A stretch of DNA of 36,556 nucleotides, taken from the NCBI GenBank assembly GCA_016179865.1, contig JACPCJ010000066.1, positions 1 to 36,556 of the forward strand, in the 5' to 3' direction. Positions 1 to 36,556 of this stretch are shown piece by piece (the first letter of the stretch is position 1; the number at the start of each line of letters is the position of its first letter). A program made the translations under genes and the position numbers. The notes under the pieces are model-generated. The model was given only the letters and a program-made list of their open reading frames with translations. It was not told where the DNA came from and ran no database searches. This DNA comes from Actinomycetota bacterium (GTDB lineage Bacteria; Actinomycetota; Acidimicrobiia; IMCC26256; JACPCJ01).

Positions 1-1
1 G

Positions 2-1150
2 GCCGCGGTGAGCGCGGCGACGGTCGCCGCACCCGCCCTCGCCCTCGCCGGCGCTGGGAACCGGGCCGTCGAGTTAGCGGAACGTTCCTTCGACCAGCGA
101 CTCGAGCTCGGCGACCAGCCCCGACTCATGGAGCCCGGGATCCACGTCGTCTCCATGGCCCTCGCTCAGGCGGAGTTGGGCGACGTCGAGAAGGCCGAAG
201 CCCTCGCCCGCGCCGCCTACGAGGCGGCGGTCGAGGCCCGTCAGATCCAGGGTCACGCGTGGCTGGCGCTCATCCTCGGGCGCGTGCTGTGGCTGCGGCG
301 TCTTCCCGAATCGCTGCGCTGGTTCCGAGAGGCGGCGTCGCTGTTCTCCGATCTCGACCAGGCGGGTCAGCGCCGGTGGTGCGTCGCTGGCGGGATGATG
401 GTCGCCGCCATGCACGGCGACGCGGCTGCGGTTGCGGAACTTGCCGTCACAACCGACAGCATCGATCCCGGCCCCGTTCAGATGATGGCGAGCGACGTCA
501 TGCGAGCGCGGGCCTGGGCCTGCGTGGCGCGCGGGGATCAGCAAGACGCCAAGCAACTGTTCCGCCGGGCAGGGATCTTGGCCCGGGCGCGGGGTGCGTT
601 CGCCCTCGAGGTCGGCGCCCGCCACGACCTCGTGCGGCTTGGCGAGCCCGGCGAGGTCGTCGATCGTCTGGCCGAGCTGGCCACCATGGTCGACGGCGAG
701 CTCGCAACCGTGCGCGCCGATCACGCGGCCGCCCTGGCTTCCGGCGACACAGGGAACCTGGAGCAGGTGGCGGAGCGCTTCGAGACGTGCGGGGTTTCCG
801 TCCTGGCCGCCGAGGCGATGGCGCAGGCGGCGGCGCTCCACCGCCGGGCCGAGAGTGCGCGGGCGGCCCAGCGCTGTGGCCAGCGTGCCGCTGAACTCGA
901 CGCCCTAGCGGGAGGCGTCTGCACCCCGGCCATGGCGCTCGCCGGCGAAGCCGCGGCCCTGACTCGGCGCGAGCGGGAGATCACCGAACTCGCCGCTCAG
1001 GGCCTTTCGAACCAGGACATCGCCGATCGCCTCGTGGTCTCCCGGCGCACCGTGGCCAACCACCTCCAGCGTGCCTACGACAAGCTCGGCGTCGCAGGCC
1101 GGCAGGAACTCGCCGCCGCCCTCGGCACGAGCGGTCGGCCGCCCGCGTAG
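2..1150 (+). CDS. LuxR-family transcriptional regulator, 5' end cut by the window edge
   Basis: The frame is open from base 2, so the gene very likely begins outside the window; the GTG at 8 is only the first visible candidate start. About 300 residues are Ala/Leu-rich helical repeats of the TPR-like kind found in large MalT/LAL-type regulators. The last ~60 residues form a LuxR/GerE helix-turn-helix, with LTRREREITELAAQGLSNQD, then IADRLVVSRRTVANHLQRAY and DKLGV. Such proteins bind partly palindromic operators as dimers. The next gene begins 125 bases downstream, behind a palindromic box that recurs before two related genes, so this regulator is a natural candidate for controlling the leader-TSP3 family; that link is inferred from position. 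An N-terminal ATPase domain, if present, would be outside the window. Confidence 0.88.
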   Translation, partial: AAVSAATVAAPALALAGAGNRAVELAERSFDQRLELGDQPRLMEPGIHVVSMALAQAELGDVEKAEALARAAYEAAVEARQIQGHAWLALILGRVLWLRRLPESLRWFREAASLFSDLDQAGQRRWCVAGGMMVAAMHGDAAAVAELAVTTDSIDPGPVQMMASDVMRARAWACVARGDQQDAKQLFRRAGILARARGAFALEVGARHDLVRLGEPGEVVDRLAELATMVDGELATVRADHAAALASGDTGNLEQVAERFETCGVSVLAAEAMAQAAALHRRAESARAAQRCGQRAAELDALAGGVCTPAMALAGEAAALTRREREITELAAQGLSNQDIADRLVVSRRTVANHLQRAYDKLGVAGRQELAAALGTSGRPPA

Positions 1151-1205
1151 GAGCGCGGAAAAGGCCTGTTTGTTCTGGGGCCCCGTACCACGTCGGCCCG
1201 GAAAT

Positions 1206-1222
1206 TGAGTACGGCGTGCTCA
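1206..1222. promoter_or_regulatory. Family box 1: near-palindrome before leader-TSP3 gene 1
   Basis: TGAGTACGGCGTGCTCA pairs at 7 of 8 symmetric positions around the central G. The identical 17 bases, continuing GG, occur at 12716-12732, and a variant occurs at 4326-4342, each time before a gene of the same family. The box ends 52 bases before the ATG at 1275. It is probably an operator; binding by the upstream LuxR-type protein is inferred. Confidence 0.6.
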
Positions 1223-1274
1223 GGATCGGCGCGGCCTCGCGGGCGCAGGATGGTCTTACAAAGGAGGCCATCAA

Positions 1275-2546
1275 ATGCCTGGAATCAACGAGGTCCTGGA
1301 ACGCCTGGTCACCGAGCCGGAGTTCCGGACTGCCATCGCCCATAACCCGAAGGCCGCCCTGGCGGGATACGCACTTTCGGCCGACGACCTCGACGTGCTG
1401 GCTTCGGAGCTGAGCACCGACGCCGGCGGCAACGGACCGGTGGAGGCGCGGACGAGCAAGGGCGCCATGCTCGGGCTCCTGTCGGGCCTCACTGAGGGCG
1501 CTGGTCCTGACGCCACCGACTTCGTCGACACCGACGGCGACGGCATCACCGACGCCAACGAGACCACCTTCTACGGCACCGATCCGCTCGACCCCGACTC
1601 CGACGGCGACGGCCTGAGCGACAGCGAGGAGGTTCACCAGCACGGGACCGACCCCCTCGACTACGACACCGACGGCGACAAGGAGAGCGACGGCAAGGAA
1701 GTCGTGCTGTTCGGTACCGACCCGTTGGCCAAGAACGTGTGGGTGGACCACGACCTCGACGGTGAACCCGACGTCTACGAGGTGCTTCACGGGACGGACC
1801 CGCATGACGCCGATACCGATGACGACGGGCTCAGTGATTTCGACGAACTCCACAAGCACCCCACCGATCCGAACAACCCCGACACCGATGGCGATGGCGT
1901 GTGGGACCGGTGGGAGCTCAAGGTGGGCACCAATCCCAACAAGGTCGATACCGACGGTGACGGCTGGTCCGACTACCTCGAACACGACGCCGGGACTGGG
2001 GCCGATCCGAACGCCCAGCCCGAGGGTGGCGACTACGACGGCGACGGCTGGAGTGACGCCAAGGAGTTTCAGGAAGGGACCGATCCCCTCGACCCGGCGA
2101 GCCACCCGGGCCCGGCGAACTGGATCGACGTCGACGCCGCGAACGCTGACGAGTCGGACCCGGGGAGTGTTCCCGTTGACGCCGGAGCGGACGCCGGTGG
2201 AGACGGTGCTCAGCCCAGCCTGTCAGTGCCCTCCGAACCGGACCACCCGGGGGAGGCCGTTCTCGGCGTGGGGCCCTCACCCTTCGAGCCCGAGACGCCC
2301 GAGGTCCCCGAGGATCTGACCCCGCTCGACCCGGTGGCGACCGGACACATCACCCCCGAGGACGGCATCGGGATCGAGCTCATCGACGCCGGCGACGGCG
2401 CTTTCGGCGACGCCGACTTCCAGGGGTCAGTTCCCGATCAAGACGGAATCGACACGAGCGAGATCGACGAGGCGGCCCAGGTCGCCCGCGATCCCAGTCT
2501 GCCGACCGGCGATCTCGACCCCGACGACGCATCGAGGAGCACCTGA
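1275..2546 (+). CDS. Leader-TSP3 protein 1: LigA/NHLP-like N-terminal domain with calcium-binding TSP3 repeats
   Basis: The protein is 423 aa. The ATG follows a strong AAGGAGG site (1261-1267) at 7 bases. Residues 2-45 are a helical domain ([15 protein letters not shown], then [20 protein letters not shown]) resembling the LigA-like/Os1348 NHLP-clan leader families. Next comes the junction [20 protein letters not shown] shared with four paralogues here. Residues ~75-280 hold about eight DxDxDGxxDxxE calcium loops alternating with GTDP turns, the thrombospondin type 3 pattern. The tail is acidic and Pro-rich, with [10 protein letters not shown] echoed in paralogue 4. There is no Sec signal or membrane segment, although TSP3 proteins are normally extracellular, so export by another route is implied. 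A SHOCT-domain gene follows 5 bases after the stop. The function is unknown. Confidence 0.9.
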
Positions 2547-2551
2547 GCGAA

Positions 2552-2839
2552 GTGGCGGCGTTCGTGCCGGGCCTCACCTTCCGCAGCTACCACTCAGCCT
2601 CGAACCCACAGAATGACTTCGCCATCGACTACGAGGCCGGGGCGACCCTCGACGCGGCCGCGCTTCCCGACGAACTTCGGGCCCAGGTGATGCAGGGCGC
2701 GCACGTCGGAGCGTCGACAGGCCCGCGGACCGCGGATCCGTCGGAGCGCCTGCGGGAACTGGCCGCGATGCGGGATCAGGGTCTCATCACCGCCGAGGAC
2801 TTCGAGGCCAAGAAGGCCGAGATCCTCCGAGATCTCTAG
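2552..2839 (+). CDS. SHOCT domain-containing small protein
   Basis: The GTG start lies 5 bases after the stop of leader-TSP3 gene 1, which suggests cotranscription. The 95-aa product ends in a typical SHOCT motif: RLRELAAMRDQGLITAEDFE followed by AKKAEILRDL. SHOCT is a short C-terminal helical module of bacterial proteins, thought to mediate oligomerisation or anchoring. The first 60 residues (FVPGLTFRSYHSASNPQNDF and onward) are not recognised. The TAG stop overlaps the stop codon of the convergent nucleotidyltransferase gene by two bases. Its role beside a TSP3 protein is unknown. Confidence 0.75.
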   Translation: MAAFVPGLTFRSYHSASNPQNDFAIDYEAGATLDAAALPDELRAQVMQGAHVGASTGPRTADPSERLRELAAMRDQGLITAEDFEAKKAEILRDL

Positions 2840-3525
2840 CGATCGTGGTCGCCGCGGATCTGGCGAAGCTCCTCGATGACCGGCAGGTCCTTGGAGCGTC
2901 CGAGGGCCTCCTTGGACGCGATCAGGTCGTCGATCCCCGCGACGAAGACGGTTATGCCGAACAGGGCGTGGGCCTCGGCTCGCTTCCGCTGGGCTTCGTA
3001 CCCGCGGGCGGCCGCTGTCGATATCACGACGTCGACAGGGCCAGCCGTCGTCGGGAATGACCAGGCCTCCGCTTCTTGAAAGGCGGCCGGCTCGCGGTGG
3101 CTGGTTTCAAACTCCCAGAGGTCGCCCGGCTGCATCGGAACGCGATCGGCCGGGATGTGCACCGCGGCCTCGAGGTCGTCCAGGGCGAGCACCATCCGAT
3201 CGAGGTTCTCGGGTGCCGGCCGCGGCAGGAGGTCGATGTCGGCCGTCGGGCGGCTCGACCCATGGACCAGCGCCGCGACCCCGCCGACGAGCACGAACTC
3301 AACACCCTGGGCGTCGAGGGCCGCGAAGAGGCCTTCGGTGTCAAGGGCCTCGAGTTCGGAACTCCGGCCGAAGTCACCACGCGAGCGTTCTCCCCGACTC
3401 CGCTTCGCCTCTCGCGTCAGCCTTGTCAGACTGTCGTTCTGTCGAAGGCGCTGCTCGGGTGTCAGGCGCCGCTGCGCCAGTTGCTGCGCCTTCCAGATCG
3501 CCTCGTGGTCGGTCACCCGGCGCAC
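2836..3525 (-). CDS. Nucleotidyltransferase-fold protein (AbiEii/MNT-like)
   Basis: The protein is 229 aa with a GTG start. The central motif VGGVAALVHGSSRPTADIDL is the nucleotidyltransferase signature, Gly-Gly followed by a DxD pair of metal-binding aspartates, as in AbiEii/MNT toxin-antitoxin nucleotidyltransferases and related DUF proteins. The N-terminal ~60 residues are basic and helical (QRLRQNDSLTRLTREAKRSR). The C-terminal part includes PVDVVISTAAARGYEAQRKR and IDDLIASKEALGRSKD, typical of the family. It lies just downstream of a Phd/PIN pair on the same strand (56-base gap), so it may belong to a defence or toxin-antitoxin cluster. Its own antitoxin partner is not obvious. Its activity (nucleotide transfer to RNA or protein) is inferred only from the family. 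Confidence 0.75.
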   Translation of the reverse strand: MRRVTDHEAIWKAQQLAQRRLTPEQRLRQNDSLTRLTREAKRSRGERSRGDFGRSSELEALDTEGLFAALDAQGVEFVLVGGVAALVHGSSRPTADIDLLPRPAPENLDRMVLALDDLEAAVHIPADRVPMQPGDLWEFETSHREPAAFQEAEAWSFPTTAGPVDVVISTAAARGYEAQRKRAEAHALFGITVFVAGIDDLIASKEALGRSKDLPVIEELRQIRGDHDR

Positions 3526-3581
3526 GCCCGAAGGCTATCTGCGAGGTCGTGGGCTGGCGGTCGGTGGTGGCGTGTGGGCCG

Positions 3582-3971
3582 TTACCCGAGGGGTTCGAGC
3601 GGGATGCCGAGTGCGGATGCCGCGCCCTTCATGCGGCTGTCGTAGGTGGCCAGCGAGACCTTGACCCGCCTCGATCGGAGAAATTCGACCGACGCCAGGT
3701 GGATGGCATCCAACGTCCGCATCGGGACCGGAAACGGCTCCAGTGCTCGCTCCAGTACGGGCGGGGCGAGCTCGAGCAGCGACAGGCGGTCGAGAAGCTC
3801 GCGAGCGGGTTCGCCGTGCGACTCCCACACCCCACGCCCATGGAGGCGTACCACGGTCTCGTATTCGGTGAGCCGGCTGGAGACGAGGCGCTCGTCCCAC
3901 AGAGCGGCGGGGGGTCGGCGATCCTCGGCCAAGAGCTGGGCGAGGACGACCGAGGTGTCGAGGTAGATCAC
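3582..3971 (-). CDS. VapC-like PIN-domain toxin
   Basis: The protein is 129 aa with an N-terminal MIYLDTSVVLAQLL, which supplies the first catalytic Asp. A conserved Glu follows in RLTEYETVVR, then RTLDAIHLAS (Asp) and SLATYDSRM (terminal Asp). This acidic set binds Mg2+ in PIN ribonucleases, and the length is normal for VapC. The ATG overlaps the stop of the upstream antitoxin gene by 4 bases, the usual translational coupling of these pairs. It probably cleaves tRNA or other RNA when freed from its antitoxin; the target cannot be told from sequence. Transcription should start at the palindromic operator at 4265-4288. Confidence 0.88.
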   Translation of the reverse strand: MIYLDTSVVLAQLLAEDRRPPAALWDERLVSSRLTEYETVVRLHGRGVWESHGEPARELLDRLSLLELAPPVLERALEPFPVPMRTLDAIHLASVEFLRSRRVKVSLATYDSRMKGAASALGIPLEPLG

Positions 3972-4258
3972 CGGTCGGCCCGGTCCTCCTCCAGCTCGGC
4001 CAGCACCTCGCTGAGGGGCGCGACACCTGCCGGAGAAGGAACAGGGCCCGTCGCCGCCAGGGGAGGAGTGAGGTACCCACGGCGCATGGCGTCGGCGAGG
4101 ACGGCGTCGCCCAGACCCTCGGCCCGGCTCGGATGCGGCGGGCCGAGTTCGGCCACGACCCGGTCCCGGTCGGATATCAGGACGGTCTCGCCGGCGGCGG
4201 CGATGCGCACGTACTCACTCAGACGGTTCTTCAATACCCGGAGGCCGACCGTTCGCAC
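3968..4258 (-). CDS. Phd/YefM-like antitoxin for the PIN toxin
   Basis: The protein is 96 aa. The N-terminus VGLRVLKNRLSEYVRIAAAG, then ETVLISDRDRVVAEL, is the Phd/YefM (type II antitoxin) DNA-binding fold, and the acidic C-terminal part (LSEVLAELEEDRADR) would wrap the toxin. The GTG start is chosen because the family's conserved N-terminus begins there. A perfect palindrome lies 6 bases upstream and includes TACATT as a possible -10 element, so the transcript may be leaderless and autoregulated. The stop overlaps the toxin start (ATGA). Confidence 0.85.
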   Translation of the reverse strand: MRTVGLRVLKNRLSEYVRIAAAGETVLISDRDRVVAELGPPHPSRAEGLGDAVLADAMRRGYLTPPLAATGPVPSPAGVAPLSEVLAELEEDRADR

Positions 4259-4264
4259 CTGCTC

Positions 4265-4288
4265 AATGTAGCTTCAAGAAGCTACATT
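4265..4288. promoter_or_regulatory. Palindromic operator/promoter of the Phd-PIN pair
   Basis: The arms AATGTAGCTTC (4265-4275) and GAAGCTACATT (4278-4288) are perfect complements with an AA spacer. On the minus strand TACATT ends 6 bases before the antitoxin GTG, which fits a -10 element with a leaderless transcript. The position fits autoregulation by the antitoxin or the toxin-antitoxin complex. Confidence 0.75.
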
Positions 4289-4325
4289 CTACAAGGGGAA
4301 GAATGCCGGGGCGGAGCCCAGGAAT

Positions 4326-4342
4326 TGAGTCACGCGTACTCA
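4326..4342. promoter_or_regulatory. Family box 2: palindromic box before leader-TSP3 gene 2
   Basis: TGAGTCACGCGTACTCA has perfect 5-base outer arms (TGAGT/ACTCA) and matches the other two boxes at both ends and at the GCGT core. It ends 34 bases before the ATG at 4377, the same spacing as box 3 before gene 4. It sits 37 bases from the divergent Phd-PIN operator, so the two promoters share this gap. Confidence 0.55.
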
Positions 4343-4376
4343 CTCGCTTGGTCTCGACTTCGTGTTGACTGGCCTC

Positions 4377-5864
4377 ATGGCTGCGATCGACGAAGTCCTC
4401 GAGCGTTTCGTCAACGAACCCGCCTTCAGGGACGCGGTAGCGGCCGACCCGGAATCGGCGCTCGACGGCTACGAGCTGTCGGCCGACGACCTCGAGCTGT
4501 TGGCGTCACAGTTCTCACGTGACGCCGGCGGACGGGGCGGCGTCGAGCGGCGCCTGACCAAGGCCGGGCTTTCGGGGCTCCTCTCGCAGGCGGCCGAGGA
4601 CGGCGCCGGCTTGGCCGATTTCGACGGCGACGGCCTGTCCGACGAGAACGAGCTCCTGCTCTACGGGACCGACCCCGCCGACGCCGACAGCGACGACGAC
4701 CTGCTGAGTGACGGCGAGGAGGTCCAGATCTGGGGAACCGACCCCAACCTCGCCGACACCGATGGGGACGGGCTGGCCGACGGGCCCGAGATCCAGAATT
4801 TCTACCCGTCTGACCCGTTGGACCCGAACGAGGACGGGAGCTTCGGGGGTTCGGTCACCGATACCGACGGCGACGGGTTCAGCGACTGGGCCGAGGAGAA
4901 GATCTACGGCACCGACCCCAACCTCGCCGACACCGACGGTGACGGCGCACAGGACCTCGTGGAGATCGTCCGGGGAACCGACCCCCACGACACCGACAGC
5001 GACGACGACGGCCTCAACGACCACCAAGAACTCCAAGGCAACTCTGAGAGCGACCCACTCAACCCCGACAGCGACGGCGACGGGTACGGCGACGGCCACG
5101 AGGTCAAGTACGGGACCAGCCCCGGAGACGCCGCCGACTTCCCCGACGCCCTGAAGGACAGCGACGGCGACGGTCTCACCAACGTCGACGAGGTCGACCA
5201 GCATGGGACCGACCCCCACGACGCCGACAGCGACAACGACAAGCTGAGCGATGCCGACGAGGTCCTCGTACACGGCACGGACCCGAACGCCGGCGACACC
5301 GACGGTGACGGGGTCCACGACGAGTACGAGCTCACCCACGAGCTTGATCCGCTGAACGAGGACACCGACGGCGACGGGTTCGTGGACGGGGCCGAGTTCC
5401 ACTTCGGGACCGACCCCCACGACGCCGGTGAGTCACCCGCGCCCGGGCCCGCCAACCCGTTCCCGTTCCTCGCCGACGGCGAACAGCCGGGCGGCGGCGA
5501 CGCGATCAGCCCAGACGACGTCGGTCACGCCACCGAACTCCCCGAGAAGGTCTCCGACGCCCCCGACGCGCATGGGCCCGACCTCCTCCATCCCGGCGAG
5601 GCCACCGACCCCGCGGGTGCGGCGGGGCTGGCACCACCCCCGCCGCTCGTCGATGTCGTCGACCCCGCCGACATGGGTATCGAATCCGTCACTGCCGAGC
5701 CGCAACTCGACGCCATCGAGCCTGAGGACGCCATCGCTCCTGCGCCGCCGCTGGACGACTCGGGCCTCGACGAGGCGAGCGCCGTCGGCTACGGCCCCAA
5801 CATCGACGACGCCGGCCTCGACGAGGCGAGCGCCGTCGCCGACAACCCCCGCGACGGCGTGTAA
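4377..5864 (+). CDS. Leader-TSP3 protein 2: LigA/NHLP-like N-terminal domain with TSP3 repeats
   Basis: The protein is 495 aa. The ATG at 4377 is preferred over an upstream GTG because it gives the family N-terminus (MAAIDEVLERFVNEPAFR) and the same box-to-start distance as gene 4; no clear ribosome site is seen. Residues 2-45 are the leader-like helical domain, followed by DAGGRGGVERRLTKAGLSGL. About eleven DxDxDGxxDxxE calcium loops span residues ~80-350. The acidic, Pro-rich tail ends with two near-identical units (DDSGLDEASAV and DDAGLDEASAV) and NPRDGV. The last unit and 3' flank are duplicated at the end of gene 3. No signal peptide or membrane segment is visible. Gene 3 follows after 139 bases without a family box, so the two may be cotranscribed. 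Confidence 0.9.
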   Translation: MAAIDEVLERFVNEPAFRDAVAADPESALDGYELSADDLELLASQFSRDAGGRGGVERRLTKAGLSGLLSQAAEDGAGLADFDGDGLSDENELLLYGTDPADADSDDDLLSDGEEVQIWGTDPNLADTDGDGLADGPEIQNFYPSDPLDPNEDGSFGGSVTDTDGDGFSDWAEEKIYGTDPNLADTDGDGAQDLVEIVRGTDPHDTDSDDDGLNDHQELQGNSESDPLNPDSDGDGYGDGHEVKYGTSPGDAADFPDALKDSDGDGLTNVDEVDQHGTDPHDADSDNDKLSDADEVLVHGTDPNAGDTDGDGVHDEYELTHELDPLNEDTDGDGFVDGAEFHFGTDPHDAGESPAPGPANPFPFLADGEQPGGGDAISPDDVGHATELPEKVSDAPDAHGPDLLHPGEATDPAGAAGLAPPPPLVDVVDPADMGIESVTAEPQLDAIEPEDAIAPAPPLDDSGLDEASAVGYGPNIDDAGLDEASAVADNPRDGV

Positions 5865-5936
5865 CGAGCCGCGCTTTGTGTCATGAAACGTCGCTCGGCA
5901 GCATCTGATGACAGGAAGCGGCGCAGACAGGCGGAT
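5808..5936 (+). repeat. Duplicated 3' segment, copy A (end of gene 2 and its flank)
   Basis: This 129-base segment aligns without gaps to 8043-8171. It covers the codons for GLDEASAV...PRDG, the TAA stop and ~70 bases of non-coding flank, including the shared stretches GCCGCGCTTTGTGTCA and CAGCATCTGATGAC. In this copy TGTCAT and ATGACA can pair around the flank. Conservation of non-coding bases points to segmental duplication or a retained 3' element. Confidence 0.8.
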
Positions 5937-6003
5937 GAAAACCCGTTCCCCCTCGACGTGGCCGACTCCGAAGCGAACCCACGAGAGATGTAGAGGACTC
6001 GCC

Positions 6004-8099
6004 ATGGCCAGAACCGAACCTGCTCCCGGCATCGACGCCGTTCTCGAACGGCTGGTCACCGAGCCCGGGTTCCGCGACGCCCTCATGACCGACCCCACGG
6101 CCGCACTCGCCGGGTACGCCCTGTCCGCCGACGACCTCGAACTGCTGGCATCGCAGCTCTCCGACGACGCCGGAGCGGGCGGCTCCGTCGAGAAACGCAC
6201 GACCAAGGCCGGGCTCGTCGGCCTCCTCGGATCGATGTTCGCCACCGCCAAGGACACCGACGGCGACGGGTGGTCCGACGTCTTCGAGAACGCCCAAGGG
6301 ATGGATCCGGACGACCCGCACAGCGACACTGATACTGACGGGCTCAGCGACGCAGAAGAATTCAAGCTCGGAACCAACCCCGTCGTCACCGATACCGACG
6401 GCGACCTCCTGACCGACGGCGAAGAGGTGCACGACACGAACACCCTCCCGCTGAAGGCCGATACCGACGGCGACGGCCTGATCGACGGCCTGGAAGTCAA
6501 AGTCTTCGACACGAGCCCGAACCTCGGCGACACCGACGGCGACGGGCTGAAGGACGGCGAGGAGGTTCTCCTCGGCACCGATCCGAAGTTCCACGGGGCC
6601 GACACGGACGGCGACGGCCTCGGCGACGGTGTCGAGGTCAAGGCCGGAACCGACCCGCTCACGCCCGACCCCGCGCCTCCCGGCGACACGGCGTGGGGGT
6701 ACGTCGGCACCGTGGGCGAGACCCTGGCCGATCAGGACACCGACGGCGACGGCCTGAACGACTACGAGGAACTCGTCCTCGGGACCAACCCCAACATCGC
6801 CGACACCGACCACGACGGCATCAACGACGCCTACGAAACCCTCCGCGGCGACACCGATCCCCTCGTACCGGCGGACGACGACGGCGACGGGCTGAGCAAC
6901 AAGGACGAGCTGATCCAGGGGACCGACCCCAAGGACGAGGACACCGACGGGGACGGATTGTTCGATGGCAAGGAGGTCCACGATTACGGGACCGACCCCC
7001 TCCTCAAGGACACCGACGGGGACGGCTGGAACGACGGCGCCGAGGTCCTGTTCCTCAAGAGCGATCCTGGAGCCGCCGACAGCGACGGCGACGGCATCAG
7101 CAACGAAATCGAGAACTTCATTGGCACCGATCCGTTCGATTCCGACAGCGACGACGACGGATTGACCGACGGGTTCGAGCTGAAGACCGGAAGCGACCCC
7201 AGCGAGCCCGACCCCGTCAACGACCTCTATCAGGTCCAAGACGCCGACGGCGACGGGCTCGGGTATCTCGAGGAGTCGGCCCTTGGCACATCCGACGCCG
7301 ACTCCGACTCGGACGACGACGGGCCCCTCGACGGCGAGGCGTACGTGCTGCGCACCAGCCCGACCAACTCCGACACCGACGGGGACGGGCTCAACGACTA
7401 TGAGGAGCCGTCCGAGCACAAGAGCGATCCCGGCGACGCCGACACCGACGGGGACGGCCTCAACGACGGCCTCGAGATCGCCGACGGCGCCGACCCCAAC
7501 GCGCCGGACAGCGACGGCGACGGCCTCTTCGACGGCGAGGAGCACTGGCTCCACAAGACGAGCCCGGCCCTCACCGACAGCGACGGCGACGGCCTCGCCG
7601 ACAAGTGGGAAGTGGATCACGGGACGCTCCCCAACGACGCCGACAGCGACGGCGACGGGTTCAGTGACCTGGTCGAGACGCTGATCGCCAAGACCGACCC
7701 CCTCGACCCGAACAGCCACCCCGAGACCTCGCTCGAGGAGAGCCTGGGCGCCTCGAGCGCCGCCAAGCCCCCACCCTCGACACCGGCATCGACCCGGGAG
7801 CGGTTCCGGAGTCGGTCACCGAGGTTGTGGGCACCGTGGACCCCGGCGATGTGCCGGAGGCGGTCGCCGGGGCCGCCGACCCCGACTACCTCGGTTCCCT
7901 CGGCGACAGCGACGGCGACGGCTTCAGCGACCTCGAGGAGCTGCAGGGCGGGAGCGACCCCGACAACCCCGACAGCGTCCCGTTCAAGACCGATCCCGCC
8001 CCTCTCCCGGCCTCCGTGCCCAACGACGACTCCGGCATCGACGACTCCGGCCTCGACGAGGCGAGCGCCGTCACCGACAGCCCCCGCGACGGCCTCTAA
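6004..8099 (+). CDS. Leader-TSP3 protein 3: longest paralogue, with an apparent frameshift
   Basis: The ATG at 6004 gives the family N-terminus ([20 protein letters not shown]), then DAGAGGSVEKRTTKAGLVGL. About twenty-one DxDxDGxxDxxE calcium loops follow, the most of the four TSP3 paralogues. The frame used from 6004 loses sense after about 7770, where the coding pattern moves to another frame containing DSDGDGFSDLEE and the family tail DDSGLDEASAV...PRDGL with a stop at 8099. One missing base in the C run at 7768-7772 would restore a single 698-aa product. It could be a sequencing or assembly error, a real mutation, or less likely programmed slippage. There is no signal peptide. AmrS follows 112 bases downstream on the same strand. 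Confidence 0.85.
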
Positions 8100-8171
8100 C
8101 GCGCCGCGCTTTGTGTCAGGAGAGGTCGCTCAGCAGCATCTGATGACGGGAAGGGGCGCGGGCGGGCGGTG
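8043..8171 (+). repeat. Duplicated 3' segment, copy B (end of gene 3 and its flank)
   Basis: Gap-free partner of 5808-5936, covering the last codons, the stop and ~70 bases of flank. The flank runs up to a possible AmrS promoter (TACCGT at 8173-8178). Confidence 0.8.
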
Positions 8172-8211
8172 TTACCGTGAAGGACGACGTCTCGTGTGAG
8201 GTGAGCGTCTG

Positions 8212-9357
<1,146 letters not shown>

Positions 9358-9385
9358 CCGAATTTGGTTTTGTTTCTCACACCAT
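9358..9385 (+). repeat. 28-base dispersed repeat, single-arm copy
   Basis: It begins CCGAATTTGGTTTTG and ends TTTCTCACACCAT. It matches 17871-17898 with one mismatch, but lacks the pairing right arm found there. It fills most of the gap between amrS and the Memo-AMMECR1 gene. The AT-rich sequence stands out against the surrounding GC-rich DNA. Confidence 0.7.
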
Positions 9386-9406
9386 GACGCGGTAGGGCCA
9401 CCAAGA

Positions 9407-10771
9407 ATGTCGAGCGCCGCCACCCGTCCCCCCGCCGTCGCCGGCTTCTTCTACCCCGGCAACGCCGACGAGCTTGCCTCCGAGGTCGACCGCTACCTCG
9501 GCGGTGCCCCCGATCACGGGCTCACGCCGAAGGCGATCATCGCCCCCCACGCCGGCTACCGATACTCGGCGGCCGTGGCGGCTTCCGCGTACGCGGGGCT
9601 GAAACGGATGGCGGGCCAGGTGCGGCGAGTCGTGCTCTTGGGCCCCGCCCACCGCGTCCCGGTCGACGGGCTGGCGGTGCCCGCGGTCGACGAGTTCGAG
9701 ACGCCACTCGGCACCGTCCCAGTCGACACCGACGGGCGGACCGCCGTGGCGCACCTGCCTCACGTCGCGGTCGACGACCTGCCCCACCAACCCGAGCACA
9801 GCCTGGAGGTGCACCTGCCTTTCCTCCAGCGCTTGTTCCCGGCGGGCTTCTCGCTGCTGCCGTTCGCCGTCGGGCGGGTGAGCCCCCATGAGGTCGCCGA
9901 CGTCATCGAGCGCTGCTGGGGCGGCGAGGAGACCCTCGTCGTCGTCAGCTCCGACCTGAGCCACTACCACGACTACGACACCGCCCGACGCCTCGACGCT
10001 GAGACGACGCGCGCCATCGAGGGTCTGCGGGCCGAGAACCTTCGGGGCGACAGCGCCTGCGGTGGGCGCCCCGTCGCCGCGCTCCTGCTCGTGGCCCGCC
10101 GGAGGGGGATGCGGGTCGTCACCCTCGACGTCCGCAACTCGGGCGACACCCAAGGAGCCAAGGACCGGGTGGTGGGCTATGGCTCGTGGGCCTTTGTCGA
10201 GGGCGACAGCGAACCGCTCGACGAGGCGGAGGGCTGCCAACTCGTCGACCTGGCCCGGGAGACGGTTGAAGCCGTCGCCAACGGCGACGGGCAGGACCGG
10301 CCGGCCCCGGAAGACCTCGGAACGAGGCTCGGACGGCACCAGGCTGCCTTCGTCACACTCAAGCAGAACGGCCTCTTGCGCGGATGCGTGGGAGGTGTCG
10401 AGGCCCTCCATCCCGTCGCCGTGGCGGTGATGCAAGCGGCGCGCAACGCCGCCAGCGCCGACCCCCGCTTCCCGCCCGTCACCCCTGCCGAGCTGGCGCT
10501 GATCACGACCTCGGTGGCGGTCCTGTCACCGCTCGAGCGACTCACCCTGACCGTCGAGGCCGAGCTGCTTGCGCTCCTGCGCCCCGGCGTGGACGGGCTG
10601 GTGCTCACCGAGGGCACGTCGGCGCGCGGGGTCTTCCTCCCCCAGGTATGGGACGACCTCACCCAACCGGCCGACTTCCTGACCCGCCTGAAGCTGAAGG
10701 CCGGGCTTCCCGCCGATCACTGGAGCCCCACCCTCACCGCCCACCGGTTCACGGTGCAGCACTTCGCCTGA
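9407..10771 (+). CDS. AmmeMemoRadiSam proteins B and A fused: Memo domain plus AMMECR1 domain
   Basis: The protein is 454 aa. Residues ~8-265 are a Memo-like domain (PAVAGFFYPGNADELASEV, APHAGYRYS, GPAHRVP, EHSLEVHLPFLQ, SSDLSHYHDYD), which has the fold of the LigB class of extradiol dioxygenases; its His residues line the presumed metal site. Residues ~275-454 are AMMECR1-like (AAFVTLKQNGLLRGCVGGVE, DPRFPPVTPAEL, FLPQVWDDL). The two are often separate genes, so this is a B-A fusion. With AmrS upstream it completes the AmmeMemoRadiSam set. The reaction is unknown. The gene converges on the membrane protein gene with a gap of only 10 bases and no clear terminator. Confidence 0.92.
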   Translation: MSSAATRPPAVAGFFYPGNADELASEVDRYLGGAPDHGLTPKAIIAPHAGYRYSAAVAASAYAGLKRMAGQVRRVVLLGPAHRVPVDGLAVPAVDEFETPLGTVPVDTDGRTAVAHLPHVAVDDLPHQPEHSLEVHLPFLQRLFPAGFSLLPFAVGRVSPHEVADVIERCWGGEETLVVVSSDLSHYHDYDTARRLDAETTRAIEGLRAENLRGDSACGGRPVAALLLVARRRGMRVVTLDVRNSGDTQGAKDRVVGYGSWAFVEGDSEPLDEAEGCQLVDLARETVEAVANGDGQDRPAPEDLGTRLGRHQAAFVTLKQNGLLRGCVGGVEALHPVAVAVMQAARNAASADPRFPPVTPAELALITTSVAVLSPLERLTLTVEAELLALLRPGVDGLVLTEGTSARGVFLPQVWDDLTQPADFLTRLKLKAGLPADHWSPTLTAHRFTVQHFA

Positions 10772-10781
10772 CGGGCGAGCC

Positions 10782-12593
10782 CTACTCCACCGTCCACGGC
10801 GCCGACGCCCCCGGCCGGCGCGGGGGCGTCGGATCCAGATCGACCCGCCACGTCCGCCCGTCGACCACCAGCTTCCCCACGCCATTGACGAGGTCGAGCT
10901 TGAACGCGGGGTCGCACCGGCACTCGCGGCCACAGCACGCACCGGCGTCGCAGGCGGAGGAGCGCTGCATCTTGGCGTCGACGCTGATGTTGTGCTCGAC
11001 GTAGGCCTCGATCTCGGCCGTGACCCGATCGGTGGTCGCCCAAGCCGACGCGGGCACTCGTGTGCCGGCCCCGATCACGACCTCGTTGCGGATGTCTATC
11101 TGGAGGGAGTCACCGTCGACGGGCCGGGCATCCCGTCCGGTCCCCCTGGTCGCCGCCTCCTGCCTCGGGCGGTTCGGGTGTTCATGGTCGGAGGGCTGCT
11201 GGGGCAGGTGACCGGCCTCGACCTGTTGGAAGTACTGGAGACCACCCTCGAGGCCGACGCTGGCGCGCCCGACGGCGGGGGCCTGCACCGGGCAGGCGTT
11301 CCCCGGATCGGCGTTGGTGCACTCGTGTCCCGGCAGGATGTCGACGTCGCTCAGGCCCTCGCACGCGTACCGGTGCCGATGGTCAGGGCACTCGCTCTCG
11401 AGCCGGGCCCTGAGCACGTGGAGTTCTTGCCAGTCGATGCTCGACGACGGGTCGAACGGTTCGTCGAAGGGTTCGACGCCGCTGCGGTTGTCAGCGTCAG
11501 AAATCTCACCGCGACCTGGCGGCCGGTCCTCGCCGGCGGCCTCTCGACCGGGAGCGTCGCCGAGCCCTTGCATCCACTCGAGGGCTCCCGAGGGGCCGTT
11601 CCGGGCTCCGGCCTTGCCCCACACGTCAAGACCTGACCCGTTGAGGTGGTTGAGGGGGATCCGGAGCCGCCCGCCCGGCCCTTCCACCGCGGGGTCGTCC
11701 TGCCGTCCCTGCACGGCGAACGCCGCCCGCTCGACGGTCATGGTGAGGCTCAGCACGTACACGCAACACTCGTGCCCCGCGGGCTCACGGAGAACCGTCC
11801 GCTTGCCGTCCGCTTCCCAGTACGCCGCCCAGTCGCAGAAGTCTCCGACGAGGATCGGGACCTCCGGATCACCGGGACGGCGTCGCCACCAGAGCAGCAG
11901 CCCGACCAGCCCGCCCCCGGCGACGATCAGTGCGATGACGATGCCAACGGGGAATCCGCCCTCGTCGGCTTCATCCACGAGAGGCTCGTCGGGCGCGTCC
12001 TTGGGCGGTTGTGGTGCCGGAGCGGGTTCCGCCTCTGGCTCGCCAGCTTCTCCCGCGTCCGCCTTCACCGTGATCGTCGGTGAGACGTCGCAGCTCTTGG
12101 GGTCGCCCTCGGCCGGGGTGTTGAAGGCTGCGCCCTGGATCGTCTTCGTTGCGGCCAGCGTCTGGTCCACGTCGAAGATCACCGTGCGGCCTTCGACGTC
12201 GACCTCTACACCAGACGGGACGATCTCGCCGCTAGCGGGGTCGACCTCTCCTTCGCGTCTGGCGCCGTCGTGGATCTCGAGCAGGAACTGGCGTTCGCTG
12301 CCGTCCGCCTCGACCTTCCGCACGAGGATGGCCCACGAGAACTGACCCTGGATGATCGCTTCGATGTCCTCGGCGACGGTGACCTCGATGAGGATGCGCC
12401 CCTCGTCGCCGCCTTCCGAGACCTTCACTGACGTGACGTCGCCGGCGGTGCGGTCAGGGAGGGTGTCGCTCGCTTCACAGTCGACGGCGTCGCCGCCTTT
12501 GTCGTCGACCTGGTTCTCGGCTGCCGCCGCCGGGCCACCTACCAGAACGATCCCCACGACAAGCCCGGCACCCCGTCGTGCCCATGCCCGCAT
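10782..12593 (-). CDS. Unrecognised membrane-anchored, Cys-rich protein
   Basis: The protein is 603 aa and I do not recognise its family. Residues 1-25 look like a signal peptide (LVVGIVLVGGPAAAAEN). Residues ~26-180 are probably beta-rich and extracellular. A Pro/Glu linker (~183-212) precedes one membrane segment (~214-236, FPVGIVIALIVAGGGLVGLL) and then WWRRRP, so the remaining ~365 residues should be cytoplasmic. That part contains ILVGDFCDWAAYW, HECCVYVLSLTMTVERAAF, His/Cys-rich CPDHRHRYACEGLSDVDILP, and a near-terminal Cys cluster (SACDAGACCGRECRCDP) that could bind metal. It lies between the Memo-AMMECR1 gene and leader-TSP3 gene 4 and is divergent from the latter. A sensor or scaffold serving this locus is possible but unproven. 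Confidence 0.75.
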   Translation of the reverse strand: MRAWARRGAGLVVGIVLVGGPAAAAENQVDDKGGDAVDCEASDTLPDRTAGDVTSVKVSEGGDEGRILIEVTVAEDIEAIIQGQFSWAILVRKVEADGSERQFLLEIHDGARREGEVDPASGEIVPSGVEVDVEGRTVIFDVDQTLAATKTIQGAAFNTPAEGDPKSCDVSPTITVKADAGEAGEPEAEPAPAPQPPKDAPDEPLVDEADEGGFPVGIVIALIVAGGGLVGLLLWWRRRPGDPEVPILVGDFCDWAAYWEADGKRTVLREPAGHECCVYVLSLTMTVERAAFAVQGRQDDPAVEGPGGRLRIPLNHLNGSGLDVWGKAGARNGPSGALEWMQGLGDAPGREAAGEDRPPGRGEISDADNRSGVEPFDEPFDPSSSIDWQELHVLRARLESECPDHRHRYACEGLSDVDILPGHECTNADPGNACPVQAPAVGRASVGLEGGLQYFQQVEAGHLPQQPSDHEHPNRPRQEAATRGTGRDARPVDGDSLQIDIRNEVVIGAGTRVPASAWATTDRVTAEIEAYVEHNISVDAKMQRSSACDAGACCGRECRCDPAFKLDLVNGVGKLVVDGRTWRVDLDPTPPRRPGASAPWTVE

Positions 12594-12715
12594 GATCCGA
12601 ACCTCCCGACGGGCGAGACGCTACGCCACCCGTGGCACTTCTGCTCATGGGCCGCCGTGTGGGGCTGTGCGGGAGAACTTTGAGGGAGAACGTGACCTTT
12701 TGTCCGAACCAGGAA

Positions 12716-12732
12716 TGAGTACGGCGTGCTCA
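12716..12732. promoter_or_regulatory. Family box 3: near-palindrome before leader-TSP3 gene 4
   Basis: TGAGTACGGCGTGCTCA is identical to box 1, with GG following in both. It ends 34 bases before the ATG at 12767, as box 2 does for gene 2. It lies in the 173-base gap shared with the divergent membrane-protein gene, which could therefore be co-regulated. Confidence 0.6.
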
Positions 12733-12766
12733 GGCGGGGCCTCGGCGTCGATGGTTGACTACGACC

Positions 12767-14266
12767 ATGGCGAGTATCGATGACGTCCTTGAACGGCTGG
12801 TGGCCGACTCCGATTTCCGCGAGCAGCTGACGCGTGACCCGAAGGAGGCGCTGGCGGGGTACACGCTGAGCGCGGACGACCTCGACCTGCTCGTGTCCGA
12901 GCTGTCGGCGGACGCCGGCGAGGCGGGGGCCGTGGAAGGCCGCGTGACCAAGGCGGGCCTCGCGGGTCTGTTCTCCAGTCTCTTCGCCGGCGGCGGCGGT
13001 GCCCCGAGTGTGATCCAAGGCGTCGAAGTGGCGAGCGACTCGATCGACACCGACGGTGACTTCCTGAGCGACGCCGACGAGCTGGCCGCGGGCACTGACC
13101 CGCAGAACCCAGATACCGACGGCGACGGCCTTCCGGATGGGTGGGAGGTCAAGGGTGTGGAGAGTGATCCCCTGGCTCCGGACACCGACGGCGATGGGAT
13201 CAGCGACTACGACGAGGTTGCCGGGAAGACCGACCCGCTCGACGCCGACACGGACGACGACGACCTCTCGGACGGCGAAGAAAAGGCGCTCGGCACCGAT
13301 CCCACGAATGAGGACACCGACGGCGACGGCGATCCGGATTGGGCGGAGGTGAAGTGGGACCACACCGATCCCCTGAACCCCGACACCGACGGCGACGGCG
13401 ACTCGGACGCCGAGGAGGTCGTGGCCGGCAGTGACCCGAACAACCAGTGGAGCAACCTGGACGACCTCGACGGCGACAAGCTGTCCAACGCCAAGGAGGC
13501 CGAGCTCGGAACCGACCCGAACAACAAGGACACCGACGGCGACGGGCTGTCGGACTACGAGGAGCAGTGGTTCGCCGACCCCCTGAACCCCGACTCGGAC
13601 GACGACGAGTTGCTCGACGGCGAGGAGAAGGCGCTCGGCACGTGGGGCATGGATGCCGACAGCGACGACGACGGTGTGATTGACGGGTGGGAGGTGAAGC
13701 TCGGCACCGACCCGCTCAACGCCGACACCGACGGCGACGGCCTGAGCGACCTCGACGAGCTGCAGTGGGGCAGCGCCACGAGCCCCCTCGACGCCGACAG
13801 CGACGACGACGGCGTGTCGGACGGGGTCGAGGCGTTCCTCAATGACGCGGCAGGCAAGATCGACGTCACCGACTCGCTTGGTGGCGACCCCTCGCCGCCC
13901 GTTGACCCCGATCAATTCTCCGACCTCGACCTGGGCATCGAACTCATTGATCCCGCCGACGAGGGCGTTCCCGCCCCCCCGCTCAACGTCGACCCCGACA
14001 CGTTCGACGACGTGTCGGAGGCGCTCGAGCACTCGGGCGAGAAGCTCGGCGACCCACCGCTTCCGCAGGACGGCGACGACGGCCAGGGTGATTCCGCCCC
14101 CCCGCTGAACGTCGATCCCGACACGTTCGACAACGTGTCGGAGGCCGTGGGCGGCCAGGACGAGCCCGCTCCGCCCCCGCTCAACGTCGACCCCGACACG
14201 TTCGAGAACGTCGGTCAGCTCCTCACCAACGCCGACGGCGAGGGGGACGGCGACGGGGACGACTGA
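12767..14266 (+). CDS. Leader-TSP3 protein 4: LigA/NHLP-like N-terminal domain, TSP3 repeats, triplicated tail motif
   Basis: The protein is 499 aa. The ATG at 12767 is chosen from family alignment (MASIDDVLERLVADSDFR) and box spacing; an in-frame TTG 12 bases upstream is the alternative. The leader-like domain is residues 2-45, then DAGEAGAVEGRVTKAGLAGL. About twelve calcium loops (DTDGDGLSDYEE type) run from ~85 to ~365. The tail contains GIELIDPADEG, shared with gene 1, and three copies of APP(P)LNVDPDTF(D/E)(D/N)V spaced by acidic linkers. There is no signal peptide or membrane segment. The stop is one base from the start of gene 5, so the two are almost certainly cotranscribed from box 3. 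Confidence 0.9.
   Translation: MASIDDVLERLVADSDFREQLTRDPKEALAGYTLSADDLDLLVSELSADAGEAGAVEGRVTKAGLAGLFSSLFAGGGGAPSVIQGVEVASDSIDTDGDFLSDADELAAGTDPQNPDTDGDGLPDGWEVKGVESDPLAPDTDGDGISDYDEVAGKTDPLDADTDDDDLSDGEEKALGTDPTNEDTDGDGDPDWAEVKWDHTDPLNPDTDGDGDSDAEEVVAGSDPNNQWSNLDDLDGDKLSNAKEAELGTDPNNKDTDGDGLSDYEEQWFADPLNPDSDDDELLDGEEKALGTWGMDADSDDDGVIDGWEVKLGTDPLNADTDGDGLSDLDELQWGSATSPLDADSDDDGVSDGVEAFLNDAAGKIDVTDSLGGDPSPPVDPDQFSDLDLGIELIDPADEGVPAPPLNVDPDTFDDVSEALEHSGEKLGDPPLPQDGDDGQGDSAPPLNVDPDTFDNVSEAVGGQDEPAPPPLNVDPDTFENVGQLLTNADGEGDGDGDD
13972..14220 (+). repeat. Three in-frame copies of the APPLNVDPDTF motif in gene 4
   Basis: The unit APPLNVDPDTF(D/E)(D/N)V occurs three times near 13976, 14098 and 14171, separated by variable acidic/Pro linkers. 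The DNA core CCCCCGCTCAACGTCGACCC is nearly identical between copies, suggesting recent internal duplication. Confidence 0.75.
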
Positions 14267-14267
14267 G

Positions 14268-14954
14268 GTGCCGGGACTCGACGACGCCCTGGAACGCCTC
14301 GTCACCGATCGCGAGTTCCGCAGTCAGTTGCGTACGGATCCGAAGGGGGCGCTGGCCGGCTACGACCTCACGGCCTCCGACCTCGACATGCTCGCGGCCC
14401 AGATCAGCGACGACGAGGGAGGCGGCGGGTCAGTCGAGGCGCGGACCTCGAAGGCCGGCTTCGCAGGCCACTTCGCCGATCTCTTCGATGGCGCGCCCTC
14501 CAACACGTGGGAGTCACAAGACGCGTCGTTTCTCGGTGTGCCCGATGGCGAGTCGGTCGACGGATACGACGTCGACGCCGGAGACGGAGACGGAGACGGA
14601 GACGCCGACCAGGTCACCACGACCGTCGAGGAGTTCGACTACAACGAGGCTGGCCGCGTGATCGAGCACGACACGGAGACGGAGTCATCGGACTCCCCGA
14701 ACCTCCTCCACGCAGACGCGACCGTCATGGACTACAACGACCTCGGCGACGTCGTCGAGGAGGAAATCGTCGACCACGAGCCGGGTGTCCTCGACGCCGC
14801 CGATCCCGATCCCGAACCGACGCCCGGGCTGGGCCTCGACGAGCCGGACAACATGCCGTCTCCGCGGACCGAACCCACGTACGAAAGCGAGCTGGAGCCC
14901 ACCAGTGACGACGGCGAGTCGGGTGAGGGTGACGGCAGGGGCGAGGACGACTGA
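14268..14954 (+). CDS. Leader-like protein 5: same N-terminal domain but no TSP3 repeats
   Basis: The protein is 228 aa. The GTG start is one base after the gene 4 stop. The N-terminus (MPGLDDALERLVTDREFRSQ, then GALAGYDLTASDLDMLAAQI) and junction (DDEGGGGSVEARTSKAGFAG) match the four TSP3 paralogues. The TSP3 array is absent; after a short DGDGDGDAD run the rest is acidic and probably disordered (VEEFDYNEAGRVIEHDTETE, VMDYNDLGDVVEEEIVDHE). This shows that the N-terminal domain and junction are an independent module that can carry different cargo. It may be a partner or regulator of protein 4. Confidence 0.85.
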   Translation: MPGLDDALERLVTDREFRSQLRTDPKGALAGYDLTASDLDMLAAQISDDEGGGGSVEARTSKAGFAGHFADLFDGAPSNTWESQDASFLGVPDGESVDGYDVDAGDGDGDGDADQVTTTVEEFDYNEAGRVIEHDTETESSDSPNLLHADATVMDYNDLGDVVEEEIVDHEPGVLDAADPDPEPTPGLGLDEPDNMPSPRTEPTYESELEPTSDDGESGEGDGRGEDD

Positions 14955-14974
14955 TCGGGCCGTTCGCGCGACAA

Positions 14975-14990
14975 TGACACCGGCGTCAGG
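14975..14990. promoter_or_regulatory. Operator-like TGACAC-N4-GTCAGG before the aldolase gene
   Basis: TGACACCGGCGTCAGG, followed by TTTTTTCGA, closely matches 16738-16753 and its flank. TGAC/GTCA are inverted arms, the kind of site bound by TetR-type repressors. It lies 28 bases before the ATG at 15019. Confidence 0.5.
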
Positions 14991-15018
14991 TTTTTTCGAC
15001 GAACGAAGGGGCGCGGTC

Positions 15019-15783
15019 ATGGCGACGACCGAGGAATCCATCCAGCAGGACCTGCGGCGCAATCCCATGGCGCCGGCCATCCCGGAGCTGACCCCCCACC
15101 AGGAGCTGGCGCTGCTGGCCCGGATGCTCTGGCGTGAGGGTTACGACGACCACCTCTCGGGCCACATCACCTACCGCGATGACGACGGCACCCTGCTCGC
15201 CAACCCCTTCGGGCTGCCGTGGGATGAGATCCGCGCCTCCGACGTCATGCGCATCGACCTCGACGCCCGTCCCCTCGAGGGCCAGTGGACGGTGACCCCC
15301 GCCATCACCCTCCACACCGAGCTGCACAAGGCCCGCCACGACATCCGTTGGGCGGTGCACAACCACCCCGTGTGGGGGACGATCTGGTGCAACGTCCAGC
15401 GGGTCCCCCCGATCTACGACCAGACCTCGGCCGAGCTGATCGACGAGATCGCCCTCCACGACGAGTTCACCGGGCCCGTCCAGGACGTGGCCAACGCCAA
15501 GGGCTGCGTCGAAGCCATGGGCGACAAGCCGGTGGCCCTGCTCGCGAACCACGGCGTCTTCGTGGTGGCCGAGAGCGTGGCCAAGGTGTACCACCGGGCC
15601 TCGACGCTCGAGTGGCGCTGCCGCAACGCCTTCCGCACCGAGACCCTCGGGGGAGGAGTGGAGTTGAAGCCCGACATCGCCCGGGCCTTCGGCGAGCTGT
15701 TCGACACCCCAGTCGCGTTCCCGGGACTCTGGGAGGCCATGGTGCGCCGCGAACTCCGCCTCGACCCGTCCGTGCTCGACTAG
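15019..15783 (+). CDS. Class II aldolase/adducin family protein
   Basis: The protein is 254 aa. The ATG at 15019 follows GAAGGGG. The class II aldolase fold is recognised by HLSGHITYRDDDGTLLANPF, the zinc-binding WAVHNHPVWGTIW and LANHGVFVV, and HTELHKARHD. Family members are aldolases (fuculose-phosphate type), epimerases or dehydratases acting on sugar phosphates or related hydroxy-keto acids; the substrate cannot be assigned. An operator-like sequence shared with the LLM oxidoreductase gene precedes it. A hairpin (15808-15826) follows. Confidence 0.85.
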   Translation: MATTEESIQQDLRRNPMAPAIPELTPHQELALLARMLWREGYDDHLSGHITYRDDDGTLLANPFGLPWDEIRASDVMRIDLDARPLEGQWTVTPAITLHTELHKARHDIRWAVHNHPVWGTIWCNVQRVPPIYDQTSAELIDEIALHDEFTGPVQDVANAKGCVEAMGDKPVALLANHGVFVVAESVAKVYHRASTLEWRCRNAFRTETLGGGVELKPDIARAFGELFDTPVAFPGLWEAMVRRELRLDPSVLD

Positions 15784-15807
15784 TCCCTTCGCGCACTCCG
15801 CGCCATC

Positions 15808-15826
15808 TGCCCGCCGCAAGCGGGCA
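15808..15826 (+). terminator. Hairpin downstream of the aldolase gene
   Basis: TGCCCGC (15808-15814) and GCGGGCA (15820-15826) are perfect arms around CGCAA. There is no clear U-tract, so termination strength is uncertain. Confidence 0.5.
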
Positions 15827-15885
15827 AAGCTGCTCAAGGCCCCACGCGGGCCGGTCGTTGCTGCCCTTGGGAGAGGAGCAACGAA

Positions 15886-16740
15886 GTGCGCACACGCATC
15901 ACCGTCCGAACCGTCGCGCGCTACCACGGCGTGGTCACCGCCGCCGCGCTCGCCGCCGCCGTGCTGTCGGCCGCCTTCTCGACGCCGGACGAGGCCGCAC
16001 CGGTCGAGCAGTCGCAGTCGGAGGTGCCGATTCTCTACTGCGTGCAGTCGTACTCGCCCGGGCCCGAGACCCACGGGCTGGTGTGCGACGGGGGTGACGG
16101 GACCAGCTCGTCGTCCACCAGCTCGTCGTCCACGACCTCATCGTCCACGACCTCGACGACCGAGGGCGGGGGTGGCGGTGGGGCCACGACGACCACCACC
16201 ACGACGACCGCCACGCCCCAGCCGACCACGACCACGACCCAGCGCGTGTCGACTCCGACCACGCGCGGCGGCGACGGTGGCGACGGCGGCTCCGGTGGCG
16301 GCGGGGGCGGCGGTGGATCGGGGGGCGACTCGAAGAGTTCGGATTCCGGAGGCGGATCGGGAGCCGGCGACACCGGGACCGCCGGCGCGGGCTCAAACAC
16401 GGGCTCGGGCTCCTCCTCGCAGGGCGGCAACAGCGCGACGCCGGGTTCCACCAGCTCGGGCGCCGGTACCTCGGATGGCGGGGGCGAGCGGGCCCGGACG
16501 GACGCCACCGGGGAGGCGAAGCGGGCCGCGTCGGTCGCCGTCGTGCCCGGCGCCCCAGCGGTGCCCGTCGACTCGCTGCGAAACGGGCTCGTCGTGTGGA
16601 GCCTGGCCCACGGCCTCTCGGCGCTCTACCTGCTGATGCGCCGGCTTCGCCTCTTCCTGTTCGCGCTGGCGAACCGACGGCGGAGCGAGGGCCGCGAAGG
16701 GGACTCGCCCGCCGCAGCCTCCGCCGATAGAGTTTCCTGA
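15886..16740 (+). CDS. Ser/Thr/Gly-rich membrane-anchored surface protein
   Basis: The protein is 284 aa. The GTG start has a good GAGAGGAG ribosome site. Residues ~14-35 are a hydrophobic export signal (YHGVVTAAALAAAVLSAAFS). Residues ~70-200 are low-complexity Ser/Thr, poly-Thr and Gly runs, likely an extended and possibly glycosylated stalk. A second hydrophobic stretch near residues 226-260 (LRNGLVVWSLAHGLSALYLL, then basic MRRLRLFLFALANRRR) would anchor the C-terminus, with the positive residues inside. No enzyme motif is visible. Its stop codon TGA forms the first bases of the operator before the LLM gene. The real coding status is supported by frame, start and signal, but low complexity limits certainty. 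Confidence 0.65.
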   Translation: MRTRITVRTVARYHGVVTAAALAAAVLSAAFSTPDEAAPVEQSQSEVPILYCVQSYSPGPETHGLVCDGGDGTSSSSTSSSSTTSSSTTSTTEGGGGGGATTTTTTTTATPQPTTTTTQRVSTPTTRGGDGGDGGSGGGGGGGGSGGDSKSSDSGGGSGAGDTGTAGAGSNTGSGSSSQGGNSATPGSTSSGAGTSDGGGERARTDATGEAKRAASVAVVPGAPAVPVDSLRNGLVVWSLAHGLSALYLLMRRLRLFLFALANRRRSEGREGDSPAAASADRVS

Positions 16741-16753
16741 CACGCACGTCAGG
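16738..16753. promoter_or_regulatory. Operator-like TGACAC-N4-GTCAGG before the LLM oxidoreductase gene
   Basis: TGACACGCACGTCAGG contains perfect arms CCTGAC/GTCAGG when the two preceding bases are included, and is followed by TTTCTTCGA. A possible -10 element, TAGAGT (16728-16733), lies just upstream, so a bound protein would sit near the transcription start. The same site precedes the aldolase gene. Confidence 0.55.
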
Positions 16754-16772
16754 TTTCTTCGAGGGGGACCCG

Positions 16773-17855
16773 GTGAAGTTCTCGTTGCTCTACGAGCTCG
16801 ACATGCCCGCCTCGCTCGAGAAGAGCGAGCACGACATTTTCCACGAAGCGGTCGAACAGTCGGTCTTCGCCGAGCAGATGGGCTTCGACTGCGTGTGGGC
16901 GGTCGAGCACCACTTCCTGAAGGAGTTCTCGCACTCGTCGGCCCCGGAGACCTTCCTCGCCACGGTGGCGGCCAAGACGGAGCGCATCCGCATCGGCCAC
17001 GGCGTCGTGCTGGTGCCCCCGCCCTTCAATCACCCCGCCCGGGTGGCCGAGCGGGTCTCGATGCTCGACATCGCCTCCAACGGACGGGTCGAGTTCGGCA
17101 CCGGGCGGTCGATCACCAAGGCCGAGCTGGGCGGCTTCAACATCAACCCCGACGAGTCCCGGGGGATGTGGGAGGAGGCCACCCGCGAGATCCCCAAGAT
17201 GATGACCCAGGATCTCTACGAGGGCTTCGAGGGCCAGTACTTCTCGATGCCCGAGCGCTACGTGGTGCCGAAGCCGTTCCAGAAGCCGCACCCCCCGATG
17301 TGGATGGCCTGCACGTCACCGCCGAGTTTCGAGCTGGCGGGCAAGTACGGGCTCGGCGTTCTGTGCTTCACCATCGGCGAGCCGGGCGAGCTCGAGCAGC
17401 TCATCAAGGTGTACCGGGAGGCGATCAAGAACCCTGAGCCCATCAGCCAGGTGGTGAACGAGCAGGTGGCCGGGTTCACGGTGCTCCACGTCGGCGAGGA
17501 CGACGCCGCCGCCCGCCAGCGGGCCGGCGAGGCCGCCGTCTGGTACTTCGGGAAGCTGTTCGAGTACTTCGGCGAGATCGCCAGCTACGAGGGCTACCGC
17601 GACTACCGGAAGCGCTTCGAAGACTCCAAGCACTTCTACGAGGAGGAAGTGCGCCAGAAGATGATCGACAACCTCGTCGACAAGCACGTCATCTGCGCCG
17701 GCGACCCCGACCGCTGCATCGACACCGTGAAGCAGTACGAGGCCCAGGGCATCGACCAGTTCATCGGCATCATGCAGGTGGGCGCCATCCCCCACGAAGA
17801 CATCATGGAGAGCATCCGCCTCTTCGGCGAGAAGGTGATCCCCGCCTTCCGATAG
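16773..17855 (+). CDS. LLM-class flavin-dependent oxidoreductase
   Basis: The protein is 360 aa, normal for bacterial luciferase-like monooxygenases. The GTG start follows GAGGGGG. Family features are FAEQMGFDCVWAVEHHF, AAKTERIRIGHGVVLVPPPF, HPARVAERVSMLDIASNGRV and EFGTGRSITKAELGGF, then PKPFQKPHPPMWMA. These enzymes use reduced FMN or F420 to oxygenate or reduce small organic molecules. The length and EHHF motif suit the FMN/alkanal type, but the cofactor is not settled. Similar genes are common in actinobacterial lipid or steroid catabolism, which fits the SDR neighbours. A bidirectional hairpin separates it from the convergent SDR genes. Confidence 0.9.
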   Translation: MKFSLLYELDMPASLEKSEHDIFHEAVEQSVFAEQMGFDCVWAVEHHFLKEFSHSSAPETFLATVAAKTERIRIGHGVVLVPPPFNHPARVAERVSMLDIASNGRVEFGTGRSITKAELGGFNINPDESRGMWEEATREIPKMMTQDLYEGFEGQYFSMPERYVVPKPFQKPHPPMWMACTSPPSFELAGKYGLGVLCFTIGEPGELEQLIKVYREAIKNPEPISQVVNEQVAGFTVLHVGEDDAAARQRAGEAAVWYFGKLFEYFGEIASYEGYRDYRKRFEDSKHFYEEEVRQKMIDNLVDKHVICAGDPDRCIDTVKQYEAQGIDQFIGIMQVGAIPHEDIMESIRLFGEKVIPAFR

Positions 17856-17870
17856 GGCAAAGCCAGCCCT

Positions 17871-17923
17871 CCGAATTTGGTTTCGTTTCTCACACCATCG
17901 CGTGGAAATGAAACCAAGTTCGG
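17871..17923. terminator. Bidirectional hairpin between convergent genes, containing the dispersed repeat
   Basis: CCGAATTTGGTTTC (17871-17884) pairs with GAAACCAAGTTCGG (17910-17923) with one wobble. The left arm and loop repeat the element at 9358-9385. Its location between two converging stops suggests a two-way terminator. Confidence 0.65.
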
Positions 17924-17925
17924 GG

Positions 17926-18738
17926 TCAACCGCCGAGGCTGAGGGGGAACTTCACCGAGGCGCCGCCGTCGGCCACGACCGTCTGGCCCGTGACGTACGA
18001 CGCCAGGTCGGAGCACAGGAACAGCGCCACCTTGGCGATGTCGTCGGGCTCGGCCATGCGACCCAGGGGGATCGACTTCGACGACTCGGCCTCCCGCTCG
18101 AGCGACAGCCGTTCGAGGACGCGTGGCGTGCGGACGGCGCCGGGTGCGACGGCGTTGACCCGGATGCCGTGCGGCGCCAGCTCGACCGCCAGCGTTTTCG
18201 TGAGCGACACGAGACCCGCCTTCGCCGCCCCGTAGGCGGCGTGGAAGGGAGCGGCGAACAGCCCGCTCACCGACGCGATGGACGTGATCGCCCCGCCCGT
18301 TGTCCCGCTCTGAGAGGCCGCTCGGGCCTTGGTCCCCTGCTCCACCATGACCCGGCCCGCGGCCTGGGACAGGAAGAACAGGTGGCGCAGCACGAGGTCG
18401 AAGCTCTGGTCCCAGTCTTCGTCGGTGAGCTCCAGCACCGGGTTCCAGCGGGCCACGCCCACGATGTCGACGGCGACGTCGAGGCCGCCGAAGGCGGCGA
18501 CGGTGGCGGCCACGGCGGCGTCGACGTCGGCACGCACGAGCAGGTCGCCCTCGACGGCCACGGCCTCGGCCCCCAGGCCGGTCAGCTCGGCGACGACCGC
18601 ATCCCGGCGTTCGGCGTCGACGTCCATGCAGGCCACCTTGGCCCCGGCGCCGGCGAGGAGGAGCGCCGTCGCCCGCCCGATCCCCTGGCCCGCCCCCGCC
18701 ACCAGCGCGCCCTTCCCCGTCAGGCCCAGCTCGGTCAC
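17926..18738 (-). CDS. SDR-family oxidoreductase (second gene of pair)
   Basis: The protein is 270 aa. The GTG start at 18738 overlaps the stop of the upstream SDR gene by 4 bases (GTGA); the open frame continues far upstream but only as nonsense opposite that gene. The Rossmann motif is VAGAGQGIGRATALLLAGAG. The usual NNAG is replaced by DIVGVA. Catalytic Ser and YxxxK lie in SIASVSGLFAAPFHAAYGAA and K. The C-terminus has IRVNAVAPGAVRTP and VTGQTVVADGG, typical of classical NAD(P)-dependent SDRs. It probably oxidises or reduces a hydroxyl or ketone in a lipid-like substrate; the substrate is unknown. Confidence 0.9.
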   Translation of the reverse strand: MTELGLTGKGALVAGAGQGIGRATALLLAGAGAKVACMDVDAERRDAVVAELTGLGAEAVAVEGDLLVRADVDAAVAATVAAFGGLDVAVDIVGVARWNPVLELTDEDWDQSFDLVLRHLFFLSQAAGRVMVEQGTKARAASQSGTTGGAITSIASVSGLFAAPFHAAYGAAKAGLVSLTKTLAVELAPHGIRVNAVAPGAVRTPRVLERLSLEREAESSKSIPLGRMAEPDDIAKVALFLCSDLASYVTGQTVVADGGASVKFPLSLGG

Positions 18739-19532
18739 GCGAGCACCTCCTCGATGTGCGATCGGGGTACGAGCTCGGTCAGCTCTACCCGGTACTCGCC
18801 AACCAGCTCTCCCTCGACCCGCACCACCCGCCCGGTGAGCGACGGCGGGGCCTCGGCGGCCAGCCACAGCACCACGGCCGCAACGTGCTCGGGGGCCAGG
18901 CGCTCCGCCGCCCCTTCCACGTTGGCCAGGTACGCCTCCGACATGGGTGTGTAGGCGAGGGGGGCGACGGCGTTGACGGCGATCCCGTGGGGCGCCCCTT
19001 CCAGCGCCGCCGCCCGCGTGAAGCCGAACACGCCGCCCTTGGCGGTGGCGTAGGCCGCGCTTCCCGGGGCCTTGGGGTCGAAGGCGTGTCCCGAGACGGT
19101 GTTGATGATCCGACCCCCACCCTGCGCTCGCATCACGGGAAAGGCGGCGGCGGTGGTGCCGATCGTGGCCAGGAGGTGCACACCGAGGTGGTCGTCGATG
19201 GCGTCGTCGTCGAGGTCTTCGATGTTGCCGCGCACGCTGATCCCGGCGTTGTTCACAACTACGTCGACGCGGCCCCGCTCCTCGACGGCGTGGGCCACGA
19301 GCGCCCGCCCGTCGGCGACGGAACCGAGCGACCGTTCGAAGGCCGCGGCCGTGCCCCCCGCCCGCTCGATCTCGGCGGCCACCTCGGCGGCGCCGGCGAC
19401 GTCGCACGCGAGCACCGCGGCTCCGGCGTCGGCCAGCGCCAGGGCGTGGGCGCGCCCGAGCCCCCGCCCCGCACCGGTCACCACGGCCACCTGGCCAGCG
19501 AGTCCTTCCCCCACGGGCGGGGAGTTGACCAC
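18735..19532 (-). CDS. SDR-family oxidoreductase (first gene of pair)
   Basis: The protein is 265 aa with a GTG start. It has the classical SDR motifs: VVTGAGRGLGRAHALALADA (cofactor loop), VVNNAGISVRGN (the NNAG motif), catalytic Ser in IINTVSGHAF and YATAK, then IAVNAVAPLAYTPM. The C-terminal ~40 residues are shortened and diverged (LTGRVVRVEGELVGEYRVEL), as in the SDRs near steroid or acyl-CoA pathways. It is translationally coupled to the downstream SDR. The start lies 20 bases from the divergent hydrolase start, so both promoters occupy one very short gap. Confidence 0.9.
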   Translation of the reverse strand: MVNSPPVGEGLAGQVAVVTGAGRGLGRAHALALADAGAAVLACDVAGAAEVAAEIERAGGTAAAFERSLGSVADGRALVAHAVEERGRVDVVVNNAGISVRGNIEDLDDDAIDDHLGVHLLATIGTTAAAFPVMRAQGGGRIINTVSGHAFDPKAPGSAAYATAKGGVFGFTRAAALEGAPHGIAVNAVAPLAYTPMSEAYLANVEGAAERLAPEHVAAVVLWLAAEAPPSLTGRVVRVEGELVGEYRVELTELVPRSHIEEVLA

Positions 19533-19540
19533 ACCGGGAT

Positions 19541-19546
19541 TACCCT
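19541..19546 (+). promoter_or_regulatory. Possible -10 element (TACCCT) for a leaderless hydrolase transcript
   Basis: TACCCT lies 6 bases before the GTG at 19553, in the TANNNT spacing known for actinobacterial leaderless genes. Only 20 bases separate the two divergent starts, leaving no room for ordinary leaders. Confidence 0.4.
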
Positions 19547-19552
19547 GCGCAC

Positions 19553-20299
19553 GTGGTGGGAGCGCGGGTGACCGCTGTCGACGGCGTCACCGTCGCCCTC
19601 GATCGCGCCGACCCGCCGGGTGAGCCCACCGCCGCTGCCGTGGTCGCGCACGGGTTCGCCGGGACGCGACAGCAGAGCGAGGTGACGGCTGTCCGCGATG
19701 CCCTGCTGGAGGACGGCCTCGCCGTCTTCACCTTCGACCTCAGGGGCCACGGCGAGTCGGGGGGCGAGTCGACGCTCGGCGACCTCGAGGAGCACGATGT
19801 GGCCGCTGTCGTCACCGAGGCCGCCCGCCTGGGCCTTCCCGTCGTCGTGGTCGGGGCGTCGATGGGTGCGGTGGCGGCGCTGCGGTACGCGTCCGCCAAT
19901 CCGGGGTCGGTCGCGGGAGTCGTCGCCGTCAGCAGCCCGGCGTTGTGGCGATTGCCGATGACCCCCCGGGGCTGGTTCTCGGCCCTGCTCACCCGCACTC
20001 CTCTCGGCCGGCGTCTCCTCCGCAGCCAGGGCATCCGGGTGGCAAGGAAGTGGACGGGCCCGGAGCCCCCGGTTGCCCTCGTGCAACGAATCGACGCGCC
20101 CGTGGCCTTCATCCACGGCCATCGCGACCGCTGGATCCATCCCGTCGCCTCACTCCAGCTCCACCGCGTTGCTCGGGAGCACCGGCGCTTGGAGCTGGTC
20201 TCGGGGATGGGCCACGCCTTCGATCCGCTGGCCATCCCCGCCGTCCGCGCCGCCGTCGCCTGGATCCTGCGCCAATCCTCAGCGTCTGCGTTGCACTAG
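19553..20299 (+). CDS. Alpha/beta hydrolase
   Basis: The protein is 248 aa. The nucleophile elbow is VVVGASMGAVAALRYA (Ser). The oxyanion strand VVAHGFAGTRQQSE, FTFDLRGHGESGGES, an acid in FIHGHRDRWIHP and the His in GMGHAFDPLA complete an alpha/beta hydrolase triad. It resembles serine aminopeptidase S33/monoglyceride-lipase-type hydrolases that cleave esters or acylglycerols. There is no signal peptide, so it is cytoplasmic. It is divergent from the SDR pair and convergent with the DegV operon. The specific substrate is unknown. Confidence 0.88.
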   Translation: MVGARVTAVDGVTVALDRADPPGEPTAAAVVAHGFAGTRQQSEVTAVRDALLEDGLAVFTFDLRGHGESGGESTLGDLEEHDVAAVVTEAARLGLPVVVVGASMGAVAALRYASANPGSVAGVVAVSSPALWRLPMTPRGWFSALLTRTPLGRRLLRSQGIRVARKWTGPEPPVALVQRIDAPVAFIHGHRDRWIHPVASLQLHRVAREHRRLELVSGMGHAFDPLAIPAVRAAVAWILRQSSASALH

Positions 20300-20341
20300 G
20301 TGCGCACAGGGCGCATGCGCGCCGTAACGCGACGCAGACGC
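20282..20341. terminator. Bidirectional stem-loop between hydrolase and DegV genes
   Basis: GCGTCTGCGT (20282-20291) and ACGCAGACGC (20332-20341) are perfect outer arms. An inner stem TGCGC/GCGCA lies at 20301-20315. It spans the gap between two converging stops. Confidence 0.55.
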
Positions 20342-20345
20342 GGAA

Positions 20346-21176
20346 TCACTCCCACCACCAGGCGAGGCCGGCGAGGGCGGGGCCGGTGTGGGCGATCATC
20401 GCGGCGCTGAATGAGCCGATGAACGCCTCGGCCGGGTCCTCCTTGTAGGTGGCGGCGGCCAGCAGGCGCCTGGCCGTCGCCTCGTCGTCGGCGTGCAGGG
20501 CGGCGACATGCAGGGGCCCCTCGTGCTTCCGGCGCCCGGCGAGGCACGCCTGGACGATGCGGTCGAGCGCCGCCTCCCGGCTGAAGGCCGGGCGGAGGGG
20601 GCGGACCCGCCCGCGGGCGAACTCGAACAGCGGATTGACCCCGAGCACCCGCCCCGCAAAGCCCGCGATGCCGGGGACGCGACCGCTGCGCACCAGATGG
20701 TCGAGGCTGTCGACCGTCGCCACCAGGCGCACCGCGTCGCGGACCCGCTCCGCCGCCGTCACGACGCCATCGAGCGGCTGGCCGTCGTCCGCGGCCTGCG
20801 CCGCCGCCAGCACCACCAGGGCCTCGGCCCCCGCCGCGGTCAAGGAGTCGATCACGACCACGTCGCCGGGGGCGTCGCTCGCCGCCACCACGGCCGCTTC
20901 GTGGGTGGCGCTCATGGCCGAGGCGATCGTGAGCACCAAGACCGAGGACGCCCGCTCCGAGGCGGCGTCGATGGCGGCTCGCCACTCGCCCGGAGCCGGC
21001 GCGGAGGTCGACACTCCCTCGTCCAGGCGCCCGACGACGTCGGCAAGGGGAAGCTCCCCGTCGGCGTGGTCGATCCCCCCGATGACGACCCGGATGGGCA
21101 CGACGCCGATGCCGTACTTGCGGACCAGCTCCTCGGGCAGCGAGGCGGCCGAATCGGTGACGACGGCGACGGTCAC
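20346..21176 (-). CDS. DegV family fatty-acid-binding protein
   Basis: The protein is 276 aa from the GTG at 21176, which overlaps the MFS gene stop (GTGA). The N-terminus VTVAVVTDSAASLPEELVRK, then STSAPAPGEWRAAI and VLVLTIASAMSATHEAAV, VVIDSLTAA and LVRSGRV, is the DegV pattern. DegV/FakB proteins hold a fatty acid in a central pocket, in some species for phosphorylation by FakA to acyl-phosphate. Here it is cotranscribed with a PlsY-like acyltransferase that would use acyl-phosphate, a coherent lipid theme. No FakA kinase gene is visible in the window. Confidence 0.9.
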   Translation of the reverse strand: MTVAVVTDSAASLPEELVRKYGIGVVPIRVVIGGIDHADGELPLADVVGRLDEGVSTSAPAPGEWRAAIDAASERASSVLVLTIASAMSATHEAAVVAASDAPGDVVVIDSLTAAGAEALVVLAAAQAADDGQPLDGVVTAAERVRDAVRLVATVDSLDHLVRSGRVPGIAGFAGRVLGVNPLFEFARGRVRPLRPAFSREAALDRIVQACLAGRRKHEGPLHVAALHADDEATARRLLAAATYKEDPAEAFIGSFSAAMIAHTGPALAGLAWWWE

Positions 21177-22405
21177 GTTGCCTCCATCTCGGCGCGGGCC
21201 AGCCCCGGCCGGGCCAGGGCGGCACCGATCACCACCACGATGCCGGAGAAGAAGAGTACGAGGCGGGCCGGCTCCAGGCGGCCGAAGCCCGGCCACTGGA
21301 CATCAGAGAGGAGGTCGGCGGCGATCCCGGCGCCGACGGCGGCCAGGGCGAGGGCGGCCCGGATCACCACGTGGAAGCCGGTGAACGCGAGAACGAGCGC
21401 CTGGCCGTCGAGACGGCTCTGGAGGAACGACATCCCCGCGGCCAGGGATGCGGCCGCGCCCCCACCGAAGGCGACGGCGCCCAGGAAGGTGAGGGCGAGA
21501 TTGGGTGACAGGCTCATGAGCGAGATCACCGACCCCTGCACGAGGACGGCGAACCGTATCGCGATCATGCCCCTTGCTCCCGTCCACCGCAGGAGCCCGA
21601 TTCCGGCCCCGGCCCCCACGCCGAAGAGCGCCACCAGCAAGCCGAACTGGGTGTTCGACGCTCCGAGAACGTCCCGGATGAAGACGATCCCGAGTGAGAA
21701 GAGGGCGCCGATCCCGAGGGCCGCGGCCGCCGTGGCTGGGAGCACGGCGCGCACCAAGGGGATCCGGAAGGCGTCGCCAAACGAGCCTTCCGAAGTCGCG
21801 GCGTCGGTGACGGCCTGGCTCCGGATCGAGGTGATCCGCCGGATCATCTCGAACGACACCAGGAAGGTGAAGGCGTCGAAGAAGAACGCGGGGCCGATGG
21901 CCGCCACGCCGGTACCCGAGGGAGCGAGCGCCGACACCGCCCCGAAGGCGCCTGCGCCGAGCGGGATGGTCACGTACGACGACGCCAGCACCAGCCCGTT
22001 CGCCAGCTCCAGGCCCTCGGACGAGCCGTCGACGAGGTCGGGGATGGAAGCGTCGCGAGCGGGGAGGAACACCAGGCTCGCCACCTCGAGCACGAACGCC
22101 CACAGGTAGACCCACCACAGGGCGTCGACGAAGGGCACGACGGTGATTACCCCGGCCCGAGCCAAGTCCATCGCCAGCATGAGGCGCCGGCGGTCGAGGC
22201 GCTGCACGAGGCGGGTGGCGACCGGGCCGGCGACCATCGTCGGGGCGAGGCGGAGTACGAGGATCCCGGCGACGGCGGTCGACGACTCGGTGAGGTCGAG
22301 CACGAGGGCCATGAAGGCGACGGTGGCGAGCCAGTCGCCGAAGGCGGAGGCGGTCTGGCCGACGATGAGGCGCCGGAAGTCGGGTCGGGCCACGAGCGCC
22401 TTCAC
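21173..22405 (-). CDS. MFS transporter
   Basis: The protein is 410 aa with about 12 hydrophobic segments. The GTG at 22405 overlaps the stop of the PlsY-like gene, and the family N-terminus (PDFRRLIVGQTASAFGDWLA) begins just after it. The cytoplasmic loop after helix 2 has RLVQRLDRRRLMLAMDLARA, the MFS motif A position. It resembles the MFS_3 (EntS/LplT-like) exporter group. Given its place between a PlsY-like acyltransferase and DegV, a lysophospholipid or fatty-acid cargo is possible, but drug or siderophore export cannot be excluded. Confidence 0.85.
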   Translation of the reverse strand: MKALVARPDFRRLIVGQTASAFGDWLATVAFMALVLDLTESSTAVAGILVLRLAPTMVAGPVATRLVQRLDRRRLMLAMDLARAGVITVVPFVDALWWVYLWAFVLEVASLVFLPARDASIPDLVDGSSEGLELANGLVLASSYVTIPLGAGAFGAVSALAPSGTGVAAIGPAFFFDAFTFLVSFEMIRRITSIRSQAVTDAATSEGSFGDAFRIPLVRAVLPATAAAALGIGALFSLGIVFIRDVLGASNTQFGLLVALFGVGAGAGIGLLRWTGARGMIAIRFAVLVQGSVISLMSLSPNLALTFLGAVAFGGGAAASLAAGMSFLQSRLDGQALVLAFTGFHVVIRAALALAAVGAGIAADLLSDVQWPGFGRLEPARLVLFFSGIVVVIGAALARPGLARAEMEAT

Positions 22406-23016
22406 GGCGCTGGGCTTCCGTCGTTGTCGAACACGAGCCGGTGGGCGTAGGTCTGGAGAGGCCGATCGACCGGGCGGTCGTTTCCGATCACCCGTTTGGC
22501 CAGCAGGGGGAGGAGGACGGCAGCGCCGGCCCATGCGGCGTCGGCGCCACGGAGGCCGGCGAGCGCGGGCACGAGCGCCAGGTCGGCAAGAAAACTGCCG
22601 AGCCCGGTCTGGCGCACGAGGCGGCCGACGGCGACGCCGATGGCGAGGACGATCGTGCCCGGCCAATGCCAGGCGAGGAACGCGCCGAGGGCGGGCGAGA
22701 TCCCGCGGCCCCCCGCCCCCTTGAGGAACGGCGACCAGTTGTGCCCGGCGACGGCGGCTCCCCCGGCCAGGGCGGCCGCGAGGGGGTGATCGCCCCGGCC
22801 GGCCAGCAGCACCCCGAGCGATCCCTTGGCGACGTCGAGGATGCCGGCGAGGGCCAGTGGCACGAACCCGGCAACTTCGTAGAGGGCGGTGCCCGAAACG
22901 GTTCCGGTGCCCACGTCGCGAAGATCGACTCCCCGGGCCCGCCGAGCAAACAGGTTCGAGAACGGGATCGCTCCCGCCAGGAACCCGACCGCGATGACCG
23001 CCACGCCCGAGGCCAT
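22402..23016 (-). CDS. PlsY-like glycerol-3-phosphate acyltransferase, diverged
   Basis: The protein is 204 aa with several hydrophobic segments. Two PlsY signatures are kept: ILDVAKGSLGVLLA (DxxKG) and AGHNWSPFLKGAGGRGISPA (HxWSxFLxxxGGKG-like). The first, normally GSGNPGATN, is altered to VGTGTVSGTALYEVAG, so acyl-phosphate or glycerol-3-phosphate binding may differ. PlsY is a membrane enzyme making lysophosphatidate. It heads a three-gene operon (PlsY-like, MFS, DegV) joined by GTGA overlaps. It could be a paralogue with changed specificity rather than the housekeeping enzyme. Confidence 0.78.
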   Translation of the reverse strand: MASGVAVIAVGFLAGAIPFSNLFARRARGVDLRDVGTGTVSGTALYEVAGFVPLALAGILDVAKGSLGVLLAGRGDHPLAAALAGGAAVAGHNWSPFLKGAGGRGISPALGAFLAWHWPGTIVLAIGVAVGRLVRQTGLGSFLADLALVPALAGLRGADAAWAGAAVLLPLLAKRVIGNDRPVDRPLQTYAHRLVFDNDGSPAP

Positions 23017-23048
23017 GGCCCCCCATCTTGCCTGTCACACCGTGTCGA

Positions 23049-23054
23049 TAGCCT
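23049..23054 (+). promoter_or_regulatory. Possible -10 element (TAGCCT) for leaderless addB-like mRNA
   Basis: TAGCCT lies 7 bases before the ATG at 23062, and no ribosome site is present, as expected for a leaderless transcript. The gap to the divergent PlsY-like gene is only 45 bases. Confidence 0.4.
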
Positions 23055-23061
23055 CCAATCG

Positions 23062-26000
23062 ATGGAAGCGCCCTCGCTCCTGACGATCGCGGCCTATGGC
23101 CCCCCGGCCTTTGACGCGCTGCGCCGCGCACTCGCGGCGGCCAAGGGCGACGATCCTCTGGCCCCCGTCACCGTCGTGCCCCCCAGCGTCTACGCCGGGT
23201 TGTCGCTGCGCCGGGCGCTCGTCCACGAGGCGTCGGTCATCAACACGCGCGTCCTCCCGCTCGTGCGCGTGGCCGACCTGCTGGGCTCGGAACGGCTGGC
23301 GGCGACCGGCCGGCGCCCGCTCACGCCCGCCATTGCTGCCGCCGCCGTGCGCCTCGCCCTCGACGCCGCACCGGGGGTGCTCGACGCCGTCGCCGACGAC
23401 CCCTCCACCGAGGACGTCGTGCTCAGCGCCTTCCGGGAAGTCCGCGAACTCACCGACGAGCAGCTCGATCGTCTAGCCGCCGGGGGGCGGCGTCAGGCCG
23501 ACGTCGTCGGGCTCTGCCGGCGCGCCCGAGACTTCACACGCGACTTCTACGACGAACCCGAGGTCTTCGAGGCAGCGGCGAACGCGGTTCGTGACGGGGC
23601 GCCGGCGGCCCGAGACATCGGAGCCGTCATCCTCCACGTTCCGCACCGGCTCGCCGCCTACGAGTGGCCCCTGGTCGAGGCCCTCGGCGCCGCCGGATCG
23701 CTGTGGGCGGTCGTCGGACACACGGGCGACGACGAGGCCGATCGGGTCCTGGCCCCGCTCGTCACCCGGCTCGAACGGATTCTTGGCCCGCCGCTCAACT
23801 CTCTGGGAGAGGCCCCACTCCCGTCGCAGGTTGTCGTGGCCCCTGATCCCGAAGAGGAACTCCGGGTCGTCGCCCGGCAGATTCTCGCCCACATCGAACA
23901 GGGCGGCGACCCGGGCCGCGTCGGCGTCGTCGGAGTTCGCGGCGGCGCGCATGCCCTGATCGCCGAGAACGTCTTCGCCGAAGCCGGCGTGCCCTTCCAC
24001 GGCCCGGCGCGGGCAACGCTGGCCCAGTCGGTCGCCGGTCGCACCCTGCTCGGCGCCCTCGCCCTTCCTGACGCGAGGTTCGCCCGCAGTGACGTCATGG
24101 CGTGGATGGCGGGCGCCCCCATCCGGGAGGCTCCCGGGCGAGGCGTGGTGCCGGCGGCGACGTGGGACCGGCGCTCGCGCCAGGCCGGCGTCACGTCGGG
24201 TGCATCGCGGTGGGGGCCACGTCTCAAGGCGCTCGCCGACCGCCTGGCCCGTCGGGCCGAAGACGCCGAAGGCGACGGCGACGGCGACGCCGAACGGGCC
24301 GGTCGAGTGCGGGCGGCCGCCGCCGAGGCCGCGGCGATGGCCGCGTTCGTCGAGACCCTGGCCGGCCTGGTTGCGCCACCTCCGGAGCGGTCCTGGGCGT
24401 CCTTTACGACGTGGGCCCAGGGCCTTCTGGATCGGTTCCTCGGCGGCGAGGGGGCCCACGACGACTGGCCCGACCACGAAATCGAGGCGTGGCGCGCCGT
24501 CAACCAAGTGCTGGACGCACTCGCCGTGCTCGACGAGATCGATCCCGGTCCAACCGTCACCCGATTCCGGCGGGCGCTGGAGCGGGCCTTGCGGGTCCCC
24601 GCCCCCCGGCGGCGGCGATTCGGGGAGGGGGTCTTTGTGGGCCCAGTGTCGGATGCGGTGGGCGCCGCCTTCGACGCCGTTTACGTCGTGGGCATGGTGG
24701 AGGGATCGTTCCCCACATCGGGCCGGCCGGGAGCGCTGATCACCGACTCGGATCGTGAACTGCTCGAGGGCGCGCTCCCGGGGGCGGCGCAGCGGCGGCT
24801 CGTGCAACGTCTCGAGTGGCGAGCGGCCCTGGCGTCGGCCCCGGTGAGCGTCTGCTCTGTACCCGCCACCGATCCGCGTGCGGGTCGCGAGCTGCACCCC
24901 TCGCCGTGGTTTCTGGAGGTGGTCACGGCCCTCCACGGCGAGCCGGTTTTCGGCTCGACGTTGCCGGCCCTCGCCGAGGCGCCGTGGCTGTTGCGAGTCG
25001 CGTCGCCGACCGCCGGACTCCTCTCGGCGTCGACGCCGGCGTCTCTCCGCGAGGCCGACCTCGGCGCACTCCTGGCCGGGGAACGCCTCCCCGAAATCGA
25101 GCGCGGGTTCGAGGCCATTCGCGGGCGGCTGGCAGACGCGCCCGGCGCGTGGGACGGCCTGATCGGCGAACCCGTCGCCCACGACGCCGACGCCGTGTGG
25201 TCGCCGACCTCGCTCGAAACCTGGGCTCGTTGCCCCTTCCAGTACTTCCTGGCGCACCTCTTGGCGGTCGAAGCCCTCGACGAGCCGGAAGACATCGAGA
25301 CGTTGAGCGCCCTCGATCGAGGCAGCCTGGTCCACGAGGTCATGGAGCAGTTCGTGGCCGAGGCGGGGGCCATCGACCCGGACCGGGCTTGGAACGAGCG
25401 CGACCACCACCGCCTCGACGAGATCCTCGCCCAACATTTCGAGGAATACGAGCGTCGGGGGCGCACCGGGAGGGCGCTCCTCTGGGATCTCGAGAAGCAA
25501 CGCCTCAGCCGCGACCTTCACTGCCTCCTCGATCACGATGCGGCGTACCGCTCGGAGCACGGCGTCGCTCCCGTGGCGGTGGAACATCAGTTCCCCGACG
25601 CCGATGAGCCGGCGCTCGAAATCCCCGCCGGTGGCCGTTCGGTCCGGCTTCGGGGGAGGATCGACCGGATCGATCGAGCCCCCGACGGCTCCCGGTTGCG
25701 CGTGCTCGACTACAAGACCGGGCGGCCCCTCGCCGCGTCGCCACGCAAGGACCCATTTGCCGCTGACCCCGTCATCGGCGGCACCCGGCTCCAGCTTCCT
25801 GCCTACGCGCTGGCTGCCCGCCGTGCCTTCGGTGAGGTGCCGGTGACCGCCCACTACTGGCACGTCGCCCAGCGCCACGGGTTCAAGCTCGAGGGATACG
25901 ACGTCACCGACGCCGTGCTCGAGCGCTTCCGGGAGGTGTTGGCCAACATCGTCGACGGCGTCGAGAGCGGAGTTTTCCCACCCAACCCCGGGGACGAAGC

Positions 26001-26181
26001 CTGGAATCCCACCACGGGTCGCCCGACCTTCGAGCATTGCCGGTCCTGTGCCTACGACCAGGTCTGCCCCGTCGACCGTGACGAAGCCTTCCACCGCAAG
26101 CGAGGCCATGAGGCCCTCGAGGTCTACGTTCGCCTGGCCGCGCCCGCGCCCGGCGACGACGGCGACGAGGTCGGTGCGTGA
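23062..26181 (+). CDS. AddB-like helicase/PD-(D/E)XK nuclease
   Basis: The protein is 1039 aa. The ATG at 23062 begins MEAPSLLTIAAYGPPAFDAL; the frame is open further upstream but only as shadow of the PlsY-like gene. The N-terminal two thirds is a degenerate UvrD-like fold as in AddB (VVVPPSVYAGLSLRRAL equivalent region, EEELRVVARQI). The C-terminus is a RecB-type nuclease: DRGSLVHEVMEQF, then LRVLDYKTGRP (Asp and Lys of the active site). Cysteines in WARCPFQYF and EHCRSCAYDQVCP make the four-Cys iron-sulfur staple of AddB. With the overlapping AddA-like gene it would process double-strand breaks for recombination. The start of the partner overlaps its stop by 4 bases. Confidence 0.88.
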   Translation: MEAPSLLTIAAYGPPAFDALRRALAAAKGDDPLAPVTVVPPSVYAGLSLRRALVHEASVINTRVLPLVRVADLLGSERLAATGRRPLTPAIAAAAVRLALDAAPGVLDAVADDPSTEDVVLSAFREVRELTDEQLDRLAAGGRRQADVVGLCRRARDFTRDFYDEPEVFEAAANAVRDGAPAARDIGAVILHVPHRLAAYEWPLVEALGAAGSLWAVVGHTGDDEADRVLAPLVTRLERILGPPLNSLGEAPLPSQVVVAPDPEEELRVVARQILAHIEQGGDPGRVGVVGVRGGAHALIAENVFAEAGVPFHGPARATLAQSVAGRTLLGALALPDARFARSDVMAWMAGAPIREAPGRGVVPAATWDRRSRQAGVTSGASRWGPRLKALADRLARRAEDAEGDGDGDAERAGRVRAAAAEAAAMAAFVETLAGLVAPPPERSWASFTTWAQGLLDRFLGGEGAHDDWPDHEIEAWRAVNQVLDALAVLDEIDPGPTVTRFRRALERALRVPAPRRRRFGEGVFVGPVSDAVGAAFDAVYVVGMVEGSFPTSGRPGALITDSDRELLEGALPGAAQRRLVQRLEWRAALASAPVSVCSVPATDPRAGRELHPSPWFLEVVTALHGEPVFGSTLPALAEAPWLLRVASPTAGLLSASTPASLREADLGALLAGERLPEIERGFEAIRGRLADAPGAWDGLIGEPVAHDADAVWSPTSLETWARCPFQYFLAHLLAVEALDEPEDIETLSALDRGSLVHEVMEQFVAEAGAIDPDRAWNERDHHRLDEILAQHFEEYERRGRTGRALLWDLEKQRLSRDLHCLLDHDAAYRSEHGVAPVAVEHQFPDADEPALEIPAGGRSVRLRGRIDRIDRAPDGSRLRVLDYKTGRPLAASPRKDPFAADPVIGGTRLQLPAYALAARRAFGEVPVTAHYWHVAQRHGFKLEGYDVTDAVLERFREVLANIVDGVESGVFPPNPGDEAWNPTTGRPTFEHCRSCAYDQVCPVDRDEAFHRKRGHEALEVYVRLAAPAPGDDGDEVGA

Positions 26182-29100
26182 ACCACCTCGCAGACTCCCC
26201 GGCTCGAGCCCGCATCGTCGACGACCTCGATCACACCTTGTTCGTGGAAGCGGCGGCGGGGACGGGCAAGACGACGCAGCTCGTTGCGCGCCTCGTCACC
26301 CTCATCGTCTCCGGGGGCGGCTTCATTGCCGGCGGGCTCTCGCCGAGATCGAGGACGCCGCCGCCTGCACGCTCCACGCCTTCGCCCAGCGGATCCTCGC
26401 CGAGTTCCCGTTGGAGGCGGGGCTTCCCCCCGGCTTCGAGGTTCTCGACGACATCGAGTCCGCCGCCGAGTTCGAAGCCGCCTGGCAGGGTTTCGTCGCC
26501 GACCTGCTCGACCAGGGGGCAAGCGACGACAACGTCATCCGTGAGGCCTTCGGCCTGGGCCTCGAGGTCCGGCATCTCCACGACCTCGCCCTCGCCTTCC
26601 GTGCCCAGTGGGATCGACTCGTCGATGGGGTGATCGACGTGCCCCCGTCGGTCTCCATCGATCCCGAGCGGGTGATCCGCCCGCTGCGTGAGGCCGTCGA
26701 GCGGCTCTCGGCCTGCACTGCGCAGGAGTCCGACCTCATGGCCATCCACCTCGCCACCCTCCAGCCCCTGCTCGAGCAGTTGCGCGGGGCCGGGGGCCTC
26801 GAAGCCCTCGAACTCCTGCGCGGCGCTCCCAAGTTCACGTATACGAACGGTCAGGCGGGGAACTGGGGGGGCAAGGAGCCCCTCGCCGAAGTGAAGGCAG
26901 GGCTGGAACGAGCGCAGGCGGCCCGAGAGGAACTGCTGTCGGTGACCTGCCGCCGGCTCGTCGGCACCCTCGCCGTCCGTGTGCAGGCGTTCACGCTCGA
27001 GTGCGCCGCCCGCCGCCGGGCCCGGGGCCGGATCGAGTTTCACGACCTTCTGGTGCTGGCCCGCAACCTGCTGGCGGACGATCCCACGGTGCGGCGGGTG
27101 GCGAGCGCCCGGTGGCGATGGATCCTGATCGACGAGTTCCAGGACACCGATCCCATCCAGATCGAGATTGCGTCCCTCCTGGCCGCCGACGCGAGCGGGT
27201 CGGATGCTTCCCGCGCCTGGCACGAGTACGACGTCGAGCCCGGTCGGCTGTTCGTCGTGGGCGACCCCAAGCAGTCGATCTACCGCTTCCGGCGCGCCGA
27301 CATGACTCTCTACCAGGCGGCGCGCTCGCGCCACGCGGACGGCTCCCTTCGCCTCGTAGCCAACTTCCGCTGCGCCCCGGTGGTGGTCGACTGGGTGAAC
27401 CACGCGCTGGGCATCCTGATGGGGGCGGACGACACGGGGCGCCAGGCCGAGTACGTCGATCTGCTGGCCACCCGGGAGCATCCGGGCGCCAGCGTGCGCC
27501 GACTCGGCGATGGCTGCCACGACCCCATCGCCGACATTCGCCAGCGCGAGGCCCACGATGTGGCGCAGGAGGTGCGCCGGGCGCGGGAGCAGGGATGGCC
27601 GGTCCGAGACGGTGCGGGCGACTCGGAGCGGCCGATCCGCTATGCCGACATCGCCGTGCTCCTCCCGACCCGGCGCATGCTTCCCGACCTCGAATGCGCC
27701 CTGGCCGCAGAGGGCGTCCCTTACCGGATCGAGAGCCGGTCGCTCCTGTGGGCGACCCAGGAGGTTCGTGATCTGATTTCGGTCCTGGCGTCGGTGGCCA
27801 CACCCGGCGACGAAGTGGCGACGGTCGCCGCCCTGCGTTCGCCGGCCCTGGCCTGCCCGGACACCGACCTGCTCGACTGGCGACGGCGCGGCGGCTCGTG
27901 GCGCATCGACCGGCCTGTCCCCGACTCCGTTCCCGCCGAGCACCCCGTGGCTTGGGCCTTCTCGTGGCTCCGCGAGCTGAGCGCCGGCCACCACTGGGAA
28001 CCGCTGCACGTCACCGTCGAGCGGGTGCTGCGCGAACTGCACATTTCCGAACTCCAGACCGCCCACCAGCGGCCCCGCGACCGCTGGCGCCGACTGCGCT
28101 TCGTGCTCGACCAAGCCCGCGCCTTCGGGGAACGCGGTGGCGCCACGCTCGCGGCGTTCGTCGACTGGGCGCGCTCCCAGGCCGACGAGGAGGCTCTCGT
28201 GAACGACGCCATCCTCCCCGAGCCCGACGACGACGCCGTGCGCATCATGACGGTGCACGCCGCCAAGGGGCTCGAGTTCCCGGCGGTCTTCTTGGCCGGG
28301 CTCCACACCTACCCGCCGTCACGCCGGCCACCCGTCCTGTTCGCGAACGACGGGGCGGTCGAGGTGGCGGTGGGGCGCGTCGACCAGGGCTTTGCCACCG
28401 CCGGCTACGACGCGTGCTTGCACTCGGAAAGAGAGGCCGAGGGCCACGAGGGGATTCGCCTGCTCTACGTCGCCGCGGCCGGGGCACGACCGAGGGCGGA
28501 AGCGACCCCACTCCCTGTCGGCAGGCCATGGAGCGGCCTGGGGCGCGAGGCCTGGCGGGCCGAGCGCGGCGCGCGGCTGGAACGGGCCTTTCGGCTGCGG
28601 GCCGTCTCCGCCACGTCGCTGGGCGAATCCGACGGTGGGCGCGACGACGACGCGGGCGAGGGGGCCGCACCGCCGTGGCAGCGGGGCCGCGCGGGCACGT
28701 CGGTCGGCCGGGCCGTTCACGCCGTACTCCAGGCCGTCGACCTGGCCTCGGGCCAGGGCCTCGACCCCCTGGCGCGGGCGCAGGCCGTCGCCGCGGGGGT
28801 CCCCCATCGCGAGGCCGACATCGCCCGGGCCGTGCGAGCCGCGCTGGATTCGCCCCTGGTCCGCGCCGCCGTCGACGGCGGCCGCTACTGGCGGGAGGTC
28901 TACGTGGGCACACGCGTCGGCGACACCGTCCTCGAAGGGTTCGTCGACCTGCTCGTCGAGCGTGACGGGGCTCTCCACGTGGTCGACTACAAGACCGACC
29001 GCGTTGACGGCGCCGCCCAGTTGTCCGACCGGTACCGGCTCCAGGGCGCCGCCTACGCCCTCCTGGTTCAGCGTGCCCTCGCCCGGCCCGTGGAACGGTG

Positions 29101-29194
29101 CACCTTCCTGTTCGTCGGCAGCGGCCGCGCCGTCGAAGTCGCCATCGACGACCTGCCGGCCGCCGTCGACGACGTCCTGGCCCGGCTGGAGTAG
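26178..29194 (+). pseudogene. AddA-like UvrD helicase-nuclease, frameshifted and internally shortened
   Basis: The GTG at 26178 gives Walker A (FVEAAAGTGKTTQLVARLV), but that frame fails after IVSGGG. Sense resumes in another frame around 26340 with LAEIEDAAACTLHAFAQRIL. The ~45 residues expected between these, with helicase motif Ia (AITFTEKAA-like), are missing. Later motifs are intact: LIDEFQDTDP, FVVGDPKQSIYRFRRAD, VHAAKGLEFPAVF and the RecB nuclease core LHVVDYKTDRV...RLQGAAYALL. Motif VI (normally YVAATRAR) reads YVAAAGARPR and is followed by a shorter than usual linker. Either the gene is a real mutant or the assembly lost sequence. The overlap with the addB-like gene implies a working operon in the ancestor. 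Confidence 0.8.
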
Positions 29195-29304
29195 GGCGGG
29201 GAACGGCGGCTTCCCAAACGCCCCCGCCGTGAGAGGTGCGACATGGCGGCGCGCAGGTACGGGATACGATCCCGTTCTCCCATCGGCGATCGAGGGGGTA
29301 GTTC

Positions 29305-30837
29305 GTGCGACGACGGTCGTTGGTGCTGCTGGGTGGCGCGGTGCTGTTGCTGTCCGCGTGCGAGGTGCGTTCCGAGGTGGTCGTCACCGTCAACGAAAAC
29401 GGGTCGGGGACCTTCGAGCTGCTCATGGCAGATGACCAGGGCGGCACGCTGCGGCTGGCGCGCCAGGGCACCGACGCCTTTGCTCCCCCCGTGGTCGACG
29501 GAGTGAAGGCCCCGCCCCCGCCCAAGCGGCCCGACCAGATGATCTTCGGCCAAGACGCCTTCCTCCGGTTCCTCGACGACTACTTCCGCGACTTCTTCAC
29601 CATCTTCAAGTCGGCGATCGTGCAGCAGCGCTCCGCCTTCAGCCGGGAGGTCAGCGACGTCTTCGTGGCCTACGACGACTGGGACTCTGCCCTCGACTCG
29701 GAGGAGTGGGGCACGTTTCTCGACGACGGACTCGACACCTTCGTCGACTACGAGGAGCTGGACCTCGAGGGGCTGGACGTCGAAGACGGCTTCGAGGACG
29801 ACTTCTCGGAGTGGGAAGACGAGTTCGTCGACTGGGGTGACGAGTACGGCGACGACTACTACGGCGACGAGTTCGACGACTACTACTACGACGAGGGGTT
29901 CTACGACGAGGAGGACACCGGGGACGAGGACACCGGCGACGATGGCACGGGTGAAGAGGACACGGGCGAGGGCGACTACTACGACGAGGAAGACCCCGGA
30001 TACGAGGAAGACCCGTACTACGAAGAGGACCCGTACTACGACGAAGGCGGCGGCGGTGACACGGGCGATGAGTTCGGTCGGGCGGCGCCGACGGAAGGCA
30101 TCACCGGCGCCCTCGCCAACACGCCCTTCGAGTCACTCGAAGGCCTGCTGCCGGCGGGGTGGGAGGCCCGCCCCTACGACGAGGACGGCTTCAAGGGTGG
30201 GGTCCTCTCCTACGACTTCAAGGATCTGCGCCAGCTCGACCGGGCGATCAAGCAGCTCAACGCCGCCGTCGCCGACGACACCTGGCCCTTCGACGGGTTC
30301 ACGTTGCGCCGGCAGGGCGACGAGTACATGTTCGAGATCAAGCCGAAGGACCGGACGCCCACGGGGGGTGAGGAGGCCCGCGGCGCCTTCAACGCTCTGA
30401 AGGATGGAGTCGAAACCCGGGTCACCCTGAGGACGCCGGCCAAGACCAATCCGCAGATCAGGAAGGCCGAGGGCCGGCTCCAGGAGAGCTTCCTCCGGGC
30501 AGAGCGCGGCGCCTTCGACTCGGTCACCGTGCTCATGCCGATGGAGGGCGGGAAGCCGATCTCCGCCACTTCTGATGTTCCCGAGGGAGCGCCCGACGAG
30601 GACGGCGGCGACGGCGGCAGCAGCACCGCCCTCGGGTTCCTCATCATCGGCCTCGCCCTGGCCCTGGGCGTCGGGGCCGTGATCTTTGGCCTGATGCGAC
30701 GCCGAGCGGCGCTGGCCACCGGCCCAGACCCTGGCCCGCCCGGAGGGTGGATGGCCCCGCCCCCGGCCCCGCCGCCGGATCCTCCGTCCCCGGATCTGCC
30801 GCCGCCACAACCACCGCCACCGCAAGGACCCGGCTGA
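29305..30837 (+). CDS. LppM-like lipoprotein with long Asp/Glu/Tyr-rich insertion
   Basis: The protein is 510 aa with a GTG start after GAGGGGG. The lipobox LLLSAC places the lipidated Cys at 19. EVRSEVVVTVNENGSGTFEL resembles the start of the LppM domain of mycobacteria, and its second half appears around 265-420 (LEGLLPAGWEARPYDEDGFK, RRQGDEYMFEIKP). Between them (~100-255) lies a strongly acidic insertion with repeated GDEYGDDYYGDEFDDYYYDE and EDPYYEEDPYYDE units, probably disordered and able to bind cations. A membrane segment (~440-464, LGFLIIGLALALGVGAVIF) and a Pro-rich tail end the protein. Having both a lipid anchor and a C-terminal membrane helix is unusual. Confidence 0.75.
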   Translation: MRRRSLVLLGGAVLLLSACEVRSEVVVTVNENGSGTFELLMADDQGGTLRLARQGTDAFAPPVVDGVKAPPPPKRPDQMIFGQDAFLRFLDDYFRDFFTIFKSAIVQQRSAFSREVSDVFVAYDDWDSALDSEEWGTFLDDGLDTFVDYEELDLEGLDVEDGFEDDFSEWEDEFVDWGDEYGDDYYGDEFDDYYYDEGFYDEEDTGDEDTGDDGTGEEDTGEGDYYDEEDPGYEEDPYYEEDPYYDEGGGGDTGDEFGRAAPTEGITGALANTPFESLEGLLPAGWEARPYDEDGFKGGVLSYDFKDLRQLDRAIKQLNAAVADDTWPFDGFTLRRQGDEYMFEIKPKDRTPTGGEEARGAFNALKDGVETRVTLRTPAKTNPQIRKAEGRLQESFLRAERGAFDSVTVLMPMEGGKPISATSDVPEGAPDEDGGDGGSSTALGFLIIGLALALGVGAVIFGLMRRRAALATGPDPGPPGGWMAPPPAPPPDPPSPDLPPPQPPPPQGPG

Positions 30838-30842
30838 CTCGA

Positions 30843-30878
30843 GACAGCGCCCCGGCCATCCCTGGCCGGGGCGCTGTC
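30843..30878. terminator. Strong bidirectional terminator
   Basis: GACAGCGCCCCGGCC (30843-30857) and GGCCGGGGCGCTGTC (30864-30878) form a perfect 15-bp stem with a six-base loop. It fills the gap between the stops of two converging genes. Confidence 0.85.
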
Positions 30879-30879
30879 G

Positions 30880-31596
30880 TTACGCCACCGGGTTCGGATC
30901 GGGGTCGAGATTGTCGGGGCGGTTGTTTCGGGGGCTGTTGACCTGCGTGCGCACCGGATAGACGGCGATCGCCTCCGCAGGCGCCGGGACGAGCAGCTTC
31001 TTCAGCGCTTCGACGTCGTCGTTCTCCGGATCGAGCCACGCGTCCCAGTGTTCGCGCGGCAGCACAACCGGCATTCGGTCGTGAATTGGCGCCACGATCG
31101 AGTTCGGCAGACCGGTGATGATTGTGCAGGAGCGGACGTCGGCCCCTTCCTCGGATGCGTCGGCCGCCTTGTCGTGCCACCGCTCCCACAACCCGGCGAA
31201 GGCGAAGACCGGCTCGACGTTGGGGTGGATGAAGTACGGCTGCTTCTGCTTCCCAGACTTCTTCCATTCGTAGAAGCCGTCGGCCGGGATGAGGCAGCGA
31301 CGGCGCTCGAAGGCCTTGCGGTAGGCGGGCTTCTCGGTCACGGTCTCGGCCCGGGCGTTGATCATCCGGTTTCCCACGGAGCGGTCCTTCGCCCAGAAGG
31401 GGATCAGACCCCAGTGGTAGGCGTCGAGGATCCGCCTGTTCCCCACGTCCTCGACCGCCTCCTCCACCACCACGGTGACGGACTGCGTGGGCGAGACGTT
31501 GAAGTTCTCGCCGGTGTCGGTTGCCGCCAGCTCGTCGACGCTGAAGTAGTCAGCGAGCTGTTGGGGGGAATGCGTGGAGACGAAGCGCCCGCACAC
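30880..31596 (-). CDS. SOS response-associated peptidase (SRAP/YedK/HMCES family)
   Basis: The protein is 238 aa. The N-terminus MCGRF exposes catalytic Cys2 after Met removal, which in this family forms a thiazolidine bond with abasic sites in single-stranded DNA. Other family residues are FNVSPTQSV, WGLIPFWAKD, NARAETVTEKPAYRKAF, RRCLIPADGFYEWKK and APIHDRMPVVL (catalytic His). The length is typical. It shields abasic sites from error-prone repair. A methyltransferase gene ends 6 bases before its start, so the two may share an mRNA. Confidence 0.95.
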   Translation of the reverse strand: MCGRFVSTHSPQQLADYFSVDELAATDTGENFNVSPTQSVTVVVEEAVEDVGNRRILDAYHWGLIPFWAKDRSVGNRMINARAETVTEKPAYRKAFERRRCLIPADGFYEWKKSGKQKQPYFIHPNVEPVFAFAGLWERWHDKAADASEEGADVRSCTIITGLPNSIVAPIHDRMPVVLPREHWDAWLDPENDDVEALKKLLVPAPAEAIAVYPVRTQVNSPRNNRPDNLDPDPNPVA

Positions 31597-31602
31597 GGCC
31601 GG

Positions 31603-32223
31603 TCACCCGGCGGGTCGCCGAGCCACACCCTGGATCTGGGGCCGGACGATCCCGATCGGGCCCGGTGCGTCCCAGTGCTCGATCTCTTCGACTTCGAATC
31701 CGCCGGCTCGGATGGCGGCCTCGGTGTCGCGGTTCGGGTGGCAGCCGACGCCGAACCACTTCCAGAGCGGGAGCCAGCGGTCTTGCCACTCGGCCAGGGA
31801 GCCAACGCCTCGAACGTGCTCGAGGAAGCGCAGCTCGCCGCCGGGCCGCAGGACGCGGAAGACCTCGGCGAGGGCGGCCGGCAGCTTGGGCACCGTGCAG
31901 AGCACGAGGGTCGAGACCACGGTGTCGAAGTGGGCGTCGGGGTAGGGCAGGTCGTCGGCGCCGGCGGCGATGAACTCGACGGGAACCGCGCAGGTGCCGG
32001 CCTTGGGGGCCAACTTCGCCCGCATCGCCTCCGAGGGCTCGGCGGCCACGAGGTGCTCGGCCAAGCGATAGTGCTCGAGGTTCAGGCCGGTGCCGGCGCC
32101 GATCTCGAGGACCGATCCGGAAGCCTCGCCCACGAGTTGTGCCCGCCGCTCGGCGAGGAAGACCCGCTCGGCGGGGCCGAGCATGGCGTCGTACACGGCA
32201 GCGAAGGCACGCTCGCGGAGCAT
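31603..32223 (-). CDS. Class I SAM-dependent methyltransferase
   Basis: The protein is 206 aa from the ATG at 32223; the longer frame upstream gives Arg-rich shadow sequence. Motif I is VLEIGAGTGLNLEHY (SAM binding), followed by AAEPSEAMR, FDTVVSTLVLCTVPKLPAAL and VLRPGGELRFLEHVRG. This resembles the methyltransferase type 11 / UbiE-like or thiol and phospholipid N-methyltransferase groups; the substrate is not defined. It is followed closely by the SRAP gene and preceded by the PIN toxin gene (11-base gap), on the same strand. Confidence 0.88.
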   Translation of the reverse strand: MLRERAFAAVYDAMLGPAERVFLAERRAQLVGEASGSVLEIGAGTGLNLEHYRLAEHLVAAEPSEAMRAKLAPKAGTCAVPVEFIAAGADDLPYPDAHFDTVVSTLVLCTVPKLPAALAEVFRVLRPGGELRFLEHVRGVGSLAEWQDRWLPLWKWFGVGCHPNRDTEAAIRAGGFEVEEIEHWDAPGPIGIVRPQIQGVARRPAG

Positions 32224-32234
32224 CAGCGGGAAGC

Positions 32235-32699
32235 CTATGGAACGAGTTCGAAGGCGTCGACGTGGGTGGGACGAATCACCGAGAAGTCGCGACGGTCGAG
32301 GGTGGCGATCGTGGTCGCCCCGAGCCGCTCGGCGGCGGCGACCACGGAAGCGTCGACCGTGCCGAGGGGGAGGTCGCGATACTGCGCGGCCAGCTCCGCG
32401 ATCCGGTTCCAATCCCCGTCTGAGACCTTCTCGATCTTGACGTCGCCACCGGCCACGCCGGCAAGGAACCGCGCCTCGATGTCCGGACCAAGCCGGCTGC
32501 CGATCAGGTAGCCAACCTCACCGACAACGAGCGTCGGAACGACGAGGGCACCGGTGTAGTCCTCGAGGAGCGACCGACAGGCTCGGTGGTGCCTGTCGCC
32601 CGAGTCGGCGACTGCGTACAACGGCCCCGTGTCAACGATAAGGATCGGACCACTCTTCCCGGAGGATCTCCTCGACCCGTTCGGAAATGTCGGTTTCAC
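32235..32699 (-). CDS. PIN-domain toxin (second pair)
   Basis: The PIN signature is ILIVDTGPLYAVADSGDRHH (first Asp), VVPTLVVGEVGYL (Glu), LGTVDASVVAAAERL (Asp) and ATLDRRDFSV (Asp). The start is uncertain: the conserved domain begins at IVDTGP, where no ATG/GTG/TTG lies in frame. The nearest standard start is the GTG at 32699, inside the antitoxin gene, giving 154 aa with an 18-residue N-terminal extension; a non-standard ATC start close to the antitoxin stop is the alternative. Coupled to the RHH antitoxin gene, it is presumably a VapC-type ribonuclease. Confidence 0.82.
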   Translation of the reverse strand: MKPTFPNGSRRSSGKSGPILIVDTGPLYAVADSGDRHHRACRSLLEDYTGALVVPTLVVGEVGYLIGSRLGPDIEARFLAGVAGGDVKIEKVSDGDWNRIAELAAQYRDLPLGTVDASVVAAAERLGATTIATLDRRDFSVIRPTHVDAFELVP

Positions 32700-32865
32700 C
32701 GCTGTGCCCGATCCCGGCCCAGGGGAACCGGCGCGGCTTGCCGATTCCGAGGAACGTCTCGATCGCCTCCCGGGTGAGCTCCGAGATGGTCATGCCGCGA
32801 CGCCCGGCCTCGGCTCGCAGCGCGTAGTCGACCTCGTCGGGGAGCTTGATGGTCGTGCGCTTCAT
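32632..32865 (-). CDS. Ribbon-helix-helix antitoxin for the second PIN toxin
   Basis: The protein is 77 aa. MKRTTIKLPDEVDYALRAEA, then GMTISELTREAIETFLG, is a ribbon-helix-helix DNA-binding domain, and the acidic C-terminus (ISERVEEILREEWSD) would bind the toxin. The ATG lies 2 bases from a perfect small palindrome with a possible -10 element (TATGCT), so a short-leader or leaderless, self-repressed transcript is likely. It overlaps the toxin frame at its 3' end. Confidence 0.85.
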   Translation of the reverse strand: MKRTTIKLPDEVDYALRAEAGRRGMTISELTREAIETFLGIGKPRRFPWAGIGHSGETDISERVEEILREEWSDPYR

Positions 32866-32867
32866 GA

Positions 32868-32879
32868 TATGCCAGCATA
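32868..32879. promoter_or_regulatory. Palindromic operator of the RHH-PIN pair
   Basis: TATGCCAGCATA has perfect arms TATGC/GCATA. On the minus strand TATGCT lies 8 bases before the antitoxin ATG and fits a -10 element. Confidence 0.6.
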
Positions 32880-32883
32880 CCCT

Positions 32884-33447
32884 TCATCCCGTCCCCGCCC
32901 GCGCGAAGAAACACCCGGTGGTCACGCGCCAGGCGGCGGCGGGGGGTTGTCTCCCGCGGAAGAGGTCGAGCGCAGCCGGTTGTGGGCATACGTACTCGCC
33001 CCGGGGGTCGAGCACGTGGAGGTGGAGGTGAGGAACGCCGCGGGCGTTGCCGGTGTCACCGGACAGCCCGAGCACGTCGCCCGCGCTGACCCGCACCCGA
33101 TCCGGCACGCTCACGACTGACAGGTGGCACGACACATAGCGGCGCCGGTCGTCACCCGCCACGGTGACGCCGAGCCCGCAGCGCTCGCCGGTGTGGGTGA
33201 TGGCCACCCCGGCCGTCACCGCGAACACCGGTGTTCCGCTGGGGACCATCAGGTCGGTCGCCGGGTAGTCATGGTGGGGCGCGCCCAAGGCGCGTTCGGT
33301 GACCAACGAGTCGGGTACGGGGAGCGAGTAGGCGCCGACGCCGGGCGCCCCGGGGTCGGCGAGGGTGACCCGGGGCCCGAGCGCGGCCTGGTTGTTGGGT
33401 GCGGAGGCGAGCGCCAGGACGAGGGCGAGAAGGGCCGGTGGATTCAC
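32884..33447 (-). CDS. Secreted M23-type peptidoglycan endopeptidase
   Basis: The protein is 187 aa. The GTG at 33447 overlaps the stop of the upstream regulator gene (GTGA) and begins a signal peptide (VNPPALLALVLALASAPNNQ). Zinc ligands are in GAPHHDYPATDLMVPSGTPV (HxxxxxxD) and HLHLHV near the end, with GVAITHTGERCGLGVTV and GLSGDTGNARG between them, the LytM/M23 core. M23 enzymes cut peptide cross-links in the cell wall. No other domain is present. The coupling to a region-4-like regulator suggests coordinated expression. Confidence 0.85.
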   Translation of the reverse strand: MNPPALLALVLALASAPNNQAALGPRVTLADPGAPGVGAYSLPVPDSLVTERALGAPHHDYPATDLMVPSGTPVFAVTAGVAITHTGERCGLGVTVAGDDRRRYVSCHLSVVSVPDRVRVSAGDVLGLSGDTGNARGVPHLHLHVLDPRGEYVCPQPAALDLFRGRQPPAAAWRVTTGCFFARAGTG

Positions 33448-34142
33448 ACCCGGGCCAGGGCTCGCAGGCGGCCCTCGGCCCGCAGCCGTCGCTTGCGGAG
33501 CGTCTGCTCGCTCTCGCCGTGCTCGCTCGCAAGGTCGGCCATGGGAACGCCGGCGAGCCGGGTGAGCGCGATCAGGCGGGCCGACTCGCGGTCCACGTGT
33601 CCCGAGCGCACGGCCCACCCGAGGAGCCCCACCACCTCGACGGCCGGGGCGACCACGCCGCCGACCGCAGGCAGGTCCATTTCCCCGACCCGGTGAAGCG
33701 ACACGTGTCGTTCCGCGTCGCGGGCCGTCGCGAGCAGGGAATGCCGCACGTCGAGAAGCACGTTGGCGGCGATCTTCCGGGGCCGCCGCTCGATCGGATA
33801 GGTCCGGATGCGGTCGATGGCGGCCGCCGCGATCACGGCGGCGCGTTCGAAGCGGTCACCGATCTGGTAGCGCTTGAGGAGCGCCTTGCACCCGGGCAAC
33901 AAAAGCTGGAGGAGCACGCGGGCGGCGTCACGGTCGTGGGGAGCCCGCCGCGCCAGTCCGGCGAGGACCCGATCCGTGACGTCGCCGGCAGCGTCGCGGC
34001 GCTCGACGGATGCCACGAGGGCGGTGAGGGTGGGGAACCGGAGCTCGGGGGCCTCGGCGCCCCACCGGGCGAGGGCCCGCTCCATGCGGGGGGACCGGGC
34101 GAGGGTTTCCCACTCGTGGTCGAGCCGATCAAGGACGTTCAT
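33444..34142 (-). CDS. Putative regulator with sigma-70 region 4-like helix-turn-helix
   Basis: The protein is 232 aa from the ATG at 34142 (MNVLDRLDHEWETLARSPRM); the longer open frame is shadow of the RHH/MazF genes. The C-terminal part (SARLIALTRLAGVPMADLAS, then EHGESEQTLRKRRLRAEGRL) looks like a sigma-70 region 4 helix-turn-helix. The middle (LLQLLLPGCKALLKRYQIGD, then RIRTYPIERRPRKIAANVLL) resembles the helical replication or sigma-like proteins common in actinobacteria, but no region 2 is clear. It may be a diverged sigma factor or other DNA-binding regulator. Confidence 0.65.
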   Translation of the reverse strand: MNVLDRLDHEWETLARSPRMERALARWGAEAPELRFPTLTALVASVERRDAAGDVTDRVLAGLARRAPHDRDAARVLLQLLLPGCKALLKRYQIGDRFERAAVIAAAAIDRIRTYPIERRPRKIAANVLLDVRHSLLATARDAERHVSLHRVGEMDLPAVGGVVAPAVEVVGLLGWAVRSGHVDRESARLIALTRLAGVPMADLASEHGESEQTLRKRRLRAEGRLRALARV

Positions 34143-34202
34143 GGGCAGCCTCCGTGCGACGTCGGACGGAGGGAACTTGGACGGCACGCCTGGGCCGATC
34201 GC

Positions 34203-34225
34203 TTGCCGGCCCGCTGGGCCGGCAA
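34203..34225. other. Perfect hairpin in the gap between divergent genes
   Basis: TTGCCGGCCC (34203-34212) and GGGCCGGCAA (34216-34225) pair perfectly around GCT. Both flanking genes point away from it, so it is not an ordinary terminator; it may be an operator, an attenuator or a remnant. Confidence 0.5.
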
Positions 34226-34242
34226 GGCGCGGCCGCGTACGA

Positions 34243-34255
34243 AAAGTCATACTTT
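34243..34255. promoter_or_regulatory. Palindromic operator of the RHH-MazF pair
   Basis: AAAGT (34243-34247) and ACTTT (34251-34255) are inverted around CAT, within GAAAAGTCATACTTTC. It ends 4 bases before the GTG start and includes AT-rich sequence suited to a -10 element. Confidence 0.5.
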
Positions 34256-34259
34256 CGAT

Positions 34260-34502
34260 GTGCTCCGCCGCACCATCACCATTCCCGAGGCCCTGGCCGC
34301 CGCCATCGACGAGCTTGTGCGGCTCGGAGCCGTGCCCAGTGTGAGTCGCTTCTTCCAGGACGCGGCCCGAGTTCATCTCGACGGCCTGAAGGCGGAACGA
34401 GCAGCGGCTGAGGCGCTGCTCCTCGACGCCGCCGAGGAGGAGGCTCTCGCTCTGGGAGACGCGGGCGAGGAGCTGCGCTCGCCGTGGGGGCGCTTGCGAT
34501 GA
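34260..34502 (+). CDS. Ribbon-helix-helix antitoxin for MazF-like toxin
   Basis: The protein is 80 aa from the GTG at 34260. VLRRTITIPEALAAAIDELV, then PSVSRFFQDAARVHLDGLKA, is a ribbon-helix-helix domain, with an acidic Ala/Glu-rich C-terminus for toxin binding. The TGA stop overlaps the toxin ATG (ATGA). An inverted repeat lies directly upstream. Confidence 0.75.
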   Translation: MLRRTITIPEALAAAIDELVRLGAVPSVSRFFQDAARVHLDGLKAERAAAEALLLDAAEEEALALGDAGEELRSPWGRLR

Positions 34503-34837
34503 CCCAGCCGCGGCGCGGGGAGGTGTGGGCCTTCGACGTGGGGCGGGGCGAGACAATCCCCCTGGCCGTGGTGCAGTCCGACGCCCTGAACGCGCTGGCG
34601 CCGACGATTGTGGGTCTGGTGATGACGGCCCGGGCTCAGCGAGCAGGCGAGCCCCTCGTCGTGGCCCTTGACCACGCCAGGGCCGGGCTGGCCGCCCCGG
34701 CGTGGGTGAAGGTGACCCAGGTGCGCACCGTTCCGGCGTCCTCGGCGGTCACCCGGCTCGGCGTGATTCCAGCCGACGCGTTGGAACGGGTCGACGGCGC
34801 CCTCGCTGAGGTGCTCAGCCTCGGTCGATCACGGTGA
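34499..34837 (+). CDS. MazF/PemK-like toxin
   Basis: The protein is 112 aa. PRRGEVWAFDVGRGETIPLA, then VVQSDALNALAPTIVGLVMT, LAAPAWVKVTQVRTVP and LGVIPADALERVDGAL, fit the PemK/MazF endoribonuclease fold. The ATG at 34499 overlaps the antitoxin stop and is preferred over one 15 bases upstream. Its last 23 bases overlap the convergent MOSC gene. The cleavage site is unknown. Confidence 0.85.
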   Translation: MTQPRRGEVWAFDVGRGETIPLAVVQSDALNALAPTIVGLVMTARAQRAGEPLVVALDHARAGLAAPAWVKVTQVRTVPASSAVTRLGVIPADALERVDGALAEVLSLGRSR

Positions 34838-35267
34838 TCGGGTCGCCGACCCGGATGCGACCGGGCTCGATCACGCGGGCACAGATCCCGCCCCGGCGGG
34901 CCGCCAGGGCGCGGGTCATCCCCGGCTCGGTGATCGACTCGACGTACCGGCACGGGGGTCGGGGCCGGTCGTAGGCGAGGATGGCCTCGCCGACAGAGAA
35001 GCGAGAGCCGGCCAGGTCACGGAGGGTCACACCCCGGGTGACCAGGTTGCGGCGGTGCTCGCCGTTCATCACCGACGGGCCGGCGATTGTCTCCAGCGCC
35101 TCGGCCTCGATGAGGGTGACCTCACACTCGTCGACGGCCGTCCAGTAGCCCGTCCGCAGCAGGTACCGGTCGCCCTCAAGGCCGCCGGTGACCGCCCGCA
35201 CCTCCTCGACCCGCTCCATCGGCTGCGAGCCATGCGGACAGATGAAAATGGCCTCCACCCTGCCCAT
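34815..35267 (-). CDS. MOSC domain-containing protein
   Basis: The protein is 150 aa. VRAVTGGLEGDRYLLRTGYW, EVTLIEAEALE, NLVTRGVTLRDL, and PPCRYVESITEPGMTRAL with its conserved Cys, then RGGICARVIEPGRIRVGD, are MOSC features. MOSC domains carry sulfur for molybdenum cofactor-type reactions or act in YiiM/MarC-like reductase systems. No partner domain is present, so this is the small free-standing type. It overlaps the mazF-like gene tail to tail. Confidence 0.88.
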   Translation of the reverse strand: MGRVEAIFICPHGSQPMERVEEVRAVTGGLEGDRYLLRTGYWTAVDECEVTLIEAEALETIAGPSVMNGEHRRNLVTRGVTLRDLAGSRFSVGEAILAYDRPRPPCRYVESITEPGMTRALAARRGGICARVIEPGRIRVGDPITVIDRG

Positions 35268-35335
35268 CCCAGTGGCACGTTACCGCCGGCCGCGCCATCC
35301 TCTGCACCGGCATCAGGCTCACGAGGGGGCGGGCG

Positions 35336-36439
35336 ATGGACAGGGTTCGGTTCGGAACACTGGGAGCGGCGCGGATCACGCCCATGGCACTGGTGCGCCC
35401 CGCCCGGGCGGTGGACGAGGCGGAGGTGGTCGCCGTGGCCGCCCGCAGCCGGGGCCGAGCGGAGAAGTTCGCCGCCAAGCACCGAATCCCGCAGGTCCAC
35501 GACGGCTACGCCGAGATCCTCGCCGACCCCGACGTCGACGCCGTCTACAACCCGCTTCCCAACTCGCTGCACGCCGAGTGGACCATGAAGGCCCTTGAGG
35601 CGGGCAAGCACGTCTTGTGCGAGAAGCCCTTCACCTCGAACGCCGCCGAGGCACGGGAGGTGGCGGCGGTCGCCGAGCGGTCGGGGAAGGTCCTGATGGA
35701 GGCGTTCCACTGGCGTTATCACCCCCTGGCGGCTCGGGTGCGCGAGATCGTGGAGTCGGGGGAGATCGGGGCACTCCGGCACGTCGAGGCGGCGCTCTGC
35801 TTCCCCCTCGTCATGCTCGGCGACATCCGCTGGAAGTGGGATCTTGCCGGGGGCGCGCTCATGGACGCCGGGTGCTACACGGTGAGTTTCCTCCGCCACA
35901 TGAGCGGCGAGGAACCCGCCGTCGTGGCGGCGCGCGCCCGGACCTTCCGCCATCCCCAGATCGACCGCCGGATGGAAGCCGACTTCGAGTTTCCCAGCGG
36001 TGCCACCGGCCGCCTGACCACGTCCCTGCTCTCGCGAACCCTGATCCGCTCGACGGGGAGGGTCGTGGGAGACAGCGGGGAGGTGCGGATCTTCAACCCC
36101 TTCGGCCCTCAATACCGGCATCGGATCAAGGTCCGGACGGAGGCGGGGTCGCGGGTCGAACACGTCACCCGGGAGCCGACGTACAACTTCCAGCTTCGAG
36201 CGTTCTGCGCTGCCGTGATCGAGGGCGAGCCGACGCTCACGCCTCCGGACGACGCTATTGCCAACATGAGCGTGATCGACGCCGTCTACGAGGCGGCGGG
36301 GCTGCAAGTAAGAGCGTGCGCCGATAGGCAGCACGCTCCAGGAAACAGGCGGGGGTCTGGGCAGGCGAAGCCTGCCCAGGAAGCCGTTTCGCACGACCAG
36401 CGTGACCTATCCGTGGAGCCTCGAAGGGGGACGGAATGA
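35336..36439 (+). CDS. Gfo/Idh/MocA-family oxidoreductase with a suspicious C-terminal tail
   Basis: The protein is 367 aa. Rossmann motif RFGTLGAARITPMAL, then AVYNPLPNSLHAEWTMKALE, HVLCEKPFTSN (catalytic Lys), MEAFHWRYHPL and GGALMDAGCYTVSFLR, are family hallmarks for NAD(P)-dependent sugar or polyol oxidoreductases. Sense coding ends near EAAGL; the last ~48 residues are basic, Gln/Arg-rich and unlike the family. A TAA at 36309-36311 in another frame is followed at once by two perfect stem-loops, so a one-base indel near 36305 probably hides the true end. The ATG start follows GAGGGGG. Confidence 0.88.
   Translation: MDRVRFGTLGAARITPMALVRPARAVDEAEVVAVAARSRGRAEKFAAKHRIPQVHDGYAEILADPDVDAVYNPLPNSLHAEWTMKALEAGKHVLCEKPFTSNAAEAREVAAVAERSGKVLMEAFHWRYHPLAARVREIVESGEIGALRHVEAALCFPLVMLGDIRWKWDLAGGALMDAGCYTVSFLRHMSGEEPAVVAARARTFRHPQIDRRMEADFEFPSGATGRLTTSLLSRTLIRSTGRVVGDSGEVRIFNPFGPQYRHRIKVRTEAGSRVEHVTREPTYNFQLRAFCAAVIEGEPTLTPPDDAIANMSVIDAVYEAAGLQVRACADRQHAPGNRRGSGQAKPAQEAVSHDQRDLSVEPRRGTE
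36312..36379 (+). terminator. Two perfect stem-loops at the end of the Gfo/Idh gene
   Basis: GAGCGTGC (36312-36319) pairs with GCACGCTC (36331-36338). CTGGGCAGGC (36357-36366) pairs with GCCTGCCCAG (36370-36379) around GAA. They fall inside the annotated frame, which argues that the real stop is earlier. Confidence 0.6.
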
Positions 36440-36556
36440 CCAGCCTGACGGGGACCATCCTGGAGCTCGAGCCCCTCCTCCCGAAGGAGGAAGCGGCCGC
36501 GGTCCTGGACGCGTGGAAGGGATTCGACGGCTACGGCCAGTACAGCGAGGAGGGCT
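36436..36556 (+). CDS. Start of an unrecognised gene, cut by the window edge
   Basis: The ATG at 36436 follows a purine-rich AAGGGGGACGGA. Forty residues are visible (MTSLTGTILELEPLLPKEEA, then VLDAWKGFDGYGQYSEEG) and the frame runs off the end. They look like real coding sequence, but too little is present to name a family. Confidence 0.55.
   Translation, partial: MTSLTGTILELEPLLPKEEAAAVLDAWKGFDGYGQYSEEG

What the first reader, a model, noticed from the sequence alone, without database searches (positions are those of the whole stretch)
1275..14954. Five-member family joining a LigA/NHLP leader-like domain to TSP3 calcium repeats
Five genes within 14 kb share the N-terminal pattern (I/L)D(E/D)(V/A)LER(L/F)V..(P/D).FR, then a GYxLSxDDLxLLASQ-type segment. 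That pattern resembles the LigA-like / Os1348 NHLP-clan precursor leaders, which normally precede small RiPP peptides. Four are fused to 8, 11, ~21 and 12 TSP3-type loops. TSP3 proteins usually carry Sec signals; none is seen here. A leader-like domain on a long Ca-binding repeat protein looks like a distinct protein class, perhaps exported or modified through its leader.
Basis: partly seen in the sequence, partly recalled or inferred. Interest (0 to 1): 0.85.

Follow-up and report, generated by a model that had tools for sequence, protein, structure and literature searches.

The report
RiPP-type leader on calcium-repeat proteins
Five neighbouring bacterial genes start with the kind of 'address label' normally found on tiny antibiotic-like peptides, but here most of them carry long calcium-binding proteins, and the same stretch of genome encodes the matching label-reading membrane protease, which suggests that a peptide-processing pathway has been reused to handle large proteins.

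Summary
Five genes share a ~75-residue N-terminal domain (52-60% identical), and four continue into 8-20 bacterial TSP3 loops without a signal peptide. The domain matches NCBI's Os1348-family NHLP-clan model (three of five over cut-off in a genome search) and its predicted helical fold best resembles the borosin RiPP precursor SonA. LigA (PF07746) was not hit.

I add two findings. (1) A second invariant motif follows the leader, [VL][ED]xRx[ST][KR] ('SK box'). (2) It predicts a partner gene: a membrane protein joining a PqqD-like RiPP recognition element to an intramembrane M50 protease related to daptide and epipeptide maturases. Having seen the pair in three other genomes, I looked in the window's genome. 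It is there, on a contig whose end overlaps the window start by 34 nt, so about 4.5 kb upstream of gene 1. Three further genomes found afterwards also have the two genes side by side. The SK box occurs in 15/15 leader proteins of the eight genomes that have the protease and in 0/22 other Os1348-type leaders. Cargo varies: TSP3 repeats, acidic tails, cell-wall hydrolases.

Best reading: a leader-plus-box tag through which an RRE-protease binds and probably cleaves large proteins. Binding, cleavage and export are untested.

The parts
2..1150 (+). C-terminal part of an AAA-ATPase/LuxR (GerE) regulator; its N-terminal part and the RRE-M50 protease lie on contig C111, which overlaps the window start by 34 nt
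   Evidence: GerE hit; exact 34-nt overlap with intact ORF across the join; a similar AAA-LuxR gene next to the Nitriliruptoraceae leader genes
1275..2546 (+). P1: leader domain + SK box + 8 TSP3 loops + acidic tail
1440..1469 (+). SK box of P1 ([10 protein letters not shown])
4377..5864 (+). P2: leader domain + SK box + 11 TSP3 loops + tail with GLDEASAV motif twice
4542..4571 (+). SK box of P2 (VERRLTKAGL)
6004..8099 (+). P3: leader domain + SK box + about 20 TSP3 loops; reading frame breaks near 7768 and the tail continues in the other frame to 8099
6187..6216 (+). SK box of P3 (VEKRTTKAGL)
12767..14266 (+). P4: leader domain + SK box + 12 TSP3 loops + three copies of PPLNVDPDTF(D/E)xVxxxx in the tail (TTG start at 12755 possible)
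12932..12961 (+). SK box of P4 (VEGRVTKAGL)
14268..14954 (+). P5: leader domain + SK box + acidic tail, no TSP3 array; starts 1 nt after the P4 stop codon
14433..14462 (+). SK box of P5 (VEARTSKAGF)

Best explanation
P1-P5 are large substrate proteins tagged at the N-terminus with a RiPP-type recognition module: a folded helical leader (residues ~1-53, Os1348/NHLP-clan) followed by a linear SK box ([VL][ED]xRx[ST][KR][SAG]x[LMIF], residues 56-65) and a short helix. The partner is a membrane protein in the same locus: a cytosolic PqqD-like RiPP recognition element joined to an intramembrane M50 (site-2-protease-type) metalloprotease with HEAGH and NLNPxxxxDG motifs, then a cyclic-nucleotide-binding-like domain. 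Proposed working: the RRE binds the leader surface and the SK box, bringing the tagged protein to the membrane; the M50 domain cuts near the SK-box helix or the Gly/Ala-rich stretch after it; the freed TSP3 protein ends up at or outside the cell surface, where Ca2+ folds the repeats. A linked AAA-LuxR regulator and a conserved 71-residue Cys-rich (zinc-ribbon-like) protein belong to the cassette in two lineages. Shown here: leader homology, invariant SK box, genetic linkage, and RRE and M50 identity of the partner by profile and fold. Inferred: binding (about 75% likely), cleavage (about 60%), extracellular fate (about 50%; the exporter is unknown).
For: Leader: NF038399 E 6.5e-8 to 1.7e-10 in hmmscan, 3 of 5 over cut-off in the genome search; confident helices at residues 4-13, 15-23, 25-28 and 36-52; most of the top PDB matches are the RiPP precursor SonA (weak E). 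Linkage: RRE-M50 genes were seen beside leader genes in L011, L051 and L052. The profile made from these (A3) then found the homologue in the window's genome (E 1.5e-106) and in G157, 5 of 5 leader + SK-box genomes, and in 0 of 15 comparison genomes. The window-genome copy lies on contig C111, whose end overlaps the window start by 34 identical nt with the LuxR ORF intact across the join. Three genomes found later (G717, G755, G792) all have the protease gene directly next to the leader gene on the same strand. The SK box is in 15/15 leader proteins of the eight protease genomes, 0/22 other NF038399 leader ORFs, 0 in 83,511 aa of other M50 loci, and 1e-4 of shuffled 85-mers. Partner identity: daptide intramembrane metalloprotease NF041824 E 6.3e-30, YydH/LiaK NF058609 E 5.1e-11; PqqD E 2.3e-4 in the L052 copy; model pLDDT 86 with PDB matches to SpoIVFB:pro-sigmaK, PqqD and the TbiB1-leader complex, Foldseek prob 1.00, 1.00 and 0.98. 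A 71-aa Cys-rich protein follows the protease in both lineages, 51/71 identical. Precedent: NHLP leaders bind an RRE by helix alpha1 plus a linear L(X)4L motif (PMC12455567); the M50 protease EpeP is thought to cleave and export (PMC10885120).
Against: No binding, cleavage or export is shown. Twenty-two of 27 M50-positive genomes in the phylum sample lack a detectable leader of this type, so the protease family has other partners. The protease is joined to the window only through a contig overlap in a 70%-complete MAG. It scores far below the equivalog cut-offs (104.6 vs 300 and 42.7 vs 225 bits), and the own-genome copy gives no PqqD or M50 hit in Pfam. No Foldseek match reached E 0.001, and the leader model is only moderate (pLDDT 73; SK-box segment 50-63). 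The SK-box pattern was derived from the group in which it is counted, and the later genomes were found with a profile that includes it. Neither the window nor the rest of its contig shows an evident exporter, and the NHLM transporter model is not over cut-off in this genome. Another TSP3 protein of the same genome (L096:7979-8656) has neither leader nor signal peptide.
Confidence: 0.58

Rival explanations
1. Signalling, not maturation. The RRE-M50 protein is a site-2 protease of a stress circuit (sensor domain, linked AAA-LuxR regulator), and the leader proteins are its cytoplasmic regulators or ligands, cut to change gene expression. TSP3 repeats would sense Ca2+ inside the cell.
For: Foldseek top match is SpoIVFB:pro-sigmaK. 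cNMP-binding-like and FHA domains are fused to the protease. A LuxR regulator is adjacent. In L130 the gene divergent from the M50 gene reads like an ECF sigma factor, followed by a small protein with a weak leader-like segment (E 6e-5; sigma reading by eye).
Against: Site-2 protease substrates are normally membrane proteins, and P1-P5 have no hydrophobic segment. Cargo in other genomes is wall hydrolase, which fits export better than signalling. The best sequence matches are RiPP maturases.
Confidence: 0.2
2. Unusual RiPP precursors: a small modified peptide is cut from the SK-box region or the C-terminus, and the TSP3 array is only a carrier or tether.
For: Leader family and M50 type are those of RiPP pathways. 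The M50 proteases TglG and TmoG remove C-terminal modified residues from carrier peptides (PMC10885120). Tails of P2, P3 and P4 have repeated short motifs.
Against: No cysteine in P1, P2, P4 and P5. No recognisable YcaO, lanthipeptide or similar modification enzyme is evident among the genes of the window or of L095. The only radical SAM gene belongs to the widespread AmmeMemoRadiSam set and is not conserved at other leader loci. The C-termini differ between members.
Confidence: 0.08
3. The tag is a loading signal for a contractile injection system and the tagged proteins are its payloads.
For: Baseplate_J genes occur in all five class-of-G135 genomes with SK-box leaders, close to the leader gene in each. 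Their cargo includes wall hydrolases.
Against: No Baseplate_J match in the window's genome, in G434 or in G239, which have the same leader and protease (the window's genome is 70% complete).
Confidence: 0.06
4. The radical SAM and Memo-AMMECR1 genes between P3 and P4 modify the tagged proteins (Memo is LigB-like, the leader LigA-like).
For: 8212-9357 (radical SAM) and 9407-10771 (Memo + AMMECR1) lie inside the cluster on the same strand.
Against: These genes are not near the leader genes in L011, L012, L049-L052 or L163-L166 (gene lists read by eye), and the set occurs widely in bacteria without such leaders (own knowledge).
Confidence: 0.04
5. The N-terminal segment is plain filler or a stray duplicated domain without a partner, on ordinary cytoplasmic repeat proteins.
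For: The leader-TSP3 fusion was found in one genome only. Another TSP3 protein of the genome has no export signal either.
Against: The segment is conserved in several unrelated cargo contexts and tracks the linked protease.
Confidence: 0.04

Closest known systems
Os1348 family NHLP clan domain (NF038399) / Franean1_4349 Frankia_peptide (PF14407) / NHLP-related RiPP peptide (TIGR04509)
   Same: Leader domain of P1-P5 matches NF038399 positions 3-45; predicted small helical domain; found near RiPP-type processing genes
   Different: The founding protein Os1348 is an 85-residue small protein (PMC7726476). Here the domain starts 228- to about 700-residue proteins and is followed by an SK box absent from 22 other family members examined
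Daptide biosynthesis intramembrane metalloprotease (NF041824) and YydH/LiaK (EpeP) epipeptide metalloprotease (NF058609)
   Same: Partner protein aligns over almost the whole daptide model (E 6.3e-30) with HExxH and N-P...DG motifs; in RiPP pathways these are predicted to remove leaders and perhaps export
   Different: Far below equivalog cut-offs; carries an RRE and a cNMP-like or FHA domain; substrates here would be large proteins, not peptides
NHLP-RRE engagement (MprE7/MprC, PMC12455567)
   Same: Folded helical leader plus a following linear motif recognised together by an RRE
   Different: There the enzyme is a YcaO cyclodehydratase and the motif L(X)4L; here the RRE is fused to an M50 protease and the motif is the SK box; binding not tested here
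Bacterial TSP3 proteins (PF18884; myxobacterial CglD, MtsC, MtsD)
   Same: DxDxDGxxD calcium-type loops in tandem; CglD and MtsD models hit below cut-off
   Different: Those models are annotated as a lipoprotein or cell-cohesion proteins; P1-P4 have a RiPP-type leader and no signal peptide
SonA borosin precursor (PDB 7ltc)
   Same: Best fold match of the leader model; helical-bundle leader (PMC8429565)
   Different: Weak match (E 0.65); its partner is an N-methyltransferase

Membership tests
Os1348 family NHLP clan domain (NF038399) | Score over curated cut-off of 40 bits | tested here: met
   hmmscan: P5 40.8 bits, the others 31.6-38.5; genome search: P5 43.2, P4 42.4, P3 40.1 over cut-off, P1 and P2 at 35.8 and 35.5 below. 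Met for three of five members
Pfam LigA (PF07746) | Profile match | tested here: not met
   No LigA hit at E <= 1 for any of the five
RiPP precursor | Recognition leader followed by a short, post-translationally modified core | tested here: not met
   What follows the leader is a TSP3 array or acidic tail of about 150-650 residues; P1, P2, P4 and P5 lack Cys. Modification itself could not be tested
RiPP precursor | Linked RRE-bearing processing enzyme | tested here: met
   RRE-M50 protein about 4.5 kb upstream of P1 across a 34-nt contig overlap
NHLM/NHLP export system | NHLM ABC transporter (TIGR03796) over cut-off | tested here: not met
   Not over cut-off in G000; over cut-off only in G239 among eight genomes. 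Genome 70% complete
Bacterial TSP3 repeat proteins (PF18884) | TSP3_bac repeats over gathering score | tested here: met
   P1-P4 126-262 bits against 25; P5 none
Daptide / YydH-LiaK M50 maturases | Score over equivalog cut-off | tested here: not met
   104.6 vs 300 and 42.7 vs 225 bits: relative, not member
Daptide / YydH-LiaK M50 maturases | HExxH and N-P...DG zinc-site motifs with several membrane segments | tested here: met
   HEAGH 265, NLNPLMTLDG 355 in L095:1237-4548 and predicted hydrophobic segments
RiPP recognition element (PqqD-like) | Three strands followed by three helices, similar to PqqD or TbiB1 | tested here: met
   Model strands 23-29, 33-39, 48-52 then helices 53-60, 68-79, 84-96; PDB matches 5sxy prob 1.00 and 5v1u prob 0.98, TMt 0.60, E-values above 0.001
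RiPP recognition element (PqqD-like) | Binds the cognate leader | not testable with these tools
   No complex prediction or assay available

The most novel reading that the evidence does not exclude
A RiPP leader-recognition system has been turned into a general N-terminal tag for large proteins: leader + SK box marks adhesin-like TSP3 proteins and cell-wall hydrolases for processing, and perhaps Sec-independent surface delivery, by a dedicated RRE-site-2 protease in several actinobacterial classes.
Probability: 0.45. Interest if true: 0.85.

Novelty: new variant of a known kind. Interest (0 to 1): 0.72.

Why it matters
RiPP leaders are normally thought of as handles on short peptides. If the same handle and its RRE-protease work on 40-200 kDa proteins, this is a new way for Gram-positive-type bacteria to process or deliver surface proteins and wall hydrolases without a Sec signal. 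It also gives a natural, portable tag-protease pair for protein engineering. The SK box makes the idea directly testable and lets other cargo be found by a simple search.

Tried and rejected
LigA membership: no Pfam hit. Small-peptide (RiPP core) reading: large Cys-free passengers. NHLM exporter: not over cut-off in this genome. Contractile-injection cargo: Baseplate_J present in the five class-of-G135 genomes, absent from G000, G434 and G239. AmmeMemoRadiSam as modifier: not conserved at other leader loci. Mobile-element origin: no plasmid or phage match to the leader. Defence system: no PADLOC hit for the M50 protein, P2 or P4. The Micromonosporaceae leader (L013) has no SK box and its genome no protease hit, so it was not counted as the same system; likewise the degenerate G619 copy. 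In A2 one Nitriliruptoraceae sequence was taken in the wrong frame; later alignments use the right one. Other M50 loci were screened for SK-box proteins: none.
Full report
Observation. Five + strand ORFs between 1275 and 14954 share an N-terminal domain of about 80 residues, aligned almost without gaps, 52-60% identical to the first, with 25 invariant columns. P1-P4 run on into 8, 11, 20 and 12 TSP3-type loops (pattern count; Pfam TSP3_bac 126-262 bits). P5 has an acidic tail instead. No protein has a Sec-like hydrophobic segment. P3 is broken in frame near 7768; its true tail continues in another frame and matches the end of P2.

What the N-terminal domain is. NCBIfam's Os1348-family NHLP-clan model NF038399 hits all five at E 6.5e-8 to 1.7e-10 (P2 1.3e-7), one over the 40-bit cut-off in hmmscan and three in the genome search. 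Frankia_peptide PF14407 and TIGR04509 hit below cut-off; LigA is not hit at E <= 1. A model from 13 related sequences gives confident helices at residues 4-13, 15-23, 25-28 and 36-52 (pLDDT about 90) and a less certain helix at 62-74. Foldseek against the PDB returns mostly SonA, the borosin RiPP precursor (prob 0.38, E 0.65), and weakly the LigAB-type dioxygenase DesB. The domain is leader-like; LigA kinship is at best a distant fold echo.

Distribution. The profile of the five finds nothing else among 58 genomes of the same order. A scan of one genome per species (GTDB 220) found a Nitriliruptoraceae MAG with four such proteins and a Micromonosporaceae MAG with one; the first is G434 in the whole-genome set (contig lengths 45457 and 5507 agree). 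The family model over 397 genomes of the phylum gave further leader proteins. Among these, G135, G157 and G239 share with the window a second motif directly after the leader: window VEARTSKAGF, Nitriliruptoraceae VEQRTSKSAL, G135 LEIRESRSSL, G239 LDPRLSKSSL. I call it the SK box. Searching the class of G135 then gave G717, G755 and G792.

The partner. In L011 the gene after the last leader gene encodes a large membrane protein with weak M50 and cyclic-nucleotide-binding hits. In L051 and L052 the neighbour is a zinc-ribbon/FHA/M50 protein. The other two are 32% and 36% identical to L011, with a common HExxH and N-P...DGY core. I used their profile to ask whether the window's genome has one. 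It does: G000:C111:1414-2652, E 1.5e-106. G157, not used in the query, also has one, immediately upstream of its leader gene. Fifteen comparison genomes (other NF038399 leaders, the SK-box-less Micromonosporaceae genome, relatives) have none. Contig C111 ends with the same 34 nt that begin the window, and the AAA-LuxR ORF reads through the join without a stop. The protease gene (L095:1237-4548) is thus about 4.5 kb upstream of P1, followed by a 71-residue Cys-rich protein that is 51/71 identical to the one after the Nitriliruptoraceae protease. G717, G755 and G792, found later, each have the FHA-M50 gene directly next to the leader gene on the same strand.

Identity of the partner. NCBIfam places it nearest the daptide intramembrane metalloprotease NF041824 (E 6.3e-30 for the own-genome copy) and the YydH/LiaK epipeptide metalloprotease (E 5.1e-11), both below equivalog cut-off. 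The L052 copy has a PqqD hit (E 2.3e-4); the own copy has no Pfam M50 or PqqD hit. A model of the own-genome RRE-M50 region (17 sequences, pLDDT 86) starts with three strands and three helices and continues as a membrane bundle. Its PDB matches include SpoIVFB:pro-sigmaK (prob 1.00), PqqD (prob 1.00) and TbiB1 with its leader (prob 0.98), all with E above 0.001. HEAGH and NLNPLMTLDG are intact. I read this as an RRE joined to a site-2-type protease of the RiPP-maturase kind.

Strength of the association. The SK-box pattern is in 15 of 15 leader proteins of the eight protease-bearing genomes, in 0 of 22 other NF038399 leader ORFs, in none of 83,511 residues of genes called at other M50 loci, and in 1 of 10,000 shuffled 85-mers. 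The pattern was defined on the first group, so the contrast with the other groups and the later finding of the protease are what carry weight. In the other direction the link is loose: 27 of 397 genomes have an M50 protein of this family at E <= 1e-30, most without such a leader. Many of those loci carry a similar small Cys-rich protein, so the cassette is older and broader than the leader proteins.

Cargo. Window: TSP3 arrays. Nitriliruptoraceae: acidic tails. G135 and G717: M23 peptidase; G755: CHAP and NlpC/P60 in an 1871-residue protein; G239: a Gly-rich tail. In G157 and G792 the gene runs off the contig, so its cargo is unknown. Contractile-system baseplate genes are found in the five class-of-G135 genomes and not in G000, G434 or G239, so that link is lineage-specific.

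Mechanism. NHLP leaders are known to engage an RRE by a folded helix and a following linear motif together (PMC12455567). EpeP is thought to cleave and export its peptide (PMC10885120), and TfDapP is predicted to remove the daptide leader (PMC12338566). By analogy the RRE would bind leader plus SK box, the M50 domain would cut near the SK-box helix or the Gly/Ala-rich stretch after it, and the passenger would be released, probably at the surface, where Ca2+ folds TSP3 loops. Binding and cutting are inferred. Export is the weakest step: no exporter was found, and a 40-75 kDa chain is not a likely direct load for an intramembrane protease.

Verdict. It is a new variant of RiPP-type leader processing; interest 0.72.

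Noticed in passing
window 7764-7777: P3 reading frame breaks at a C run; the tail in the other frame (to 8099) carries a further TSP3 loop and the P2-like ending.
   Followed up: partly
window 5700-5864, 8040-8099, 13870-14266: Tails share short motifs: DDSGLDEASAV..PRDG(V/L) in P2 and P3; LGIELID or similar in P1 and P4; PPLNVDPDTF(D/E)xV three times in P4.
   Followed up: partly
window 8212-10771: Radical SAM and Memo-AMMECR1 fusion genes (AmmeMemoRadiSam type) sit inside the leader cluster; not seen at other leader loci.
   Followed up: partly
window 2836-4258: Minus-strand nucleotidyltransferase-like, PIN and Phd/YefM-like genes between P1 and P2 (possible toxin-antitoxin pair).
   Followed up: no
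window 17870-17923 and L095:3250-3303: A ~54-nt imperfect palindrome (AATTTGGTTTC...GAAACCAAATT) occurs near window 17.9 kb and, in frame, inside the RRE-M50 gene upstream of the window: a dispersed small repeat element.
   Followed up: partly
L096:4630-5175, 5876-7663, 7979-8656 (own genome, contig C139): An IniB-N-terminal-like protein (NF038175 29.5 bits, below cut-off), an Hsp70-family gene and a further TSP3 protein without leader or signal peptide lie together; IniB's N-terminal domain also looks leader-like.
   Followed up: partly
L130:8154-9295: Beside another RRE-M50 gene, a divergent ECF-sigma-like gene is followed by a small protein with a weak leader-like segment (E 6e-5): possible signalling use of the same protease family.
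   Followed up: no
L095:4564-4776, L050:4703-4915, L131:10014-10229, L133:5204-5410, L140:9531-9740: A ~70-residue Cys-rich (zinc-ribbon-like) protein ending PRP(Q/D)P(V/L)..PELD accompanies RRE-M50 genes in many genomes, with or without leader proteins.
   Followed up: partly

Follow-up and report, generated by a model that had tools for sequence, protein, structure and literature searches.

Paired palindromic sites before an aldolase-type and a luciferase-like oxidoreductase gene are probably operators of a genome-wide TetR-family regulon

The question raised by this locus is whether two matching sequence elements, each placed directly upstream of a metabolic gene, are operators of one regulator, and how far the control exerted by such a regulator extends. 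The window, that is, the whole stretch of DNA analyzed, comprises 36,556 nucleotides and corresponds to positions 1-36556 of contig C30 of genome G000, a 2.5-Mb metagenome-assembled genome (MAG) of 144 contigs and 70.46% completeness. The 25-mer TGACACNNNNGTCAGGTTTYTTCGA occurs at 14975-14999 and 16738-16762, both on the + strand and without mismatch; no third copy with up to three mismatches is present in the window, and 100 shuffles yielded none. The repeat that a preliminary description had reported before the aldolase and luciferase-like (LLM class) genes is thus real, and its first position is correct; the second copy ends at 16762 rather than 16761.

The features of the locus and the two regulators discussed below are listed in Table 1. 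The core of the element ends 30 bp 5′ of the called start codon of the Aldolase_II gene (15019) and 21 bp 5′ of that of the Bac_luciferase gene (16773); the aldolase start is the one called by a codon-usage gene caller, and the domain match was scanned from 15082. Operator 1 carries an A in place of the outer left C, and no TANNNT sequence was counted beside it. The TGA stop codon of the intervening ORF forms the first three bases of the operator 2 core, and a transcription start about 7 bp past TAGAGT would fall within operator 2. By eye, the product of the intervening ORF has a signal-peptide-like N-terminus and a membrane-anchor-like C-terminus. Elsewhere in the window, the adjacent ORFs 12767-14266 and 14268-14954 have weak N-terminal Frankia_peptide matches (30.3 and 28.6 bits, cut-off 48), the former also with TSP3 repeats in five stretches, and could encode secreted or RiPP-like proteins. 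A long inverted repeat, CCGAATTTGGTTTCGTTTC ... GAAATGAAACCAAGTTCGG, seen by eye at about 17872-17926 between the convergent LLM and SDR genes, is probably a two-way terminator.

Table 1. Predicted operators, neighboring features and the two TetR-family regulators (window positions unless a contig is given).
Feature	Position	Strand	Basis or context
Weak -10-like GACAAT, touching operator 1, uncertain	14970..14975	+	read from sequence
Operator 1, predicted; core TGACACCGGCGTCA 14975-14988	14971..14992 with flanks	.	5′ of aldolase-type gene
Class II aldolase/adducin-domain protein, 254 aa, predicted target	15019..15783	+	PF00596, E 1.1e-40
ORF of 284 aa, Ser/Thr/Gly-rich, between both target genes	15886..16740	+	no Pfam/NCBIfam match at E 0.001
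-10-like TAGAGT, 5′ of LLM gene	16728..16733	+	read from sequence, and TANNNT enrichment by sites
Operator 2, predicted; core TGACACGCACGTCA 16738-16751	16734..16755 with flanks	.	5′ of LLM gene
Luciferase-like (LLM class) oxidoreductase, 360 aa, predicted target	16773..17855	+	PF00296, E 6.1e-51
Candidate regulator, TetR family, 211 aa, outside the window	G000:C131:117-749		GTG start at 117
Sister TetR, clade B	G000:C62:36047-36634 or 36044-36643 (L034 16044-16643)		divergent from acyl-CoA dehydrogenase gene

The element was aligned over 24 of 26 sites in the genome (those on C53 and C89 were left out); this yielded 35 oriented rows, each no more than 150 bp from a gene start, and sites between divergent genes were entered twice. 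Around the core TGAC-N6-GTCA, conservation reaches AACC on the left and GGTT on the right, and the full element is a near-palindrome of about 22 bp, AACCTGACACG-CGTGTCAGGTT. The tail included in the preliminary description therefore survives in part: its GGTT is the outer arm of the longer palindrome (AACC...GGTT), while its TTCGA is not conserved in the other sites.

Across the genome, TGACAN5GTCAG gives 33 strand-matches at 25 distinct places, the reversed-pattern control gives none, and 16 other spacings in the range 0-16 together give 26 strand-matches against the 33 at N5. The looser core TGACRN5GTCA gives 112 strand-matches versus 3 for its control; many of these are probably chance matches in coding sequence, and for this reason the stricter pattern was relied on. 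The distribution, for which a genome-wide scan had been proposed, proved non-random and almost wholly extragenic: 24 of the 25 places (25 of 26 with C131:4436, added from the looser core) lie outside genes called by a simple codon-usage caller written for this analysis, against a coding fraction of 90% in the fetched DNA. The cores at C25:28447 and C30:16738 overlap gene ends by a few bases. Some sites look like chance occurrences or misfits, namely C53:19139, which lies within a gene, and C89:61742, which matches poorly. A private operator pair for two genes is ruled out by the 25 genomic places; one regulator for both genes, as first suggested, is retained, and what falls is the exclusiveness of the pair, the window sites being two of about 25.

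The sites are also placed where core promoters would be expected to lie. On either strand, TANNNT occurs at 19 of 550 positions within the 16 bp to the left and right of 25 sites (without C53), versus 132 of 32,438 positions in the remaining intergenic DNA (Fisher P 1e-11), with 12 of 25 sites having no adjacent TANNNT. Since the sites adjoin -10-like elements, blocking of the polymerase would be the simplest reading of their position.

To characterize the genes behind the sites, 40 proteins encoded around them in this genome were scanned for families. Genes headed by a site include those for acyl-CoA dehydrogenases, enoyl-CoA hydratase, thiolase, AMP-binding CoA ligases and CoA-transferase III, together with five Amidohydro_2 genes, P450, SDRs, MaoC-like hydratases, aldehyde dehydrogenase, an esterase, an MFS transporter and a Peripla_BP_6 protein. 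A Gluconate_2-dh3 gene with a site is followed by a GMC oxidoreductase gene, and a second LLM gene (G000:C128:15917), the closest paralogue of the window LLM gene at 70% identity, likewise has a site upstream and is followed by a P450 gene. The enrichment of Amidohydro_2 downstream of sites is strong: 5 of its 11 matches in the genome have a site directly upstream (P ~4e-7, assuming that 40 of 2,400 genes are site-adjacent, both figures being rounded guesses). Less fitting genes headed by sites encode DM13, an FGGY kinase, LplA-B, and pyridoxamine oxidase-like, Rce1-like, HlyIII, MiaE-like and Big_1 proteins, and several site-headed proteins have no family at all.

No TetR_N match was found on the window contig, in line with the preliminary description, which had placed no such regulator in the window. 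That description had pointed, as a way of finding the regulator, to a TetR gene whose own promoter carries the site, and such a gene is present on contig C131: an imperfect site, CTGACGCAGTTGTCAG, lies 22 bp before its start, and sites recur by its orthologues. The encoded protein matches TetR_N (PF00440) at 62.9 bits versus a cut-off of 24, and its gene is followed by those for a 236-aa protein without family and a CoA ligase. The genome holds 23 TetR_N matches, and by coordinates none of the other 22 is closer than about 2 kb to any of the 25 sites. Among the NCBIfam models, none reached its cut-off against this protein, including FadR of the Bacillus type (42.6 versus 200 bits), FasR (32.3 versus 330 bits) and ScbR (50.9 versus 150 bits).

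Homologues of this TetR protein were collected from 58 genomes of the order, taking the loci of 30 of the best matches first and then more by place, with weaker matches fetched only in part. A first tree of 52 proteins divides them into two clades, A and B, with split support of 100/98. Counting as a site any sequence with all eight core letters and at least two of the four edge letters, 22 of 32 clade-A genes have one within 300 bp up- or downstream, versus none of 20 clade-B genes (P 2.6e-7), the latter count including two genes from named records. A wider set added further loci, some of them from other orders of the class, with few candidates scored per genome in those orders; one duplicate row was dropped, and rows below 85 bits or with fewer than 100 aligned residues were left out. 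Here a site lies beside 26 of 42 clade-A genes, leaving 16 with none within 300 bp, versus 4 of 52 on the clade-B side. All four exceptions come from outside the order, three of them from family f21 and the fourth from genome G144, which suggests that the operator is older than the split between the clades; the second tree was built quickly and leaves many forks open, and L070, a row lacking a site, falls on different sides in the two trees. Sites by clade-A genes are often variants, for example CTGACGC-GCGTCAG or GTGACA-TGTCAC.

Named relatives of the C131 protein were few. The 3.4 kb of the closest (49% identical) contain no site; IMCC26207, listed by NCBI only under unclassified Actinomycetes, and a near copy (TetR 41% identical) have two sites each in 12.6 kb, at 2-4 kb from the TetR gene; and plasmid homologues reach at most 35% identity. 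The TetR encoded in a MAG record titled Bifidobacterium breve (L081) hardly differs from that of Actinobacteria bacterium IMCC26207, and because of this near-identity the record is probably misnamed or contaminated. In relatives, a second palindrome, CACGA-N3-TCGTG, is present upstream of clade-A TetR genes in 10 of 42 cases and is possibly another site or coding sequence.

The operator is widespread in the order. Perfect CTGACAN4TGTCAG sites are found in 40 of the 58 genomes, this one included, and the reversed pattern in none of the 58. Of the 44 genomes whose best TetR match reaches E 1e-20, 38 have such sites, versus 2 of the 14 that lack a match of this strength (P 1.5e-6). In 40 regions fetched from other genomes, among the matches listed, there are 43 sites, which are perfect or deviate at one edge; 41 of them lie outside called genes. 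Near these start 53 proteins, and the 40 that were scanned comprise 6 Amidohydro_2 proteins, 5 acyl-CoA dehydrogenases, 5 CoA-transferase III proteins, 5 CoA ligases, 2 P450, 2 Peripla_BP_6, 2 Gluconate_2-dh3, 2 MFS-ABC fusions, one protein each for 10 further families, LLM among them, and 1 protein assigned to no family. Since the target families are alike across relatives, this type of regulon recurs in the order.

The control of the two window genes is less widely distributed. The preliminary description had tied its proposal to a site upstream of orthologues, and this did not hold for the homologues compared: in a strand-aware search that excluded the copies of the window, the 300 bp upstream, complete in every case, contained a site in 0 of 29 homologues of the LLM gene and 0 of 26 of the aldolase gene in the order. 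The loci were the best 30 LLM and 27 aldolase matches, and the LLM paralogue with a site in this genome was not among them. All compared genomes come from other genera and families than this one, and the best homologues reach only about 50% (LLM) and 60% (aldolase) identity, too distant for clear orthologues, so these counts are of limited weight. Given the homologues without a site, control of the window aldolase and LLM genes is at best lineage-specific.

The motif, its copy number, its extragenic position at promoters, its link to a single TetR clade and the types of gene behind it were all obtained by computation. Both window sites are probably operators of a genome-wide regulon run by the TetR-family repressor encoded on C131, a reading in which the single TetR-type repressor first proposed for the two genes finds support in both the scan and the C131 gene; binding by this protein rather than its sister, repression rather than activation, and the ligand are what we infer. 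A dimer would most likely bind the palindrome of about 22 bp in the core promoter, where it would obstruct RNA polymerase both at the TetR gene itself and at some 20 further promoter regions, most of which serve acyl-CoA-based catabolism; a pathway intermediate, probably an acyl-CoA, would release it. Counted against this proposal are the homologues of both window genes that lack a site, the 16 clade-A genes with none nearby, the imperfect sites of the C131 gene and its orthologues, the recognition-helix sequence shared with the sister TetR, the perfect sites in two genomes where only that sister was found, the misfit sites, and several target genes that are not catabolic.

It is possible, though not probable, that the sister TetR of clade B is the main binder, or that it shares the sites with clade A in a two-repressor network. 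The core recognition helix SHGTFYLYF is identical in the two proteins of this genome and is the consensus of both clades, with only T54 varying (31/32 and 18/20), and over the first 75 columns clade differences are flagged only at R15/Q, K46/R, F66/L and V73/C. Of the 25 sites, five are on contig C62, none farther than about 22 kb from the clade-B gene; perfect sites are present in G013 and G021, incomplete genomes that yielded clade B alone; and in family f21, outside the order, each of the three genes on the clade-B side has an adjacent site. However, none of the 20 clade-B genes counted above for the order has such a site, and among palindromes sought 5′ of the genes on the clade-B side the best was CCGAC-N9-GTCGG (8 of 52, versus a shuffle best of 4), none being convincing. 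The helix core common to both proteins and the sites in the two incomplete genomes imply that either or both may act at a given site. Enoyl-CoA hydratase and thiolase genes lie near the sister gene.

A broader reading, which we advance only tentatively, is that an ancient duplicated TetR pair with the same core recognition helix runs one shared network, present in most genomes of the order and covering up to about 20 promoter regions of an undescribed CoA-dependent pathway that would comprise an amidohydrolase, a two-domain CoA-transferase, a P450, an LLM oxidoreductase and a GMC oxidoreductase. Individual lineages would have recruited extra genes, such as the window aldolase and LLM genes, and one copy would have kept its self-regulating site while the other lost it.

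It is improbable that the regulator is an activator, or that the sites serve another family and are linked to TetR only through shared gene neighborhoods. The sites do adjoin acyl-CoA genes, which may have TetR genes in their vicinity; yet in this genome the sister TetR also lies among such genes without adjacent sites, the presence of sites tracks that of the TetR across genomes, and the sites are near -10-like elements, where a bound dimer would hinder the polymerase. A chance repeat or duplicated promoter DNA, to which the tail GGTTTYTTCGA common to both window sites might point, has a negligible probability and is ruled out by the spacing, reversed-pattern (no matches) and cross-genome controls, by the copy number and recurrence in the order, and by the poor alignment of the two loci past the site and tail.

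The regulon proposed for the C131 protein can be compared with known TetR systems. KstR2 of mycobacteria and rhodococci is a TetR regulator of cholesterol catabolism that binds a 14-bp palindrome (AnCAAGnnCTTGnT, three sites per genome), including a site in its own promoter region, and controls divergent catabolic operons, five of six starts being preceded by a site at 22-82 bp (PMC3068626). The present system would resemble it in family, own-promoter site, divergent catabolic operons and sites a few tens of bases before starts, and differs from it in the TGAC-N6-GTCA core with extended arms and in its approximately 25 sites; against the NCBIfam KstR model the C131 protein scores 20.9 bits (cut-off 280), and no KstR2 model was among the matches. 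MftR of mycobacteria is a TetR regulator responsive to long-chain acyl-CoA, with the operator T-N2-GGCA-N5-TGCC-N2-A (PMC8728441); the present system shares with it the family and possibly an acyl-CoA ligand and differs in the operator, and the C131 protein scores 32.8 bits against a cut-off of 224.9. EthR of Mycobacterium tuberculosis is the nearest solved relative by sequence (residues 25-201 alignable, E 3.8e-11), but the EthR_C match, at 25.2 bits, is below the Pfam cut-off of 27. Control of several acyl-CoA operons by one TetR protein is also seen in the fatty acid degradation regulators FadR of Thermus, with the consensus TTRNACYNRGTNYAA (PMC5597230), and FadP and PsrA of Proteobacteria, FadP averaging 17.9 genes per genome (PMC5343134). 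The operator sequence differs from those of MabR, KstR2, MftR and Thermus FadR. In open-licence papers, written forms of the palindrome matched only work on plant WHIRLY proteins, and searches on TetR regulators of Acidimicrobiia or on the enzyme set returned no description of the operator. We regard the TetR regulon as real and as one more of a well-known type; the open-licence literature searched yielded no description of it.

For these bacteria, represented mostly by MAGs and carrying catabolic genes that are hard to assign, the operator is a tag for co-regulated genes. It ties together families of unknown substrate, namely Amidohydro_2, two-domain CoA-transferase III, LLM oxidoreductases and P450, which may form one or a few pathways, and the regulator provides, through ligand binding, a handle on the substrate.
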